This document shows, piece by piece, positions 1 through 64,000 of a stretch of DNA of 64,000 bases. How positions within the stretch are numbered: position 1 is the first letter of the stretch; each line of letters opens with the position of its first letter. Below the pieces are notes generated by a model, which saw only the letters and a list, made by a program, of their open reading frames with translations, was not told where the DNA came from and searched no databases. The translations under genes and the position numbers were made by a program. This DNA comes from Paenibacillus herberti (GTDB lineage: Bacteria; Bacillota; Bacilli; Paenibacillales; Paenibacillaceae), in assembly GCF_002233675.1 (NCBI RefSeq), contig NZ_NMUQ01000001.1:2086063-2150062 (forward strand), written 5' to 3'.

Positions 1-610
1 AGACACGCAGCTCATCGCCATGCTGCAGCGCGCGAAGGTCCGGGGTATTGGGAGAGCTGATGTTGACTACAAAAAGATCAGCATGAGCATACAAGTCCCG
101 AATACAAGTTATGTAGTCTTCGTGAGCGAGCTCGTTCGGCGTCGCTTTATTTTTCCCGATATTGACGAACACCGGTATTTTGCGCTGGCGCAAAGCGCCG
201 AGCTTGGCCGCCATGGCCGCAGTGCCGTCATTGTTGAATCCCATCCGATTGATGAGCGCCTCGTCAGAGGGCAATCGGAATAGTCTTGGCAACTCATTGC
301 CAGACTGAGCCTTCGGAGTCACCGTGCCGACCTCCATGAAGCTGAATCCGACGCTGGAAAAGCCCTCAACGGACTTTGCGTTTTTGTCTAAACCTGCTGC
401 CAGCCCGACGGGATGACGAAAGCTCAGATCAAACAGCTCGGTACGTAACTCCGGCATGTCAGGCACTCCGTACATGCTCCCGAGCACAGAGGTCATACCA
501 GGCACTCGTGCCGCCTGATGCAGGCCATCAATGACAAGATGATGCGCTTTCTCCGGGTCCATGCGGAAAAATACTGGCTTGGCAAATGATTGGTACAGCA
601 ACCTCTTCAC
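1..610 (-). CDS. pyrD: Dihydroorotate dehydrogenase (quinone), partial
   Basis: Fourth step of pyrimidine synthesis: oxidises dihydroorotate to orotate, passing electrons to membrane quinone (class 2 enzyme). Translating the minus strand from a GTG at 610 gives an uninterrupted reading frame of about 203 codons that runs off the left edge, so the C-terminal part is missing. Visible family features are the N-terminal extension typical of class 2 (KPVFFRMDPEKAHHL), the glycine/lysine segment GLAAGLDKN that contacts FMN, EVGTVTPKAQSGNELPRLFR, the substrate motif INRMGFNN, and NISSPNTPDLR. An AGGA sequence lies about 7 bases before the GTG. The identity is very clear; the GTG start is inferred from the Shine-Dalgarno position and family length. 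Confidence 0.93.
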   Translation of the reverse strand, partial: MKRLLYQSFAKPVFFRMDPEKAHHLVIDGLHQAARVPGMTSVLGSMYGVPDMPELRTELFDLSFRHPVGLAAGLDKNAKSVEGFSSVGFSFMEVGTVTPKAQSGNELPRLFRLPSDEALINRMGFNNDGTAAMAAKLGALRQRKIPVFVNIGKNKATPNELAHEDYITCIRDLYAHADLFVVNISSPNTPDLRALQHGDELRV

Positions 611-787
611 TCCGTTCCTACTATAAATGCTCCGCCCTTCAGTTTATCGCGTTCAGCCCCAAAAGAAAAGAGCGCAGCACAAAGGTAGCGTTTCCATATT
701 GGAAAAACTAACGGGCTATTGCCCAACCCCGCCGCAAGCGATTACAATAGAAAAGCTATAGAAACCGACCTGAAAGGGGATAGAACG

Positions 788-928
788 ATGAGCTCTGCCA
801 AACGCAAACCCCCCACCCGCAAACAAACAAGGAAAGACGAACCTAACCGCAAAGCAATCGCTATCTTCTCGACTGTTTTTGGCTTGCTGGCCATCCTCAT
901 GATCGTCCTACTCGTAATTTATAACTGA
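788..928 (+). CDS. Small single-pass membrane protein, unknown function
   Basis: A 46-residue protein with a very basic N-terminal half (KRKPPTRKQTRKDEPNRK) followed by one hydrophobic helix (about residues 24-44, FSTVFGLLAILMIVLLVIY). The start at 788 is chosen because AAAGGGGA lies 7-10 bases upstream; an in-frame ATG at 719 would add a polar stretch with no ribosome site. The charge pattern predicts the N-terminus inside the cell. It is divergent from pyrD and converges on the L,D-transpeptidase gene with only 13 bases between stops. I do not recognise a family. Real gene status is likely from the ribosome site and the well-formed membrane segment. Confidence 0.6.
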   Translation: MSSAKRKPPTRKQTRKDEPNRKAIAIFSTVFGLLAILMIVLLVIYN

Positions 929-941
929 CCTGGGTCAGACT

Positions 942-2588
942 TTATAACAACCAGTTGTACACTTTATTTGGATTCTCTTCAGTCGATACGGGCCGCACTT
1001 TGTAGCGGCTCTTCGTCGCTCCCTGCGATGCTTCCTGAGGTTTCAAATGCTCCAGACCTCCAGCCTGGATGGTGACTGGCGTACCGATTGGCACCAGATC
1101 GTACAACTCCTCCGCATCTTGACGCCCTATTCTCACACACCCAAGTGATTCGTCTTTGCTAATGGAATCTAAATCATTGGTAGCGTGAATGGCATATCTT
1201 GTATCCGATAAAGTCATGCCGCGGCTACTGAACGGCCCCTTTGTAGTTCCGTTAGGATTGCGGACCTTCTCGCTAATTGCGTATTGGCCGAGAGGTGTTT
1301 TGGCTCCGCCCAGTCCAACCGGATAAACCCGCACCACGACAGATCCGCTTAGCAGCGCCAAGCGATGCGTTTTGACATCGACAACGATACGAAGGCTCTC
1401 TGACATTGCAGATGCAAGTTTGCCCCGCTGCACTTTCTCAGATGATCCATTCTCCTGCGAAGCTACCTTGGTTCCACCGCCCTTGCTCGTCTCCGAGCCA
1501 TGAGCAGTAACCAACATTTCCGCAAACAGTCTCTCCATTCCGTCTGCCTTACCCGCAAGAATATTGTTCGGATACGGACGCGTCAGATCGGCGAGCGACT
1601 TTGGCCACTTCCCATTGATCCGGTAATAACTTCGAATTCCGCTAATGACGGACCAACGCTGCTCCTGAAGGAGCCTTTCTGCCTTTACAACATTATCCAC
1701 CGACTCGGAAAGACCGCTTTCGCAGTTGCACATATCCTGCGAAACCGGTTCCTGCAGCAAATACGATCCCGCTCGTTCCGTGCGGGAAGCTGATGCCGCT
1801 CCAACCGCTGGAAGCTCCCAGCGATAATGTTTACCCGCACGTGGCAGTGTCAAAGCTGCCACTTGATTCCATTTATTCGTGAGGCGAAGTGACTCTGCAG
1901 CCGAGACAGCCCCAGATGCGAAAGCCGGACCGTCTACCCACACCATACCTTGCTCGGTTGTGCTGCGGACTACTGCTGATGGCTTGTTTTCCCGTTGTTG
2001 ATCCACAACGCCAGGCTGCGGCTCCTCCCCACGACCCTTAACTGTCGCAGCTTCCTGTACGGGCCGATTTCCAGGTGCGGAAGAAGCTGCCGGGATCAAC
2101 AGCAGTCCAGCCAAAACGGCAAGCCCGATGCGTGCAGCTATCCGGCCGCGGCGCGGTTCTTCATTCCAGGAAGAAAGCAACTCTTCAGCAGGAATCAAGC
2201 TGTTTTCATAAGGGTGAGGAGAGTTTTCGTATGCTTCATATATAGGTCCGGATCGAAGATAACAATAATTAGCCTTGGCTTCCTTGCCGAGACGAGCATA
2301 CGTTTTACCGAGTAGGAACCAAGCCATTTTGTTATGCGAATGAGCCGTCACATACTTCTTTAGCTCTTCAAGTCGGCGCTCCAACGCCGCTTCTTGCAGC
2401 GCTTCCGTGGGCCCAGCAACGCCTGCCTCATAAGCGGCTTCACCAGTCACGCCTGACGCAGCCCCAGTGTCGCTCCTCAGTCGCCCCTCCCCCTTGCCGA
2501 GTTCATTCGGCAGCGGCTTCAGCTCGCCATTCGCAGCAGGCTTTGCCGTCTGCTCCGCCGCTTCCGGCCTTTTATTCTTCCCTTCCAT
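942..2588 (-). CDS. L,D-transpeptidase (YkuD domain) with N-terminal TPR-like region
   Basis: Predicted peptidoglycan cross-linking enzyme forming bonds between meso-diaminopimelate residues, or attaching proteins to the wall. The 548-residue protein has a polar N-terminus, a TPR-like helical pair (about residues 65-120, containing MAWFLLGKTYARLGKEAKAN), one membrane helix near residues 150-170, a long outside linker, and a C-terminal YkuD domain (about 400-510). The catalytic motif is complete: HATND followed by SLGCVRI, with the nucleophile Cys near residue 484. The domain order (cytoplasmic helices, membrane anchor, outside catalytic domain) is inferred from these segments. Much longer than the roughly 165-residue YkuD of Bacillus subtilis because of the N-terminal half. 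Confidence 0.85.
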   Translation of the reverse strand: MEGKNKRPEAAEQTAKPAANGELKPLPNELGKGEGRLRSDTGAASGVTGEAAYEAGVAGPTEALQEAALERRLEELKKYVTAHSHNKMAWFLLGKTYARLGKEAKANYCYLRSGPIYEAYENSPHPYENSLIPAEELLSSWNEEPRRGRIAARIGLAVLAGLLLIPAASSAPGNRPVQEAATVKGRGEEPQPGVVDQQRENKPSAVVRSTTEQGMVWVDGPAFASGAVSAAESLRLTNKWNQVAALTLPRAGKHYRWELPAVGAASASRTERAGSYLLQEPVSQDMCNCESGLSESVDNVVKAERLLQEQRWSVISGIRSYYRINGKWPKSLADLTRPYPNNILAGKADGMERLFAEMLVTAHGSETSKGGGTKVASQENGSSEKVQRGKLASAMSESLRIVVDVKTHRLALLSGSVVVRVYPVGLGGAKTPLGQYAISEKVRNPNGTTKGPFSSRGMTLSDTRYAIHATNDLDSISKDESLGCVRIGRQDAEELYDLVPIGTPVTIQAGGLEHLKPQEASQGATKSRYKVRPVSTEENPNKVYNWLL

Positions 2589-2692
2589 GCGTTTCCTTCC
2601 CTTCCCGGAACTGGTCTTTAATTTGTATTATCGGCATCTAGCTACTGCAGCGTTTGGCAGTTGATGGAAAGTTTTATGTCCCTTTAGGCCTA

Positions 2693-2727
2693 AAAAAACA
2701 AAAAACCTGCCCGGCAAGCCGGACAGG
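2693..2727 (-). terminator. Rho-independent terminator of fer
   Basis: On the minus strand an 8-10 base-pair GC-rich stem (CCTGTCCGGC / GCCGGGCAGG) is followed directly by a T tract interrupted by one G. It sits 18 bases after the ferredoxin stop codon. Confidence 0.9.
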
Positions 2728-2744
2728 CACATAAACAGGTATGA

Positions 2745-3008
<264 letters not shown>

Positions 3009-3069
3009 CTACCGCAAAAAAATAACCAGGTAAAGTTATTATTACCCGGATTCAACTCGTTATTACACA

Positions 3070-4350
3070 TCAATTTATAACAAAATCCTCATCGATTTGC
3101 AAGGATGTACCCCTAATCTTACGGTTGCGAATCAATGTCGAAGGATCATCACCTAACATCCCAGCTGTCAAAATTGCGCTTTCACCGTATTTGTCGCGCA
3201 TCGCATCCATCGCTTTGGTCAATGCCTCCCGCTTCGGGTCGCTCTCATAGCTGAACAGATCCAGCTGCACAGCAATACTGCTTTTAGGCTGCAAGCTATG
3301 CAGCGTGATGCCGAGAAGCCGCACGGGAATCATTTTAGGCCAATGACCGTCAAAAAGACGACAAGCCTCATGATGGATCGTTGACGCATCCTCCACCGGT
3401 TTGTCCAGCGTCCGGGAACGTGTATACGTCGTCATATCCGGCAAACGAACGGTAATTTGCACACCGCCGGCTACGAAGCCCTTGCGCCTCATGCGACGGG
3501 CGGTCTGGTCGGCCAAATTGAGGAACACACGATGAACCTCTTGCCGGGTTCCTACATTTTCAGGAAGAGTCGTTGTATGTCCAACCGACTTGCTTGCCTC
3601 TCTCACCTCGCGCACCAGCGAGTGGTCAATGCCGTTGGCCGCTTCCTTCATCGATGCTCCATACACACCGAACTGGCCGGTCAAAAGCGCCGCGTCAGCC
3701 TGAGCAAGCTGTCCTATCGTGCGGATATTTAGCCGCCTCAGCTTGTCTGCTGTTTTGCGGCCGACGCCGAATAACTGATCGCAAGGTTTGTCCCAAAGCA
3801 GACGGGGAACGTCACGTATGCGCAGCACCGTAAGCCCGTCAGGCTTTTTCATATCCGAACCCATTTTGGCCAGCAGCTTGTTAGGCCCTATCCCCACGGA
3901 GCAAGGCAGCTTTAATTCAATCCCAATGCGCGTCTGAATCGTCTCCGCTATGTCCAACGGTGAGCCGAACAGCGAAGAACCGGTAATATCGAGATAACAT
4001 TCGTCGATCGATACCGCCTCTAGCAAAGGACTGTACATACCGGCAATCTCCATGAAACCTCTGGAGTAGCGGCGGTACAAATCGAAGTCAGGAGAGATAA
4101 GAATCAGGTCTGGACAAAGCTTAAGCCCCTGGCGAACGGTCATGCCAGTGCGGACGCCCCTTGCACGGGCCGGATAGGAGCAGGTGACGATGATGCCCTT
4201 GCGTTGCTCAACGCTGCCGGCAACTGCAGTTGACTTACCCGTATAAAGTCCAGGCTGCTCCGCTTCATGTACCGAGCAATAAAAAGCGTTCATATCCAGA
4301 TGAAGGATGACTCTGCCTTTTTTCGCCGCACCGTCGCTCTTTCCACTCAT
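3070..4350 (-). CDS. dinB: DNA polymerase IV (Y-family translesion polymerase)
   Basis: Error-prone polymerase that extends past lesions and misaligned primers. The 426-residue protein shows the family pattern: catalytic HLDMNAFYCSVH at the N-terminus, the second acidic motif SIDECYLDITGS near residue 115, the helix-hairpin-helix region LFGVGRKTADKLRRLNIRTIGQL, and a C-terminal little-finger domain ending in the VQLDLFSYESDPKREAL segment that resembles a beta-clamp-binding QLDLF motif. AAGGGGGAAA precedes the ATG. A good sigma-A promoter lies 25 bases upstream; I see no LexA-type CGAAC-N4-GTTCG box in the short leader. Confidence 0.95.
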   Translation of the reverse strand: MSGKSDGAAKKGRVILHLDMNAFYCSVHEAEQPGLYTGKSTAVAGSVEQRKGIIVTCSYPARARGVRTGMTVRQGLKLCPDLILISPDFDLYRRYSRGFMEIAGMYSPLLEAVSIDECYLDITGSSLFGSPLDIAETIQTRIGIELKLPCSVGIGPNKLLAKMGSDMKKPDGLTVLRIRDVPRLLWDKPCDQLFGVGRKTADKLRRLNIRTIGQLAQADAALLTGQFGVYGASMKEAANGIDHSLVREVREASKSVGHTTTLPENVGTRQEVHRVFLNLADQTARRMRRKGFVAGGVQITVRLPDMTTYTRSRTLDKPVEDASTIHHEACRLFDGHWPKMIPVRLLGITLHSLQPKSSIAVQLDLFSYESDPKREALTKAMDAMRDKYGESAILTAGMLGDDPSTLIRNRKIRGTSLQIDEDFVIN

Positions 4351-4374
4351 ACCCGTTTCCCCCTTCCTACTATC

Positions 4375-4403
4375 AGCATATCTCTACCTTAGAAGAGAAT
4401 CAA
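4375..4403 (-). promoter_or_regulatory. Sigma-A promoter of dinB
   Basis: Reading the minus strand: TTGATT (-35), 17-base spacer, TATGCT (-10), ending 25 bases before the dinB ATG. Confidence 0.6.
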
Positions 4404-4524
4404 CTGATGAAAAATCGAGCTTTCTCTTCTATCTGGCATAGGCTCGGTGCTATAATAAGATAATATTTAGTGCATTGCTTTTACGCATTGCTGAGTTAAG
4501 ACATTAAAGGGGGACTCTCAGTTT

Positions 4525-6144
4525 ATGACCCAGGCCATCTCCATCTTCGATACTACCCTGAGGGACGGCACCCAAGGCGAAGGGATCAGCCTGTCTGCGG
4601 ACGACAAGCTCAAGATTGCCCAGAAGCTCGATGAACTGGGAGTTCATTATATTGAAGGCGGCAATCCGGGCAGCAACAGCAAGGACATCGAATTTTTCCA
4701 AAGGGTGCAAAAGCTTGGGCTGCGGGCCAAAATTACCGCCTTTGGCAGCACACGGCGCAAGAACAGCTTGGCTGAGCAGGATACCAGCCTGATCCGAATC
4801 GCCGAGTCGGGCGTGCAGGCCGCCACGCTGGTCGGCAAGTCATGGGATTTCCACGTTCACAAGGCGCTTGGGACGACGCTGGAAGAGAATCTGTCCATGA
4901 TCTTCGACTCCATCGCCTATCTCAAACAGCGTGGTCTTGAAGCGATTTTCGACGCGGAGCATTTCTTTGACGGGTTCAAAAACAACCCGGAATACGCTGT
5001 CGCTGTGCTGAAACGCGCTCGCGCTGCAGGCGCGGATTGGCTCGTGATGTGCGATACGAATGGCGGCACGATGCCAGGAGAAATCTCCGATATTGTTCGC
5101 CGAGTAAGCTCCGAGATCAACGCACCGCTAGGCATTCATACCCATAATGACTGCGAGCTGGCCGTTGCCAACACGCTGGCTGCTGTGCAAGCGGGAGCAA
5201 CGCAGGTGCAGGGAACAATCAACGGATACGGCGAGCGTTGCGGCAATGCCAATCTTTGCTCCATCCTGCCAAGCCTTGAGCTGAAGCTTGGTTACAACAC
5301 TGTAGGTACCGACAAGCTCCGCCTGCTCACCTCAACAGCACGTTATATTAGCGAGATCGCTAATGTGAGCATGCCTGTCGGCCAGCCGTATGTCGGCAAT
5401 GCTGCTTTTGCCCATAAGGGTGGCATCCATGTCTCGGCCATTCTTAAAGACTCCAAAACATACGAGCATATCGAGCCTGATCTAGTCGGCAACAAACAGC
5501 GTATCCTCGTTTCCGAGCTGGCTGGACAGAGCAACGTTATCTCCAAGGCGCAGGAGCTTGGACTGGATATTAACAGCAATAACGACAACACCAAATCCAT
5601 TATCGAGCGAATCAAGGACCTTGAGCATCAGGGATATCAGTTCGAGGCGGCGGATGCCAGTCTGGAGCTGTTGCTGCGTGATGCCTTTGGCGGCCTGAAC
5701 GAAGTATTTGCCGTAGAGACGTTCAAAATCCTCCTCGAGAAGACGGTTCACGGAATGTCTACGGAGGCGATAGTTAAGCTGCGTGTCGGTGAAGAATCCG
5801 TTTATACCGCAGCCGAAGGCAATGGCCCTGTCAACGCACTCGACAATGCGCTGCGTAAGGCATTGCTGCCGTTTTATCCGCGCATTAATGATATCCATCT
5901 GGCGGATTACAAGGTACGTGTGTTGGACGAGAAGGACGCTACAGCAGCCAAAGTTCGCGTGCTGATTGAGTCCAGCGACTTCGCCAGCAGCTGGAATACC
6001 GTCGGTGTATCCGGCAATGTGATCGAAGCGAGCTGGGAAGCTTTGCTGGACAGCATCCGCTATGCGCTGCTCGGCATGGATCGAATGGAATCCGGAACGG
6101 GAGAAGATTCTCTTCGCAGCCGCACAGGAGTCATTAATCACTAA
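4525..6144 (+). CDS. cimA: (R)-citramalate synthase
   Basis: Condenses pyruvate and acetyl-CoA to citramalate, the entry to the threonine-independent isoleucine route. The 539-residue protein starts with the DTTLRDGTQGEG motif of the HMG-lyase-like TIM barrel (residues 1-280) and carries the metal-binding HTHNDCELAVANT and the GNANLCS segment typical of citramalate rather than isopropylmalate synthases. The C-terminal part (about 400-520) is the LeuA-type regulatory dimer domain where isoleucine feedback would act. AAAGGGGGA precedes the ATG and a TATAAT hexamer at 4451-4456 may be its -10 element, though no clear -35 partner is seen. It stands alone, not in a leu or ilv operon. Confidence 0.93.
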   Translation: MTQAISIFDTTLRDGTQGEGISLSADDKLKIAQKLDELGVHYIEGGNPGSNSKDIEFFQRVQKLGLRAKITAFGSTRRKNSLAEQDTSLIRIAESGVQAATLVGKSWDFHVHKALGTTLEENLSMIFDSIAYLKQRGLEAIFDAEHFFDGFKNNPEYAVAVLKRARAAGADWLVMCDTNGGTMPGEISDIVRRVSSEINAPLGIHTHNDCELAVANTLAAVQAGATQVQGTINGYGERCGNANLCSILPSLELKLGYNTVGTDKLRLLTSTARYISEIANVSMPVGQPYVGNAAFAHKGGIHVSAILKDSKTYEHIEPDLVGNKQRILVSELAGQSNVISKAQELGLDINSNNDNTKSIIERIKDLEHQGYQFEAADASLELLLRDAFGGLNEVFAVETFKILLEKTVHGMSTEAIVKLRVGEESVYTAAEGNGPVNALDNALRKALLPFYPRINDIHLADYKVRVLDEKDATAAKVRVLIESSDFASSWNTVGVSGNVIEASWEALLDSIRYALLGMDRMESGTGEDSLRSRTGVINH

Positions 6145-6263
6145 TAAAGGTTGTTCAAAAAGGCCACCATTGATCACGATGTAAACACCACCGTAAAATC
6201 AAACAGCCCGGCAGCAAGCGGACATTCCGCAGGCAGCCAGGCTATTTTGAATTAGGTTAGAGC

Positions 6264-6818
6264 TTAAGGACTCTTCAGCAGATCATCCAGCTTCTGTTTC
6301 CATTGATCTATTGGAATAACGCCAGTGATGCGATCCTTCACCTTGCCGTCTGTACCGATCAGCACTGTAGTCGGGAAATTGCTGACTTTATACAGCTTGG
6401 TTACGTCGCCACTCCGGTCCATCGGAATCGGGAAGGTTAGCTTTTTCTCATCGACAAACTTACGTGCATCGCGTTCGCGGTCGTAACTCGTGGAATTGAC
6501 GCCATAAAAATCTATCTGGTCGCCATATTTGAGGTAAAGCTCCTGCAAATCAGGCGCCTCAAGATCACATGGCCCGCACCAGGAAGCCCAAAAATTAACA
6601 AAAACCGGCTTTTTCCTGGCTCCTTGCACCGCATATGTCTGTTCATCGAGACCCGTTAAGCTAAACGCAGGCGCGTCATAACCCGTTTTGGGCTTGGCCT
6701 CGCCATTACCGGTAATCGCAGCGATTCCTCCAAGCGGCATGTCAGCGCGATCCATCCAAATCCATACTCCAAGCAAAACAGCCACCAGTAGAATTCCTGT
6801 TGTAGTGAATCGTTTCAT
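6264..6818 (-). CDS. Membrane-anchored thiol-disulfide oxidoreductase (ResA/TlpA-like)
   Basis: A 184-residue extracytoplasmic thioredoxin-fold protein. One N-terminal hydrophobic anchor (residues about 7-22) is followed by an AhpC/TSA-type redoxin domain with the active site WASWCGPC (Cys81 and Cys84), the cis-proline region NFPTTVLIGTDG, and the extra helix of the ResA/TlpA group. Proteins of this type reduce disulfides on apocytochrome c or on spore-coat and secreted proteins. No cytochrome c maturation genes (resB, resC) are next to it, so the partner is unknown. An imperfect hairpin at about 6202-6240 lies between its stop and cimA. Confidence 0.85.
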   Translation of the reverse strand: MKRFTTTGILLVAVLLGVWIWMDRADMPLGGIAAITGNGEAKPKTGYDAPAFSLTGLDEQTYAVQGARKKPVFVNFWASWCGPCDLEAPDLQELYLKYGDQIDFYGVNSTSYDRERDARKFVDEKKLTFPIPMDRSGDVTKLYKVSNFPTTVLIGTDGKVKDRITGVIPIDQWKQKLDDLLKSP

Positions 6819-6935
6819 GCCATACCTTCCTTCGCTTCTGCTCTTCTCTTATACGGACATGTTATCATGGATGAGGCTGGTCACTCAAGGAAGCCCTTCC
6901 ATTCCATAACTTAACTATTTAGAAGGAGATCCAAT

Positions 6936-7424
6936 ATGCCCTCGCCTACGTCATATACAGCTGTTATTACATCCGAAGCCATACAGAAACTGAAACTACT
7001 TTGCCATCAAGAGCTGCCAAGGGAAGCATGCGGTCTGATCGCCTGCCGAATCGATGATTCCGAGCGAGTCGCGTCAGCTATTCTGCCTATGAACAATACT
7101 CATCCCGAGCCGGAACATCATTTCAAGTTCGATCCTGCAGAGTGGGTCCGGACGCTATTCCATCTATCTCAATCCCGATACAGCCTCACTGGCTTCTATC
7201 ATTCCCATCCTTCCGGTCCGCCATTCCCTTCCAACGAGGACCTCACTCATCCCCTGTGGAGTTCATCTGTTAGCGTAAAAGAACCCTTCAGCGGGGCTGA
7301 AGGGCTGCAAATGTTGCAGATGTGGATTGTATCGCTGGCTGATCCAGCCACAACCGAGATAAGCGTCTTCACCTCATCCTCGAATGGAATGAGACGATTA
7401 GTGCTGACTGAGATAAGCGTATAG
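6936..7424 (+). CDS. M67 (JAMM/MPN) family metallopeptidase
   Basis: A 162-residue JAB1/MPN/Mov34 domain protein, a zinc isopeptidase fold. Catalytic Glu30 lies in PREACGL and the zinc motif is complete: His89 and His91 in YHSHPSG, then Ser99 and Asp102 in PSNED. In bacteria such stand-alone proteins often remove the C-terminal residue of ubiquitin-like sulfur carriers (Mec/CysO-type systems), but no ThiS/MoaD-like or E1-like gene is adjacent, so the substrate is unknown. AGAAGGAGAT precedes the ATG. Its 3' end overlaps the tail of the convergent exonuclease gene by 27 bases. Confidence 0.8.
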   Translation: MPSPTSYTAVITSEAIQKLKLLCHQELPREACGLIACRIDDSERVASAILPMNNTHPEPEHHFKFDPAEWVRTLFHLSQSRYSLTGFYHSHPSGPPFPSNEDLTHPLWSSSVSVKEPFSGAEGLQMLQMWIVSLADPATTEISVFTSSSNGMRRLVLTEISV

Positions 7425-8132
7425 ATCGCTGAGAGTATGAATATTGCGGGAACGAATCCGTTCTAAATAAGTCTGCCATAGCTTGGTTTGCATAAAACAA
7501 TCCTCCAACGCATGATGGCGGCGAGTAATCGGAATGCCTTCCTCTTCTAACAGCTCATCCAGACCGTAAGCTTCCCGTCCGGGATTAAGCCATTTGGCTA
7601 CCATCATCGTATCCAACACGCGATGGGTCAGATTGCATTTGAACGTTTTCCATAACGCAGCGTTCAAAAACTGCTTGTCATGTCCGCTACCATGAGCAAT
7701 AAGCAATCGTTTGCCGCAAAACTCCATGAATTGATGAAGTACATCCATAAGCTCCGGCGCATCCTCTGCCATCGAACTGGTAATTTCCGTCAGCTCGGTA
7801 ATATGCAGGGGAACTTTACGTTTAGGATTAACAAGACTGTAGAAAGTTTTGTCTTCAACTATAACTCCGCCTCGAAGAAGCACCGCGCCGAAGCTAATAA
7901 TCTCATCTCCGTTGTAAGGATAGAATCCTGTCGTTTCAAGATCGAATACGACCGTCTCCAGCTCAGCAAAAGGAGTGTCCAGCAAGGACTGCTTGCGCAA
8001 ATCACGGTTCACCGCGCGCATGAATGCCATCTGCTGCGCATTCTGCGCTCCCAACATGGACGCGATGGCTGGCGTTACGCCCCCCATTTTGTATAGCTGC
8101 CACATTCGGCTGACGCCTCTGCTATCTTTCAT
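7398..8132 (-). CDS. DnaQ-like 3'-5' exonuclease (DEDDh)
   Basis: A 244-residue nuclease of the DNA polymerase III epsilon/exonuclease family. Motif Exo I is VVFDLETTGFYPYNGDE near residue 63; the second Asp is in AHGSGHDKQFL; the final motif is HHALEDC, which supplies the His and Asp of the DEDDh group. The first 55 residues are an extra N-terminal helix region. AAAGGAGTCAAC precedes the ATG. The gene begins 19 bases after the DUF294 stop, so it is probably cotranscribed with it and with amt. A similar arrangement, a DUF294-type nucleotidyltransferase followed by an epsilon-like exonuclease, suggests a functional link that I cannot name. Confidence 0.88.
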   Translation of the reverse strand: MKDSRGVSRMWQLYKMGGVTPAIASMLGAQNAQQMAFMRAVNRDLRKQSLLDTPFAELETVVFDLETTGFYPYNGDEIISFGAVLLRGGVIVEDKTFYSLVNPKRKVPLHITELTEITSSMAEDAPELMDVLHQFMEFCGKRLLIAHGSGHDKQFLNAALWKTFKCNLTHRVLDTMMVAKWLNPGREAYGLDELLEEEGIPITRRHHALEDCFMQTKLWQTYLERIRSRNIHTLSDLYAYLSQH

Positions 8133-8151
8133 GTTGACTCCTTTCGATCCC

Positions 8152-9222
8152 TCACAGCCTGCTCATCGTATGGCGGTACACCTTGCGCTGCAGCTTTTTC
8201 CCTAGCTTTAGGCCGTTTTTCAGTTTCTCGGCCATCTCTTTGCTGAGCTTGCTCGATGACAGCTTGCCATTGGTCGTGTACTGGCCGTTCTCGATCTTCT
8301 CGGTGGTCATCATGCGAAGCCGAAGGAACAGCAGGAATATCTCGATGCACTCCGCTGCCTCCCCTGGCTGAACCAAACCAAGCTTCTCCAGGCTGCGAAT
8401 TCGGTCAAGGGTAGATGCTTCCCTCAGGTTGGCTTCAATCGCGAGCAGCCGAATTGCATTAACCATTGGAATATACGCACCATACTTAATATCAATGCTG
8501 CCTGCATCTTCCCCATACTGTTCTCGAAGCAACTGTCCAAAAATATTGAGCAGCACCTTATGTTTCATCGTGTTCTCCAGCATGCGCTTAACGATAATTG
8601 GTTGCCGGATTACATCACCATAAAAATCATCCTTAAGCTCATCATGAAGCCCAGTCTCACCATATACACAGCGGCTGTCCGCCACAATAAGCAGGTAACG
8701 AACCGCTTCCCATGCCGGCTCCTGGAACCAGCCGTTCAGCTTAACACGCCAACTGGAAAGTGAGCGGCACCATTCCGGGTTGCTGCTCAGTACATTCCCT
8801 TCACAGAGCGGATATCCCGTTTCAAGCAGCAGTTGGACAATCCGATCCGCCAAGGCGGTAAAATACTGGCTGCTTTTTTCCTGCTCCGCTTGGCTCAGCG
8901 AGTCGGCATAAATGATGCCGCTGTCCTGATCGCTAAGCAAGGTCTGCTCCCTGCGCCCGCCGCTTCCGAACAACAAATAAGCAAAAGGCACGGGGGGAAC
9001 ACCCCTCCCGAGCCGTGCCAGTTCAAATTGTGCAAGCTGAATGGCGCGCTGAACAAAAGCGTCATGCGCGTCATTCAGCTCCCCATAGAATTGTTCGGTC
9101 CCTTGCAGGGGCAGCCGTGCGACCATTCGGTCGTGGACAAGTTCGCGGAGGCGATGCAGGCTGGCGGAATCATCAGCATGGGCGATTCCATGCAGCAGCT
9201 GCTGCCATCCTGGATCTGTCAT
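8152..9222 (-). CDS. DUF294 nucleotidyltransferase-like protein (GlnD-type N-terminal fold)
   Basis: A 356-residue protein with the polymerase-beta-type nucleotidyltransferase signature GSGGRREQTLLSDQDSG near residue 87, where the SDQD aspartates would bind metal, and a C-terminal helical DUF294_C-like region ending in KLGKKLQRKVYRH. Larger family members carry CBS or cyclic-nucleotide-binding domains in front; here only about 85 residues of helical sequence precede the catalytic motif. The fold is related to the uridylyltransferase part of GlnD. Its position 60 bases downstream of the ammonium channel gene supports a role in nitrogen signalling, but the substrate protein is unknown. Confidence 0.82.
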   Translation of the reverse strand: MTDPGWQQLLHGIAHADDSASLHRLRELVHDRMVARLPLQGTEQFYGELNDAHDAFVQRAIQLAQFELARLGRGVPPVPFAYLLFGSGGRREQTLLSDQDSGIIYADSLSQAEQEKSSQYFTALADRIVQLLLETGYPLCEGNVLSSNPEWCRSLSSWRVKLNGWFQEPAWEAVRYLLIVADSRCVYGETGLHDELKDDFYGDVIRQPIIVKRMLENTMKHKVLLNIFGQLLREQYGEDAGSIDIKYGAYIPMVNAIRLLAIEANLREASTLDRIRSLEKLGLVQPGEAAECIEIFLLFLRLRMMTTEKIENGQYTTNGKLSSSKLSKEMAEKLKNGLKLGKKLQRKVYRHTMSRL

Positions 9223-9282
9223 TCGGCGTTTCCTCCCCTTTTGCCCATCTCAAGCTCATGATGATTGCGGGTCAAAAAGTTG

Positions 9283-10641
9283 TCAAGCTCCGATGTTAGG
9301 AGTGGAGGATTTTTTGAGCTGCTCTGGGTAGCCGTAGTTGCCATGCTCGCTCAAGTCGAGGCCAGCAATCTCTTGCTCTTCCGTTACACGTAGGCCCATA
9401 ACCTTCTTCATAACGGCCAGAATGATGAAGCTAACAGCGAAGGCATACGCCCCACTGACGGCGACACTCTCCAGCTGTACCCACAGCTGATCCCAAGATC
9501 CCGTGTCGATAAGGCCGCCCTTGCCGGTATTGAGCTTGGTGGCCAATTCTTCGGTTGCAAAGATACCGTTAGCCAGCGTACCCCAAATGCCCGCAGCGCC
9601 ATGTACAGACAGAGCGAAGATCGGATCGTCGATTCTGATCTTTTCGAAGAAACGAGTGCTATAGAATACAAGGACGCCAGCAACAAGACCGATTACAACG
9701 GCAGCCCATGGATCAACAAACGCACAAGATGCGGTAATAGCGACAAGTCCGGCCAGAGCGCCATTTAGCGTTGTGCCAATATCCGTTTTGCCAAGAACAG
9801 CCCAGGAAATCAGCATCGCTGCTACAGCGCCGCCAGCTGCACCAAGTTGAGTGTTAAAAGCTACATAACCGAAAAATCCATCGCCTATAGCAAGCGTACT
9901 GCCGGCATTGAAGCCGAACCAGCCAACCCACAAGATTAACACGGACAGCGCCGTGAACACTTGGTTATGTCCGAGAATCTCATTGGCAGACCCGTCCTTG
10001 TTGAACTTGCCGATCCGAGGCTTTAACAAGATTGTGCCTGCAAGAGCAGCCATTGCACCGGTCAAGTGAACAACGGTGGAGCCTGCAAAGTCTTGTGCAC
10101 CGTCTTGGAAGAGGAAACCGCCGCCCCAAATCCAATGGGCAACAACCGGATAAATAAGGGCTGTAAACAAAATGGTGAAGATTAGATAAACGGAGAACTT
10201 AGCGCGCTCTGCGAAGCCGCCCCAAGCAATGGATAGGGATACAGCAGCAAAAGCAAGCTGGAACAAGAAGAAAATTGTTGGGGGCAAAGCATTATCAACC
10301 GAAACCTTGGATGGATCGAATAGGAAGTCTCCCCAGCCGAAGAAATCATTACCTGAAGCGCCGAACGCAACTCCATAACCTACCGCCCAATAGATAAGGG
10401 AACATAATCCTACGGTGAAAATCGTTTTGCCTGCTACATGACCCGCATTTTTCATACGGGTGGAGCCAGTTTCAAGCAGGATGAATCCTCCTTGCATAAG
10501 CAGAACCAGAATCGCTGAAAGCATAACCCACAGCGAGTTGAGGCCCATGTTGAGCGTTGCGCTCGAAGGATCCTCCGCAAACGCCATCGTTGGGAACAGC
10601 ACCAACATTGCACTAATGGATATCAACATTTTTTTGATCAT
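9283..10641 (-). CDS. amt: Ammonium channel/transporter
   Basis: Membrane channel for NH3/NH4+. From the ATG at 10641 the protein is 452 residues: a signal peptide ending in AFA, then eleven hydrophobic spans. The two pore histidines are visible in STVVHLTGAMAAL and LSVHGAAGIWGTL, and the family signature VLWVGWFGFNAGS is present in near form. The upstream ATG at 10680 is rejected because GGGGGAG precedes the internal one. Transcription should start from the TTGTCA/TATAAT promoter upstream, with a GlnR-like site in the leader. No glnK/glnB gene follows; instead a DUF294 nucleotidyltransferase does. Confidence 0.95.
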   Translation of the reverse strand: MIKKMLISISAMLVLFPTMAFAEDPSSATLNMGLNSLWVMLSAILVLLMQGGFILLETGSTRMKNAGHVAGKTIFTVGLCSLIYWAVGYGVAFGASGNDFFGWGDFLFDPSKVSVDNALPPTIFFLFQLAFAAVSLSIAWGGFAERAKFSVYLIFTILFTALIYPVVAHWIWGGGFLFQDGAQDFAGSTVVHLTGAMAALAGTILLKPRIGKFNKDGSANEILGHNQVFTALSVLILWVGWFGFNAGSTLAIGDGFFGYVAFNTQLGAAGGAVAAMLISWAVLGKTDIGTTLNGALAGLVAITASCAFVDPWAAVVIGLVAGVLVFYSTRFFEKIRIDDPIFALSVHGAAGIWGTLANGIFATEELATKLNTGKGGLIDTGSWDQLWVQLESVAVSGAYAFAVSFIILAVMKKVMGLRVTEEQEIAGLDLSEHGNYGYPEQLKKSSTPNIGA

Positions 10642-10662
10642 TACAACCACTCCCCCATTTAA

Positions 10663-10679
10663 CGTCACTTTATCTAACA
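10663..10679 (-). promoter_or_regulatory. GlnR/TnrA-like operator in the amt leader
   Basis: Minus strand TGTTA-N7-TGACG matches 7 of the 8 fixed bases of the GlnR/TnrA box TGTNA-N7-TNACA. It lies roughly 15-31 bases downstream of the expected start point, where a bound repressor would block elongation. The assignment is from consensus matching only. Confidence 0.5.
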
Positions 10680-10700
10680 CGAAAAGAAAGACTTAATGAC

Positions 10701-10729
10701 ATTATAGTCAGAAGGTTCCGTTTTGACAA
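10701..10729 (-). promoter_or_regulatory. Sigma-A promoter of amt
   Basis: Minus strand TTGTCA, 17-base spacer, perfect TATAAT, 60 bases before the amt start codon. Confidence 0.8.
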
Positions 10730-10973
10730 CACGTAATTTTTCAGCGGGACAATAAATGTCAAACGTTGATTCTAAAATTCATATATAATGTTAAGATTTA
10801 AAGAGGATTTTCTCAATTCGAATCAAATACTACACTATATCGTTCGCCTTTCATTGAAATAAGCTGACAAACCTTGCGCTTCTCCCATTATAAAACCGGA
10901 GAATTATCCATGTCAGGTTTTCGAACTGTCGAATGCTGTCTACTGTACGAGCACTAGCTGGGATGTAATTTGT
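10730..10973. other. Intergenic region between amt and merR promoters, nothing assigned
   Basis: About 240 AT-rich bases between two divergent promoters. I see only a 15-codon open frame at about 10909 with a weak GGAGAA site, and no convincing hairpin or known riboswitch core. Confidence 0.4.
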
Positions 10974-11003
10974 TTGACGGCATGAAGGCTTAGCGATTAA
11001 AAT
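10974..11003 (+). promoter_or_regulatory. Sigma-A promoter of the merR-yugP pair
   Basis: TTGACG, 18-base spacer, TAAAAT; 48 bases before the merR ATG. Confidence 0.6.
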
Positions 11004-11050
11004 TGTTTTCATAGATATTGCAGGGTTTAATTAAGGATGGTGGAGTAACA

Positions 11051-11488
11051 ATGGCTGATAATCTGCTCAAGATCGGAGAATTATCCAAGCAGGCTCAGGT
11101 CAGCTCAAGAACAATCGATTACTATACGAAGCTTGGCCTGATTCATCCAGAGAGCCGCAGTGAAGGCAATTATCGTCTTTATAGCACTGAAACTTTGGAA
11201 CGGCTAAGACGTATAGAACAGTTGAAGAAAGAAAAATATACGTTGGACGAAATCAAGCAAGCTCTCGATAGCTGGAACGATGTTTCATCTGTGTCCCAGG
11301 TCACTCAAAGGCTTAGCGATCTTCAACTTCATCTAAGTCAACTTGAGCGAGAAGTGAAAGAGCTTGAGCCCGTCATTCAGAATCTTAAGCCGAAGCAAGC
11401 CAATAAAGCCGTTAAGCGACTCATTCCGCAAACTGCGGCTTGTATTGAGGCGCTTATGCTGATTCTGAACAAGGGTAATTTCATGTAA
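11051..11488 (+). CDS. MerR family transcriptional regulator
   Basis: A 145-residue DNA-binding protein. The winged helix-turn-helix covers residues 5-72 (KIGELSKQAQVSSRTIDYYTKLGLI, then the wing SEGNYRLYS), followed by a coiled-coil dimer helix around residues 80-120. The C-terminal part has one cysteine only and no recognised metal or drug-binding domain. The start at 11051 is preferred over 11018 because GGATGGTGGAG lies just upstream. It is followed after 31 bases by a YugP-type zinc peptidase gene and both share the downstream terminator, so it probably controls that peptidase and itself; the inducer is unknown. Confidence 0.9.
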   Translation: MADNLLKIGELSKQAQVSSRTIDYYTKLGLIHPESRSEGNYRLYSTETLERLRRIEQLKKEKYTLDEIKQALDSWNDVSSVSQVTQRLSDLQLHLSQLEREVKELEPVIQNLKPKQANKAVKRLIPQTAACIEALMLILNKGNFM

Positions 11489-11519
11489 CCAACGAAGTAA
11501 TTGAAGATGGAGGGATAGC

Positions 11520-12206
11520 ATGCTTTTTTTTCATCCAATGGACTTTCTCATCCTGATTGCCTTTGCTCTCTCGATCTGGGCTCAATTCAGGGTAAAGGGT
11601 ACCTTCAATCGCTGGTCTGATGTTCAGGTGATGAGCGGTATAACAGGCTATGAAGCGGCACGTCGTTTGCTTGATGCCAACGGTCTGTACGATGTTCCGA
11701 TTGAGCCAGTTCCCGGTCGCCTGTCCGATCATTACGATCCGATCCATCGCGTCGTACGATTGTCAGAGCCGGTTTACTACGAAAGCTCCATCTCAGCTGT
11801 CTCCGTTGCCTGCCATGAAGTAGGCCATGCGATCCAGCACAAGGTTAGCTATCCGATGCTGACGCTTCGCCACCGGATTTTCCCAGTCGTGAACTTCGCT
11901 TCCGGCGTAGCACCCTTCCTGCTCATTGCAGGCTTCCTTTTTCAGGCTACAGGACTGATCGGTGTCGGTATCGTATTCTTCTCCGTTGCAGTCGCCTTCC
12001 AGCTCATCACGCTGCCGGTTGAGTTCAATGCCAGCAGCAGAGCGCGGGAGCTGATGGTTTCTGAAGGTTTCATTACGAACGAAGAAGAGCGCGGTGTATC
12101 CAAAGTTCTTAATGCTGCTGCTCTTACCTACGTCGCTGCGGCGTTGGTCTCACTGCTTGAGTTGATCAAGTACGTTATGATTTTCTTCTCATCGAATCGC
12201 GATTAA
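11520..12206 (+). CDS. yugP: Membrane zinc metallopeptidase, YugP type
   Basis: A 228-residue integral membrane protein of the neutral zinc metallopeptidase family (PF04298). One N-terminal helix (residues 5-22), the zinc motif CHEVGHAIQH near residue 98, and further membrane helices at about 122-143, 148-168 and 203-221. The conserved segments SGITGYEAARRLLDANGL and DHYDPIHRVVRLSEPVY are diagnostic. GGAGGGATAGC precedes the ATG. Cotranscribed with the merR gene upstream. Substrate unknown. Confidence 0.9.
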   Translation: MLFFHPMDFLILIAFALSIWAQFRVKGTFNRWSDVQVMSGITGYEAARRLLDANGLYDVPIEPVPGRLSDHYDPIHRVVRLSEPVYYESSISAVSVACHEVGHAIQHKVSYPMLTLRHRIFPVVNFASGVAPFLLIAGFLFQATGLIGVGIVFFSVAVAFQLITLPVEFNASSRARELMVSEGFITNEEERGVSKVLNAAALTYVAAALVSLLELIKYVMIFFSSNRD

Positions 12207-12218
12207 TCACCAAATTAA

Positions 12219-12256
12219 AGAAGACCCTCGAGATGTCTCGAGGGTCTTCTTTTTTC
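12219..12256 (+). terminator. Terminator after yugP
   Basis: A 15 base-pair near-perfect hairpin (AGAAGACCCTCGAGA / TCTCGAGGGTCTTCT) followed by a run of T. Very strong. Confidence 0.95.
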
Positions 12257-12299
12257 TATTGCAAGAGAATGGCCGCCGCCTTTCTCTGACTCATTTCAT

Positions 12300-12932
12300 T
12301 CAACGGTATCTGCCCCGACGATATTTTTCCTTATTGTCCATTGCTGCATAGATCAGATATCCTCCGATTAGGCCGCCCAGATGCGCCCACCAGTTGATAT
12401 TGGAATAGAAAAGCAAGGAAACGACGCCAAGTCCCAATATCATATAGACGGTTTTGGCCGAGCTTTCATCCATCATGCCTTTGCGATGCAACGCCATGAA
12501 TAGATAAGCGCCATATACGCCGTAAATCGCTCCTGAAGCGCCAAGAGACTGTTGTACGCCAGTGATAGCGACTGCGCTAAGAATATTACCGGCAATGCCA
12601 CTCAATAGATACAGCAGCGTATATCGCCAGCTTCCAATCAATCGCTCCAATGGAGGTGCGAATACAAGTAAGGCAAACATATTGAAAAACAGATGCTGCA
12701 TACTGCCATGCACAAACATCGAGGTTACATAACGCCATGGCTCCTGCAGCCCATAAGAATTGTCAGCATATCCAGGCAAGTTACTCCATTGCAGGAACAA
12801 AAACTGCTGGGAAAGCCGATCATTGGTCAATATCTGTCCTGCGAACAAGATCAGGTTCAGTGCAATCAAAACCGATGTTACTGGATAAGCCTTCAGGTAA
12901 CCGCGAAAGCTTTCATAGCGCAAAAAAATCAT
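12300..12932 (-). CDS. Rhomboid family intramembrane serine protease
   Basis: A 210-residue membrane protease with six predicted helices. The catalytic Ser133 is in GASGAIYG and the partner His184 in WWAHLGGLIGG; the HGSMQHLFFNM segment of helix 2 supplies the oxyanion-side histidine and asparagine. It matches the six-helix bacterial type without extra domains. CCTTTAC/GAGGG-type ribosome site (GGAGGGAC) precedes the ATG. Divergent from tpx with a 100-base shared promoter region. Bacterial substrates of such proteins are mostly unknown. Confidence 0.92.
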   Translation of the reverse strand: MIFLRYESFRGYLKAYPVTSVLIALNLILFAGQILTNDRLSQQFLFLQWSNLPGYADNSYGLQEPWRYVTSMFVHGSMQHLFFNMFALLVFAPPLERLIGSWRYTLLYLLSGIAGNILSAVAITGVQQSLGASGAIYGVYGAYLFMALHRKGMMDESSAKTVYMILGLGVVSLLFYSNINWWAHLGGLIGGYLIYAAMDNKEKYRRGRYR

Positions 12933-12953
12933 ACAGCGTCCCTCCTTTACCGA

Positions 12954-12984
12954 TTGGACAACGGGGTAAACAAAAGATTATAAT
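12954..12984 (+). promoter_or_regulatory. Sigma-A promoter of tpx
   Basis: TTGGACA followed after 18-19 bases by TATAAT, about 50 bases before the tpx ATG. Confidence 0.65.
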
Positions 12985-13032
12985 TGATAAGCATTTCCTA
13001 ATACTTAAACAGGCTGAAGGAGGATATTCCAT

Positions 13033-13545
13033 ATGACACAGGAACGTCAAGCAAGCTTAAAGGGCAACCCAATTACTCTGGTTGGTCCACAGCTTCAAGT
13101 AGGGGATAAAGCTCCAGACTTCACCCTCAACAAATCTCTAGTCGACACAGTCAGCCTTGCTGATTATGGGGGTAAAATCAAGCTGATTAGTGTCGTTCCT
13201 TCGATTGACACCGGCGTATGTGACGCTCAAACTCGCCGCTTCAACGAAGAAGCAGCCAAGCTTGGTGAAAACGTAGCCGTTCTCACCGTCAGCGTCGATC
13301 TACCGTTCGCACAAGCTCGCTGGTGCGGCGCCGCTGGAATCGATAATGTTGTCCTTCTCTCCGATTACAAAAGCAACGAATTTGGACAAGCTTATGGTGT
13401 CCTGATTAAGGAATTAAGACTTGATATGCGCGCAATCTTCGTCATTGATGCCAACGACACGATTCAATATGTTGAAGTTCTCGGCGAAATGACCGAACAT
13501 CCAAATTATGAAGCAGCTGTTGAAGCCGTACGCGCCCTTCAATAA
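13033..13545 (+). CDS. tpx: Thiol peroxidase (atypical 2-Cys peroxiredoxin)
   Basis: Reduces hydrogen and alkyl peroxides using thioredoxin. The 170-residue protein has the peroxidatic Cys63 in SIDTGVCDAQTRRF and the resolving Cys98 in ARWCGAAG, the intramolecular pair of the Tpx group. Length and the VGDKAPDFTL segment are typical. GAAGGAGGAT precedes the ATG, with a sigma-A promoter upstream and a hairpin terminator 20 bases after the stop. Stands as a single-gene unit. Confidence 0.96.
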   Translation: MTQERQASLKGNPITLVGPQLQVGDKAPDFTLNKSLVDTVSLADYGGKIKLISVVPSIDTGVCDAQTRRFNEEAAKLGENVAVLTVSVDLPFAQARWCGAAGIDNVVLLSDYKSNEFGQAYGVLIKELRLDMRAIFVIDANDTIQYVEVLGEMTEHPNYEAAVEAVRALQ

Positions 13546-13566
13546 GATCAGCTTTCTAAGAACAGA

Positions 13567-13605
13567 AAAGCGAGGAAGGATGGTTGTCCTTCACTCGCTT
13601 TTTGC
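13567..13605 (+). terminator. Terminator after tpx
   Basis: Stem AGCGAG-GAAGGA / TCCTTC-A-CTCGCT with a one-base bulge, followed by TTTTTGC. Confidence 0.8.
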
Positions 13606-13609
13606 TTAT

Positions 13610-13999
13610 TCAGGAAGTTGTCTTATAAGAGGCCAGCTTCTTGTCCAAGGTACGATAAATGTCGAGAATAACCCTGTAGTTAGCGCCTAGATCGCCTAGC
13701 GAGCCACGCGAGGCTGAGTAAATATCAACCGCAGAAGTTACGGGGCCAGTCCCGATCACAGATACGGTGATGTCCATCGTCCTACCCGTTACAGTTCTTT
13801 TCTCAAGCACAATCTCCCCAACAGAAGGTACATCATGAAGTACCTTATATCCTTGCAACTTTTTTAGCGTGGACAATACCTCATCAAAAGCCTTGTCCTT
13901 GGAAAGCTTGTAATAATGGGATTTCAGCAGCGGATTCTTTGCCTTGTCGCCTGACTGTTCGAAGCTGCGCAGCAGACCCAGAAGCGTCCGTTTCAGCAA
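13610..13999 (-). CDS. DUF1499-like cytosolic protein
   Basis: A 129-residue protein with no signal peptide or membrane helix. The C-terminal half has the pattern IYSASRGSLGDLGANYRVI, close to the aSR-x-G-x-DLG-x-N-x-RI core of DUF1499 proteins, which is the basis of the name. The start is a TTG at 13999, with GGAGGGGG 9-12 bases upstream; no ATG fits better. Function unknown. Its stop lies just beyond the tpx terminator, so the two genes converge. Confidence 0.6.
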   Translation of the reverse strand: MLKRTLLGLLRSFEQSGDKAKNPLLKSHYYKLSKDKAFDEVLSTLKKLQGYKVLHDVPSVGEIVLEKRTVTGRTMDITVSVIGTGPVTSAVDIYSASRGSLGDLGANYRVILDIYRTLDKKLASYKTTS

Positions 14000-14060
14000 T
14001 GGTGATTCCCCCTCCGACGTCTATGTATATACAAGCAGTGAAACAGGTGCTACAAATTCA

Positions 14061-14089
14061 AAAAAAAGGCTCTGACGAGTGTCAGAGTC
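14061..14089 (-). terminator. Terminator of the candidate RNA at 14062-14290
   Basis: Minus strand CTCTGAC-ACTC-GTCAGAG hairpin followed by GCC and eight T residues. It is 280 bases past the yesL stop codon, so it may serve the independent transcript described next. Confidence 0.85.
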
Positions 14090-14290
14090 GTGAAAAACTC
14101 TAAATTAAAGTCCCGCAATGCCGTCCGACTCGCTTGTTCCTGAACCCGCTCTCGCAGGTGGGTGTCCTCAGAACAGCATTTGGGGTCCTCCATAAAATGA
14201 AGGCATGCCAGCCGCTGGTCGATGTTGAACTCCCGGGAAACAGCCATTGGTTCAAAACAATTTAAAGCCGTAACGAGCACCGCAGGATGT
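14062..14290 (-). ncRNA. Candidate structured RNA, 6S-like architecture
   Basis: There is no credible gene in this 280-base gap. A promoter (14297-14325) would start a transcript at about 14290 that ends at the hairpin terminator, about 229 nt. The 5' end (14287-14277) can pair with 14111-14121 over 11 base pairs including wobbles, extended by 14277-14272 with 14129-14134; an inner stem pairs 14258-14249 with 14136-14146 around a one-base bulge. The result is a long interrupted hairpin closing both ends, with a large central loop, then the terminator. That plan resembles 6S (SsrS) RNA, but I did not recognise conserved bases. A three-codon open frame preceded by GGAGG lies inside. Confidence 0.45.
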
Positions 14291-14296
14291 ATTGTT

Positions 14297-14325
14297 ATTA
14301 TAAGCGTTAGCGGCTCAAAAGTAAA
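14297..14325 (-). promoter_or_regulatory. Promoter of the candidate RNA
   Basis: Minus strand TTTACT, 17-base spacer, perfect TATAAT. It lies after the yesL stop codon and would not serve any open reading frame. Confidence 0.55.
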
Positions 14326-14368
14326 ATCCCAAGCTCCAAATTTCGCATCTTGGAAACGAGTGGAAAAA

Positions 14369-15148
14369 TTACTTTTTGGTGCCTTTCTCAAGCTCGTTGT
14401 CTACGAGATCCGCTTCTTCTTCTGCCTGGCGTTTCTTCGCCTCCATTTGGTCCTGTACCTTCTGATAAACGAGATAGAAGTTCCAGAAGGCGAAATAGGC
14501 GATGATGCTGCCCATGAAAAACGGAATCAGAAATGTAAACTTCGTAAAGCTGATATAAAAAACGAATCCGCTTACGATGGCCGTAGAGAAGGAACGGAAC
14601 GGCCTTCCAATCGTGATCAGAATTGCATTTTTGAGCAGCTGGAACGTCTTCATGTGATAGTGTACAACCATCGAGAAAAAATTGAAGACGGATATCGACA
14701 GCAGCAGCATCAAACCGATGAAAATATAGGATACAATTTGTAAACTTGGATTGTTCATGTACACGCGGTAGTCCACGATCATGATGGCGAACAAAAGAGC
14801 GTAAAGAATGCCACCAATCATGCTTTGAAGATAATTCTCCTTATAGTTGCGGAAATACGTCTTGAACAAAGGTACGTCTACATCTCCCATCACCCATTTG
14901 CGCGCTACGCCGAACATAGCCGTCGTCGCCGGAAACAATGTAAACGGAGAAGCAAGGATTGCTAAGAATATCCAACTAAAAAAGCTCTGGGTTACATCGA
15001 CGCCTTCAACACCTGTGGATAGAAATGCGGTAAGTACTAAAAAAGCAAACGGTATGGAACAGATAATCCAGAGAAGATTGATGACCGCAAGCCTCATGAT
15101 CCATTCGGATATGCGGTAAAAGCCTCCCATTACACCTTTCATTTCCAT
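14369..15148 (-). CDS. YesL family (DUF624) membrane protein
   Basis: A 259-residue protein with about five hydrophobic spans. The N-terminus MKGVMGGFYRISEWIMRL is typical of YesL/DUF624 proteins, which in Bacilli often sit in pectin or other glycan loci beside YesM/YesN systems. Here it stands alone, without transporter genes. The C-terminus is charged (EAKKRQAEEEADL). GGGGGG lies about 12 bases before ATG 15148; the ATG two codons later is an alternative. Function unknown. Confidence 0.8.
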   Translation of the reverse strand: MEMKGVMGGFYRISEWIMRLAVINLLWIICSIPFAFLVLTAFLSTGVEGVDVTQSFFSWIFLAILASPFTLFPATTAMFGVARKWVMGDVDVPLFKTYFRNYKENYLQSMIGGILYALLFAIMIVDYRVYMNNPSLQIVSYIFIGLMLLLSISVFNFFSMVVHYHMKTFQLLKNAILITIGRPFRSFSTAIVSGFVFYISFTKFTFLIPFFMGSIIAYFAFWNFYLVYQKVQDQMEAKKRQAEEEADLVDNELEKGTKK

Positions 15149-15321
15149 AATACTGCTGATCCCCCCTGCTGATAGCGGTTACGATTGACATTTCTATTAT
15201 AACTCGTCTGAGGGCAGAAGCCCAACTATTCCTTATCAAGGCATTAGTCCTGTCCCTCGGAGGGTCTCCTACATATATTGTTATTAGCTTCACCCAATCA
15301 TCAGTATTAGGAGGTGTCGAT

Positions 15322-15417
15322 ATGGGTTACGGAGGTTTTGGAGGTAGCAGCAGCACTGGAGCTATTCTTGTCCTGTTCATTCTTTTGGTTATTATCGTGA
15401 GTGCATTCTGCTGGTAA
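15322..15417 (+). CDS. YjcZ-type small sporulation protein
   Basis: A 31-residue protein: a glycine-rich start (MGYGGFGGSSS) followed by one hydrophobic helix and the C-terminal SAFCW. This is the pattern of the YjcZ family of tiny membrane proteins in spore formers, many of them expressed in the mother cell or on the spore. AGGAGGTG sits 6 bases before the ATG. The gene has no partner; a bidirectional hairpin 130 bases downstream could end its transcript. Confidence 0.85.
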   Translation: MGYGGFGGSSSTGAILVLFILLVIIVSAFCW

Positions 15418-15548
15418 TAGTTAAAACCGGCCAGCGCGGACTACGGGAGTGCTTTTCAATGAAAAGAATTCCGCTGCTGCTACCGGATGTAAAAACTAAT
15501 ACAGGGCAGGCATGAAACAATACCAACCAATGTAGTATGAGTACAAAG

Positions 15549-15592
15549 AAAGCCGGGAAACAACCGTTTTATACGGTTGACCCGGCTTTTTT
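15549..15592. terminator. Bidirectional terminator between yjcZ and cshA
   Basis: Stem AAAGCCGGG-AAA-CAACCG / CGGTTG-A-CCCGGCTTT with T runs on the plus strand (six T) and a weaker run on the minus strand. It ends transcripts from both sides. Confidence 0.85.
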
Positions 15593-15614
15593 GTTTGCGC
15601 TAGGCGCAAGCGGA

Positions 15615-17267
15615 TTAGTTGTTCACAAAGTCATCGGAAGCTGGCTTCGAACGACGTTGCTCGCCACTGCGGTTCTCATAGCTGCTGCTGCTGCTGTTAC
15701 CGCGTCCTTCGTAGCTGCGGCCACCTTCTCTAGGCTTATAGCCGTCACGGCTGCTGCTACTGCTGCTGCTACCACGGTTGCCGGCATATCCACTGCCGCT
15801 ACCGCCGCCATAGCCGCTGCGACCACGAGGAGCGCTGCTGCTGCTGCTGCTGCTACTGCTGCCGGAACCGGTACGGTTGCCGCCGCCGTAGCCGCTGCCC
15901 GTGAAACGGCGTCCGCTGGAGCGAACATCCGGACGACGCTTTTTAGCGCGAATCGGATCTTCAGGCGTAAGCTCGATGCTGACATCCTTCTTCTCGCCCG
16001 TAATCAGCGCAATAGCCGATGCAAGCAGATTAACGGAGTCGTATTGCTCGAGCAGTTGGATGGCAACGCCTTTATATTCAACGAAGTTCTCGCCTTGAAC
16101 GACTTCGAGAATGCGCTCTGCCGTAATACGTTGTTTACCTTCGATAGCTTCAGCCAAGGAAGGAACAGGTTTCTTCGCAATACGCTGGCGTGTCACCTTC
16201 TCGATGAAGTGAAGGTGATCCGTCTCACGAGGCGTCACGAAGCTCCATGCCGTTCCTTCTTTGCCTGCACGGCCTGTACGGCCAATCCGATGCACGTAGC
16301 TCTCCGGATCTTGCGGAAGGTCAAAGTTGATAACATGCGTTACGCCGGATACATCAAGACCGCGCGCAGCAACGTCAGTTGCTACAAGCACATCGATGCT
16401 GCCATCGCGGAACTTGCGCATTACGTTATCGCGCTGATTTTGGCTAAGGTCGCCATGCAGGCCGTCTGCGGAGTATCCACGCTTTTGCAGCGCTTCGCTC
16501 AGCTCGTCAACCCGACGCTTCGTGCGGCCAAAGATGATGGCCAAATCAGGGCTCTCCATATCCAACAAGCGGCTAAGAGCGTCGAACTTCTGGCGCTCAT
16601 GCACTTCAATGTAGGACTGGTCAATCGTAGGCGCGCTGACTTGTTTCGGAATGACCGAAACATGCTCAGGGTTTCTCAGGAACTGCTGAGCAAGACGTTG
16701 GATGTTAGGAGGCATCGTTGCCGAGAACAACATCGTCTGACGCTCTGCCGGCACGAGGCTGAGGATGGAAGTGATGTCTTCCATGAAGCCCATGTCGAGC
16801 ATTTCGTCCGCTTCGTCAAGTACGACATGTTGAACATCGTCGAGCTTGATCGTTTTGCGGTTAATGTGGTCGAGCAGACGTCCTGGGGTACCAATGATGA
16901 TTTGCGGGCGCTTTTTAAGGGCACGGATCTGACGTCCGATTTCTTGTCCGCCGTAAATCGGGAGGGAACGTATACCTTTGAACCGTGCAAGCTTGCCGAT
17001 CTCTTCAGCAACCTGGATCGCAAGCTCGCGGGTTGGGGTCATAATGAGAGCGACGATGCGTTCTTCGCTGGATGGAATTTTGTTGATGAGCGGAATTCCG
17101 AATGCAGCGGTCTTACCTGTACCTGTTTGTGCTTGGCCAATCAGATCGCTACCGTTCATTGCAATCGGGATGGACTTATCTTGAATTGGGGTGGATTCCT
17201 CGAATCCAAGCTCCGTAATTGCCTGTAACACCTTCGCGTCCAGGCCAAATTCAGCAAATGTTTTCAA
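15615..17267 (-). CDS. cshA: DEAD-box ATP-dependent RNA helicase
   Basis: Unwinds RNA in degradosome, ribosome assembly and cold adaptation roles. The 550-residue protein has the complete helicase core: Q motif [37 protein letters not shown] at about residue 155, SAT, and [10 protein letters not shown]. After residue 430 comes a Gly/Ser/Arg-rich tail with runs of up to nine serines and RGG/YGGG-like patches, encoded by near-perfect AGC repeats. The tail probably binds RNA. The match to CshA of Bacilli is strong through the core; the tail is lineage-specific. Confidence 0.94.
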
Positions 17268-17435
17268 ATCTTATCCTAACTCCTTCTCTTGTGAAGCTCG
17301 CTTCAAAAATATCCTGTTAAGTATAGCATAAAGAACCGGATGAATACCAGTCGCACGCAAACAGCCATACTACATTCGTGTATATCGTTGATGGCCGTTG
17401 ATGGAAATGTCCCCGCGGCCAGGATGGAGGAAGCC

Positions 17436-18269
17436 ATGAAGCCATTTCGATCCTTGACCTCCTGGCTGGCCGTTACAGCAGGCTCGCTGCTGATTGCGAT
17501 CGGCTTCAATGTCCTGCTTATTCCTCAGCAACTGTTGAGCGGCGGCCTATCCGGGATATCCATGATGATCGGTTATCTTACCGGCAGCAATATCGGCTGG
17601 CTGTATCTTGTCCTCAACATTCCTGTACTCGTATGGGGCTGGTTCTCGCTCGGTCGGCGGTTCGTTGGGTGGAGCAGTTATTCCGTAGTAGCTGCCACAA
17701 TCTTCATGCAGCTGGTACCTGTTATTCCGCTTGCAAAAGATATTCTGCTTGCTTCTGTATTCGGCGGTTTGCTGCTCGGCTTCGGAACCGGACTTTGTCT
17801 TCGTGCAGGAGGCTCTTCCGGAGGTTTCGACATCGTCGCTTCCATCGTCAGCCGCAACAGGGATTTGCAGGTAGGCATGTTAATCTTCATTCTGAATGGC
17901 CTTGTGATCGGCATTCTCGTCTTTTTCACCGGGAATTGGGATATAGCCCTGTACTCGCTTATCTCCATCTTTACGGCGGGCAAGATCGTTGACCTTATCC
18001 ACATCCGCCATCACAAAGTTACAGCCTTCATCATCACCCAAAAAACCGATGAACTGCTTGCTCAAATGCTCGCTCGTCCTCGAGGAGTAACCATCATAAG
18101 AACGAGGGGAGCATTTTCTTCTCAGGAACATGATATGCTTATGACGGTGACAACCCGTTATGAGCTCGAAGAGCTGAAGCTGATGGTTCGCAAACTGGAT
18201 CCCAAAGCTTTCGTCAATATTGTGGAGACCGTTGGTGTCATGGGTGATTTCCGGCGTAACTCCGGTTAG
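17436..18269 (+). CDS. YitT family membrane protein (DUF161/DUF2179)
   Basis: From ATG 17436 the protein is 277 residues. Five to six membrane helices cover the first two thirds, with the family glycine motifs LLSGGLSGISMMIGYLTG and RAGGSSGGFDIVA; the C-terminal DUF2179 domain contains RPRGVTIIRTRGAFS and the ending VNIVETVGVMGDF. GGAGG lies five bases before this ATG, which is why the earlier ATG at 17340 is not used. Transport function is presumed for the family but no substrate is known. Confidence 0.9.
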   Translation: MKPFRSLTSWLAVTAGSLLIAIGFNVLLIPQQLLSGGLSGISMMIGYLTGSNIGWLYLVLNIPVLVWGWFSLGRRFVGWSSYSVVAATIFMQLVPVIPLAKDILLASVFGGLLLGFGTGLCLRAGGSSGGFDIVASIVSRNRDLQVGMLIFILNGLVIGILVFFTGNWDIALYSLISIFTAGKIVDLIHIRHHKVTAFIITQKTDELLAQMLARPRGVTIIRTRGAFSSQEHDMLMTVTTRYELEELKLMVRKLDPKAFVNIVETVGVMGDFRRNSG

Positions 18270-18419
18270 CTTCATCCCTCTGTATAAGGGTAAGCGCGGA
18301 TTTATCGATGCCTCCCTTTCTTCTGCCAACGGCATAGGGTATACTGGTTTTATCCCGTAGTTCATTGTTTCATGCCCAGCGTTCTTGCCCTGATATCTCA
18401 TGAGAAAGGGTGATGCAAG

Positions 18420-18614
18420 GTGGATATGGAAACGGTCAAACTCTCGAGGATTGTGGAAAAACTGGCTCCCGAGCTTCATTCCTTCCTTACAACGCATGAG
18501 CTTGATCTCAAGATTGTTCTCCGGGACGGATTTTCGGTTTTAGAACCGGCTGACGCCATGGAGATTGTGCAACAGAGCATTTGTGAATACCAGAAGCTTA
18601 CGCTTTTGCATTAA
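18420..18614 (+). CDS. Small conserved-looking protein, unknown function
   Basis: A 64-residue soluble protein (GTG start at 18420, or ATG at 18426 after AAGGTGG). It is mixed alpha/beta in appearance, rich in Leu and Glu, with no cysteine-pair, membrane helix or known motif. A good hairpin terminator follows after 28 bases, which supports its being a real gene. I do not recognise the family. Confidence 0.6.
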   Translation: MDMETVKLSRIVEKLAPELHSFLTTHELDLKIVLRDGFSVLEPADAMEIVQQSICEYQKLTLLH

Positions 18615-18641
18615 TTGTCCTGCCGCTATGGCATGGACAGG

Positions 18642-18671
18642 GCCCGCCCTTGAGGCGGGCTTATTTATTTT
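18642..18671 (+). terminator. Terminator after the 64-residue protein gene
   Basis: GCCCGCC-CTTGA-GGCGGGC followed by TTATTTATTTT. Confidence 0.85.
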
Positions 18672-18700
18672 GAAGATTTATTTTATATCTCAAATTTCCT

Positions 18701-18730
18701 GTGTCAGTGGGGCCATAATTGTTTTATAAT
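18701..18730 (+). promoter_or_regulatory. Possible promoter of the DUF4015 gene
   Basis: GTGTCA, 18-base spacer, perfect TATAAT, 32 bases before the start codon. The -35 match is only partial. Confidence 0.45.
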
Positions 18731-18762
18731 TTCTAGAGACGATTACATAGGGAGAGAACAGA

Positions 18763-19953
18763 ATGGAAATGGTGTACACAACAATGTTGCTGCTTATGCA
18801 ACTGCTTTCTGGAGGAACGGGACCGGAATCCGGAGCCTCGCACCAAATGATGGCATCCTATATAAATGGGACCGCTGGCAAAACGATTGTCAACGCACCA
18901 ACGACAGCAGTTCAGCCTCCCGATGCCGGGGGCGGAACCTTCGTCAAAAGGGATCCACAGCCCGATGCACCGGAAGTAAAGGGCGTTTATGTCACTGCTC
19001 ACAGCGCTGGCGGAGCAAGGCTTGAGAAGCTTTTGTCCTTGCTCAACCGCACTGAGCTCAACAGCATGGTCATCGACGTCAAGGATGACTTTGGCTACAT
19101 CACTTATCCTACGGATAATGCTGAGCTGCTGAAGATGGGCACGGCCAAAAAGTACATCAAAGACATGCCGGCACTCATGACCAAACTGAAGGAAAATGAT
19201 GTCTATCCGATCGCGCGCATCGTCGTCTTCAAGGATACTATCCTTGCCGCGAAAAATCCCGAGCTCAGCTTCGTTCGCAAGGACGGAAGCGTGTGGAAAA
19301 ACGGCAAAGGAGACAGCTTCGTCAATCCCTATTCCAAAGAAGTTTGGGATTACAATATCGCCGTCGCCAAGGATGCTGTCAAATTCGGCTTTAAGGAAAT
19401 CCAGTTCGACTATGTCCGCTTCCCGGAAGGTTTTGAGAAAAAAGCAGACTCCTTGAAGTACACCAAAACGGATATTAGTCGTGTTGATGCGGTTGCCGGA
19501 TTCGTCAAATACGCCCGCGAACAGCTGGCTGATCTCGATGTCCGGGTATCCGTCGACATTTTCGGTTACGCAGCTTCCGTACCTGCTGCCGAGGGCATCG
19601 GACAGGACTTCGTGAAGATTTCTAAGTATGTGGATGTCATTAGCCCCATGATATATCCGAGCCACTACTCGACAGGCTGGTACGGTGCCAAGGCGCCTGA
19701 CCGTGCGCCTTATCAGGTTATCAAGGGCTCCATGGTGGATACACACAAAAAACTGGATCCAATTGGCGACCACAAGCCGGTCATTCGTCCCTGGATTCAA
19801 GACTTCACGGCCAGTTGGCTTGGCAAAGGCAACTATATGAAGTACGGCAAAAATGAAGTCGAAGCCCAGATCAAAGCGTTAAATGATACCGGCGTGAAGG
19901 AATATCTACTGTGGAATGCCGGCAACAACTATACGGAAGCAAATTATAAATAA
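18763..19953 (+). CDS. Putative glycoside hydrolase, DUF4015 (PF13200)
   Basis: A 396-residue protein with a short hydrophobic N-terminus (MLLLMQLLSG) that may be a membrane anchor or uncleaved signal. A proline-rich linker to about residue 65 leads into a TIM-barrel-like domain with the DUF4015 hallmarks GVYVTAHSAGG, MVIDVKDDFGYITY, GFKEIQFDYVRFPEG, VSVDIFGYA and ISPMIYPSHY. The family is related to the alpha-amylase/GH13-like clan by fold and is common in Bacilli, but no activity is established. The FDYVRFP aspartate is a plausible catalytic residue. GGGAGAG lies before the ATG; monocistronic with a strong terminator. Confidence 0.85.
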   Translation: MEMVYTTMLLLMQLLSGGTGPESGASHQMMASYINGTAGKTIVNAPTTAVQPPDAGGGTFVKRDPQPDAPEVKGVYVTAHSAGGARLEKLLSLLNRTELNSMVIDVKDDFGYITYPTDNAELLKMGTAKKYIKDMPALMTKLKENDVYPIARIVVFKDTILAAKNPELSFVRKDGSVWKNGKGDSFVNPYSKEVWDYNIAVAKDAVKFGFKEIQFDYVRFPEGFEKKADSLKYTKTDISRVDAVAGFVKYAREQLADLDVRVSVDIFGYAASVPAAEGIGQDFVKISKYVDVISPMIYPSHYSTGWYGAKAPDRAPYQVIKGSMVDTHKKLDPIGDHKPVIRPWIQDFTASWLGKGNYMKYGKNEVEAQIKALNDTGVKEYLLWNAGNNYTEANYK

Positions 19954-19990
19954 AGATTTCGGCACTTATTCAAACTTATAGATTTACTGC

Positions 19991-20027
19991 AAAAAGCTCC
20001 GCCCCTTCAAAGGGGGCGGAGCTTTTT
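19991..20027. terminator. Bidirectional terminator
   Basis: Perfect stem AAAAAGCTCCGCCCC / GGGGCGGAGCTTTTT with a five- to seven-base loop; T runs on both strands. It separates the convergent DUF4015 and DUF3906 genes. Confidence 0.95.
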
Positions 20028-20085
20028 GCGTGAGGTCGTTAGCTGAGCGTTCCATTAACAGCGATCGCAGGGCTGGCCTACGATA

Positions 20086-20289
20086 CTATCCCTCGATCAG
20101 GTAGCCGCTGCCGGGATCTGTGCGTTTCTTTTCGACAATTGCGATAGACTGAAGCTCTGGCATATGAAGATAATGACGCTGCACATGGCTTTCGACGTAA
20201 GAGAAAGCTTTCTCATCGGTAGCAGCCAGTACGATCAGATGAGCTTGTTTGCCTTCAGGCAGCTGAAGCTCGATTTTGTATAGGAACAA
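20086..20289 (-). CDS. DUF3906 family protein
   Basis: A 67-residue protein (MFLYKIELQLPEGKQAHLIV, AATDEKAFSYVESHVQRHYL, ending SIAIVEKKR). The size and the VLAATDEKAF pattern fit DUF3906, a small uncharacterised family of Bacilli. The gene begins 20 bases after the pfkA stop and runs to the same terminator, so the two are very probably cotranscribed. Function unknown; the constant pairing with a glycolytic gene could be checked in other genomes. Confidence 0.7.
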   Translation of the reverse strand: MFLYKIELQLPEGKQAHLIVLAATDEKAFSYVESHVQRHYLHMPELQSIAIVEKKRTDPGSGYLIEG

Positions 20290-20309
20290 GGCTTGATCTC
20301 CTCTGCAGC

Positions 20310-21275
20310 TTATTGGGAAAGACGCAGTGCCAGGTTGTAAAGATCCATGTTAAATGGCTTTTTGGTGTTGACAACCAGATCAATATCGGTAGCAACCAGC
20401 TCGCCCTTGATGATGCCGCAAGACTTGGCGGATTGGCCATCCATCAGTTGACGGACTGCAAAATCGCCCAGTTGGCTAGCTAGAACCCGGTCGTTATGCG
20501 TCGGTGAACCGCCGCGCTGGATATGTCCCAAAACCGTAACGCGCGGGTCGATATTGCAGCAACCGGTAATATGATCCGCCACATCTTGGCCTTTTCCAGC
20601 GCCTTCTGCGACGATGATAATGCTATGACGTTTGCCATGTTTGAAGTTATCTTGCATACGGCGGGAAACTTCGTCCAGATCGTAAGGAACCTCAGGTACG
20701 AGGATCGTCTCCGCTCCGCTGGCTAGACCAGCATACAGAGCGATGTCGCCGCAGTGCCGCCCCATTACTTCAACGATCGAGGAGCGCTCATGCGAGGTCA
20801 TCGTGTCGCGAAGCTTGTTGATGGCGTCAACGACAATACTGACTGCGGTATCAAAGCCGATCGTGAAATCGGTAAACGCAATGTCGTTGTCGATTGTGCC
20901 CGGAAGAGTCATCGTTTTGATACCGAGCTTGCTCAGCTTGTTCGCACCTTGATAGGAACCGTCGCCGCCAATGACGACCAAGCCGTCGATGCCACGCTCA
21001 CGAAGCACATCTGCCCCTTTCTGCTGGCCCTCTGGCGTCAAGAAATCCTTACAACGTGCCGTTTGCAGAATGGTGCCGCCGCGTTGAATGATGTCACCGA
21101 CACTGCGCAGATCCATCGGGCGAAGATCATCGTTGATCAGTCCCTGATAACCGCGCTGCACTCCGTATACTTCCAAGCCGTGATACAATGCGCTCCGCAC
21201 AACAGCGCGCACAGCTGCGTTCATACCTTGTGAATCTCCGCCGCTCGTAAGGACGGCGATTGATTTGACTGCTGA
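20310..21275 (-). CDS. pfkA: ATP-dependent 6-phosphofructokinase
   Basis: Commits fructose 6-phosphate to glycolysis. From the ATG at 21275 (GGAGG eight bases upstream) the protein is 321 residues, the usual bacterial length. Motifs: ATP-binding TSGGDSQGMNAAVRAVVRSA, GGDGSYQGA, catalytic PGTIDNDI with the base Asp, MGRHCGDIAL, and the C-terminal VLGHIQRGGSPTHNDR. Pyruvate kinase, the frequent downstream neighbour in Bacilli, is absent; a DUF3906 gene takes its place. Confidence 0.96.
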   Translation of the reverse strand, partial: SAVKSIAVLTSGGDSQGMNAAVRAVVRSALYHGLEVYGVQRGYQGLINDDLRPMDLRSVGDIIQRGGTILQTARCKDFLTPEGQQKGADVLRERGIDGLVVIGGDGSYQGANKLSKLGIKTMTLPGTIDNDIAFTDFTIGFDTAVSIVVDAINKLRDTMTSHERSSIVEVMGRHCGDIALYAGLASGAETILVPEVPYDLDEVSRRMQDNFKHGKRHSIIIVAEGAGKGQDVADHITGCCNIDPRVTVLGHIQRGGSPTHNDRVLASQLGDFAVRQLMDGQSAKSCGIIKGELVATDIDLVVNTKKPFNMDLYNLALRLSQ

Positions 21276-21338
21276 CATAAGTAGGTCCTCCAATGACGCT
21301 ATATTTATTTAATAAAATGGATAACACAAATTCATGGG

Positions 21339-22421
21339 TTATGCCCGAATTCGACGGATCCAGACGCTGTTAACTCTAAAAAACAGACGGGCCAGCGTAC
21401 TGTGCTTCATCAAGGAGCGCGTAACCCGCTTCACATCTCCTTGTTCGCCCACTTTGGGATCAGACAAGTAGAGAGCGAGCAGCCCCTCCACGATGAGTCG
21501 ATGAAAACCGGGATCTGGCAAATGACGGATGTCTTCGCGAGCTCGCTCTACAATCATACCCATCCGCTGCGCCGCTTCTTCCGTATCGCTATAGTAATTG
21601 CAGAAGTTAAGGTCACCGCCGACGCGGTCCTCCTCCTGGTCAATGAGATAGTCGAGAAGGATATGCAAGCTGCACACATAAGGAAAATAACATTTGCGCA
21701 CTGCGGAAGCTCGTTCAGGTGTCAGCCCAGGATCGGCAGCCGCAGTGAATAGAGCAAACATACCGAGCGTTGAGCCTGTTGCCGCTGCGAATTCATTCCA
21801 GCGAAGCTCCGGGTATTCTTCCTTATGCTGCTCCCACCAGTCTAAAAGCTTGTCCTCGCGCAGGTCCTTGTGGATATGCTTATACACCTGCAGATCGCCG
21901 TAAAGCGACACAAGGCGGCTTACCTCTGGCTGCGCCGCAGCATAACCGGGCAGTTGGCGAACCTGTTTTTGACAAGTGCGCACAAGATGATGGAGATAAC
22001 CTCCGTCATCTTGTTCCTTTCGCAAGGCGTAGTAATTCGTCAGCTCTGCAAAAGGATCAACCGCATCCAGCATGGAGCGATGCAGCAAGCGAAAATCATC
22101 GGCATCCAGCGAAGTGCTGCGGTCGCAGAGATTGTCCAAATAATCGCTGATCGTCTGGAGCGCTACGATAAGCGGCAACAGCAAATCGCGATTATTGGGA
22201 TCCAGGATCGCGTAAACAGAGCCCCCCTGACAATGGAAACGTTTGTCTGCCAAACTGGCCAGTGCCTGGGTCTGCAGCTCCGGATCTGGAATTCTTAACG
22301 CACGCTGCCTCAGCGCTTCCAACTCGGCCGATACACCTGGAAGCACATAACGGTACACGCGATACATCATACTAATCGGCTTGGAAGGGGCCTTAATTGT
22401 CCCTATCGCCCGTTCATTCAT
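21339..22421 (-). CDS. ytpB: Tetraprenyl-beta-curcumene synthase (YtpB/DUF2600)
   Basis: Class of terpene synthase that cyclises long prenyl diphosphates to the C35 sesquarterpene precursor found in Bacilli spores and membranes. The 360-residue, all-helical protein shows the YtpB-specific acid-rich motifs SDYLDNLCDR near residue 97 and DYLIDQEEDRVGGDLNFCNYY near 255, in place of the classic DDxxD. SVYAILDPNNRDLL is another family block. Partner cyclase genes are not adjacent. It ends 60 bases before pfkA on the same strand but the two functions are unrelated. Confidence 0.9.
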   Translation of the reverse strand: MNERAIGTIKAPSKPISMMYRVYRYVLPGVSAELEALRQRALRIPDPELQTQALASLADKRFHCQGGSVYAILDPNNRDLLLPLIVALQTISDYLDNLCDRSTSLDADDFRLLHRSMLDAVDPFAELTNYYALRKEQDDGGYLHHLVRTCQKQVRQLPGYAAAQPEVSRLVSLYGDLQVYKHIHKDLREDKLLDWWEQHKEEYPELRWNEFAAATGSTLGMFALFTAAADPGLTPERASAVRKCYFPYVCSLHILLDYLIDQEEDRVGGDLNFCNYYSDTEEAAQRMGMIVERAREDIRHLPDPGFHRLIVEGLLALYLSDPKVGEQGDVKRVTRSLMKHSTLARLFFRVNSVWIRRIRA

Positions 22422-22444
22422 CCTTGGCGCCCCCTATGGCTGTC

Positions 22445-22762
22445 TTAGGAATGGCGCCGCTGTTCAATCTCCTGATTGACGCGGTACCAAATATGCAGTT
22501 CATTAATTCGACTAGCCAACTCAGCAATATCGGAATTGAGCTTGCAGGAGCGGACAAAATCGTCTTCGTCATCCAGCATCTGCTGATTGAGTACGATCTC
22601 GCGCTCCAGCGCGAAAATGACATCTGGAATACGGCCGCGGATCAATTCCCATTGCTCCACAATCCCCATCTGCTCCGTGACGTCATACTGCTCCCACTCC
22701 CGGTCGAGGATCGGCAGAGGTATTCCGAGTCTAACATCCGTTCGGAAATATCGGTTCCTCAT
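22445..22762 (-). CDS. Small acidic protein, unknown function
   Basis: A 105-residue soluble protein from ATG 22762, chosen because GGAGG lies six bases upstream. It starts MRNRYFRTDVRLGIPLPILD and is otherwise helical and charged with a likely coiled-coil stretch (about residues 45-95). No metal-binding or catalytic motif is visible. It precedes ytpB by 23 bases on the same strand, so cotranscription is likely; whether it takes part in terpene synthesis is open. Confidence 0.65.
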   Translation of the reverse strand: MRNRYFRTDVRLGIPLPILDREWEQYDVTEQMGIVEQWELIRGRIPDVIFALEREIVLNQQMLDDEDDFVRSCKLNSDIAELASRINELHIWYRVNQEIEQRRHS

Positions 22763-22789
22763 GGTAAACCTCCATTGATACTTTACCAT

Positions 22790-22972
22790 CCTGATGCCCT
22801 AAAATCCAGTGTCGAAGCCGAAAACGATGCCCATCCTTATGGTCGCAAATACAAACCTTTCAGGCTGTGTCAGCAATTGAAACGGTGACGTTTGCCCGTG
22901 GCTAGCTAGAACCAGGAAATGGCTCATTGCCTGCTGTTGCAGTCAGATGGTACTGTTTTATAATTCTATGTA
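22790..22972. other. Intergenic region, nothing assigned
   Basis: Between the csp terminator and the 105-residue protein gene. I see no open frame or hairpin that I would defend. Confidence 0.4.
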
Positions 22973-23002
22973 AAAAAATAAGGTCCCTAGGCTAGGGACC
23001 TT
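22973..23002 (-). terminator. Terminator of the cold-shock gene
   Basis: Minus strand AAGGTCCCTAG-CC-TAGGGACCTT hairpin followed by ATTTTTTT. Confidence 0.9.
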
Positions 23003-23039
23003 ACTTCCTCTATTATAAGCGAATCCGCCAAAACGGTTC

Positions 23040-23237
23040 TTATAATTTGACTACGTTAGCTGCTTGAGGACCGCGGTTGCCGTCCGTGATGTCAAATTCA
23101 ACTTCTTGGCCTTCGTCCAGGGACTTGAAGCCTTCGGATTGAATTGCAGAGAAATGTACGAATACGTCTTCGCCGTTCTCAACTTGAATGAAGCCGTAAC
23201 CTTTTTCTGCGTTAAACCACTTAACTGTTCCTTTCAA
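23040..23237 (-). CDS. Cold-shock protein (CspA/CspB family)
   Basis: A 65-residue single-strand nucleic-acid-binding beta barrel. Both RNP motifs are intact: KGYGFIQV and VFVHFSAI. The length and the final PQAANVVKL are typical. The reading frame opens with TTG rather than ATG, preceded by a perfect AGGAGG eight bases upstream; no ATG exists in frame nearby. A hairpin terminator follows. It is a single-gene unit with an 80-base leader region upstream. Confidence 0.96.
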
Positions 23238-23352
23238 ATGAACAACCTCCTAAAATGACGCTGCTTGAAGCAGCGAATAAGCCCATTATACACCTGCAAT
23301 GAATCAATTGCAATGAGTTCAATTCCGTTATATCCATTCTTTACCTGTAAGC

Positions 23353-23763
23353 TTATCCCAATCGAGGCATCCGAATTTCTAGACCTTGCACCGATTCTGG
23401 AAGGAACGGCAGACCGGAACGGAAAAATGTCGGTTCCCCACCCGCACTGCGGATTGCTTCAATCAGCGCATCCATCCCACTGATTTCTTCGCTGCGCAGC
23501 GATAGGAGCGGGTACACAAGAACACGGCCCCCGGGTCGGCATATCCGCATCATTTCCAGCAGTGAATCTCGATGGAATTCGGTTCCGAATTGCTCTGCAT
23601 ATAGAAAAAGAAAGTGACTGCATAACACTAAATCGAAAACGCTATCCCGCATCGGTAACTTAGGCAGCGAAGCAGCTACATAACGCCCTTCAGCAGCCCC
23701 ACGCTTCCGGTCAGCATGACAAATCTCAAGCGAATCCAAGCGATTACGCTTGTGCCGCTCCAA
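23353..23763 (-). pseudogene. N-terminally truncated class I SAM-dependent methyltransferase
   Basis: The 136-residue frame holds the second half of a methyltransferase: GRYVAASLPKLPM, FDLVLCSHFLFLY (motifs II-III), then MMRICRPGGRVLVYPLL. The glycine loop that binds S-adenosylmethionine and everything before it is absent. Upstream the same frame continues through an in-frame TGA at about 23776 with a short coding-like stretch (ILPVTRDRRGR) and then another stop. The best start is a TTG with AGGAGG only two bases away, which is too close. I read it as a decayed remnant; an intact short protein is the alternative. Confidence 0.5.
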
Positions 23764-23941
23764 ATCCTCCTCAGCTCATCTTCCCCGACGATCGCGCGTC
23801 ACCGGCAGAATTCCCTTCCCAGTCCATTTTCACATTGGAAAAGAGAATATGATTATCTTAAACCGCATTTCGGTTGCTTTACAATGTTTTTTAGCGATAT
23901 GATGAAGGGATAGCAAACCAGACCCGAGGAGGAGCATCATC

Positions 23942-24175
23942 GTGATTAAGAAAAACCTGATCTATAAGACTGACAAATACAATATGTTGAATGTTGAGGT
24001 ACACGGCAAAACCATCATCGCCAGAGAGATTTCCGATCAGTGGGGAGAAGAATGTCATACCTTTCTCAGCCGGCCTGAGCTGATGCACTGGGCGGGAAAC
24101 CATTTTAAACCCGAGAACTTTAAGGGTCGCGAAGAAGAGCTTGAGACGATCATGCAAAATTTGCGCGACGTTTAA
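23942..24175 (+). CDS. Small conserved-looking protein, unknown function
   Basis: A 77-residue protein starting at a GTG with AGGAGGAG 6-9 bases upstream. The sequence (TIIAREISDQWGEECHTFLSRPELMHWAGNHFKPENF) is compact, with a beta strand start and an amphipathic helix end; no membrane helix. I do not recognise the family. It is followed by a 59-residue membrane protein gene on the same strand. Confidence 0.65.
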   Translation: MIKKNLIYKTDKYNMLNVEVHGKTIIAREISDQWGEECHTFLSRPELMHWAGNHFKPENFKGREEELETIMQNLRDV

Positions 24176-24262
24176 GCCACTTCAAGAAGGAGTAACACCT
24201 ATATTTCTCGAAGTATTCGCATCACGCGGATAGAATTGAACAGATGGAGGAAATAACCCCCG

Positions 24263-24442
24263 ATGGACACGACCAACGCTGTCATATTCATCATCGCCAG
24301 CTTCTGCCTGGCGGCAATCGTCCTTATGAAGCGCGACCAGCTGCCGGAGCGATTGAGACGCCCGCTGGCCATCTCGGCCATCGTTATGGTGTCGATTTCT
24401 TTTGTCGTTTTGGTTGCGTCCTTTTTTACATTGGGAACATAA
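24263..24442 (+). CDS. Small two-helix membrane protein, unknown function
   Basis: A 59-residue protein with two hydrophobic helices (about residues 6-20 and 37-56) joined by a basic loop, MKRDQLPERLRRP, predicting a hairpin with the loop inside the cell. GGAGGAAA lies 12 bases before the ATG, a little far. It is in a different frame from longer overlapping open frames, which are not supported. Probably cotranscribed with the 77-residue protein gene upstream. Confidence 0.55.
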   Translation: MDTTNAVIFIIASFCLAAIVLMKRDQLPERLRRPLAISAIVMVSISFVVLVASFFTLGT

Positions 24443-24664
24443 GGAGAGCCTGCAGCAGCCATACTAGAGGGAATTCTGTTCTCTCTGGAGGCCTATCTCA
24501 TGAAATGGTTGCCCCTGCTGCTCTCGCTAAGCCTACTTCCCGGGTCCCAAAAGTATGGTCCGGCAAGCGGTCAGCCGATGTCGCCGCCAGTCCGCCTCAG
24601 CCCTGTGGCTTCCGCCCGGGCTGCAGAAGCAGCCCATCTCTCTAACCCGACAAGGAGGTCTACT

Positions 24665-26455
24665 ATGAGCCAAGTACCAAAACGTTCCGAGACCGCACCG
24701 GAGTACCGTTGGAAATTAGAAGACATCTACGCTGATCAGGCTGCTTGGGACAAGGAATACATCAATGCCAAAGGACTGGTGAAGGCTGCTGCCGGTTTCC
24801 AGGGCAAGCTGTCGGACCCTGCTCAATTGAAGAACTGTTTTGAGCTGGAGGATGATCTCGGCTACAACGTCGAGCGCCTGTATGTATACGCTAATATGAA
24901 ACATCATGAGGACACGGCGGAGCCGAAATATCAGGCACTGTCCGAGAAGTCCCAGAAGCTCAGCGTCGAGGCCGGAGAAGCGCTCAGCTTCCTTACACCG
25001 GAAGTGCTGGCATTGCCGGAAGAGAAGCTTGAGGCGTTCATCGTCGATCCACAGCTCGCTCCCTACCGCCACACACTGGAAGAGATGAAGCGGCAGAAGG
25101 CTCATGTCTTGTCTAAGTCCGAGGAATCACTGCTGGCGCAAGTCGGCAATATCAGCTCTTCGCCTCAGACTATTTTCAGCATGCTGAACAACGCCGATCT
25201 CAAGTTCCCTAAGGTGAAAAATGAGAAGGGCGAGGAAGTTGAGCTTTCGCATGGCCGCTACATCGAATTCCTGGAAAGCCGCAACCGCGACGTTCGTCGG
25301 GACGCATTCACAACGATGTACGATACATACGGCAAGCTTAAAAACACATTGGCTTCCACTCTGAGCGCAAATGTGACCAAAAACGTCTTTTACGCGAAAG
25401 CGCGCAAATATCCGTCCGTGCTGGAAATGTCCCTTTACGGCGACAATATTCCGACTTCGGTGTACTCAAACCTGATCGATACCGTGCATAAGTCGCTGCC
25501 CCTCATGTACCGTTACATGGAGCTGCGCAAAAAGTTGCTCGGCGTTGATGAGCTTCATATGTACGATCTGTTCGCGCCGCTCGTTGACGAATTCGATATG
25601 AAGATTACTTTCGATGAAGCCAAAAAGATTACGGCGGAAAGTCTGAAGCCGCTCGGCGAGGACTACGGCAAAGCGTTGCAAGCAGGGTATACGGACAGCT
25701 GGATCGACGTGTACGAGAACGAAGGCAAACGTAGCGGGGCTTACAGCTGGGGCGCTTATGGCACGCATCCTTTTGTGCTGCTGAACCACAAGGATAATCT
25801 CAATAGCATGTTCACGCTGACACATGAGATGGGCCACGCGCTGCACTCCTACTATTCGGACGGCAACCAAAAGTACCGCGATGCGCAGTATACGATCTTC
25901 CTGGCTGAGGTCGCCAGCACGCTCAACGAGGCGCTGCTTATGGACCATTTGCTCAAGAAATCGACCGATCGCAAGGAAAAAATGTATCTGCTCACCTACT
26001 ATGCGGATCAGTTCCGCACAACGGTATTCCGCCAAACGATGTTTGCGGAGTTCGAGAAGATCATTCATGAGAAAACAGAAGCTGGCGAGTCTTTGACACC
26101 GCAGGAACTGTCCAAAATCTACTACGGCCTCAACGAGCTGTACTATGGCAAGGGCATGACTGTGGACAAGGATATCGAGATGGAATGGGCGCGAATCCCG
26201 CATTTCTACAACAGCTTCTATGTGTACAAATATGCAACGGGCTTCTCTGCGGCGACGAGCTTCGCCAAGCAGATTCTCGACGAGGGCCAACCAGCCGTCG
26301 ATCGCTACCTTGGCTTCCTGAAGAGCGGCGGCAGCGACTTCTCGATCGAAATTTTGAAAAAGGCTGGCGTGGATATGAGCTCGCCGGAGCCAATCGAACA
26401 AGCGATGAGCGTGTTCGAAGATGTTATCAGCCAGCTGGAAGCGCTGGTGGAATAA
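24665..26455 (+). CDS. pepF: Oligoendopeptidase F (M3B zinc peptidase)
   Basis: Cleaves peptides of roughly 7-17 residues in the cytosol. The 596-residue protein carries the zinc motif LTHEMGHALHSYYS (HEMGH near residue 387) followed by the third ligand in FLAEVASTLNEALL. PF08439 N-terminal and M3 catalytic domains are of normal length. AAGGAGG sits six bases before ATG 24665. A second in-frame ATG at 24500, also with GGAGG in front, would add 55 residues beginning with a hydrophobic stretch (see findings). A long hairpin terminator follows. Confidence 0.94.
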   Translation: MSQVPKRSETAPEYRWKLEDIYADQAAWDKEYINAKGLVKAAAGFQGKLSDPAQLKNCFELEDDLGYNVERLYVYANMKHHEDTAEPKYQALSEKSQKLSVEAGEALSFLTPEVLALPEEKLEAFIVDPQLAPYRHTLEEMKRQKAHVLSKSEESLLAQVGNISSSPQTIFSMLNNADLKFPKVKNEKGEEVELSHGRYIEFLESRNRDVRRDAFTTMYDTYGKLKNTLASTLSANVTKNVFYAKARKYPSVLEMSLYGDNIPTSVYSNLIDTVHKSLPLMYRYMELRKKLLGVDELHMYDLFAPLVDEFDMKITFDEAKKITAESLKPLGEDYGKALQAGYTDSWIDVYENEGKRSGAYSWGAYGTHPFVLLNHKDNLNSMFTLTHEMGHALHSYYSDGNQKYRDAQYTIFLAEVASTLNEALLMDHLLKKSTDRKEKMYLLTYYADQFRTTVFRQTMFAEFEKIIHEKTEAGESLTPQELSKIYYGLNELYYGKGMTVDKDIEMEWARIPHFYNSFYVYKYATGFSAATSFAKQILDEGQPAVDRYLGFLKSGGSDFSIEILKKAGVDMSSPEPIEQAMSVFEDVISQLEALVE

Positions 26456-26460
26456 AAATG

Positions 26461-26508
26461 AATCCCCGAAGGGAACGCGCTAGGCGCGGTCCCCTCGGGG
26501 ATTTTTTT
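26461..26508 (+). terminator. Terminator after pepF
   Basis: ATCCCCGA...TCGGGGAT outer stem with GCGC-TAG-GCGC inner stem, followed by seven T. Confidence 0.9.
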
Positions 26509-26538
26509 GACCGGAGACGAGCTCATTGGCGAAGGATT

Positions 26539-26622
26539 CGCCAGCTGTTAGCTCAAGGCGAGAGCTGCGGCGAGCACGCCAGCTGTTAGCTCAAGGCGAG
26601 AGCTGCGGCGAGCACGCCAGCT
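26539..26622. repeat. 38-base tandem duplication at the 3' end of the DUF92 gene
   Basis: Two perfect 38-base copies (26539-26576, 26577-26614) and the first eight bases of a third. The second copy holds the last codons and stop of the DUF92 gene; since 38 is not a multiple of three, the outer copy lies beyond the stop and is not coding. Confidence 0.9.
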
Positions 26623-27449
26623 AGCAGTGACGAGACGAGGTTAACCGCGTCATTCGTCATCCAGGCGAAGCCGCGGATCTTGAGGGTAGCGCGCCCGCAA
26701 TGCTCGGCGCGCTCCGTATCGCTGCCGCAGCTAGGGCAGCGATACATGGCCTGGACGGTCGCGCCGAGCCAGGAATCGGCGAGGGCTCCGGCCAGGCCCG
26801 CTGCGGCGCCGGCGAGCAGCAGCGTCGTCGCCGACGGAGCCGGCTGCGCGGCTGCCGCGCGCCAGGCGAGCGGCAGCTCCGCGAGCAGCGCGGCGGCTGC
26901 GCCGATGAAGGCGCCGCCTAGCAGCGCCGCGAACGTGCCAAGCGGCGTGATTCCGCCGCTCGTGCCTGGCGGCACACGGCGCAGCGTGCGCACGGAAATC
27001 GGCGCGGAGCGGCTGAGCGCGCCAACCTCCGTCGCCCAAGTGTCGGCGTTCACACTAGCCATCACGCCGACGAACGCGAGCAGCAGCCAGGGCTCCGGCC
27101 ATAGGCTGTAAGCTACACACAGCAGCAGCCCAAAACCGCCGTTGGCCAGCACCTGGCCCGCGTCGCGACGGCTGCCTTTGGCATAGCTGCGCTCCGCATT
27201 TGCTTTGGCCCGATGATGCTTTTTCCACTTTGACCATAGGGTTGAACTGACAAAAAAGGCAATCAGCAGACTGAACCAAAGAGGGCCGCCAAAATAGACA
27301 TAACCGGTCCCAAGCAGAATGGCCGCTGCAGCCCCCGAGCCTGACAGAGCTCGCAACTTCCAGGCAGCTCCGGCGATTACCAGGCTACCCACCACTCCAA
27401 CAGCCAGCCGCAAAAGCGGACTGGTGTCCAGCATGCTCCACATATCCAT
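26586..27449 (-). CDS. DUF92 integral membrane protein
   Basis: From ATG 27449 a 287-residue membrane protein with six or more hydrophobic spans. The DUF92 signatures are clear: SGSGAAAAILLGTGYVYFGG, QVLANGGFG, NADTWATEVGALS and VPPGTSGGITPLGTFAALLGG. Relatives include plant VTE6 (phytyl-phosphate kinase) and the bacterial members may act on prenyl or lipid phosphates, which is inference only. Base composition is extreme, with long GCG/GCC runs of alanine codons across 26680-27050. A basic, cysteine-containing loop (YRCPSCGSDTERAEHCGR) resembles a small zinc ribbon. Preferred start has AAAGGA upstream; an ATG or TTG at 27476 is the alternative. Confidence 0.88.
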   Translation of the reverse strand: MDMWSMLDTSPLLRLAVGVVGSLVIAGAAWKLRALSGSGAAAAILLGTGYVYFGGPLWFSLLIAFFVSSTLWSKWKKHHRAKANAERSYAKGSRRDAGQVLANGGFGLLLCVAYSLWPEPWLLLAFVGVMASVNADTWATEVGALSRSAPISVRTLRRVPPGTSGGITPLGTFAALLGGAFIGAAAALLAELPLAWRAAAAQPAPSATTLLLAGAAAGLAGALADSWLGATVQAMYRCPSCGSDTERAEHCGRATLKIRGFAWMTNDAVNLVSSLLAGVLAAALALS

Positions 27450-27533
27450 CAATATCGATTCCTTTCTCTCTATCACAATCCCGACAAACCACAGGCGGTA
27501 GTGGACCTATTCAGTTCAGCAAGGATGAAATAG

Positions 27534-27671
27534 CGGCATTTCCACCACGGCTTCATTATTTTCGCCAAGGACGGACTTACGGCATTTCCACCAAGGCTGC
27601 GCTTTTTTCGCCAGGGACGGTCTTGCGGCATTTAGTCCCGACTGTGCTTTGTTCGGTCAAGGCCAAGGCGG
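27534..27671. repeat. Three imperfect 46-base tandem repeats
   Basis: Units begin with CGGCATTT at 27534, 27580 and 27626. Units 1 and 2 differ at a handful of positions; unit 3 is more diverged and runs into the 3' end of the glycerophosphodiesterase gene. A half unit similar to the TTC-GCCAAGGA part precedes unit 1. No flanking gene uses them. Confidence 0.8.
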
Positions 27672-28442
27672 ACTTACTCCATCAGGCCCTTGCGGGGCCT
27701 CATTCGGCTGAGGCAGGCTGCGCAGCGCATCTCGCCAGCGCTCGGGGTAATTGGTGCAGATCATCAGCTCCGGGTCCATGAGTGCATACCGGCGGATTTG
27801 TCGATAATCATTCAGCGTCCAGGCCATCGTCCGAATCCGCTCCTGTCGCAGCAGCTTCAGCCGGTCCCGATTCAGGGAGAGATGGTCAATTGACAATAAG
27901 CTGCAGCCAAGCTGGCGCAGCTCGTTCGGCAGGCCGCTGCTCCAGCTATCGGTAATAAAACCGGTGTCCGCCGCAGCATCCAGCTCCTTCAAACGCCTCA
28001 GCACGGATCGGCTGAATGAAGTGAAGATGCTTCTTCTCTCCATGCCTGTACGATAGACGATCTCAAGCACCTTTTCTTCCAAAGGCCGAGTCGCTCCATA
28101 ATGCTTGAGTTCGATATTAAAGCGAAGCCGGTCCCCGGTTTCCCGAAGCGCTTCTTCGAGTGTGGGCAGCTTTTCCCCCCGATAACTGGAGGAAAACCAG
28201 CCCCCTGCATCCAGCCTGCTAAGCTGCTCAGCGGTACGCTGGCGGGGCTCCACTCCCCCGCCATTCGTCGTGCGGCGCAGCTTGCGGTCATGAAGCAATA
28301 TGGGCACGTTATCCGCCGACAGTTGTACATCGATCTCGGCCCATCCGATGTCCGGAGCTTCAGCGGCCATCCGCAGCGCTACAAGCGTATTTTCAGGGGC
28401 TAACCCTGACCATCCACGATGAGCGACGCATGGGTTTCTCAA
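27657..28442 (-). CDS. Glycerophosphodiester phosphodiesterase
   Basis: Hydrolyses glycerophosphodiesters to glycerol 3-phosphate and an alcohol. The 261-residue TIM-barrel protein shows AHRGWSGLAPENT (His8, Arg9, Glu17 region), EIDVQLSADNVPILLHD (Glu36, Asp38, His51) and FNIELKHYG, all active-site blocks of the GDPD family. No signal peptide, so cytoplasmic. It starts with a TTG whose last bases overlap the capA stop (TTGA), a translational-coupling arrangement. Confidence 0.9.
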   Translation of the reverse strand: MRNPCVAHRGWSGLAPENTLVALRMAAEAPDIGWAEIDVQLSADNVPILLHDRKLRRTTNGGGVEPRQRTAEQLSRLDAGGWFSSSYRGEKLPTLEEALRETGDRLRFNIELKHYGATRPLEEKVLEIVYRTGMERRSIFTSFSRSVLRRLKELDAAADTGFITDSWSSGLPNELRQLGCSLLSIDHLSLNRDRLKLLRQERIRTMAWTLNDYRQIRRYALMDPELMICTNYPERWRDALRSLPQPNEAPQGPDGVSPPWP

Positions 28443-29848
28443 CGGGCTTTCACCGTCCCATCCGCCTCTATGTACGCCGCTTTGCTAATGCTGTTAAGCC
28501 TTTTGAGCTGAGCCTCCAGTTGCTTGCCTTGCACAGGCTGAGGACGGGACTGGACAATTTTCATCGGACGGAATTTGAGCCCGCAGCGTCCATCTTTGGT
28601 GCATACCGCGTCTAGTACCCCGCTCTCACTCGTGTTGGAATTAGAATTGGAAGTAAAAATAAAATTGCCTAAGCTATAAGCAATCCACTTGCCCTTGTAC
28701 AGCTCGAAGCCTTGCAGCACATGAGGATGCGATCCGATAATCAGATCAGCTCCTGCATCGATGAAGTTTCGGGCCAGCAACTTTTGATGGTCGACTGGCT
28801 GGTCGGCGCGTTCTTTGCCCCAATGGACCATGACCACGACGAGATCCGCTTTTGATCTCGCTGCCCGGATGGCTGCCTCGGCACGAGCCGAGTCATACGC
28901 CTCTGCGACACCAGCTTTATTCGGTCCAGCTTTCCAATCGACGGTAGGCAGTACCCGGCTGACGCCGACATAGGCGACCTTGATGCCGCCTCTCTCCAAA
29001 ACGACGGGAGCATAAGCCTCCTTGTCATTGCGGCCGCCACCTACATGCGGAACGTCGGCTTCATCCAGATATTTCATCGTGTCGAGGAGTCCTTCCTCAC
29101 CTTGATCAAGCGTATGGTTGTTGGCGAGAGTTACGACGTCGAAGCCAGCTTTCTTCAAAGGCTTCAAGTAGTCAGGCTTGCCTTTGAATACGAACTGTTT
29201 GTCCTGTGCGGGCTTACCTTTTGTCGTAATCGGCGTCTCTAGATTGCCTGCTGTGAGATCAGGCTTGGACAAATACTGCGCCGCCCCCGCAAACGGGTAA
29301 TCCAGCCCCTTACTGTCCATTAAGCCGGCTACTTTGGAAGCCAACAGAATATCTCCCGTGAAAGCCAGTTGAATCGTTGAGCCATCCTGCGGAGTCAGGC
29401 CGCTCCAGCCCTGTTCGCCGGAATCCGGCGGATTAATTGGACTCTCCACTTCCGGGCTGGCAGACGGCGTAGGGGTCGCAGTCGGGGCGGCCGAAGGAGA
29501 AGGTGAGTCTGATGGTTCCGTAGATGGCTCCCCAATAGCTTCAGCCGATGGAGATGGAGTCACTGACGGCGATGGAGTCGGCATCAAAGACGGTGTCGGT
29601 TCAGGTGAAGGCGAGGACAACGGCAGCGTTGATGGAGCTGCACTCGACTCCGCTTGCGGCATGTTGCTGGCGCTCGTTTCACTACTGGCCACTGTCCCCT
29701 CTTCTGGCGACCAGTTGGCGTAAATATACATGCCACCGGCACCAATAATTAGGGCAAGCAGCGTCAAGTTAAGGAATAATAGCCTTCGCATGGTACGCTT
29801 CTTTTTTCTGCGTTCCTGCTGTCTGGCCTGAGTACGATTGCGATACAA
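28439..29848 (-). CDS. CapA family protein (poly-gamma-glutamate/capsule type phosphoesterase)
   Basis: A 469-residue membrane-anchored protein. After a basic start (RKKKRTMRR) one helix spans residues about 21-43; a 90-residue Pro/Ser/Thr linker rich in PSPS and PTP repeats follows; residues 150-430 form the CapA metallophosphatase-like domain with AFTGDILL, GNLETPIT, LANNHTLDQGEEG, VVMVHWGKE and IIGSHPHVLQG. The family includes PgsA/CapA of polyglutamate synthesis, but no capB or capC homologue is nearby, so polymer synthesis is unlikely here. Starts at a TTG after GAGAGGGG. Confidence 0.87.
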   Translation of the reverse strand: MYRNRTQARQQERRKKKRTMRRLLFLNLTLLALIIGAGGMYIYANWSPEEGTVASSETSASNMPQAESSAAPSTLPLSSPSPEPTPSLMPTPSPSVTPSPSAEAIGEPSTEPSDSPSPSAAPTATPTPSASPEVESPINPPDSGEQGWSGLTPQDGSTIQLAFTGDILLASKVAGLMDSKGLDYPFAGAAQYLSKPDLTAGNLETPITTKGKPAQDKQFVFKGKPDYLKPLKKAGFDVVTLANNHTLDQGEEGLLDTMKYLDEADVPHVGGGRNDKEAYAPVVLERGGIKVAYVGVSRVLPTVDWKAGPNKAGVAEAYDSARAEAAIRAARSKADLVVVMVHWGKERADQPVDHQKLLARNFIDAGADLIIGSHPHVLQGFELYKGKWIAYSLGNFIFTSNSNSNTSESGVLDAVCTKDGRCGLKFRPMKIVQSRPQPVQGKQLEAQLKRLNSISKAAYIEADGTVKAR

Positions 29849-29974
29849 AAAAAGACAGCCCCTCTCACATTAAGGTAAAGAATGGATAATTGTCGAGCAG
29901 CAGGCCGCCCCCTTGGGCAGGCCTTTCGCCATTATACCATTCCATACCGCTCCGCAAAGAGGGTCTGTCCCAAA

Positions 29975-31435
29975 TTAGTCCATAATTGACCAAATTTCCC
30001 TAGCCGCTTCGCGGCCCTGACGGATGCAATCCGGCAGGCCAACGCCGTCGAATGCGGCTCCTGTTGCAAAAATGCCCGGACAATCGCGACGCATATCCGC
30101 CCTCAGTGCAGCAATTGCCCCCATATGTCCGACCGGATACTGCGGCATGGAGTGATGCAGCCGCGTAATTTCCGTGAACAGCGGCTCTGCTTCAATACCC
30201 ATCGTGTCGCGAACATCGCGGCGAACGGCAGACAGCAGCTCTGCGTCCGGGAGCATTGCGCCTTCCTCGGCGCCGGACCTGCCGACATAACAGCGCAGCA
30301 GTACATGGTCCTCGGGGCTGCTGTGCAACCACTTGGACGAGGTCCAGGTGCAGGCCGTAATCGTTCGTCCCTCTGATCTGGGCACGAGGAATCCGGAACC
30401 ATCAAACTCCATTCCCGCTATATCTGAAGCTTTGAAGGCCATGACGACGTTAGCAACCGATATATAATTCACAGCACGCAAAGCCGTTACATCGGTCAGC
30501 GGCTCAAGTAAATTTGCAGCAATTCCGCTCGGTGCAGTAACCACAACCGCGTCCACCTCTAGCGAGCCGCCGCCATCCAGCTCAAGCACATATGCCTCCG
30601 TCGCACGCTCGCCTTCCACTTTACGAATAGAACGGATCAACGTATTCATTCGCCGCTCCACGCCGTCAAGCGAGCTCTCCAGGCCGTCGACCAACGTGCG
30701 GAGGCCTCCTCTGTACGTCATGAACATCCCGTTGCGCGCCGCAGCAGGGACATAGTCAGGCAGCACAGATGCAGCTACAGCCGCTTCCGACTTAGGCGCT
30801 CTCAAGCCACGAATGACGCTGCCGTGTTCCAGCTCCGCTTTTCTGAATTGCGGGAACGTAGCGGCCAGACTCAGCTTGTACAAATCTCCGGCATATATGC
30901 CAGCAAGCAGCGGCTCGCTGATCCGGTCTACCATATCGGGACCGAAGCGCCGCTCCAAGAAATCGCCTACGGACTCGTCGCTTCCATCATTCGGACGGAC
31001 CGGGTTCATGAAGTCCATGGATACCCGGAACTTCGCATCGATGTCTAATAGCTCTGTTTTCAAAAAAGAAGCCATATCAGCAGGCACGCCAAGCCCCAGC
31101 CTGGGCGGCATCGGATGCAAGCGGCCTCCTTGATAAATGTAGGTCTTGGCTGCTCTCGGGTTGGTTGAAACTAGCTCATCCAGCAGCCCGAGATCCTTCG
31201 TCAGCTCTAGAATGGCATGTTTGCGCGCCAAAAAGGAGTCTGGTCCTTTTTCAATCGTAAATCCGTCCTTACGCAGCGTCTCAATACGTCCGCCAAGCCG
31301 ATCGCTCGCCTCCAGAAGTACGATATCGGCCTCCCTCCCCAGCTCCTTAGCCAGCTGTTGCAGGTAAAAAGCAGTGCTAAGGCCGGTCAGACCGGCCCCA
31401 ACGACGGCAATGACGGGCTTTTTGCCCGCCGTCAT
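29975..31435 (-). CDS. hemY: Coproporphyrinogen III oxidase, HemY/CgoX type
   Basis: FAD-dependent oxidase of the Gram-positive coproporphyrin route to heme. The 486-residue protein starts with the dinucleotide-binding motif VVGAGLTGLSTAFYL, followed by EASDRLGGRIETL and GPDSFLARK; the C-terminus has the FAD motif FATGAAFDGVGLPDCIRQG. In this phylum HemY makes coproporphyrin III rather than protoporphyrin IX. It is the last gene of hemE-hemH-hemY and overlaps hemH by four bases (ATGA). Confidence 0.95.
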   Translation of the reverse strand: MTAGKKPVIAVVGAGLTGLSTAFYLQQLAKELGREADIVLLEASDRLGGRIETLRKDGFTIEKGPDSFLARKHAILELTKDLGLLDELVSTNPRAAKTYIYQGGRLHPMPPRLGLGVPADMASFLKTELLDIDAKFRVSMDFMNPVRPNDGSDESVGDFLERRFGPDMVDRISEPLLAGIYAGDLYKLSLAATFPQFRKAELEHGSVIRGLRAPKSEAAVAASVLPDYVPAAARNGMFMTYRGGLRTLVDGLESSLDGVERRMNTLIRSIRKVEGERATEAYVLELDGGGSLEVDAVVVTAPSGIAANLLEPLTDVTALRAVNYISVANVVMAFKASDIAGMEFDGSGFLVPRSEGRTITACTWTSSKWLHSSPEDHVLLRCYVGRSGAEEGAMLPDAELLSAVRRDVRDTMGIEAEPLFTEITRLHHSMPQYPVGHMGAIAALRADMRRDCPGIFATGAAFDGVGLPDCIRQGREAAREIWSIMD

Positions 31436-32370
31436 GATGGCAGCTTAGCCGCAGCTTCACGAATGGAATCGGCGAGCGTCTCCATATAGAGAGGATCGGA
31501 ATTCAGCATGCGGATTCGGCCGAAAGATATACCGAGTCGCTCAGCATGCGCCATCGCCTCAATATCGAGGTCGTAGAGCACCTCAAGGTGATCGGACACA
31601 AAACCGACTGGTGCAGCCAGCAGCGCCTTCTCGCCCCCTTCGGCAAGTGAGCTCATCGTCTCCATAATATCCGGACCAAGCCAAGGTTCGTTTGTACGTC
31701 CCGCGCTCTGCCAAGTGAATTGCCAGCTCCCAGCCCTTGCCGCTTCTGCGACGGCACGCGACGTTTCCAGCAGCTGCTCTTCATAAGGATCGCCAACTTG
31801 GCGAATTCGTACCGGAAGGCTATGAGCGCTGAACAGCACTTTCACTTCGGCGCCGCCGGCTTTGGCCGATACGGCATCGATCCCGTCCCGGACGCGCTCG
31901 GCCAGCGCCTGAATCAAGCTAGGATGTAGATGATAGGAATCAACGCAGCTCATCTCAATCCCATGTTTCTCGGCTTCCTGCATAGCGCGTTTGTTGTAAC
32001 TGGCGACACTCATCGTAGAAAAATGAGGGGCAAGCACAATGCCCACAGCCCGCTTAATACCATCCTGCGCCATCCGTTGCACGCCGTCCTCAATGTAAGG
32101 ACGAGCATGTTTCAGACCCTGGTAACACCGATAGCGGCCCGTTTCAACGGTATCCAGCTTATCCTGCAGGCTGCTGACCTGGCGATCGGTATTCTCGCGC
32201 AAGGGGAATACTCCACCGGCAATTTCCTCATAACGGTCTACCAGCTCTTTGAGCTGTTCAGGGGAAGGTGCATTGCCACGACGAATATGCGTGTAATATT
32301 CCTCGACAGAATCTAGGCTTTCCGGCGTGCCATAGGACATAACCAGAACGCCGATTGCATCGTTAGACAT
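31432..32370 (-). CDS. hemH: Ferrochelatase (coproporphyrin type)
   Basis: Inserts Fe2+ into the porphyrin, giving coproheme in the Gram-positive route. From the ATG at 32370 (AGAGGAG upstream) the protein is 312 residues. The active-site histidine segment VLFSAHSLPVRI, the LVMSYGTPESLDSVEEYY N-terminus and ending PVGFVSDHLEVLYDLDIEA are typical of the soluble Bacillus enzyme. The first codons overlap the last codons of hemE by eight bases. Confidence 0.95.
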   Translation of the reverse strand: MSNDAIGVLVMSYGTPESLDSVEEYYTHIRRGNAPSPEQLKELVDRYEEIAGGVFPLRENTDRQVSSLQDKLDTVETGRYRCYQGLKHARPYIEDGVQRMAQDGIKRAVGIVLAPHFSTMSVASYNKRAMQEAEKHGIEMSCVDSYHLHPSLIQALAERVRDGIDAVSAKAGGAEVKVLFSAHSLPVRIRQVGDPYEEQLLETSRAVAEAARAGSWQFTWQSAGRTNEPWLGPDIMETMSSLAEGGEKALLAAPVGFVSDHLEVLYDLDIEAMAHAERLGISFGRIRMLNSDPLYMETLADSIREAAAKLPS

Positions 32371-33451
32371 GGGGAAGCTCCTCTCTTGCTGTATCACCTT
32401 TCACGGCTGCGCTCGCGAGAGCTTGCGCCGAGTACTCATGCACGTAATCGGTGAGCAGCTTCAACTTGTCGAGCGATGCTTCCGGGAACAGACCATGACC
32501 AAGATTGAACACATAACCCGGCTCCTGGATTCCTTGATCAATGATCGCCTTGGCATGTTCGCGAATTACTTCAATCGGAGCGGTTAACACGACAGGGTCA
32601 AGATTACCCTGAACCGTAAAGCCGCCTCCAAGTCGTCTGCGAGCCTCCGGAATGCTGATACGCCAGTCGATGCCAATCGCTTCCGCCTGCAGGCCGCGCA
32701 GCTCCGGCAACAGCTCACCCGAGCTGACTCCTGGGAAATAAATTCCCGGCTGCTCCAGATCGGACAACTCCGCGAAAATGCGTTGAATCGTCGGCAGCAC
32801 ATATTTACGGAAATCATGCGGTGCAAGCGAGCCGACCCAGCTGTCGAATAGCTGATACGCTTTGCCGCCACTTGCGGCATGCGCTCTGAGATAAGTGATA
32901 ACCATGTCACCAAGTTTGTCCATCAGCAGGAACCATGTATCGGGGTCGCTGTACATCATCGCTTTGGTTTTGAGATAAGTGCGGGATGGCCGCCCCTCGA
33001 TTAAGTAGCTGGCAATCGTGAAGGGAGCACCCGCGAAAGTAATCAGCGGCACGGTCAGTTCCCGGTCCAAAATGCGAATCGTCTCCAGCACATGGCCGAG
33101 ATCTCCTTCGACATCGATCGGTTTCAGGCGCCGTACATCTTCCGCGCTGCGGATCGGATTGTGGATAACCGGCCCCGTGCCGGCGACAATATCAAAATCA
33201 ATCCCTATCGAAGCGACGGGATTCATAATATCGGAATATAAAATAGCCGCATCCACGCCCAGCTTGCGAATCGGCATAAGCGTCACTTCGGCCGCCAGCT
33301 CTGGCTGCCGGCAAATTTCAAGCAAGCTGTAGGATTCCTTGATTTTACGGTAATCCGGGTCATAACGTCCTGCTTGTCTCATATACCAGACCGGCACGTG
33401 GTCGGTTTTTTCCCTCCGGATAGCCCGGAGGAAGGAGTCGTTTTTAATCAT
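32363..33451 (-). CDS. hemE: Uroporphyrinogen decarboxylase
   Basis: Removes four acetate carboxyls from uroporphyrinogen III. The 362-residue protein begins with the substrate-binding PVWYMRQAGRYDPDYR and contains ILYSDIMNP, GAPFTIASYLIEG and FNLGHGLFP, all active-site blocks. It is first in the hemEHY operon, read from the promoter at 33493-33521, and overlaps hemH by eight bases. Confidence 0.96.
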   Translation of the reverse strand: MIKNDSFLRAIRREKTDHVPVWYMRQAGRYDPDYRKIKESYSLLEICRQPELAAEVTLMPIRKLGVDAAILYSDIMNPVASIGIDFDIVAGTGPVIHNPIRSAEDVRRLKPIDVEGDLGHVLETIRILDRELTVPLITFAGAPFTIASYLIEGRPSRTYLKTKAMMYSDPDTWFLLMDKLGDMVITYLRAHAASGGKAYQLFDSWVGSLAPHDFRKYVLPTIQRIFAELSDLEQPGIYFPGVSSGELLPELRGLQAEAIGIDWRISIPEARRRLGGGFTVQGNLDPVVLTAPIEVIREHAKAIIDQGIQEPGYVFNLGHGLFPEASLDKLKLLTDYVHEYSAQALASAAVKGDTAREELPHV

Positions 33452-33492
33452 TTCCGCTCCCCTTTACTCTCTATAAATTTCCCATCCTTTCC

Positions 33493-33521
33493 ATTATGCC
33501 CGTTTTTAAAAACGCTAACAA
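33493..33521 (-). promoter_or_regulatory. Sigma-A promoter of hemEHY
   Basis: Minus strand TTGTTA, 17-base spacer, CATAAT, 42 bases before the hemE ATG. Confidence 0.65.
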
Positions 33522-33655
33522 GCTTCGCCCCGGCAAGGCTATGACAATCCTATGACAAACGAGTTTCATCTTACCTCTAAAAGGATTATACTATCCTAAA
33601 ACTCGGTCCCGATTTTTAATTTAATCAGGCAATGACAAGGAGACGGCCTCGCCCT

Positions 33656-36600
33656 ATGACTTCACCTGCGATTAATACCGAGCTTGCCTCGATGGCATTC
33701 GATCAATCGCCTTTCGGCATTGCTTTTGCAAACCCACAGAATGGAACGTGGCTAGGAATGAACGCCGCCTTCGGCGTCATGCTGGGGGATAGTGACGATC
33801 CGCTAGCCTTGCAGCTCCCACTTGAACAAGTCATCACGGAGCCCTCCGAATCGCTAGATCAGCTAGTGGAGCTGCTTCAGGCCCAGGCAACACTCCATCG
33901 CCGCATCGGCCTGAAACATGCCGAAGGTTTTATCCTTCAACTACGCGTCAGCTTGGCTCTAGTCGTTACAGCCGGAGAACAAGCTATTATGATTACGGCG
34001 GTCGAAACCGGGAAAATTGTGCTTGATCCCTCTTCCGAGGAAAACTTGAATGAGCTCATCATCAACAATACGAGGGATCTCATCTCCTATAGCACTCCGG
34101 AAGGGACCATTTTATATATAGCGCCTTCCATTACAGAAATATTAGGTTATGACACTAGTGAAATGCTGGGCCGCAACCGTCGCTTTTTCTACCACGTTGA
34201 AGAAGCGAATCAGATGGCGCAAAGCCGGATGTTCGACCCAGAGAATAGCTTTGTCAGGCGGGTTAGGCATAAGGACGGCCGCTTTATTTGGATGGAAACC
34301 TACTTCAAGGTGCTCACTTTAAGTGATGGACAACAGCGGGTGCTCACCTTTGCTCGTGATGTGACCGCACTGAAAAAATACGAGGAAATGCTGGCCTCCG
34401 TTCACCGGATTGCAAAAATCGGCGCTTGGGAATGGGATATTGCTTCAAATATCATTACCTTTTCCGAAGATGCCCGGCGAATGTATGGTTATATGCTGCC
34501 CTCCACTTCACCGGCATGCGATGAGCTGATCGATTCCCTCCAGTTGGAACCTGTTGTTTCCGAAGGGATGAAGCAGTTTCTGCGGCTCGGCGCACAAAAC
34601 AAACCTGATCATAAGTTCTGGGAATACAGCACGCGGCTGCCTGACGGGACTAACAAGTTTTTTGAAATACAATGTGAGTCCAAGCTTAATCATTATGGTG
34701 AAATTTATCAGTACATCGGTATTGTCCACGATGTTACCGAGCAGCGCGTGCTGCAGCAGAAGCTACAGGATAGAGAGCAGAGGTATAAATCCTTGTTCGA
34801 GCATAGCCCGCAAGCTGTATACTCGATGAATTTGCAAGGTGAGATCCTCACCGCTAACGCCAAGATTGAAAGTCTGACCGGGTATAGTGTGAAGGAACTG
34901 ACAGGGATGAACTGGAGCTCGCTTGTCGCAGCACAATTTGCAGACAAGTCCCTGTTACATTTTGGATTGGCCTGCCAAGGTGTCCCGCAATCGTATGATC
35001 TGAAGCTCCGTCATAGGAGCGGTTACGAGATCGAAGTCAATACGGCCAACATTCCAATTATCGTTGAACAAGAAGTTGTCGGCGTGTATGGAATTAGCAT
35101 GGATATTACGGATCACATGAGGTATTTGGAGCAAATTGAAAAGCTCAGCTACCAGTACACCCTTATCCTTAATTCGGTGTCTGAGGGAATCATGGGATTA
35201 GACGCGAAGGGTCGGTCAACGTTCATTAACCCGGCTGCCGCCTCGATGCTGGGCCTCTCGCCAACTGAATCCATCGGCGGTTCCTATCTCAATTATATTG
35301 ACCAAACTCGTTCGGACGGCACTCCCTATCGGCTGGAGGAGTCGCCTATTAATCAGGCGCTTCGAGACGGACGCTCCTACAGCAACAAAGAAGCCGTGCT
35401 TTGGCGCAAAGACGGTTCCAGCTTCCTGGCCGAATTCCACGTTACGCCGATATCGGACAGGGGTATGCATCAAGGGGCGGTAATCGTTTTCCAAGACATC
35501 ACAGATGAAAAAGAAATCATTCGCGCCAAGGAATCCGCTGAGGAGGCTGATCGCGCCAAGTCGGAATTCCTCGCTGTCATGAGCCATGAGCTTCGTACAC
35601 CGATGAACGGAATTATTGGCATGGCCGATCTTCTGGGCGACACGGAGCTGGACGAGGAACAGGTGAGTTATGCCGACACTATTATCCAGTGCAGCCAGTC
35701 CCTGCTGCGCCTGCTCAACGAAATTCTTGATTTAAGCAAAATAGAGGCCGGCAAAATGATCCTGGATAAGGAGAGCTTCTCCTTGTCCTCCCTTGCTTCC
35801 GATGTGCTTGAACTGTTTGGCATCGCTGCTTCACAGAAAGGACTAAACCTGGAACTTCAGCTGGACGAGCATCTGCCCACGATGGTTGTCGGAGATGCCG
35901 GCCGCATCCGCCAGGTGTTGGTCAATCTCGTCGGCAATGCCGTTAAATTCACCGAACAAGGGAGCGTAATTCTCCATATAAAACAGCTTGCCCGCGAGGA
36001 CTCATCTTGCATGCTGGAGTTGTCTGTGCGCGATACCGGAATCGGGATTTCGCTGGACAAGCAGGATCAGCTGTTCCAGTCCTTTTCCCAGCTGCATCCC
36101 GCTCTCAACCGCAAATATGGAGGCACAGGCCTCGGCCTGGCAATAAGCCGTAAACTAGTGGAGCTTATGGACGGCTCCATCAGCGTCGACAGCGCTCCTG
36201 ATCAAGGCTCAACTTTCAGCATTATGCTGAACCTTCCGTATGAAGCAGCTTCGGCTCCGCCGCCTCCTTCTCGGGAGGTAAACTTTGTTCCAGAGGCTGT
36301 TCAAAATTTATCCGCCCGGTTCAGCGGACTTCACGCTCTCGTCGTAGATGATAATCAAGTGAACCGGATGCTGCTTGCAACCTTGCTTGGCAAGATGGGC
36401 TGCGGTGTTGATCAGGCTTCCAACGGGTTGGAAGCCGTTGAACAGCTTGATAAAAAGCGATACGATATCGTCTTCATGGACTTGCAGATGCCGGTTATGG
36501 ACGGTTTACAGGCCAGCCGTGCGATCCACGCCCGTATTCCGGTAGAACGCCAGCCCGTTATCGTAGCGGTCACAGCCTTCGTTCGCCAGGCCGATCGAGA

Positions 36601-36718
36601 TAAATGCGCCGCCGCTGGAATGGAAGATTTCATCAGCAAGCCCGTGTTCGCCTCCGAGGTGACGCGGGTGCTCGGCAACCTGGTTTCTGGTGCATACGAT
36701 ACAGCGAGCGATAATTAA
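33656..36718 (+). CDS. Hybrid PAS sensor histidine kinase/response regulator
   Basis: A 1,020-residue soluble signalling protein with no membrane helix. About five PAS-type modules cover residues 1-620 (with clear ones at [47 protein letters not shown] and [19 protein letters not shown]). The HisKA H-box is [15 protein letters not shown] (His near residue 644), then HATPase boxes [16 protein letters not shown] and [10 protein letters not shown], and a receiver domain with acceptor Asp in [10 protein letters not shown] near 941 and KPV lysine. No output domain; a separate phosphotransfer step is implied. AAGGAGA lies 12 bases before ATG 33656. Divergent from hemE. The signal is unknown. Confidence 0.92.
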
Positions 36719-36763
36719 AAAAGCTTCGGCAAGCCCAGGTGGGCATGCCGAAGCTTTTTTCTT
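36717..36763 (+). terminator. Terminator after the hybrid kinase
   Basis: AAAAAAGCTTCGGC-AAGCCC-AGGTGGGCAT-GCCGAAGCTTTTTT, a strong stem overlapping the stop codon region. The A tract on the left makes it usable in both directions. Confidence 0.9.
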
Positions 36764-36880
36764 GTTCAGAGATAAAATTCGGTCTCAGTCAATGAATTGA
36801 ATCCCCGGTTCAATTGGAATCATAGTCCATGTAAGGCGAAGATAAAGGTTGTTATAGTTTGGATTAGGGTGATCAATGAC

Positions 36881-37210
36881 ATGGCTTACGACTACTCCGT
36901 GATCGGAAAAAGGATTCGCAAAGCTCGCGAGGACAAGGGACTGACCCAAGAGGCTTTGGCAGAGCAGCTTGATGTGTCCAATGCTTATATTAGCAAAATT
37001 GAGCGAGGCCGGACCCCGCTTAATCTGGATCGGCTTTCCGAGCTCTGCATCGTGCTAGAGGAAACGCCGGAATATTTGCTTAGCGGAGCTAACAGCTCGG
37101 CGCAGGATTTTTTGCGCAATGAGATTATTGAGATGCTGGAAGGCTGCTCGCCTGAAAAAATCCGCCTCATCTCCCAGGTTATCCGCCCGATTATCGAATA
37201 CAAGGATTGA
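36881..37210 (+). CDS. XRE family transcriptional regulator
   Basis: A 109-residue repressor-like protein. The Cro/CI-type helix-turn-helix occupies residues 8-63 (IGKRIRKAREDKGLTQEALAEQL, then VSNAYISKIERG and LNLDRLSELC). The C-terminal 40 residues are helical and likely give dimer contacts. ATG 36881 matches where the domain begins; a GTG 12 bases earlier with GGATTAGG in front is an alternative start. It is bounded by strong terminators on both sides, so it is a single-gene unit. Confidence 0.88.
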   Translation: MAYDYSVIGKRIRKAREDKGLTQEALAEQLDVSNAYISKIERGRTPLNLDRLSELCIVLEETPEYLLSGANSSAQDFLRNEIIEMLEGCSPEKIRLISQVIRPIIEYKD

Positions 37211-37219
37211 TTGTACAGC

Positions 37220-37263
37220 AAAAAGCATTCCACGGCAGATTCGACTGCCGGGAATGCTTTTTT
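37220..37263. terminator. Bidirectional terminator
   Basis: AAAAGCATTCC-ac-GGCAG-attcga-CTGCC-g-GGAATGCTTTT, T runs on both strands; ends the XRE gene and the convergent glycosidase gene. Confidence 0.9.
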
Positions 37264-37363
37264 GTTTGCCTTGCATCTACGTTGCCTGGCATCTACACTG
37301 TCTCGCCTCTCGGCTGACCGCATCTCGCAACAGGCGGCGGGCCGGAGACGGAACAGCTATTGG

Positions 37364-40300
37364 TTATTGAGCCTTCGCTGCGAACACTTCTACCTCGTCC
37401 GGACGGTAAATGCTAACCAGCTTGCCATCCTTGTCGGTTGCGAACAGAACGGAACGTTCCGCTTCCAACTGGAAGGAATAACGCGTGCCAGTTACAGGGT
37501 CCTTCACACTCACATCGGCATCAAGCGCATATTCGGAAACGAAGATGAATACGGCGCCGTCGCGGAACTGCAGCTTGCGGCCGTACACTCCCGCCAGTTC
37601 GCCGCCTCTCTCCCACTCCAGCTCAGGCAGAACCCCTGCCGTCTCCAGCGCACGGTCATAAACCGCTTCAAGAGGCATATAGCTCTCAGCCATCTCAAGC
37701 GGCAGCGGGCACCAGAGAAGACAACCTTCGCCAAGCTCAAATTGATGCAGTTGCGCTGCGGCGTTCGCAGGGCGACCATCCTCGTTAAGCAAAGCTTGTT
37801 TGCTCAAGCGGGCGATGCCTTCGCCAGCGAAACCAACGGATAACAGCTCTCCGTCCAGCTCAAGCGCCTCCTCGCGGCGTACATTGGCGAGAACCGACGG
37901 GCCGGTCAGTGCAGCCGCCCGGTCCGTACGATGCCAGTAGGCATCAAGGTTCAGCGGACCGGTAACAAGCAAGGTACCGCCCGTGGCGGACGCCCAATCC
38001 AGCAGCGCTTGCAGCGCCTCGTCGCTCAGCGCATGAGCCGATGGCACGGCAATAAGCTTCGGCGATTCGTAGGACCCATCCTTCAAGATGTCGAGCCCAT
38101 ACTCACTAAGCGAGCGGAAAGGTACATTCATCCGATGCGCAAGCGAACGTGTCATGCGTGAAGTGATCTCCTCCGCCGACGAACGGTTAGAGAAGTCGTT
38201 GCTATACGGATAAACAACGGCTACTTCCTCCAGCTTACGATCCTCGAACAGATGACCCGCTTCCTTGATGAAACGGCCGAAGTCATAGGACACGTCAGCC
38301 TCCGGCTTTTCGGTTCCATCTGCACGCAATGCCCCAATATGGGATTCATTGATGTTATGCATGTAGTAGTTGATGTTCCAGATCCACTGGATTGCCCCTG
38401 CGCCGCCAGTTGAGAAGGAATAAGCGTACTTGCGCTCAAGCATGGCATGCAGCTCTTCCTCGGTGCGTTTAGCGAAGCCATCCGGTGTTTCTACATACAT
38501 GATGCCTGTCTCTTGAATGACATTAGGCTTGTTTGGCGTTTTGGCGAAAATGCCGTCCAGTACGAGCTGATCATTTTTCCACCAGGAATGGACGGTCGTG
38601 TAATCGACAGCTTCCTCGTAGAAAAGCGGAGATGGACGCTGCGCCTGCAGTCCTTCGTCCTGACCAACGGTTACAAGCTGCTTCGGCTGAACGGCCTGGA
38701 GCGCGTCCCGAAGTTCAGCTGCCCAGCGGTTATGCATATCCTGCGAGAACAGCAGATAGTCCAGCCACTGGCCGCTGCGCTTCTCGGTCAGCTCCGTCGT
38801 TCTGAAGCCGATGTCCCCTTTGCGAGGTGGCTTGATGCTGCTGAATGTCGGCAAATCAAGCGGCGACATATTCCATGCCTCTTGCAGCTTGACAATGCTG
38901 CCATGACGCTGCTGCAGCCATTCCCGGTACGCAGCCAGCTCGAAACGGTCGCCGAGCGTGCTTGCCGCGCTCCACAGCTGCAATGGGTTGAACATTGTCG
39001 GCTCGTTGATCAAATCCCAGTGCACATGGGAGCTATGTTTATGACGGGTCGCAATCGCCGTCAGGAAGCGCTTCTGAGCTTCGACGCTGCGAGGGTCCAG
39101 GTAAGGGTTCTCCCCTTCCCATAGCTCTGGCGTAAACGCGAAGAAGTTGAACACAACCTCCAGCCCATGCCGCTTCGCCGTCAGGAAAATAGCGTCGACA
39201 GCGCGCATCATCTCTTCGCTTACATGTCCGTCTACGAAAGCCATTTTGCGCAGCGCGGTCCAAATGCCAGTCCGGATCATGTTGATGCCGGCTTTTGCCA
39301 TCTGAGCCATATCGCGATCCCATACCGCCGCATTTGGCAAATGCATGTATTTGCGCGCCACATCGCTCGTCATATAGGTCATGCCGACGATCGGCAACGG
39401 CTTACCGTCCTTCACGAAGTAATCACGGTTCACTTCGACCATGCTGCCCTCGCGAAGCAATTCCTCGTCACGTCCCCAGAAGCCCTGCACCAAACGGCGA
39501 ATTTCACCGCTGCTGACAGCGATCAGCTCAGCGTCAACGCGATAATAACCTGGCTCAGCCCCAATCGGCAGAGGCACACGCTCATAATCCGTCAGCTCGT
39601 GGGATCCAAGCGTTAGGCTACCCTCTGTCACAACAGCTTCTTCCGTGCCGTTGATGCGGCTTACTTTGTATGTCACTTGCCAGCTGCTATCACCATTCGC
39701 GTTGAGCCGCTGCCGCTGAAAAGTAAGCATCGGCTTCTCGCCGATCTCATAACAGGCATAGTTAGGCTTCAGCCACCACTCCGTTACGCCGCGAGCCGTG
39801 AATTCCGCCCAAGCGGCGAGCGCTTCCGCCCCTTTGCCGCCGTCCCAGAACGAGGCGCCTGCCTCGCGGTTAGCAAAAATCCAGCGACCGCCTGCGAAAT
39901 CTCCCTTTGTATTCTCAAGGAGAACGACAGGCGCGCAGCGCTCACGCTCATCCTTGTCGAGGCCGGTGAGCAGCGGGTAAAGATGCGCATCCATCGGTCC
40001 ACCGGAGCCATTTTCATGGGGATGGTCATGGGAGCGGGTCACATGCAGAGCCAGTCCGTACGTCGAAGCATTGTCGAAAAGCGGCTCCGTTCCAGCAAGC
40101 AGCGGAATCGCCGCGGACGCTTTCCATTCGGTTACTTTAGACGTATCAATACGCAGCGCTTCATGGATGCCGATCGCTTGGTGGTAGGCCGTCTGCTCGG
40201 CTTCCGGCTCCCAGCCGTTCGCGCCAAGCCCGACAGGAATGCGCAATGGGGTGCCACCAATAGTGACAAGGCCTCCTCCGCGTTTCAAATGCGCCATAAC

Positions 40301-40492
40301 AGCTGGCCAGGCTGCTTTTGGAAAATAAGGGCCGTGCAGCATGAGAAGCGAGTCCGGCTGTTCTTCATCAAGACGGCTTGCCAACTCTTCCGCCCCAGTT
40401 ATTCGGTTGGCTAACGGCAGAAGCTGTTGCTCAGCGGGACGCTGTCCCGGAAAAGGAAAGCTTGAATCATAAAAAGCAACCCATGTTTTCAT
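37364..40492 (-). CDS. Large glycoside hydrolase, clan-A TIM barrel (beta-galactosidase-like)
   Basis: A 1,042-residue protein with no signal peptide, so probably intracellular. Residues 1-130 resemble a ThuA/glutamine-amidotransferase-like fold (LLMLHGPYF, GGGLVTIGGTPL); an Ig-like stretch follows; the catalytic barrel spans about 340-740, with acid/base Glu in HWDLINEPT near residue 497 and nucleophile Glu in NVIQETGI near 660, the spacing of retaining clan GH-A enzymes. Residues about 760-900 look like the trimerisation-type domain of GH42 proteins (LLDWASATGGTLLVTGPLN). The exact family is uncertain. The divergent LacI gene at 40600 probably controls it. Confidence 0.75.
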   Translation of the reverse strand: MKTWVAFYDSSFPFPGQRPAEQQLLPLANRITGAEELASRLDEEQPDSLLMLHGPYFPKAAWPAVMAHLKRGGGLVTIGGTPLRIPVGLGANGWEPEAEQTAYHQAIGIHEALRIDTSKVTEWKASAAIPLLAGTEPLFDNASTYGLALHVTRSHDHPHENGSGGPMDAHLYPLLTGLDKDERERCAPVVLLENTKGDFAGGRWIFANREAGASFWDGGKGAEALAAWAEFTARGVTEWWLKPNYACYEIGEKPMLTFQRQRLNANGDSSWQVTYKVSRINGTEEAVVTEGSLTLGSHELTDYERVPLPIGAEPGYYRVDAELIAVSSGEIRRLVQGFWGRDEELLREGSMVEVNRDYFVKDGKPLPIVGMTYMTSDVARKYMHLPNAAVWDRDMAQMAKAGINMIRTGIWTALRKMAFVDGHVSEEMMRAVDAIFLTAKRHGLEVVFNFFAFTPELWEGENPYLDPRSVEAQKRFLTAIATRHKHSSHVHWDLINEPTMFNPLQLWSAASTLGDRFELAAYREWLQQRHGSIVKLQEAWNMSPLDLPTFSSIKPPRKGDIGFRTTELTEKRSGQWLDYLLFSQDMHNRWAAELRDALQAVQPKQLVTVGQDEGLQAQRPSPLFYEEAVDYTTVHSWWKNDQLVLDGIFAKTPNKPNVIQETGIMYVETPDGFAKRTEEELHAMLERKYAYSFSTGGAGAIQWIWNINYYMHNINESHIGALRADGTEKPEADVSYDFGRFIKEAGHLFEDRKLEEVAVVYPYSNDFSNRSSAEEITSRMTRSLAHRMNVPFRSLSEYGLDILKDGSYESPKLIAVPSAHALSDEALQALLDWASATGGTLLVTGPLNLDAYWHRTDRAAALTGPSVLANVRREEALELDGELLSVGFAGEGIARLSKQALLNEDGRPANAAAQLHQFELGEGCLLWCPLPLEMAESYMPLEAVYDRALETAGVLPELEWERGGELAGVYGRKLQFRDGAVFIFVSEYALDADVSVKDPVTGTRYSFQLEAERSVLFATDKDGKLVSIYRPDEVEVFAAKAQ

Positions 40493-40521
40493 ATCTAATC
40501 GTCCTCACTTATTAAAAATTT

Positions 40522-40552
40522 ACGCTTGCGTTCGGTTGTTAGGTTTGTTAGG
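40522..40552. promoter_or_regulatory. Possible LacI-type operator region
   Basis: In the 107-base region between the divergent glycosidase and LacI genes: a ten-base palindrome ACGC-TT-GCGT (40522-40531) and beside it a nine-base direct repeat, TTGTTAGGT TTGTTAGGC (40536-40553). Either could bind the neighbouring repressor. Confidence 0.35.
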
Positions 40553-40599
40553 CTAATTACAGCTGAAATTTAACCAAACTTTAGAGGGTGCAAAGGTCG

Positions 40600-41682
40600 A
40601 TGTCAAGAGGCGGAAAAGTAACGATGCAGCAGATTGCCGATCGGCTGCATGTGTCAAAATATACCGTATCGCAAGCGATGTCCGGAAAATCCGGCATTAG
40701 CGAGGCTACACGCCAACGTGTACTGGAAACAGCTCAAGCTATGGGTTATGAAGCACCGCCCACAAGGACGGAGCCTAGAGCGCTACCAACGAGGCTGGTT
40801 CATCCCGACTTGTTAACTCATTCAGGCGCCGGGAATGCCAATGCGGAGGGCGGTTTTATCGTCGTTTGGATGTCACGCGTCCACCAAGAGGAGAAAATGT
40901 ATTGGCAGCGGGTGCTCGGAGGTATTCAGGAGGGCTGCCGCCAGCGCGGCTGGGGCACCGTCGTGTTAGCTCCGATGGATGACGGCAAAACAGCCGATAT
41001 TTTGCCGCCTTACCTGGATCGCTCCCGCTGTGCCGGCGGACTTGCTGTCGGCTCCTTCCCGCTGCGACAGCTGACCGCTATGAAGAGAACGGCGTTGCCG
41101 GTCGTCCTAGTTGATCACCAGGAGCCATTTTCCGGCCTCGATAGTGTAGCTAACGATAATATTGCAGCAGCGCGAATGATTTGCGGCATGCTGCTGGACA
41201 AGGGTTGTCGCAGCTTTATTTTTGTTGGCAGCGATCGCTTCTCGGTTAGCTTCAGGGAACGGTGGCTCGGCTGCCGCTCCGCTCTGGAGCAAACATTCGC
41301 CCAGCGTCATGACGGTGCGCTGCGCCGCTGGAACATCCCCTACTCCCGGGAATGGGAAGAGTCTATGCTGAGCAGGTTGGAAAAAACAAGTGATGAAGAG
41401 CTGCCAGACGCCTTCCTTTGCGCTAATGACGATATCGCCATCCAATTGCTCAAAGCCTTACAGCAAAGAGGTGTGGCGGTTCCCGGCCGCTGTCGCGTCG
41501 CCGGCATCGATAATATCGAAGGCTCTAGCTGGACGAGGCCGCCACTCACTACGATGGACCTCGGCAAGGAAGTGCTAGGACAACGCGCCGTTGAGGCGCT
41601 TGAGCGGCGGATGCATATGCCGAGCGCATCTGTGGAGCGCGTCGGGCTCGTGCCAGAGCTCGTACTGCGCGGCAGCACATAG
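40600..41682 (+). CDS. LacI family transcriptional regulator
   Basis: A 360-residue repressor. The N-terminal helix-turn-helix is MQQIADRLHVSKYTVSQAMSGKSGISEATRQRV, with a hinge up to residue 60, then a periplasmic-binding-protein-like sugar sensor domain (VLGGIQEGCRQRGW, VVLVDHQEPFSGLDSVANDNIAAARM, AFLCANDDIAIQLLKAL, VAGIDNIEGS). Start ATG 40600 is preferred for the AAAGG just upstream; a GTG at 40588 is possible. It is transcribed away from the large glycosidase gene, which it likely represses. The effector sugar is unknown. Confidence 0.92.
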   Translation: MSRGGKVTMQQIADRLHVSKYTVSQAMSGKSGISEATRQRVLETAQAMGYEAPPTRTEPRALPTRLVHPDLLTHSGAGNANAEGGFIVVWMSRVHQEEKMYWQRVLGGIQEGCRQRGWGTVVLAPMDDGKTADILPPYLDRSRCAGGLAVGSFPLRQLTAMKRTALPVVLVDHQEPFSGLDSVANDNIAAARMICGMLLDKGCRSFIFVGSDRFSVSFRERWLGCRSALEQTFAQRHDGALRRWNIPYSREWEESMLSRLEKTSDEELPDAFLCANDDIAIQLLKALQQRGVAVPGRCRVAGIDNIEGSSWTRPPLTTMDLGKEVLGQRAVEALERRMHMPSASVERVGLVPELVLRGST

Positions 41683-41845
41683 AGCGTTCTGTTCAAACTA
41701 AGCATTAAACTGAACCTAAAAAAAAGAAACAGCGGCGGTCCAAGTCTCCAACATGGAGTCCGGGCTACCTCTGTTTTTTTATGCGCACAACTATAAGTAT
41801 CGTTTCATCTTTGGCAAACTAATATTCCCGCAACGCAGCCTTTCT

Positions 41846-42499
41846 TTAGGAGCGCACTCGCATGACGGCCAGCCCGTCATAGGCAGGCAGCAGTGTACCC
41901 ATCAACCGAGGGTTCTCGGCCAACTGCCGGTTGACCTCCCTCATCGCATCTAAAGTCGTTCCTATTCGTGCCGGATCAGCAACGCGGCCGCGCAGCAGCG
42001 TGTTGTCCGCTACGATTACTGCTCCCGGTTCGGCCAGCTCAAGCGCCGCCTCCAGGTAGCGGAGGTAATTTTTTTTGTCCGCATCGATGAAAAAGAAATC
42101 AAAACGCCGCCCATCCTGCTTCAGCTTCGCCAAGCTGTCAGACGCGTCTCCGATGAAATACTCCACCTGCGCGCCGAACCCGGCTGCAGTCAGATGCTCT
42201 TGAGCTGTATCGGCGTAATCCTGCAGCAGCTCAAGCGAGGTCAAACGCCCATCCGGCGTCATTCCGCGAGCCAGGCAAATGCCGCTGTAACCTCCCAGAG
42301 CGCCAATCTCCAGTACGCGGCTCGCTCCGCTCATGGAGACAAGCAGTGTGAGCAGCCGACCATAGGCGGTCGGTACGGAGATCTCCGGCATTCCTTTGCT
42401 GCGAATGCCATTAAGGGTACGCTGCAGGTCCGAATCCGGCGGAAACAGCGTTTCTATGTAGGCCTCCATCTCTTCTTGACCAAAAATCATTTCTTTCAT
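41846..42499 (-). CDS. O-methyltransferase (PF01596, class I SAM)
   Basis: A 217-residue metal-dependent O-methyltransferase of the catechol/caffeoyl-CoA type. Motif I is VLEIGALGGYSGICLA near residue 62; DFFFIDADKKNYLRYLE carries the metal-binding aspartates and VADNTLLRGRV the following DN pair. In Bacilli the close relative TrmR methylates tRNA wobble uridine; the sequence cannot settle whether this is that enzyme. Divergent from the rlmL-type gene. Confidence 0.85.
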   Translation of the reverse strand: MKEMIFGQEEMEAYIETLFPPDSDLQRTLNGIRSKGMPEISVPTAYGRLLTLLVSMSGASRVLEIGALGGYSGICLARGMTPDGRLTSLELLQDYADTAQEHLTAAGFGAQVEYFIGDASDSLAKLKQDGRRFDFFFIDADKKNYLRYLEAALELAEPGAVIVADNTLLRGRVADPARIGTTLDAMREVNRQLAENPRLMGTLLPAYDGLAVMRVRS

Positions 42500-42608
42500 C
42501 TGCGATCTCCTACCTTTCTCGTTGTACTTGTTCCGTATGATCGCCTATACTTGATTGTATGACGATAGGACAGGAGACACAAATGCTCCTGACCAGATAT
42601 GGAGTGAA

Positions 42609-43778
42609 ATGAACCAGATGCAACAGCTTGAACTTATTGCAACCTCCCCTATGGGGCTTGAAGCGATTGTCGCCAGGGAGCTTAAAGACCTTGGTTATAA
42701 TGACGTTAAAACCGAAAACGGACGTGTCACCTTCCGCGGTGGACTGGAAGATATTGCACGCACGAATTTGTGGCTCCGTACATCGGACCGAGTACTCGTG
42801 AAGATGGCTGAATTCCGCGCCGTCACCTTCGAAGAACTATTTGAAGGAACACGCGCCATCAACTGGCCGGACTGGATTCCGGATGACGGAGAATTCCCGG
42901 TTAACGGCCGCTCGCAAAAATCCCAGCTTTCCAGCGTACCTGCTTGCCAATCCATTGTCAAAAAAGCCGTCGTTGAACGGATGAAGGACGAGTATGGAAC
43001 GGAATGGTTCCGCGAGGATGGCGCACGTTATGTCATTGAGGTCAGTTTGATGAATGATATGGCGCTCATTACGCTCGATACGACCGGACCGAGCTTGCAT
43101 AAGCGCGGCTACCGTAAACTTGTGACGGAAGCTCCGATCAAGGAAACGATGGCAGCGGCGATGGTGCTGCTTAGCCGCTGGCGGCCAGACCGCCCGCTGT
43201 ACGATCCTTTTTGCGGCTCCGGCACGATCCCGATCGAGGCCGCAATGATCGGCTGGAACATCGCTCCGGGCATGCGCCGCGACTTCAACAGCAGCCACTG
43301 GGACATTATGGGCCAGAAACGCTGGGATCTCGCTCGCGAAGAAGCGATTGATTCCGTCAAGGACGATGTGAAGCTCGAAATTAGCGGCTCTGACATGGAC
43401 CCGGAAGCAATCGAAGTGGCCCAAGCTGCACTTAGCAAAGCCGGCTTCGCACGCGAGATCAAGCTGCACACAATGCCGATCGCCCGCGTTCAGCCTGAGG
43501 GCAGGTACGGCTGCATCATTACGAATCCGCCTTATGGAGAGCGGCTCGGCTCCGAAAAGGAAGCGGACAAGCTCATCCGTCAGCTCGGCTTCATCGGTGC
43601 GGTTAAGAAGGACTGGTCGGTGTTCGCCCTCAGTCCAGCCAAAACCTTCGAACAGAGTTATGGCCGTTCCGCGGACAAAAAGCGCAAGCTGTACAACGGG
43701 CGCATTGAATGCCAGATGTACCAGTATCTCGGACCATTGCCTCCGCGTCCACGCCTGGACTCGCAGCCTAAAGAATAA
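42609..43778 (+). CDS. rRNA large subunit methyltransferase, RlmL/YpsC type with THUMP domain
   Basis: A 389-residue RNA methyltransferase. The THUMP/ferredoxin-like RNA-binding part (residues 1-160) starts LELIATSPMGLEAIVARELKDLGY; the Rossmann domain has YDPFCGSGTIPIEAAMI (motif I), GSDMDPEAIEVAQ and the amino-methylating IITNPPYGERLG. NPPY indicates base N-methylation of adenine or guanine, in line with RlmL N2-guanine activity on 23S rRNA. TGGAGTGA lies six bases before ATG 42609; the ATG at 42555 lacks a good site. Confidence 0.9.
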   Translation: MNQMQQLELIATSPMGLEAIVARELKDLGYNDVKTENGRVTFRGGLEDIARTNLWLRTSDRVLVKMAEFRAVTFEELFEGTRAINWPDWIPDDGEFPVNGRSQKSQLSSVPACQSIVKKAVVERMKDEYGTEWFREDGARYVIEVSLMNDMALITLDTTGPSLHKRGYRKLVTEAPIKETMAAAMVLLSRWRPDRPLYDPFCGSGTIPIEAAMIGWNIAPGMRRDFNSSHWDIMGQKRWDLAREEAIDSVKDDVKLEISGSDMDPEAIEVAQAALSKAGFAREIKLHTMPIARVQPEGRYGCIITNPPYGERLGSEKEADKLIRQLGFIGAVKKDWSVFALSPAKTFEQSYGRSADKKRKLYNGRIECQMYQYLGPLPPRPRLDSQPKE

Positions 43779-43818
43779 CAGGTTGCCAGCTCAGTTAGCT
43801 AAATCAGCTCAACCCTAA

Positions 43819-43847
43819 AGATGCTGCGCCAACATAGCGCAGCATCT
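43819..43847. other. Perfect hairpin without T run
   Basis: AGATGCTGCGC-caacata-GCGCAGCATCT, 11 base pairs, 40 bases after the rlmL-type stop and before the next terminator. Possibly transcript-end protection. Confidence 0.6.
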
Positions 43848-43860
43848 CCACAACGAAATA

Positions 43861-43912
43861 AAACCGGCGTTGCCGGCGGGGAATCCCGCCGGCGGCAGCC
43901 GGTTTATTTTTT
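43861..43912. terminator. Bidirectional terminator, branched stem
   Basis: AAACCGGC...GCCGGTTT outer stem enclosing CCGGCGGG-gaat-CCCGCCGG; TTTATTTTTT on the plus strand and TTTTATTT on the minus strand. It overlaps the last codons of the DUF1450 gene. Confidence 0.85.
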
Positions 43913-44176
43913 GATAAACTTCTTAACCTTCTCCAGCACTTCGTCTTCAGTCGGCGCCGTTATATAACGGCCATTGATGAATACAAAAGCTCTCTTGGCG
44001 CAAGGTCCGCAGTACGACTTGCAGCCCACCTTGATATCGGCTTCCGGGTCAAGCTTCTGGAGCTTGGACAGCATCGTTTTGACCCGGGTGAAATTACATT
44101 TGTCGCAAATCCGAATATCGTTCAAGGCGAGCTCACATGTACCGCCTGGAGTGGCGGTCATTTCCTCAGTGATCAC
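43904..44176 (-). CDS. yuzB: DUF1450 (YuzB-like) protein with two Cys pairs
   Basis: A 90-residue protein with ICDKCNFTR (CxxC) near residue 24 and CKSYCGPCAKRAFVFINGRYI near 52. The arrangement resembles thioredoxin-like [2Fe-2S] or metal-binding proteins and the length fits YuzB. Starts at a GTG that overlaps the upstream gene's last 11 bases; ATG five codons later is an alternative. Cotranscribed with an IscA/HesB-like gene, so an iron-sulfur connection is plausible but unproven. Confidence 0.8.
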   Translation of the reverse strand: MITEEMTATPGGTCELALNDIRICDKCNFTRVKTMLSKLQKLDPEADIKVGCKSYCGPCAKRAFVFINGRYITAPTEDEVLEKVKKFIKK

Positions 44177-44468
44177 CGTGATTGCCCTTGGTAGGATTCG
44201 TTACAACGAAACCTTCCTCCGGTGTGTATAGATAGTCGATCATAACTCCGTCCAACAGATCGACGTCCTTCTCCAGCAGCACATCGATCTCCTTATCAGT
44301 GGAGATAAGCTCATCCTTCTCCGTCTGATCGTCGATGCCAAGGCCGTAATGGGCATGGTCTCCGTGGGAATGAGTAATGTACACGCGGAGATATTTGCCC
44401 TCGTGCTCCGGCTTGTCCAGCTCGGCCTTCAGAATCTTGGCCGCATTGCGAGTAATCTTGCAGTTCAT
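44166..44468 (-). CDS. HesB/IscA-fold protein lacking the cluster cysteines
   Basis: A 100-residue protein with the A-type iron-sulfur carrier fold pattern (ITRNAAKILKAEL, KYLRVYI, YGLGIDD, DLLDGVMIDYLYTPEEGFVVTNP). The three cysteines of canonical IscA/ErpA are absent apart from Cys3; a histidine cluster HSHGDHAH occupies the place of the first ligand, and the C-terminus ends NHGDH. Cys-free HesB-like proteins occur in Bacilli (YneR type). Histidine-rich metal binding is an inference. It overlaps the DUF1450 gene and forms an operon with it. Confidence 0.75.
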   Translation of the reverse strand: MNCKITRNAAKILKAELDKPEHEGKYLRVYITHSHGDHAHYGLGIDDQTEKDELISTDKEIDVLLEKDVDLLDGVMIDYLYTPEEGFVVTNPTKGNHGDH

Positions 44469-44564
44469 GACGTTATCCTCCTATGACTATCATAACCCTC
44501 TTGCCCGAGGCAGGAGGACTAGCGTTAATATTCAATATTATTCTATAGAAACTCGGCTAAAACT

Positions 44565-44798
44565 TCAACCCGCCCGGTACTTGTTTTCCATCCAACGGGT
44601 AAAACCTTCAGCAGCCAGCATCGTCACTGCAATATCATCAACCGGCATGAACGGCATTACATCTGGAAGAACCCAATACAGTCCAACCGGTAACAGGAAC
44701 ATCAGCTTATGAATGAGCTTCACATTCGGTGAACGGAGAAGCCAGAATATTCTTGTAAAAACATGCTTCCAATGCCGCAGGGAGAGTAGCTTGCGCAT
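44565..44798 (-). CDS. DUF1232-like small membrane protein
   Basis: A 77-residue protein from ATG 44798, with AGGAGGA seven bases upstream. The middle and C-terminal part LLPVGLYWVLPDVMPFMPVDDIAVTMLA follows the hydrophobic PxDxxPxxPxDD pattern of DUF1232/YkvA proteins. The N-terminus is basic. Function unknown. Just upstream (44909 on) begins the AT-rich islet. Confidence 0.65.
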   Translation of the reverse strand: MRKLLSLRHWKHVFTRIFWLLRSPNVKLIHKLMFLLPVGLYWVLPDVMPFMPVDDIAVTMLAAEGFTRWMENKYRAG

Positions 44799-44908
44799 CG
44801 TCATTCCTCCTAGGAGAACAGGATATCCGGATTGTTTTGCTTTTAAACACCGGTAAGAGTTATACGAAACATCCGTTCTCACGGTTGCAAATATTCATAT
44901 AAGAAAAA

Positions 44909-44940
44909 GGAACCGATAGGCTCCGCTGGTTGTCGAGAAA
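44909..44940 (+). repeat. Left inverted repeat of the AT-rich islet
   Basis: 32 bases, beginning GGAACCGATAGGCTCC and ending TTGTCGAGAAA; matches the right repeat in inverted orientation at 26 of 32 positions. It contains a small GGANCC hairpin and leads into a 13 base-pair hairpin (44944-44988). Confidence 0.75.
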
Positions 44941-44943
44941 GTC

Positions 44944-44988
44944 TTTCAACGTGAGAATTGGGTATTCAACCCTACTCTCACGTTGAAA
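44944..44988. other. Hairpin inside the left end of the islet
   Basis: TTTCAACGTGAGA and TCTCACGTTGAAA, 13 base pairs, with an inner GGGT/ACCC stem. It directly follows the stop of the broken small gene on the minus strand and could act as its terminator, though the T run is weak. Confidence 0.6.
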
Positions 44989-44995
44989 ATATTAC

Positions 44996-45285
44996 TCAAG
45001 GAGCTCCAATGCCATCAATAACCCAAATGAATCCATACTTCTTTAAGTAATACCCATTAAGACTATTATTCGTTTGAAGGTCTTTACCCTTATTTACTGT
45101 AAAGTATTGGGCCTCTTTGTTATTTTTAATATCGGTCTCATTGACCTTTACAATCAAACTATTTATCGGTTGAAGTTTGAATATTAGATCCCGACGGATT
45201 GTAAGAGAGGTGAAAGAGTAGTAATAAACAGACAAAGAATAATTGTAGATAATAGGATAAGGATCATTCTTTTTCTGTGTTTCAT
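44996..45285 (-). pseudogene. Small exported protein gene split by a frameshift
   Basis: On the minus strand a 33-codon frame starts at ATG 45285 (GGGGG ten bases upstream): a basic start followed by a strong hydrophobic core (MILILLSTIILCLFITTLS), a clear signal peptide, ending at 45184. A second frame overlapping it (coding from about 45225 to 44996) continues with a well-formed polar beta-rich sequence (SLIVKVNETDIKNNK, GYYLKKYGFIWVIDGIGAP). One frameshift of one or two bases near 45190-45230 would join them into a protein of about 96 residues. Sequencing error or genuine decay cannot be told apart here. Confidence 0.45.
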
Positions 45286-45458
45286 TTTACTGTTACCCCC
45301 AGTTTAAAAATGGAAGTGAGAGAAGAATCTTATCGCAAATAAGGATAAGGATTAGCGTTGGGTATCTACGGTTTGGTGACTTATCCCTATTGTATAATAT
45401 CACCAATTTATACAATAATGAACCTGGATGCTTGAGCATCAATAGTTCTGTATACAAA

Positions 45459-45499
45459 GAGAAACCCTGCCGTCTTGAAACAAGACGGCAGGGTTTCTC
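45459..45499. other. Long perfect hairpin inside the right end of the islet
   Basis: GAGAAACCCTGCCGTCTTG and CAAGACGGCAGGGTTTCTC, 19 base pairs, three-base loop, overlapping the right inverted repeat by six bases. It lies 29 bases after the M14 peptidase stop on the minus strand and may terminate it (CTCTTTGT follows). Confidence 0.75.
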
Positions 45500-45525
45500 G
45501 ACAATCTGAGGAGCCAATAGGCTCC
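45494..45525 (-). repeat. Right inverted repeat of the AT-rich islet
   Basis: Minus strand GGAGCCTATTGGCTCC then a variable five bases and TTGTCGAGAAA; inverted partner of 44909-44940. It almost touches the stop codon of the M14 peptidase gene (45528). Confidence 0.75.
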
Positions 45526-45527
45526 TG

Positions 45528-46424
45528 TCAGCTGCATCTCGCGATTCGCAGCAGTTCATCAAGCAGGGATTGAACCTTACCGTACATGTCCGGCCACTGC
45601 TCCAAGGGCAAAGGATTCTCCCCTAGGCCAGCCTCAATTGTAAAGCCAGGGCGGCGGAACTTTTGGATGAACCAATCTTTGTAGCCGGCGTCACTGTCGG
45701 CCAGTGCAACCGCAGCATATCCGCTGGCATAACTGAGCCGCTCCGCAATTGCCTCCGACTCCGGCGGCTCAAGCCCCCGGTAGTTCCAGTATATTTCTTC
45801 CCCTTGCGTGTGCAGCGCAGCCACCATGTCGAACGATTCCCGTTCTGTCAGAGCGGCGACTGCTCGCGATTCGGGCTCGCTCAGCGGGTTGTCGCCGGGA
45901 TAGTCGCGCGGCCCGGGTCCGGCTTTGCCACGGCGCTGTTTTTCCAGTTCCCAGCAAGCTGGGAACTGATCATTGAGATCAACACCACGGATATTCGCCT
46001 TCCAAGCGCTGAAGTCCGTGCTGCCCTCATTCCATTCCAACAACTGTCTGCCATATGGATGTTCCGGCGGAACCCCGTTAAGCGCCAGCTCGACCCCATC
46101 AGGATTGACCATGGGCAGCAGCCACACCGTCAGCTCATTAATGACGCCCTCACCGGAAGCTTGTCGTTCCAAAAGCTCCTCCGCATACATCATGAGCAGC
46201 AGGCTCGTAATCCATTCGTTAGCATGGAATGCCGCATTGACAAACACGTACCTCGGTCCGCTGCCGATGCGCAGTGACTCCAGTCGTTTGCCCATAACGC
46301 TTGTACCAACTGGCTGACGATGCATGTCCCGGTAGCGACTCTGAAGCGTATCCAGATCAACTGCCAGCTGAGCAGGACCATAACGGCAAGCCTGTACGAT
46401 TTTCCCTGACCTGTCCCTGTTCAT
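45528..46424 (-). CDS. M14 family zinc carboxypeptidase (gamma-D-glutamyl-diamino acid peptidase type)
   Basis: A 298-residue M14C-type enzyme without signal peptide. Zinc ligands: His and Glu in FHANEW (near residue 70) and His in ALHTQGEEIYWNY (near 208); catalytic Glu in FTIEAGLGENP (near 268); substrate-binding VNPDGVEL and GVDLNDQFPA. The subgroup cleaves gamma-D-glutamyl links in muropeptides and takes part in peptidoglycan recycling or spore germination. Lack of an export signal points to muropeptide use inside the cell or mother cell. Neighbours do not narrow this. Confidence 0.88.
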   Translation of the reverse strand: MNRDRSGKIVQACRYGPAQLAVDLDTLQSRYRDMHRQPVGTSVMGKRLESLRIGSGPRYVFVNAAFHANEWITSLLLMMYAEELLERQASGEGVINELTVWLLPMVNPDGVELALNGVPPEHPYGRQLLEWNEGSTDFSAWKANIRGVDLNDQFPACWELEKQRRGKAGPGPRDYPGDNPLSEPESRAVAALTERESFDMVAALHTQGEEIYWNYRGLEPPESEAIAERLSYASGYAAVALADSDAGYKDWFIQKFRRPGFTIEAGLGENPLPLEQWPDMYGKVQSLLDELLRIARCS

Positions 46425-46598
46425 ATTCGCCGCCTCCCTTGTCTCCTACTGCATCTATATGCCAGCATTAACCAAGGTATCCCGCCAACGGCATGAGAAA
46501 AAGGCTGCTATGCTGATCGCCGATAACTTCCGATCTCAGCCTACGGCTGAGCTGGAAATCAACAGATGATCAATGCACGCAGCCAAACGGCCTACCAA
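46425..46598. other. Intergenic region with one hairpin
   Basis: A seven base-pair stem CTCAGCC-TAC-GGCTGAG at 46535-46551 lies downstream of murI on the minus strand, with no T run. Nothing else seen. Confidence 0.4.
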
Positions 46599-47414
46599 TC
46601 AGCCGATTTGTGGAATTTGCCAGACAACTGGCGTAAGGACGATTTGTTTACCCAGCCATTGCTGAGCAATGCGCTTAAATATACGAGGATCACCGCTGCA
46701 GAAGAACTGATGTACAGGAAGCTCAGGCTGTGAAGCAAGCTTGCCTGTTTCCTGCAAAATCGTGCTCATCTCACGGGCCGTCTCGCTATCGGAGCTAATC
46801 AGCTTCACGCCTGGCCCCATCACTGCGCCGATCGATTCGGTCAGGAATGGGTAATGCGTGCAGCCGAGAATGAGCGTGTCGAGCGGAATGTCTTTGAGTG
46901 GAGTCAGCGAATCCCGTACCGTTTCATCCGTCTCGTCGGAGCGGAAATTACCCTGCTCCACCAGCGGCACGAATTGCGGGCAGGCCAGACTGGCTACATG
47001 AATATTAGGGTTGAGCCGTTTGAGGGCTTCTTCATAAGCGCGGCTACGGACTGTTCCAACCGTACCAATGATTCCGACAACGCCGGATTTGGTACTGTTG
47101 ATAGCCGCACGAGCACCGGGATTGATGACGCCGACCACCGGTACGTCCACGAAACTGCGGATTTCCTCCAAAGCAACTGCCGTTGCCGTATTGCAGGCGA
47201 TAATAATCATTTTAGGCTTAAACTGCATCAAATAGGAGACGATCTCTCTCGTGAACCGGATGACTTCTTCCGCCGGCCGAGGTCCGTAGGGCGTTCGTGC
47301 GGTATCTCCGAAGTAGATGACCTTCTCGCGCGGCAGTTGACGCATCACTTCGCGGACAACCGTCAATCCCCCTACTCCGGAATCTAGGATGGCTATCGGT
47401 CTTTGCACGTACAC
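46599..47414 (-). CDS. murI: Glutamate racemase
   Basis: Provides D-glutamate for peptidoglycan. The cofactor-independent two-cysteine mechanism is visible: IIIACNTATA with the first catalytic Cys, LILGCTHYPFL with the second, plus IAILDSGVGGLTVVRE and the YFGDTARTPYG segment. The most likely start is a GTG at 47414 (AAGGAA seven bases upstream), giving 271 residues, the normal family length; the ATG at 47447 would add 11 residues. No race-for-operon neighbours; it follows its own promoter region. Confidence 0.95.
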   Translation of the reverse strand: MYVQRPIAILDSGVGGLTVVREVMRQLPREKVIYFGDTARTPYGPRPAEEVIRFTREIVSYLMQFKPKMIIIACNTATAVALEEIRSFVDVPVVGVINPGARAAINSTKSGVVGIIGTVGTVRSRAYEEALKRLNPNIHVASLACPQFVPLVEQGNFRSDETDETVRDSLTPLKDIPLDTLILGCTHYPFLTESIGAVMGPGVKLISSDSETAREMSTILQETGKLASQPELPVHQFFCSGDPRIFKRIAQQWLGKQIVLTPVVWQIPQIG

Positions 47415-47532
47415 ACCGCTTTCCTTGAACAAGATTAACGTCAGCATTTGCTAAGACAGCATATGAGATACAACTGTCGAACGTACCTTACATCTTAGCG
47501 GATTAATAGAATCGCTTCAAGCCGCCGACCTC

Positions 47533-48603
47533 TTATTCGCCACCAGCAAGGTGCAGCGGCATCGTTACTGTCATAACCGTGCTTACTCCTGCGATGCTGA
47601 TCGCTTCGATACGACCGCCGTGTATTTGCATAATTTTACGGCTGATCGAAAGTCCAAGACCGCTGCCTCCGCCTTCGCGAGTTCGAGCCCGATCCACCTT
47701 ATAAAACCGGTCAAATAAAAAAGGCAAACTTTCCTCCGGAATTCCAGCTCCTGAGTTCTCAATGGCGATCACTGCCTCTTCGCCGCTGCGATGCAGCTTG
47801 ACGCTGATCGACCCGCCCTCCGGGGTAAATTTAACCGCATTATGCAGTAAATTTATCCATACCTGATGCAGCAAGTCGTCATCCACCTCCGCCTCCAGCG
47901 GATCGAGGATGACGCTAATCTCCTGATTTTTATGGCTCCAGAGCGGTTCCAGCGATAGTACAGCATGCCGCAGCTGCCGGTCCAACCGGACCGATTCGGG
48001 GTAAAATGGATGTTGATCGGAATCAAGCGAAGCCAGCTTCAGCATATTTTCCGACAGGCGGGACAGACGCAGGCTCTCCTCTTCAATAATATCGAGGTAA
48101 TGTTTCCTCTGAGCAGGTGGAAGGCTCTGGTCCTTCAAGGCGCTGGCGAATCCGCTGATGGAAGTAAGAGGAGACTGAATCTCATGCGAGACATTGGAGA
48201 TGAACTCTTGACGCATAATCTCCATTTTGCCCAGATCAGCTGCCATATCGTTGATTCCCTGCACCAAATGGTTGAAGCGGTCGCTGTCATCCCATTGTTC
48301 AGGCAAGCTGATTTCCACTTTGAAGTCCCCGTTTGCAATCCGCCGCAGCGCGTCATGAATGGTCTGGAACACCTCCAGCCTTCGGTTGCTCACGAATCGC
48401 GCAACGATGAGAAACGTGAGCCAAAACAGGAAGAAACCAAGCAAAGTAGTAACGAGATGCTCGATAAGGGGAACAGGCTGCCATCCCGAAAGCTCCACCA
48501 AGTAAAAAGCGAGCGTCCAGCATGCGGTGATCCAGGTGATGAAGGCCAATCTCCCCAGCAACCCGCGAATTCTGGCGCTAATTTTGCCTGAGGGCCGTTT
48601 CAT
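47533..48603 (-). CDS. Sensor histidine kinase of the ABC-exporter operon
   Basis: A 356-residue membrane kinase. Two helices (about residues 17-38 and 48-70) enclose only a short outside loop of nine or so residues, so it is an intramembrane-sensing type; a HAMP-like linker follows. H-box EFISNVSHEIQSPLTSISG with His140, N-box NLLHNAVKFTPEG, then GAGIPEE and GGGSGLGLSISRKIM. The start overlaps the response regulator stop by four bases (ATGA). With a tiny sensor loop, it may sense the exporter or membrane state rather than a free ligand. Confidence 0.92.
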   Translation of the reverse strand: MKRPSGKISARIRGLLGRLAFITWITACWTLAFYLVELSGWQPVPLIEHLVTTLLGFFLFWLTFLIVARFVSNRRLEVFQTIHDALRRIANGDFKVEISLPEQWDDSDRFNHLVQGINDMAADLGKMEIMRQEFISNVSHEIQSPLTSISGFASALKDQSLPPAQRKHYLDIIEEESLRLSRLSENMLKLASLDSDQHPFYPESVRLDRQLRHAVLSLEPLWSHKNQEISVILDPLEAEVDDDLLHQVWINLLHNAVKFTPEGGSISVKLHRSGEEAVIAIENSGAGIPEESLPFLFDRFYKVDRARTREGGGSGLGLSISRKIMQIHGGRIEAISIAGVSTVMTVTMPLHLAGGE

Positions 48604-49274
48604 GGTTTCTCCTCCAACCGGTAGCCAAGTCCCCGAATCGTGCGGATCTCTACATGCTCGGCATTCTCCAGGCGATCACGCAGGCGTTTGATGTGGACAT
48701 CAAGCGTCCGCTCGTCCCCCTCATAGTCATACCCCCATACCTGCTCGACCAGCTGCTCCCTGACGAGCGTTTTACCGGGATAACTGGCCAACAGGAACAG
48801 CAGCTCAAACTCCTTGCGTGGCAAGGTCAGCTCCTGCTTGCCGATGCTGCACTCAAAGGTTTTGCGATCCAGGGTCAACTCACCAATTCGGACCTGCTGG
48901 GATGCCGCGATACGGCTACGCTTCAGAAGCGCCTTGACACGGGCGGTGAGCTCCAGTGGATCAAAAGGTTTAACTACATAGTCGTCCGTCCCAAGCTCAA
49001 ACCCTTTGATTTTGTGCATGGATTCACCCTTGGCTGTTAACATGAGCAGCGGCAACTCCCCGTTCTCCTCGCGCAGCCTGCGGCACAGCTCCCAGCCGTC
49101 CATGCCTGGCATCATTACATCGAGAATGACCAGATCAACTGACGTCTCGGATAATCGATCCAGCGCTTCCCGTCCACTGGCCGCCTCTGTCGTAACGAAT
49201 CCTTCCTTTTCCATAAAATGAACAACTAACTCCCGAATATGACTGTCGTCATCAACAACGAGAATATGCGGCAT
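48600..49274 (-). CDS. Response regulator, OmpR/PhoB type
   Basis: A 224-residue two-domain regulator. Receiver: acidic DDD near residues 8-10, phosphate acceptor Asp52 in LVILDVMMPGMDG, LTAKG and the KPFDPLEL lysine. Output: winged helix with LPRKEFELLFLLASYPGKTLVREQL and the wing RTIRGLGYRLE. It lies between the ABC permease and kinase genes and overlaps the kinase by four bases, so it likely drives the operon containing the exporter. Confidence 0.95.
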   Translation of the reverse strand: MPHILVVDDDSHIRELVVHFMEKEGFVTTEAASGREALDRLSETSVDLVILDVMMPGMDGWELCRRLREENGELPLLMLTAKGESMHKIKGFELGTDDYVVKPFDPLELTARVKALLKRSRIAASQQVRIGELTLDRKTFECSIGKQELTLPRKEFELLFLLASYPGKTLVREQLVEQVWGYDYEGDERTLDVHIKRLRDRLENAEHVEIRTIRGLGYRLEEKP

Positions 49275-49351
49275 CGCCTATTCCTCCTCTCCCACTGAAT
49301 CTGCTCTCTTTTAACTGCTGGATGAACAACGTCGTTGTTGATTAATCCAAA

Positions 49352-50146
49352 TTACCTGTTTTTATCCGATCGAACAAACAACATCGTGCCGACTACTGTG
49401 AACAGTACAAATATAGCAGCCATCACGGTCAGATTGAGCGCCGGAGAGTTTAATACAATTTGATCATACATCGGAGTACCCGCGTAGAATACCGCCCGCG
49501 CCAGATCAATGCAATAGGTCATCCGCATCAGCTTCGCGAGGAAGGCCAAAATGCCGGTAGAATGCTGGATCGGCGTGAGCGCTCCGGCTAGGAACATCTG
49601 CGGCATAATGAGCATCATGGAGCCGATGTCGGCTGTTTTGCTGTCATTGACGATGCCGATGAACAGAATGCCGAGTGATCCCCCAACCAGGCAGAAAAGC
49701 GGGGTCAATAGGAATACGTACACGATGTGCCAGCCGCCAAGCGGAATGCCCATGACCGCAGCGACGATCAAAATGCCGATCAGCCCGATCAGGCTGGTGA
49801 AGCTGGAGCCAATCATTTTTCCGATAATAATGGAATACCGCGAGATGGGGCTGACGAACAGCTCCTGCGTTAGATTCTGATCGCGTTCCTCGATAAGCGA
49901 GCTCATCCCCGTAATCAGCCCGGTAAAAGTACTGTTGACGATCATGCCGATCATCATGAACTGCAGAAAATTGAAACCGAGCCCACCTGCCATATTCTGG
50001 TTCAGACTGCCGCCCAATATTCCCATGAACAGCAGGGGCATAATGAGGGATACAATGAGCAACGTCGGGTTTTTTAAGCTTTTTGTAATGTCACGCGCCG
50101 CGATGGCGGCAGTCGCATTTGTCTCTCTTCTCCAGACAGCGATCAT
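49352..50146 (-). CDS. ABC-2 type transporter permease
   Basis: A 264-residue permease with six hydrophobic spans. The ABC-2 signature runs through NSTFTGLITGMSSLIEERDQ and the region LMLIMPQMFLAGALTPIQH. Paired with the ATPase gene, whose stop overlaps its start by four bases. Such two-gene systems export drugs, lipids or antimicrobial peptides; the substrate is unknown. A 77-base gap separates it from the regulator gene. Confidence 0.9.
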   Translation of the reverse strand: MIAVWRRETNATAAIAARDITKSLKNPTLLIVSLIMPLLFMGILGGSLNQNMAGGLGFNFLQFMMIGMIVNSTFTGLITGMSSLIEERDQNLTQELFVSPISRYSIIIGKMIGSSFTSLIGLIGILIVAAVMGIPLGGWHIVYVFLLTPLFCLVGGSLGILFIGIVNDSKTADIGSMMLIMPQMFLAGALTPIQHSTGILAFLAKLMRMTYCIDLARAVFYAGTPMYDQIVLNSPALNLTVMAAIFVLFTVVGTMLFVRSDKNR

Positions 50147-51090
50147 ACGGCCTCGCCTCCTTGAATTAAGCTGAGATAAGCTTCTTCAAGCGTTGGCTGG
50201 CGGATATCGAGACGACTGAGCGGAGTGCGGATGCCGGAGACGATCTGCTGAGCGCTGCGCTGCCCCGGGAAAACGGCAAGCGTGTCCTGCTGCTGCTCGT
50301 AAGCGACGCCTAGTCCATCCAGCTCGGATTTCAAGCTCTCCAGCTCCTCCGATCCCAGCATTATCCGCTCCGGCCCCGCAAGCTGCCGCTTGATTTTATC
50401 CGGTGTACCGAGCACGGCGATTCGTCCGCCGGTCACCATGCAGACGCGATCCGCTTCTTCCGCTTCCTCCAAATAGTGCGTAGTCAGAAACACGGTCAGA
50501 TTTTCCTCTTGGCGAAGTTGCTTCAGATAAGCCCATATCGATTGGCGCGCTGATGCATCAAGCCCTTGGGTCGGTTCGTCCAGGAACAGAATTTGCGGTT
50601 TATGAATCAGACTGCGCATAATTTCCAGCTTGCGCTTCATACCGCCGGAAAACCCTCTCGTTTTGCGGAACAGATTATCCCTCAGGCCAACAACCTCCGC
50701 GAGCTCTTCTACTCTTTTGCGGTACGCCGCCGGCATCATCCGGTACAATGGTCGATACGGAAACACGCCGTATATGCTGGCATGCAGCCGGATGTTCTCC
50801 TCTGCGGTCAAATCGAGATCCAGACTCGGGTTCTGAAAAATAATACCGACATTCCGCCGCACCTGCGCCGCATCCTTCTCAATGTCCCAACCCGCGATGC
50901 GTACACTTCCTGAGGTCTTAGTGAGTGTAGTTGTGAGAATGCTGATCGTCGTCGTTTTCCCGGCTCCGTTTGGCCCGAGAAGCGCGAAAAACTCGCCTTT
51001 CCCGACTTCAAAGCTAATCCCATCTACGGCTGGCTTTTCGGCTTTGCGGTACTTTTTGACTAATTGATTCACTTCAATGACGGATTCCAT
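50143..51090 (-). CDS. ABC transporter ATP-binding protein (drug/lipid exporter type)
   Basis: From ATG 51090 (AAGGAGG eight bases upstream) 315 residues. Walker A LLGPNGAGKTTT, Q-loop IFQNPSLD, signature FSGGMKRKLEIMRSL, Walker B ILFLDEPTQGLD and the TTHYLEEAEEADRV switch histidine are all present. The DrrA-like C-terminal extension (about 225-315) is present. First gene of an operon with permease, response regulator and kinase. An ATG at 51165 lacks a site and adds 25 polar residues. Confidence 0.94.
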   Translation of the reverse strand: MESVIEVNQLVKKYRKAEKPAVDGISFEVGKGEFFALLGPNGAGKTTTISILTTTLTKTSGSVRIAGWDIEKDAAQVRRNVGIIFQNPSLDLDLTAEENIRLHASIYGVFPYRPLYRMMPAAYRKRVEELAEVVGLRDNLFRKTRGFSGGMKRKLEIMRSLIHKPQILFLDEPTQGLDASARQSIWAYLKQLRQEENLTVFLTTHYLEEAEEADRVCMVTGGRIAVLGTPDKIKRQLAGPERIMLGSEELESLKSELDGLGVAYEQQQDTLAVFPGQRSAQQIVSGIRTPLSRLDIRQPTLEEAYLSLIQGGEAV

Positions 51091-51224
51091 TTGTTGTGCC
51101 TCCTTGTTTTCTGAAGCCTGCGAGAGCACTCGCCCGCGCTGCTCGCGGCTGAATGGAACCATCATATCCCATCAATATGAACCGAATATGTCTTGAATTG
51201 ATGTTGAGCCGGTTGGAACATAAC

Positions 51225-51263
51225 AAAAGAAGCACAGTCCGCTTAGAGACTGTGCTTCTTCTT
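51225..51263. terminator. Terminator between the exporter operon and the 225-residue protein gene
   Basis: AGAAGCACAGTC and GACTGTGCTTCT stem, followed by TTCTTATTATAT on the plus strand and TTTTGTT on the minus strand. Confidence 0.8.
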
Positions 51264-51282
51264 ATTATATTTGAGTATGGTA

Positions 51283-51960
51283 TTAAGCATTGATTTCGGT
51301 TTTGAGCATTCTTCTTACTATATTTTTTCCGGTTTCATCCTTGCCTTGAATTTCTATATTCATCCCATCGGAGTTTGGAAATCGGACAAACCAGATCGTT
51401 CGACCATCTTGAATCTGGATCATTTTTGCAACCTGCTTATTTAGTGTCTGTTTATCAGTCAATTCAATAGTTACAACATCCGGATCAAATGATTCCCCAT
51501 AGACGATCGGTAGTTTCCCAGACCTGTCCGTTTCAGTTCCTGGTACATATTCAATGATCAAACCCTTATCCTGCTTCAATTTGTTAAGGCTGCTATACTG
51601 ATAACTCCCACCTGAAACCCATTTCCAGCCTAACACGGTCTTCTTCCAATATTCCAAGTTCAAATCAGCGGATTTCTCAACTAATTGACCGTATTTCCTT
51701 GTATAAAATACAATCACACCATCGTTCGTCCATTCTTTATGAACGATATCCTCCATCTCAAAATCTGGAATGTTTAAGGTGTGATACCTTTCCGTAATAA
51801 CCCCTCTCAAAGTCTGATCAATGGCTGGGTCAGCCGCCGGATTTGTCAGTTTCATCGGGAATAACCAAGCGAACACGATAAATCCTATTAATACAATACA
51901 CAATATTGCTATCGATGTTTTCCAAAGCCATCGTGGTTTTCTCACCTTTACCATCCTCAA
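51283..51960 (-). CDS. Membrane-anchored protein, unknown function
   Basis: Up to 225 residues: a basic start, one membrane helix (about 14-34), and an outside domain of mixed alpha/beta with no cysteine and no motif I recognise (contains EDIVHKEWTNDGVIVFYTRKYGQ). The start is uncertain: a TTG at 51960 overlapping the upstream stop as TTGA, an ATG two codons later, or a GTG at 51945 with GAGG nine bases upstream. Cotranscribed with a zinc-ribbon protein gene. Base composition is more AT-rich than its neighbours. Confidence 0.7.
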   Translation of the reverse strand: MRMVKVRKPRWLWKTSIAILCIVLIGFIVFAWLFPMKLTNPAADPAIDQTLRGVITERYHTLNIPDFEMEDIVHKEWTNDGVIVFYTRKYGQLVEKSADLNLEYWKKTVLGWKWVSGGSYQYSSLNKLKQDKGLIIEYVPGTETDRSGKLPIVYGESFDPDVVTIELTDKQTLNKQVAKMIQIQDGRTIWFVRFPNSDGMNIEIQGKDETGKNIVRRMLKTEINA

Positions 51961-52160
51961 CCAAAAAAGAGATCGATAATGTTTGAACCGGTAGACGATT
52001 GTTTATTGTAAAACTCAGAATACCCGCAGCTCTCGCAATACACAACGACAAATTGATTATGCTGAACATCAAACATCTTGGAAAGGCCCGTGCCGGTCAT
52101 GGCCACTTCTTTGGTTTTAGCGTCCTTGCTTCCACATTTGATACATCCCTTTTCAGCCAT
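51957..52160 (-). CDS. Zinc-ribbon nucleic-acid-binding-like small protein
   Basis: A 67-residue protein with two zinc-binding pairs, CIKCGSKDAKTKEVAMTG and YCESCGYSEFY, separated by 35 residues. The pattern and size fit the Zn_ribbon_13 type (PF09855) of predicted nucleic-acid-binding proteins. AAGGAGCG precedes the ATG. It is directly upstream of, and overlaps by four bases, the membrane-anchored 225-residue protein gene. Confidence 0.8.
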   Translation of the reverse strand: MAEKGCIKCGSKDAKTKEVAMTGTGLSKMFDVQHNQFVVVYCESCGYSEFYNKQSSTGSNIIDLFFG

Positions 52161-52293
52161 ATTCCATCGCTCCTTGTCTATGATGTTACTTTATACTTTT
52201 CCAGTCCTTGGAAGGTTGTGCTAATTTGGAACAAAATATAATCGCAAATCAAACAAAAGCCCAAACAACTCTTTTCCAGGATGGAACACCGAA

Positions 52294-52335
52294 CAAGCAA
52301 CGGACCCCTGCGCTAGCGCAAGGGCCTGTTGCTTG
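52294..52335. terminator. Probable terminator of the sugar-locus operon
   Basis: CAAGCAAC-gga-CCCcTGCGC-ta-GCGCAagGG-cct-GTTGCTTG hairpin, 22 bases past the 800-residue protein's stop on the minus strand. The T run is weak, so efficiency is uncertain. Confidence 0.5.
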
Positions 52336-52357
52336 TTTGCTGCTGTATTCTCCGCGC

Positions 52358-54760
52358 CTATTCCTCTCCGCAACCCGCCGTTTCCGGGGTGCCGCGCAGG
52401 AACACTTTCACATTGACTTCCGGCTTCGGATCGCCCTCGAATCTGCAGCTGAACGACAGGTTCTGTCCGCCGTGACGCACAGTTGGTGCGTCCGCCGTCG
52501 CTTCAACGGTGCGCAGCAAGTTCCAGTTAATGTCGTAGATATGGCCGATCTGGTCGCCGTCGCAGACCAAGTATTCGTTGGCTTTAACTTCCGTATCAAA
52601 GGTCATATAAGAGCCGTCGGTGTAAAAGGTCGGGCGTTTCACCGAAGCGTCCTCGTTGCCGTAAACCGGGCGGACACGCATCGTGAAGCGAAGCGGCTGC
52701 GCCTCGTATTTATTGAATATCGCCCAGTCCGAGCCTCCCGGTTGGCCAGGCTGCAGCTCTGTCGGACTGCATACAAACGGTTTGGGAATATGCACCGGAT
52801 ACAGCTTCCACCGCCCCGGTCCGTCCGCCTCTAGATGCCAGTCACCTTTCGGATCGACCATCCGCTCACGCTGCTCGTCACTGAACGCTCCCGCCCGGCG
52901 CGCAGCCTCCCACACGGAAACCGCCGCCAGAAGCTGGTCGATGTTGCCGTTTCGCTTCAGCACGGCATAATCGGCCACAAGCGCGAATCCCGAAGTAAAG
53001 CCGGAAGCTTTGGACAAGACCCATTGGATTTCATCCAGCGCCGTCGCCTCGAACCGTTCGGATGCCGAACGGACGAGGAACCAGCCCAGCATCGGAGGAA
53101 TGAAATTGCGCTTGAAGTACCGCTGATTGCTAAGCCGCCATTCCATCTGCCCTTCTCTTGTTTCCGCTCCCCATGGCTCGCCCCAATTGAAACGGGTGCA
53201 AATATGCCAGAGGTAATTGGGCACGACAATACTTGCATCGTTGATGACCTCTTGCTGCCAATCCCGGTACTGTCTCTCGACGAACCTGACCACGCCGTAA
53301 TCATCCTGACCGGTCGCGTATACGCCTTCCAAACCGTCAAACGAGATTTGTTTCAAGTTCGCCCCATTCATCAGCTCGGTAATCCGGTCCGCGAATTCGT
53401 CCTGCAGCTCATTGTTTGGGAACACGACGTCATAAGGATGATCCCATAAACGAGCTATCGCGGCTCCCTCGACATCAGCCGAGACGGCGGTTCCGTTTGC
53501 ACCGCGCTTAACGCCGAGCAGCTTCCAAGGAGCGCTTTCTGAAACGGATTCAAACTCGATCAGCTCATCGCCGATCTGGGCCGTTCTGCGGAACAGCTCA
53601 GCGGTGAACGGCGCAGGATTGGCAATCTCAACCTCGTTATCTTCAGTTCCGAGCGCTGCGGCCAAAGTCGAAGTGCCGACAGGCTGCAAGCGGGCGTCCG
53701 GCTTTGGCGCCACATAAGGATCGTTCAGCGTCGTGAAGTTGCTGAGCGTATGGATGCCAACATGCATACCTTCCGCCGCCGCCAGATCAGAGCAGACTTT
53801 GAGGCCTTCGTCGCCGTTTGGAAAGCTGCCGGGCTTCAGCTTGAAATGCCCCCACTGCACGAACGGATCAGGATGGTACACATACTTCAAACCGGCTTTT
53901 TTGGCATAATCCAGCGCATCGGCCATCGTCGATTCCGTAAAATCGGTGATGAGATAAGATTGGTTCGCCGCTGGTGATTTTTTGCCCCACGCTCCCTCGA
54001 TCATGGGATGCGGCAAACCTTCGCCAAGCTCGATCTCTTCGATGACGTCAAGTACCTGATCTACCGGACAGCCGAACAGCGCAAGCCGCGTGCCCTCAAT
54101 GCGGGCGTCCTCGCCCTCAATCGGAATGACATCTGTAGCGGCCAGGTTCCACGCCGGACGCGTCGCAGGCTTGGAGCGGTCGCGGGCAAACGCCTGCAAG
54201 CCGCTTCCTCCGTCCATCGTCGGCCATGCCGTACAGACATGATGCTCAAACTTGTTGTCCGTCATTTGACGGCCGTCGGGGTTGGGCTTCCCGCCTTGAC
54301 TGTACGACTCCGGCATCGACTCATGCCGATCCAGCTCCAGCGGCCAGCCGCCGACCGTTTTTGCATTAAGCGACTGGACACCGATGGCGAATTCGCCATC
54401 ATGTACAACGCCGACAGACTCTCCAATAGAGCCGCCGATCGTCGTCAGAAAAGGACCCCAGATGACCGCATCCGGACTTCCGCCTGCCACATTCAGCACC
54501 TCAAATGTCGTGTATCTCCCGCGGTTCTCAGCCGAAACGGTAATTTCCATGCCGTCCGCATACGAAAGCGTAATGCGTCCCGATGGGGCGTCAAACGCCG
54601 CCTGTAGCGGGGAGTGCATCTCTCCGCTAACGACAAGCCTCAGAAGCGGAGATGGATGCGACTTCGACTCGTACCGGGCACCGTCAGCGCCCGTCAAGGC
54701 GCTGATGGATCCCTCGTTATTCATTTCAACTGTCAGATGCTCCGTCCCAATCGTAAACAT
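52358..54760 (-). CDS. Unrecognised 800-residue protein, glycoside-hydrolase-like
   Basis: No signal peptide, so cytoplasmic. Residues 1-255 are beta-rich, like the N-terminal sandwich of GH36/GH31-type enzymes. Residues about 265-640 read as a TIM barrel: KAGLKYVYHPDPF, SFPNGDEGLKVCSDLAAAEGM, VGIHTLSNF, then ISFDGLEGVY near residue 475, whose Asp and Glu are candidate catalytic residues, and LDEIQWVLSKASGF. A beta-rich C-terminal end follows. I cannot assign a family. It is the last gene after RR, kinase, two permeases and lipoprotein, so it very likely degrades the imported sugar. AGGGAGGA lies before the ATG. Confidence 0.65.
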   Translation of the reverse strand: MFTIGTEHLTVEMNNEGSISALTGADGARYESKSHPSPLLRLVVSGEMHSPLQAAFDAPSGRITLSYADGMEITVSAENRGRYTTFEVLNVAGGSPDAVIWGPFLTTIGGSIGESVGVVHDGEFAIGVQSLNAKTVGGWPLELDRHESMPESYSQGGKPNPDGRQMTDNKFEHHVCTAWPTMDGGSGLQAFARDRSKPATRPAWNLAATDVIPIEGEDARIEGTRLALFGCPVDQVLDVIEEIELGEGLPHPMIEGAWGKKSPAANQSYLITDFTESTMADALDYAKKAGLKYVYHPDPFVQWGHFKLKPGSFPNGDEGLKVCSDLAAAEGMHVGIHTLSNFTTLNDPYVAPKPDARLQPVGTSTLAAALGTEDNEVEIANPAPFTAELFRRTAQIGDELIEFESVSESAPWKLLGVKRGANGTAVSADVEGAAIARLWDHPYDVVFPNNELQDEFADRITELMNGANLKQISFDGLEGVYATGQDDYGVVRFVERQYRDWQQEVINDASIVVPNYLWHICTRFNWGEPWGAETREGQMEWRLSNQRYFKRNFIPPMLGWFLVRSASERFEATALDEIQWVLSKASGFTSGFALVADYAVLKRNGNIDQLLAAVSVWEAARRAGAFSDEQRERMVDPKGDWHLEADGPGRWKLYPVHIPKPFVCSPTELQPGQPGGSDWAIFNKYEAQPLRFTMRVRPVYGNEDASVKRPTFYTDGSYMTFDTEVKANEYLVCDGDQIGHIYDINWNLLRTVEATADAPTVRHGGQNLSFSCRFEGDPKPEVNVKVFLRGTPETAGCGEE

Positions 54761-54779
54761 GAATCGTCCTCCCTATGCG

Positions 54780-56387
54780 TTAAGGCTTCAGATTTTCGTC
54801 GTATACCTTCTGGGCTTCTTCCAGCACTTTGTCTCCGCCCATCTTCTTCCACTCTTCCACGAAGCTGTCGAATTCGTTTAGCGATTTGCGTCCTGTAATA
54901 AAGTCAATAAACGTGGTCGTCGTCAGCTGCTCCAGCTTATCCTGGGTTTCGTTGTAAACCGGCTTGCTGAACGGCGCCAGAATATCCATCTCTCGCGAAC
55001 CCTTCGCCCTCGTATCTGTGGCGAGCTGACGCAAGCTCTCATCCGAGGTGTAAGATGTTTGGAAATCATAATCATTAAAGGAGCCCGTCATGGAGTACAC
55101 ATTGCCGATACCGGCTTTTTTGCGCTCATCCTCGTTGTCGTACGGAGCGATGAATTCCACCATACCCTTGTCGCTCTTCTTCCAGTGAGTGCCCTCGATG
55201 CCGAACTGCAGCTTCTCGTAGGATTCGGGATCGAACTGAGTCGCCTCAAATACTTGCATGTACTTGATCAGCTTCTCTTGATCCTTCTCCAGCTGTTTGC
55301 CGAACATGATGCCGGAAGCGAAGGCCGGATTGTACTGCGAAATGCCGGAATGTCCTTCTGGACCTTTGACCCCGCCAACAGTAGCGAATGAGAAGTCAGC
55401 ATGTTTTGCTTTCAGCTTGTCGTACCACTGCTGTCCACCGATGAAGGCATTACCAGGAATGAGCGCCCACCAGTAATACTCGATTGAACCAATTTTATCG
55501 CCCAACACCTTGTCCTCGACGTTGTTCGCTTTGTTGACGACGAATTCGGGATCGATCAGCTCGTTTTTGTACCAGCGGTTCAGTACTTCCAGCGCCTGTT
55601 TTGCTCCCGGCTGGATTTCACCGCGTACGATCTTGCCATCCTTCTCCCGGAAAATGTTCGGATAAGCGTCAAACGCGCCGAAGACGGAGCTGAACATAAT
55701 CTCGATGTCGCCGGAGGCCGCCGTAATCCCATAGGTGTCTTTTTTGCTGTTGCCGTCCGGATCGTCGTTGCGGAACTTCGTGAGCGCCGCTTCCATTTCC
55801 TCGATTGTCTCCGGTGTTTTTGTTATGCCAACCTTTTTCATCCAGTCCTCGCGGAAGGCGAGCTGCAGCCCTTCAGTACCGAGATCCCAAATAACCGGCA
55901 GCGCGTAAATCTTGTCATCGCGGCGTACATACTTGAACGGATCATCACCCAAGTACCGCTTCAGCCACTCCACGTATTTCGGCATATGCTGCTCCACCAG
56001 CTCCTGCGGAATCGCCGCTGCAACATCCTGTTGAATCAGCTTGTCGTAATCCGGGAAAGAAGGCTCCTTCCACCAGTCCGGAATGTCGTTGGACACGATG
56101 AGCAAATTAAGCTTTTCCTTCATCGCTTCCCGTGTGGACGAGATGAAGTCCACATCGATGTTGAATTTTCCCTTCAAAGCGGCGACTCCGACGGAATCTG
56201 CCTTAGCGTTGCCGTCCAAATCCCAGAATGTCAGCGCCGTCTTCGCCTCCGGTCCAGCGGTGCCAGAAGGCGAGGCTCCCGGCTTGTTCTCTGCCCCAGA
56301 ATTTCCGTTTCCTCCACTGCAAGCCGTTGCCAAAGCAGCTGTCAGAATAAGCGACATCGCGATAGTTAAGCGGTTTCTTTTTGCCAT
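54780..56387 (-). CDS. Sugar ABC transporter substrate-binding lipoprotein
   Basis: A 535-residue extracellular solute-binding protein of the large LplA/YtcQ-type group. The signal peptide ends in a lipobox LATAC with Cys23, followed by a Gly/Asn/Ser linker. The mature part has the family 1-like fold (ALTFWDLDGNAK, IPDWWKEPSFPDYDKL, IYALPVIWDLGTEGLQLAFREDWM). Large members of this group bind oligosaccharides. It sits behind two permease genes and before the 800-residue enzyme gene. No ATPase gene is present; this group commonly uses a shared MsmX/UgpC-type ATPase encoded elsewhere. Confidence 0.92.
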   Translation of the reverse strand: MAKRNRLTIAMSLILTAALATACSGGNGNSGAENKPGASPSGTAGPEAKTALTFWDLDGNAKADSVGVAALKGKFNIDVDFISSTREAMKEKLNLLIVSNDIPDWWKEPSFPDYDKLIQQDVAAAIPQELVEQHMPKYVEWLKRYLGDDPFKYVRRDDKIYALPVIWDLGTEGLQLAFREDWMKKVGITKTPETIEEMEAALTKFRNDDPDGNSKKDTYGITAASGDIEIMFSSVFGAFDAYPNIFREKDGKIVRGEIQPGAKQALEVLNRWYKNELIDPEFVVNKANNVEDKVLGDKIGSIEYYWWALIPGNAFIGGQQWYDKLKAKHADFSFATVGGVKGPEGHSGISQYNPAFASGIMFGKQLEKDQEKLIKYMQVFEATQFDPESYEKLQFGIEGTHWKKSDKGMVEFIAPYDNEDERKKAGIGNVYSMTGSFNDYDFQTSYTSDESLRQLATDTRAKGSREMDILAPFSKPVYNETQDKLEQLTTTTFIDFITGRKSLNEFDSFVEEWKKMGGDKVLEEAQKVYDENLKP

Positions 56388-56431
56388 ATGAACCGTCCCT
56401 CTCCCTATGAATTGGATGGGTGAAGCTTCGA

Positions 56432-57316
56432 CTATCCTTTAACAGCGCCGATCATGACACCTTTGACAAAATACTTCTGGATGAATGGATAGACGATCAA
56501 CATCGGGATTATCGAGAACATGATGACGGTCGCCTGTAGCTGCCGTCCCGAGAAAGCAGTCGATTTGCCGATGCTGTTCATCACATTGCTAATGTCGGAC
56601 ATATCGTTCTGAATAACGATTTTTCGAAGCACCATTTGCAGCACCTGTTTATCCGGGTCCGAGATATAAATCATCGCATCGAACCAGGCGTTCCAGTGCC
56701 CGACTCCGACCCAAAGGGCAATTGTCGCCAGCACCGGCTTGGAGAGAGGCAGTACAATCTGGAAAAAAATACGTGTATAACCCGCTCCGTCCACTCGTGC
56801 CGATTCCTCGATTTCATCCGGAATACCCCGGAAAAAGTTCCGCATAATCAGTACGTTAAACGCGCCGATCATGCCGGGAATGACGAGCGCCCATACGGTG
56901 TTGAGCATGTTAAGCTCTTTGATGACGAGGTAGCTCGGAATCATCCCGCCGGCGAACAGCATCGTGAACAGAATGAAGCCGGTGAATACTTTGTTGTACG
57001 GCAAATCTTTTTTGGCCAGCGGATATGCGGTTAGCGCGGTGAAAAATACGGACAGCGCAACGCCAATCAGCGTTCGCAGCAACGTATTTCCATAACCGGT
57101 CCAGAGCTCGCGGAACTGAAACGCCAGCTTGTAGCTTTCCATCGTGATCTGTTCCGGCCACAGAATCAGGCCAGCCCCACTGGCAGCACCGCCGTCCAGC
57201 GAGATGACAACCTGGGTCCAGAACGGATACAGCGTCACGACCATGACCACCGCCATTACGGCATACAGCACCGCGTCGACGGCCCGATCGGCTTTTGTTT
57301 TTTTCACGTTGATCAT
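56432..57316 (-). CDS. Sugar ABC transporter permease, LplC type
   Basis: A 294-residue inner-membrane permease with six helices; the EAA loop reads EIEESARVDGAGYTRIFFQI near residue 180. The C-terminus VKGVMIGAVKG is typical of the YtcP/LplC proteins. It follows the LplB-type permease by 25 bases and precedes the lipoprotein gene by 45. Confidence 0.93.
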   Translation of the reverse strand: MINVKKTKADRAVDAVLYAVMAVVMVVTLYPFWTQVVISLDGGAASGAGLILWPEQITMESYKLAFQFRELWTGYGNTLLRTLIGVALSVFFTALTAYPLAKKDLPYNKVFTGFILFTMLFAGGMIPSYLVIKELNMLNTVWALVIPGMIGAFNVLIMRNFFRGIPDEIEESARVDGAGYTRIFFQIVLPLSKPVLATIALWVGVGHWNAWFDAMIYISDPDKQVLQMVLRKIVIQNDMSDISNVMNSIGKSTAFSGRQLQATVIMFSIIPMLIVYPFIQKYFVKGVMIGAVKG

Positions 57317-57341
57317 CGGGTTATCGCCTCCAGCGCTAAAA

Positions 57342-58274
57342 TTACCACAGGGCGTGGTCGCGGCCGCCGAACCGTTTGACCGCCGTGTTGACGGTTACGA
57401 TCAGGACAAGCGCAACAGCAGATTTGAAAAGTCCGACCGCGATAGCGTAGCTGTAATCCATCTCGATCAGGCCCTTGCGGTAGACGTACGTATCGATGAT
57501 GTCCGACACGCTGTATACCTGTGAGCTGTACATGTTGAAAATCTGGTCGAATCCGGCGTCGAGAATGCCCGACATGGACAAAATCAGCATAATGGCGATG
57601 ACCGGTGCGAGCATCGGAATCGAGATTTTGAACATGCGCTGGAACCGTCCGGCTCCATCCATGATTGCAGCTTCGTGCAGCTGCGGATCGATATTGGATA
57701 TCGCAGCAAAATAAATAATTGAGCCCCAGCCAAAACCTTGGAAAATGCTCGTCGCGACGAGAATGGAGCGGAAGTAGCGGTCGTCGGCTAGGAACAGCAC
57801 CGGATCTCCGCCGAATAGCTTGACGATGGCGTTGACCGGGCCTTCGAGCGAGAATAGGGTGAAAAAGATACCGCCGAGCACAACCCACGAAATGAAATGG
57901 GGCAGATAAGACACGGTCTGCACCGCCCTTTTAAATTTCATGCTGGCGATTTCGCTCAGCATCAGCGCGAACAGGATAGGGATCGGAAATCCGAAGACCA
58001 GTTTGTACAGGCTGATGACAAGCGTATTTTTCAAAATGGTGTAGAAATAACTGTCGGAGAATATGGCCTGGAAATGCTCCAGCCCGGCCCACGGGCTGCC
58101 AAATATCCCTTGCGTAATTTTGAAATCTTTAAAAGCAAGGAGCACGCCGTACATTGGCGCGTAGTGAAACACCAGATAATAAACGATTGCCGGCACCAGC
58201 ATCAGCAGAAGTGCACGATACTGTTTGATCTTCCCTAGCTGTCCCTGACTGCGTTGTGCACCTGTCCCTTTCAT
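57342..58274 (-). CDS. Sugar ABC transporter permease, LplB type
   Basis: A 310-residue permease with six helices and the EAA loop QLHEAAIMDGAGRFQRMFKI near residue 210. APMYGVLLAFKDF near the N-terminus is the family block of LplB/YtcP partners. TAGGAGGCG precedes the ATG, with a possible own promoter in the 80-base gap after the kinase gene. Confidence 0.93.
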   Translation of the reverse strand: MKGTGAQRSQGQLGKIKQYRALLLMLVPAIVYYLVFHYAPMYGVLLAFKDFKITQGIFGSPWAGLEHFQAIFSDSYFYTILKNTLVISLYKLVFGFPIPILFALMLSEIASMKFKRAVQTVSYLPHFISWVVLGGIFFTLFSLEGPVNAIVKLFGGDPVLFLADDRYFRSILVATSIFQGFGWGSIIYFAAISNIDPQLHEAAIMDGAGRFQRMFKISIPMLAPVIAIMLILSMSGILDAGFDQIFNMYSSQVYSVSDIIDTYVYRKGLIEMDYSYAIAVGLFKSAVALVLIVTVNTAVKRFGGRDHALW

Positions 58275-58294
58275 CGTTTTCGCCTCCTATCCCA

Positions 58295-58349
58295 ACTATA
58301 ACAAGGGTACCGGAAGCTGGAATTATCAAATATTTTGGAAACGCTTCAC
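58295..58349 (-). promoter_or_regulatory. Possible promoter and cre-like site before the permease genes
   Basis: In the kinase-permease gap, minus strand TATAGT (58295-58300) stands 20 bases before the start codon with a poor -35. At 58336-58349 the plus strand reads TGGAAACGCTTCAC, close to a CcpA cre box but off by a base in its right half. Confidence 0.3.
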
Positions 58350-58353
58350 TTTT

Positions 58354-60066
58354 TTACGCACTTCGGTAAATGTACCTCGGAACGGTGATGGTAATGCATG
58401 AACCCTGCTCTGGAACGCTCTCGATGGAGATGCCGAATTCGGCTCCGAACTTTAGCTTAATCCGCTCGTCGACGTTTTTGAGGCCGTAACCTCCGAACTG
58501 CGTGAGCGCCGCGGCATCCGCGATATGGGAGGGCATTCCCGGCCCGTTGTCACGCACGGCAAACAGGATGACGTCCCCCCTCAGAGAGGCGCTGACATGC
58601 AGCACGCCACCTCCTGATTTCCGCTTGTTGACGCCATGCTGAATGGCGTTCTCGACAAGCGGTTGAAGAATCAAATTGATCGTATGGTAAGCGTATACAT
58701 CTTCTTCGATATCAAACTCAACGTTGAAGCTGTAATCGTTCATCGCTCCAATAATCTCGATATAGGAACGGATGTTGTCCAGCTCGTCCCGCACCGGGAT
58801 GATGTTGTTGCCCCGATTGAGCGCCGTCCGGTAAAACCGGGACAGGGAAGTCACGACATGGCTGATCTCATATGCGTCGCTGCGCAACGCTTTCCAGTTG
58901 ATGAAAGAGAGCGTGTTATACAGAAAATGCGGATTAATTTGCCACTGCAACGCTTTAAGCTCCGCTTCCTTCTGCACGATTTTACTCTGATAAGTCTCTT
59001 CAATCAGCTCGTTGACGCGGACGAGCATTTTCCCGAACCGGTTCGTCAGCTCCCCGATCTCGTCGCGCGAGGCGCTTTGCACCCTTACGCTCAAATCCCC
59101 CATCTCCACCCGCTTCATCGTGGAATTTAGCGTAGAGATGCGACGGTTCATTGTGCGGGAGAACAGCGAGATAATAACCAATAGGATGAGAATGCAAACA
59201 ACCGTAATACCCAGCGTGGCCCGGATGATCGAGCCTGCCCCCGCAGATACATTGTCCGCCGGGACGAATAGATAGATTGTCCAGTCCGCCTGCTCCAGCT
59301 GCTTTTTCGCCAGAAAGAGCTTCGTCTCCCCGAGCTGAACGAGACCTTCCGGCCGGTTCAAAATATCGGTGGCGTCAAAGTCGGCCAGCTTATTCGCTGC
59401 TCCGTTTGTATAGACAATCCGGCCGAGCGAATCCGCCATGACAAGGCCGTAGTCCGACTGTTTGTCCGCCGTATTAAAAATCTGGGACTCTTTGATGCGC
59501 ATCGTGACGAGGTTCGTGTTTTTGCTGCCGTAAGGACGTGGAAATTGGGCGGTGGCGATGAAGTCTTCATCGTAAAACCAGCGGTACTCCGAGTACGGAG
59601 GCGATACAGCCTCCTTGTACCATGACTCCTGCTCCACCCGTGTGGCGGAATGCACCAGCGTGTCGTACTCCGGCACGTCGTTCTGGGTATACATCGTTAT
59701 GCTTTCGATGCCCTTGTCGAGATTTTTCATCATGTTTACATAGGGGCTCAAATAACCGTTCAGATCCCGCGACAAATTGACCAGATCGAGATAATCGTTG
59801 GAGACGATTTTTTGAAAGGTCGCATTGTACACGACGGAACGAAGGGTATGATTGTAATTTTCCAGGGAATTGTCGATGCTTTCGGTGACCGTTGCGACAT
59901 TTTTGTCGATCCCCTCCATCGTCTGATATTCCAGCATCGCTTTGGACTGGTTGTAGGCGTAGAAGCCAAGAATGAGGATCGGCACGATGACAACAACGAC
60001 GTAGGATAGAAACAGCTTCTGCTTGAAGCGCATCCGGTTGAACATCCGGTCGATTAACCGCCGCAT
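58354..60066 (-). CDS. YesM-type sensor histidine kinase
   Basis: A 570-residue kinase. Helix 1 (about 17-38), a large outside domain with a Cache-like part to residue ~275, helix 2 (about 278-302), HAMP with RMNRRISTLNSTMKRVEMGDLSVRV, then the His_kinase domain (ALQWQINPHFLYNTLSFINW, phospho-His near 390) and HATPase with NAIQHGVNKR, DNGPGM and GGYGLKNVDERIK. YesM kinases sense outside glycans. It follows the regulator gene by three bases, and the two form the control pair for the sugar genes downstream. Confidence 0.93.
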   Translation of the reverse strand: MRRLIDRMFNRMRFKQKLFLSYVVVVIVPILILGFYAYNQSKAMLEYQTMEGIDKNVATVTESIDNSLENYNHTLRSVVYNATFQKIVSNDYLDLVNLSRDLNGYLSPYVNMMKNLDKGIESITMYTQNDVPEYDTLVHSATRVEQESWYKEAVSPPYSEYRWFYDEDFIATAQFPRPYGSKNTNLVTMRIKESQIFNTADKQSDYGLVMADSLGRIVYTNGAANKLADFDATDILNRPEGLVQLGETKLFLAKKQLEQADWTIYLFVPADNVSAGAGSIIRATLGITVVCILILLVIISLFSRTMNRRISTLNSTMKRVEMGDLSVRVQSASRDEIGELTNRFGKMLVRVNELIEETYQSKIVQKEAELKALQWQINPHFLYNTLSFINWKALRSDAYEISHVVTSLSRFYRTALNRGNNIIPVRDELDNIRSYIEIIGAMNDYSFNVEFDIEEDVYAYHTINLILQPLVENAIQHGVNKRKSGGGVLHVSASLRGDVILFAVRDNGPGMPSHIADAAALTQFGGYGLKNVDERIKLKFGAEFGISIESVPEQGSCITITVPRYIYRSA

Positions 60067-60069
60067 CGC

Positions 60070-61626
60070 TCAGGACTCCTCTCGGAACTGCGCCGGCGTT
60101 TTGCCAAAATGGCTTTTGAACAGGGATATGAAATAGGGAATGTTGCTGTAGCCTACGCTTGGACCAATATCGACGACTTTCCGGTTGGAGGAAAGCAGCA
60201 GTTCCTTTGCCTTTTCCATCCGGTAAAGCGTGATGAATTTGTTGATGCTGATGCCTTTTTCCTTTTTGAACAAATAACTGAGATAACTCGGCGACAAATA
60301 CACCCGTTCCGCGAGCGCCTCCAGCGACAGATCGCTCCCATAATCCTGCTCGATCGTGCGAACCGTCTCCTCGATGCCTTTGGACTTCCCTTCGCGGAAC
60401 ACGGCGCCCGATTGCGCCTGCTCCTCTAGAATGGCCCCCATGACGAGACGTAGATCGGCCAGTCTTTCCGTATTGTGCACCTGCTCCAGCTGTTTATTGA
60501 ACGCCGCCGCGTTTTTTTTGGCGGAAGCGTCGAAGCTGGCCTTAACCACTTCCATACAGACATACTTAACGTAAACAGGCGAAAGCCTGCTGCTGCTCTG
60601 CAGTGTATCGAACAGCTGCTCGAAGCGCAGACGGGCATAGTCGAAGCTAGTGCGCCGGATATTCTGCTTGATCTCCTCCAGCACCTCGTTGACGGCCGTC
60701 GTTACATCGCCTTCACCAGCAGCCATAGCCCGGTTCGCCTGGACTACGGCTCCTTCCTCCCAGAAAAACTTGTTTCCCAGCAGCGTCTCCATCGCTTGAT
60801 ACTCCTGATACAGCTGATCTGCGTTCTCAATTAATCCGCTGACAACGATAGCGATGTCTTGTCCGTAACCGGCCTTGAACCAGCCGCTCAAACGGCCAGC
60901 AAGCTGTGACAGCTCCTCCGCCGACTCATCCGGCGTTGAATGCATCAGCAGCAGCGCCTGGAACTCATTCAAATGCACAAGCTCGCTGGGTCGTTCTGTG
61001 GCTGCTGCCAATTCTTGCTCAAAATTTGGCGAGGTGCGGTCAAAAAAACGGCTGCGCGCATCCAGCATGAACATACGCAGCCAGCGATGTTCGCCAAGCT
61101 CGGTCAGCGGGATGAGCGGAGTGGAGCCGGAAACCGCTTCCGTTTTGCCGAGAATAAAGTCTGCGAGCAGCCGGTTTTTCTCGTAACGCGTTTCCCGCAA
61201 GTAGGCCTGCTCCATCCGCTCCAGCTGCGCCTGCTCTTGCCTTTCTTCCTCGCACTGCTGAATGGCAAGCGACAGCACCTTAATAAACTCCGTCACCTGG
61301 ATCGGCTTGAGCAAATAGCGGATCGCTTTGACATCAATTGCCCGCTGCGCGTATTCGAACTCGCCGTAAGCGCTCATGAATATAGTTTTAGTCTGCAATC
61401 CCTGGCTTCTCACATGCTCCACCAACTGCAAGCCGTCCATTCCCGTCATGCGGACATCCGACAAAATAATGTCAACCGTGGCGTTTTGCAGAAACTCCAG
61501 CGCGCTCTCGCCGCTGTCCGCCTCGTGGATCTCCAGATTAAAACCGAATTTATCGACTAAGTACCGGACACCTTCTCGTTCGAATTTGTCGTCGTCGACG
61601 ATAAGCATGGTTAGCATAACGTCCAC
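60070..61626 (-). CDS. YesN-type response regulator with AraC DNA-binding domain
   Basis: A 518-residue regulator: receiver at the N-terminus (IVDDDKFEREGVRYLV, phosphate acceptor Asp57 in ILSDVRMTGMDG), a long helical middle region (about 125-410), and a C-terminal AraC domain with two helix-turn-helices (SLEALAERVYLSPSYLSYLFKKEKG and DIGPSVGYSNIPYFISLFKSHFGKTPAQFR). The start is a GTG at 61626 after AAAGG, or ATG at 61617 after GGTGG. First gene of the sugar operon. Confidence 0.93.
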   Translation of the reverse strand: MDVMLTMLIVDDDKFEREGVRYLVDKFGFNLEIHEADSGESALEFLQNATVDIILSDVRMTGMDGLQLVEHVRSQGLQTKTIFMSAYGEFEYAQRAIDVKAIRYLLKPIQVTEFIKVLSLAIQQCEEERQEQAQLERMEQAYLRETRYEKNRLLADFILGKTEAVSGSTPLIPLTELGEHRWLRMFMLDARSRFFDRTSPNFEQELAAATERPSELVHLNEFQALLLMHSTPDESAEELSQLAGRLSGWFKAGYGQDIAIVVSGLIENADQLYQEYQAMETLLGNKFFWEEGAVVQANRAMAAGEGDVTTAVNEVLEEIKQNIRRTSFDYARLRFEQLFDTLQSSSRLSPVYVKYVCMEVVKASFDASAKKNAAAFNKQLEQVHNTERLADLRLVMGAILEEQAQSGAVFREGKSKGIEETVRTIEQDYGSDLSLEALAERVYLSPSYLSYLFKKEKGISINKFITLYRMEKAKELLLSSNRKVVDIGPSVGYSNIPYFISLFKSHFGKTPAQFREES

Positions 61627-61782
61627 CGCCTTTACCGTTCGGCATAATAGATTTTACAAAGGGAGTTTAGCATAATGGTCGGAGGACGCACAGGCTTTAA
61701 GGGCAAGAGGCAGAAATGCCCAAGAAGAATATGAAAGAATGTGCTTAGATCGATTCAAGGGATCGCGTGAAGTACCGTCGGC

Positions 61783-61834
61783 AAAAAAACGAAGACGGGA
61801 GGAAACTGAGCTTGGCTCAGTCTCCTCCCGTTTT
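61783..61834. terminator. Terminator after the GH4 gene
   Basis: ACGGGAGGA-a-ACTGAGC / GCTCAGT-c-TCCTCCCGT stem; TTTTTTT follows after a short spacer on the minus strand and TTTT on the plus strand. Confidence 0.8.
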
Positions 61835-61860
61835 GCTGATGCATCTTCCAAAACAAACTA

Positions 61861-63162
61861 TTAACGGTATTCCGGCAGCCACTCGCCATGCGCTTCGATC
61901 AGATCGTCACATAAGGAAACGATGTCGTCCATGGAAAGCTCTGCAGCGGTGTGCGGGTCCAGCATAGCCGCTTGGTAAATATGTTCTTTGCGACGTGTGA
62001 CCGCCGCTTCCAGCGTCAGCAGTTGAGTGTTAATATTCGTCCGATTGAGAGCTGCAAGCTGCGGCGGGAGCGCACCGATATGAACCGGCTGGATGCCACC
62101 GCGATCAACGAGGCAAGGGACTTCAACACAGGCTTCGCGAGGCAAATTGGTGATTAATCCGCCCGTGTTCATCACATTACCACCGATTTTGAACGGAACA
62201 TCCGTCTCGATTGCTTCCATAATGTAGGAGGCATATTCCTCAGAACGTGTATGACTGAGATCAGCGTTGGCGAGCAGTTCGTCACGAAGGCTGTTCCAGC
62301 TATTGATTTGACCCACGCAGCGCCTCGGATATTCATCCAGTGGAATATTGAAGCGTTCAATGAGCTCCGGGTAATTACGCTTTATAAAATAAGGATGATA
62401 CTCGGCGCTATGCTCGGAGGACTCGGTGACATAATGGCCGAACTTGAACATCAGCTCGTATCGCACCATGTCATGATGTTTTTCCTTCTGCTTTTCGGCA
62501 GCGCGGCGCTTGATCTCCGGGTATAAATCCTCTCCGTCCCGGGTAGCTTCAAGCAGCCAGGCCATATGATTGATTCCGGCGATTTTGGTCTTGACTCCGC
62601 TGTGATCCAAGCCAAGATCATGGAACAGATGCGGTACACAGCTTTGAACACTATGGCATAGACCTACTGTATTCACGCCGCCGTAGGTGTTCATGTAATT
62701 CGTCAAAACGGCCATCGGATTCGTGTAGTTCATGAACAAAGCATCGGGACATACCTCACGAATATCTTGTGCGAAGCCTTCCATAACTGGTATCGTTCGC
62801 AAATTGCGGAAGATGCCGCCAATGCCAAGCGTATCCGCAATCGTCTGGCGGAGTCCGTACTTTTTCGGAATCTCGAAGTCAGTCACCGTACAAGGCTCGT
62901 AACCTCCGACCTGAATCGCATTGATGACAAACTTAGCCCCACGCAGCGCTTCCTTACGGTCCTCATATACATTGATGGCACAGGTGCTGCCGCAATTCCT
63001 CTTGATGGCATTCAGTAGTTGTTCTGATTCTCTAACGCGATTTGGATTAATGTCGAATAATGCGATCTCATACGATTGGAGTGCCGGGGTCAGCAGCACA
63101 TCTCCCAATACATTGCGAGCGAACACCGTGCTGCCTGCACCTAAAAACGTAATTTTATTCAC
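61861..63162 (-). CDS. melA: GH4 family alpha-galactosidase/alpha-glucosidase
   Basis: A 433-residue NAD- and Mn-dependent glycosidase with the unusual redox mechanism of family 4. FLGAGSTVFARNVLGDVL binds NAD; MNYTNPMAVLT, VGLCHSVQ and GINHMAWLLEA supply the Cys and His metal ligands; the MelA-like block HSVQSC and the overall length point to an alpha-galactosidase or alpha-glucuronidase rather than a 6-phospho enzyme, since the transporter is an ABC type that does not phosphorylate. A GTG start follows AGGAGGATATAA. Own promoter with a cre-like site; divergent AraC regulator. Confidence 0.9.
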   Translation of the reverse strand: MNKITFLGAGSTVFARNVLGDVLLTPALQSYEIALFDINPNRVRESEQLLNAIKRNCGSTCAINVYEDRKEALRGAKFVINAIQVGGYEPCTVTDFEIPKKYGLRQTIADTLGIGGIFRNLRTIPVMEGFAQDIREVCPDALFMNYTNPMAVLTNYMNTYGGVNTVGLCHSVQSCVPHLFHDLGLDHSGVKTKIAGINHMAWLLEATRDGEDLYPEIKRRAAEKQKEKHHDMVRYELMFKFGHYVTESSEHSAEYHPYFIKRNYPELIERFNIPLDEYPRRCVGQINSWNSLRDELLANADLSHTRSEEYASYIMEAIETDVPFKIGGNVMNTGGLITNLPREACVEVPCLVDRGGIQPVHIGALPPQLAALNRTNINTQLLTLEAAVTRRKEHIYQAAMLDPHTAAELSMDDIVSLCDDLIEAHGEWLPEYR

Positions 63163-63211
63163 TTATATCCTCCTCATTTACCGTGACTAATGTCGTTCAA
63201 TAAGCTTCTCA

Positions 63212-63225
63212 GGCAATCGCTTTCA
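63212..63225 (-). promoter_or_regulatory. Near-consensus cre (CcpA) site in the GH4 leader
   Basis: Minus strand TGAAAGCGATTGCC agrees with TGWAANCGNTNWCA at 12 of 14 positions. It lies about 37 bases downstream of the expected start, where CcpA would block transcription in the presence of glucose. Confidence 0.5.
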
Positions 63226-63269
63226 ATCGACCGATTGATCGCTTCTGCAAAGCCGTAATCCACAATTAG

Positions 63270-63298
63270 ACTATAAAAGATGCGCGGTAGCGGCACAA
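63270..63298 (-). promoter_or_regulatory. Sigma-A promoter of the GH4 gene
   Basis: Minus strand TTGTGC, 17-base spacer, TATAGT, about 108 bases before the GTG start. Confidence 0.6.
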
Positions 63299-63394
63299 TG
63301 GAAGTTTGAAGCTTATGGATGGACATTTGTCGTTTGTTCCTATATCGTTGAAGGAAAAATCCAAACTGGCTTTCTGCCAGAGAAAGGTGCGAGG

Positions 63395-64000
63395 ATGGAA
63401 ACCTACACGCTATCGGATCACTATTTTTTTAAAGTCAGCGATAACCGTGAACCTGCAGAAGCCAGTGAGCTGACCGTGTTGTTCAGCGGAGTAGGAAGCC
63501 CGGTAATCGGCCAACGTACTGGACCTGGAATCCATGATTATGTCCTCGTTCATACCATCATAAGCGGACAAGGCATGTTTAACTGCGATGGTGCCCAGCA
63601 TGCATTAGCGGCCGGAGATACATTCGTCATTTTTCCAGGTCAGCTTTTCCTTTATGAGGCGGATCGTATTGAGCCCTGGACGTATAAATGGGTCGCGTTT
63701 CGCGGTTATGCCGCGCTGCAGCTCATGTCGGAGGTCGGACTGACCCCCGAGCATCCGGTATTAACCGGAGTTAACGGGAATAGCGCACTTATTTTTTATG
63801 ATCGACTCCAGGGAGCGCTCGTCGGAGAAGCCAGCGCCGCCGTAACGGATATGGAGGCGAGCGGCTGGCTGAGACTACTTCTGGGCGAATTCGCAAGGCT
63901 GCAACCGCATCGTACAAGACCCGCGCCCCATTCCTCTGCGGCGGCAAAGCGGCAGGTGGATCAGGCAGCGCGCTGGTTGCAGACGCATATTGCGGAGCCG
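63395..64000 (+). CDS. AraC family regulator, partial (N-terminal sugar-sensing part)
   Basis: An uninterrupted frame of 202 codons running off the right edge. Residues 1-150 form the AraC_binding cupin (GPGIHDYVLVHTIISGQG, AGDTFVIFPGQLFLYEAD, PWTYKWVAFRG); the helical linker follows; the C-terminal helix-turn-helix pair lies outside the window, with its first residues (KRQVDQAARWLQTHI) just visible. AAAGGTGCGAGG precedes the ATG. Divergent from the GH4 gene, which it likely activates in response to a sugar. Confidence 0.87.
   Translation, partial: METYTLSDHYFFKVSDNREPAEASELTVLFSGVGSPVIGQRTGPGIHDYVLVHTIISGQGMFNCDGAQHALAAGDTFVIFPGQLFLYEADRIEPWTYKWVAFRGYAALQLMSEVGLTPEHPVLTGVNGNSALIFYDRLQGALVGEASAAVTDMEASGWLRLLLGEFARLQPHRTRPAPHSSAAAKRQVDQAARWLQTHIAEP

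Follow-up and report, generated by a model that had tools for sequence, protein, structure and literature searches.

Identity of the RNA in the gap

The question raised by this locus is what fills a 280-base gap in the window, the whole 64-kb stretch of Paenibacillus DNA that was analysed. The sequence-only reading had claimed a structured RNA with a 6S-like fold, and had supposed it to be perhaps of a new kind, no conserved 6S bases having been recognised. When the whole window was compared with 4227 Rfam families at their gathering thresholds, the sole match was to RF00013 (6S/SsrS) at 14291-14106 on the minus strand, scoring 96.2 bits (E 5.2e-18) where the curated cut-off is 46.4. The match covers the whole model, positions 1-187 of 187, and its score is roughly double the gathering threshold; a search with this very model had been proposed as a check, and it bears out the claimed fold. 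The matched body is 186 nt long (14106-14291) and, by predicted folds and pair counts, forms a rod with a closing stem, a central bubble and an apical stem, within the range of about 180-200 nt of the 6S/SsrS family. Membership in this family is established by the model score, the structure, its conservation and the gene order: the RNA is of a well-known kind, an ordinary 6S gene that the public Rfam model readily recognises. The gap almost certainly holds the single detected 6S RNA gene (ssrS) of this Paenibacillus.

Gene order and transcription

On the minus strand upstream of the 6S gene lies a gene for a DUF624 membrane protein (14369-15148; Pfam PF04854, E 1.9e-18), and downstream lie a DUF1499-like gene (13610-13999, minus strand; PF07386, 22.3 bits, just below the cut-off of 22.6) and the thiol peroxidase gene tpx (13033-13545, plus strand; NF001808, 216.3 bits against a cut-off of 123). 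The same order, with DUF624 upstream on the same strand and both other genes downstream, was found at all 68 distinct loci of the family, of which 17 were obtained with DUF624 as the search bait and 26 others were the best-scoring loci of the family genome search. The DUF1499-like gene is thus as constant in the family as DUF624, despite its Pfam score below cut-off. The gene cshA was reached in at least 47 of the 68 loci, a number bounded by the length of the stretches examined. Judged by the DUF624 neighbour, the nearest named relatives are two strains of Paenibacillus pasadenensis (86% and 85%) and P. humicus (75%); 20 of 21 DUF624-neighbour loci were scanned, and the 6S RNA directly follows that gene in all 20. 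At 15322-15417 on the plus strand, a gene with a good ribosome-binding site encodes a glycine-rich one-helix peptide of 31 amino acids, which matches YjcZ_2 only below threshold (15.1 bits, cut-off 21) and nothing in NCBIfam.

The sigma-A promoter that had been read from the sequence is present from 14325 to 14297 on the minus strand, with the -35 hexamer TTTACT at 14320-14325, a 17-base spacer and the -10 hexamer TATAAT at 14297-14302, and transcription is predicted to start near 14290. The -35 hexamer is TTTACT in 47 and TTTACA in 16 of the 68 distinct family loci, one or the other in 63. By pattern alone promoter-like sites are near chance (five in 3.5 kb versus 4.1 expected from shuffled sequence), and the promoter is credible because TATAAT and the 17-base spacer are conserved in 68 of 68 loci. 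The hairpin terminator is likewise present where it had been noted, as a terminator-like hairpin at 14070-14087 on the minus strand followed by CC and a T run (CCTTTTTTTT); such sites, too, are near chance by pattern alone (five in 3.5 kb versus 3.3 expected). A terminator candidate was detected in eight of eight loci of the genus, three of them with one mismatch, and by a crude scan in just 29 of the 68 family loci, some of them weak. By analogy with the 6S family, the gene is expected to be transcribed from the sigma-A promoter, which would yield a transcript running from about 14290 to the terminator near 14062.

The RNA starts 77 bases past the stop codon of DUF624, on the same strand as this constant neighbour, as might be expected of a 3′ untranslated region of DUF624 mRNA rather than a free RNA; the conservation of its own promoter in all 68 loci and its match to a family of free RNAs speak against such an origin, which is very improbable. 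Read-through from DUF624 would not in itself exclude function, because in Bacillus subtilis a 6S-1 RNA that carried additional aspS and yrvM sequence was detected together with sigma-A polymerase (PMC11077062).

Structure and its conservation

The predicted fold of the body has a free energy of -69.9 kcal/mol compared to a mean of -56.35 for shuffled sequences (z -3.31; one of 200 dinucleotide shuffles as good), and that of the 229-nt transcript has a z score of -3.45 (none of 200 dinucleotide shuffles as good). P1, P2 and the collapse helix are named as in PMC8876501. All features of the rod are on the minus strand. The 5′ strand of the closing stem (14277-14287, continuing with 14275-14273) pairs with the 3′ strand at 14111-14124 through standard pairs in the window; the 5′ strand of helix P2 (14249-14258) pairs with 14136-14146 around a bulge at 14140; the two sides of the central bubble (5′ side 14235-14248, 3′ side 14147-14159) are unpaired in the Rfam consensus structure; and the apical arm at 14160-14234 is paired as in Rfam.

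Conservation of this structure was assessed by overlaying the Rfam pairing of the window on a structure-blind MAFFT alignment of 51 distinct sequences. In this alignment 82.3% of cells pair, versus 38-52% when the partners are slid by one to three columns. The covariation score is 0.191, compared to a shuffled mean of 0.102 and reached by none of 500 shuffles, and two-sided change occurs in 19 of 51 pairs, a count reached by 11 of 500 shuffles; the slid control weighs more than the shuffles, which kinship can beat without structure. The number of further pair types among the 51 sequences was not above shuffles (68 of 500 reach the value). RNAalifold, given the same alignment, predicts 45 pairs on the same plan. 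Compensating changes in relatives, another check that had been proposed, are thus found in the rod, chiefly in the apical arm. Helix P2, with 509 of 509 cells paired, hardly varies and tells little either way. Several outer pairs of P1 are often unpaired in relatives, partly owing to a register shift caused by a one-base gap, and two consensus pairs of the apical arm hardly ever form there.

Three stems had been proposed from the sequence, and two of them stand: the closing stem 14287-14277/14111-14121, in which all 11 pairs are standard in the window and 428 of 561 cells pair over the 51 sequences, and the inner stem 14258-14249/14136-14146, with ten of ten standard pairs in the window. The third, an extension pairing 14277-14272 with 14129-14134, forms six of six standard pairs in the window but claims base 14277, which the closing stem also uses, and its register is not kept in relatives (193 of 305 cells pair over the 51 aligned sequences). 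It was rejected; the pairing of 14275-14273 with 14122-14124, by contrast, is formed in 153 of 153 cells.

In the genome to which the window belongs, one 6S match was found in total, and no second one even at E 10. Exactly one match, always above cut-off, was found in each of eight searched genomes of the genus and in each of 148 sampled genomes of the family, where the search filters were stricter and weak matches can be lost. Across the family loci, 68 in number, the RNA ranges from 181 to 193 nt and takes ten distinct lengths.

These results bear on the supposition that the RNA is a new structured RNA resembling 6S in general plan only. Familiar 6S bases were not recognised at first, and some Rfam consensus pairs are unformed in the family. 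Against this, the match to RF00013 is full-length with a score about double the gathering threshold, exactly one such match occurs in 148 of 148 family genomes, always at this type of locus where examined, and the bubble bases GGGAG and CACCCACCUG do align with the Rfam consensus. The RNA shares with RF00013 the full length of the model, the rod with a central bubble and the conserved bubble bases, and nothing in the unformed pairs bars membership; a new kind of RNA was rejected on the RF00013 score and is extremely improbable. A protein-coding gene, for which the 113-aa frame at 14050-14391 (minus strand) stays open across the gap, was rejected as having practically no chance of being correct, given that a Pfam search at E 0.001 finds no match for its product, that ten RNA lengths among 68 loci are unfit for a coding frame, and that the changes follow the helices.

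Bubble, predicted product RNA and proposed mechanism

In the 6S RNA thus identified, GGGAG on one side of the bubble is present in 68 of the 68 distinct family loci, CACCCACCUG on the other side in 66, and the template motif GUUU[U/C]GAACC likewise in 66. By analogy with the product RNA (pRNA) of B. subtilis 6S-1, a 14-nt pRNA, AUUGGUUCAAAACA, is predicted to be copied from the 6S RNA at 14246-14259 (plus strand). The B. subtilis 6S-1 pRNA is GUUCGGUCAAAACU (PMC12005410); the predicted pRNA equals it at ten of 14 positions, with positions 7-13 identical, and begins with A instead of G. The template base for the predicted start is U in 66 of 68 loci, and the base 3′ of it is G in 65 of 68. A study of lactic acid bacteria describes a conserved A immediately upstream of the pRNA start (PMC8414754); as the neighbouring base is G here, the start site is uncertain.

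According to PMC8876501, 6S RNAs mimic an open promoter and bind the housekeeping holoenzyme, and pRNA synthesis opens P2 and brings about release. The RNA of this Paenibacillus likely does the job of any 6S RNA, with sigma-A polymerase being bound to an open-promoter mimic and freed by pRNA synthesis, steps of binding, synthesis and release that we infer from the 6S family. The body at 14291-14106 would fold into one long rod whose central bubble mimics an open promoter, and binding of sigma-A RNA polymerase to it would lower transcription from housekeeping promoters. Release would come as the polymerase uses the bubble's 5′ side as template for a pRNA beginning AUUGGUUCAAAAC; this pRNA would open P2, and the freed strand would refold, giving a hairpin on the bubble's 3′ side as well as a helix with the 5′ side.

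When the 14 template bases were forced to be unpaired, the predicted fold moved, in an uncontrolled comparison, to a hairpin on the bubble's 3′ side, and the 5′ side came to pair with the P2 strand thus set free, with two registers in competition. The hairpin predicted upon opening of P2 is ACCUGC-GAGA-GCGGGU (14144-14159, minus strand); 99.7% of its cells pair, and change is one-sided only, so that shuffles are uninformative. For the collapse helix, 280 of 306 cells pair, versus 35-75% when slid, and three cells show two-sided change; seven of 500 shuffles reach its pairing percentage and 31 of 500 its covariation score, from which the helix may be regarded as a weakly supported prediction.

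Which 6S lineage

A sample of 200 genomes of Bacilli contained 195 with a 6S match, of which 144 had one, 49 had two, one had three and one had five. The five genomes without a match under the stricter filters belong to two families (f25 and f26) in which genus-mates were matched, and perhaps carry a divergent 6S RNA that falls below the filter. Among the two-copy genomes of Bacilli that were examined, nine of ten carry one copy beside aspS, the identity of the aspS query having been confirmed. In the genome with five matches (G310), four were examined: one (L078) sits between aspS and a ThiF-family gene, and the other three occupy separate sites, L076 and L077 sharing 94% identity and L079 being 85% identical to each of them, a pattern that looks like amplification of the non-aspS copy.

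In a short, unrooted tree, ten aspS-linked sequences were split from all others with a support of 0.997, and 23 Paenibacillaceae sequences formed a group among 14 non-aspS copies with a weak support of 0.724. The gene studied here lies outside the aspS split, and its neighbours in 68 of 68 loci are DUF624 and DUF1499/tpx, unlike those of the aspS-linked 6S-1 (bsrA). Because the tree is unrooted and short, the placement outside the aspS-linked lineage is a hint only.

The Paenibacillus RNA shares with B. subtilis 6S-1 its plan, positions 7-13 of the predicted pRNA and a predicted collapse helix; it differs from B. subtilis 6S-1 and the aspS-linked copies in the location of its gene between DUF624 and DUF1499/tpx and in the A with which its predicted pRNA starts. 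With the second, non-aspS copies of Bacilli (6S-2-like) it shares the same side of the aspS split, whereas only one gene was detected here, with no aspS-linked copy alongside; in the two-copy genomes, neither DUF624 nor tpx was detected in a range of 2.5 kb around the 6S-2-like copies.

No paper specifically on a Paenibacillus 6S RNA was found among the listed titles and openings of abstracts, although surveys of 6S RNA or the Rfam alignment may include Paenibacillus. Wehner 2014 and Barrick 2005 are two such surveys, and Cabrera-Ostertag 2013 is reportedly a study on the initiating nucleotide.

It is conceivable, if rather unlikely, that the only detected 6S RNA of Paenibacillaceae stands outside the aspS-linked 6S-1 lineage, at a conserved locus of its own and with a pRNA that starts with A. 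This reading draws on a predicted start site and on an unrooted tree of sequences about 190 nt long, and its standing is lowered by the group support of 0.724 and by the base next to the start, which is unlike the A reported elsewhere.

The 280-base gap is explained in that the RNA is this organism's 6S RNA; the invariable gene order and a pRNA predicted to start with A are minor details of the Paenibacillaceae 6S RNA that can be tested. If the unlikely reading above were true, release of polymerase would be tied to ATP, as opposed to the GTP reported for B. subtilis 6S-1, and a whole family would be running its 6S control on a different nucleotide signal.
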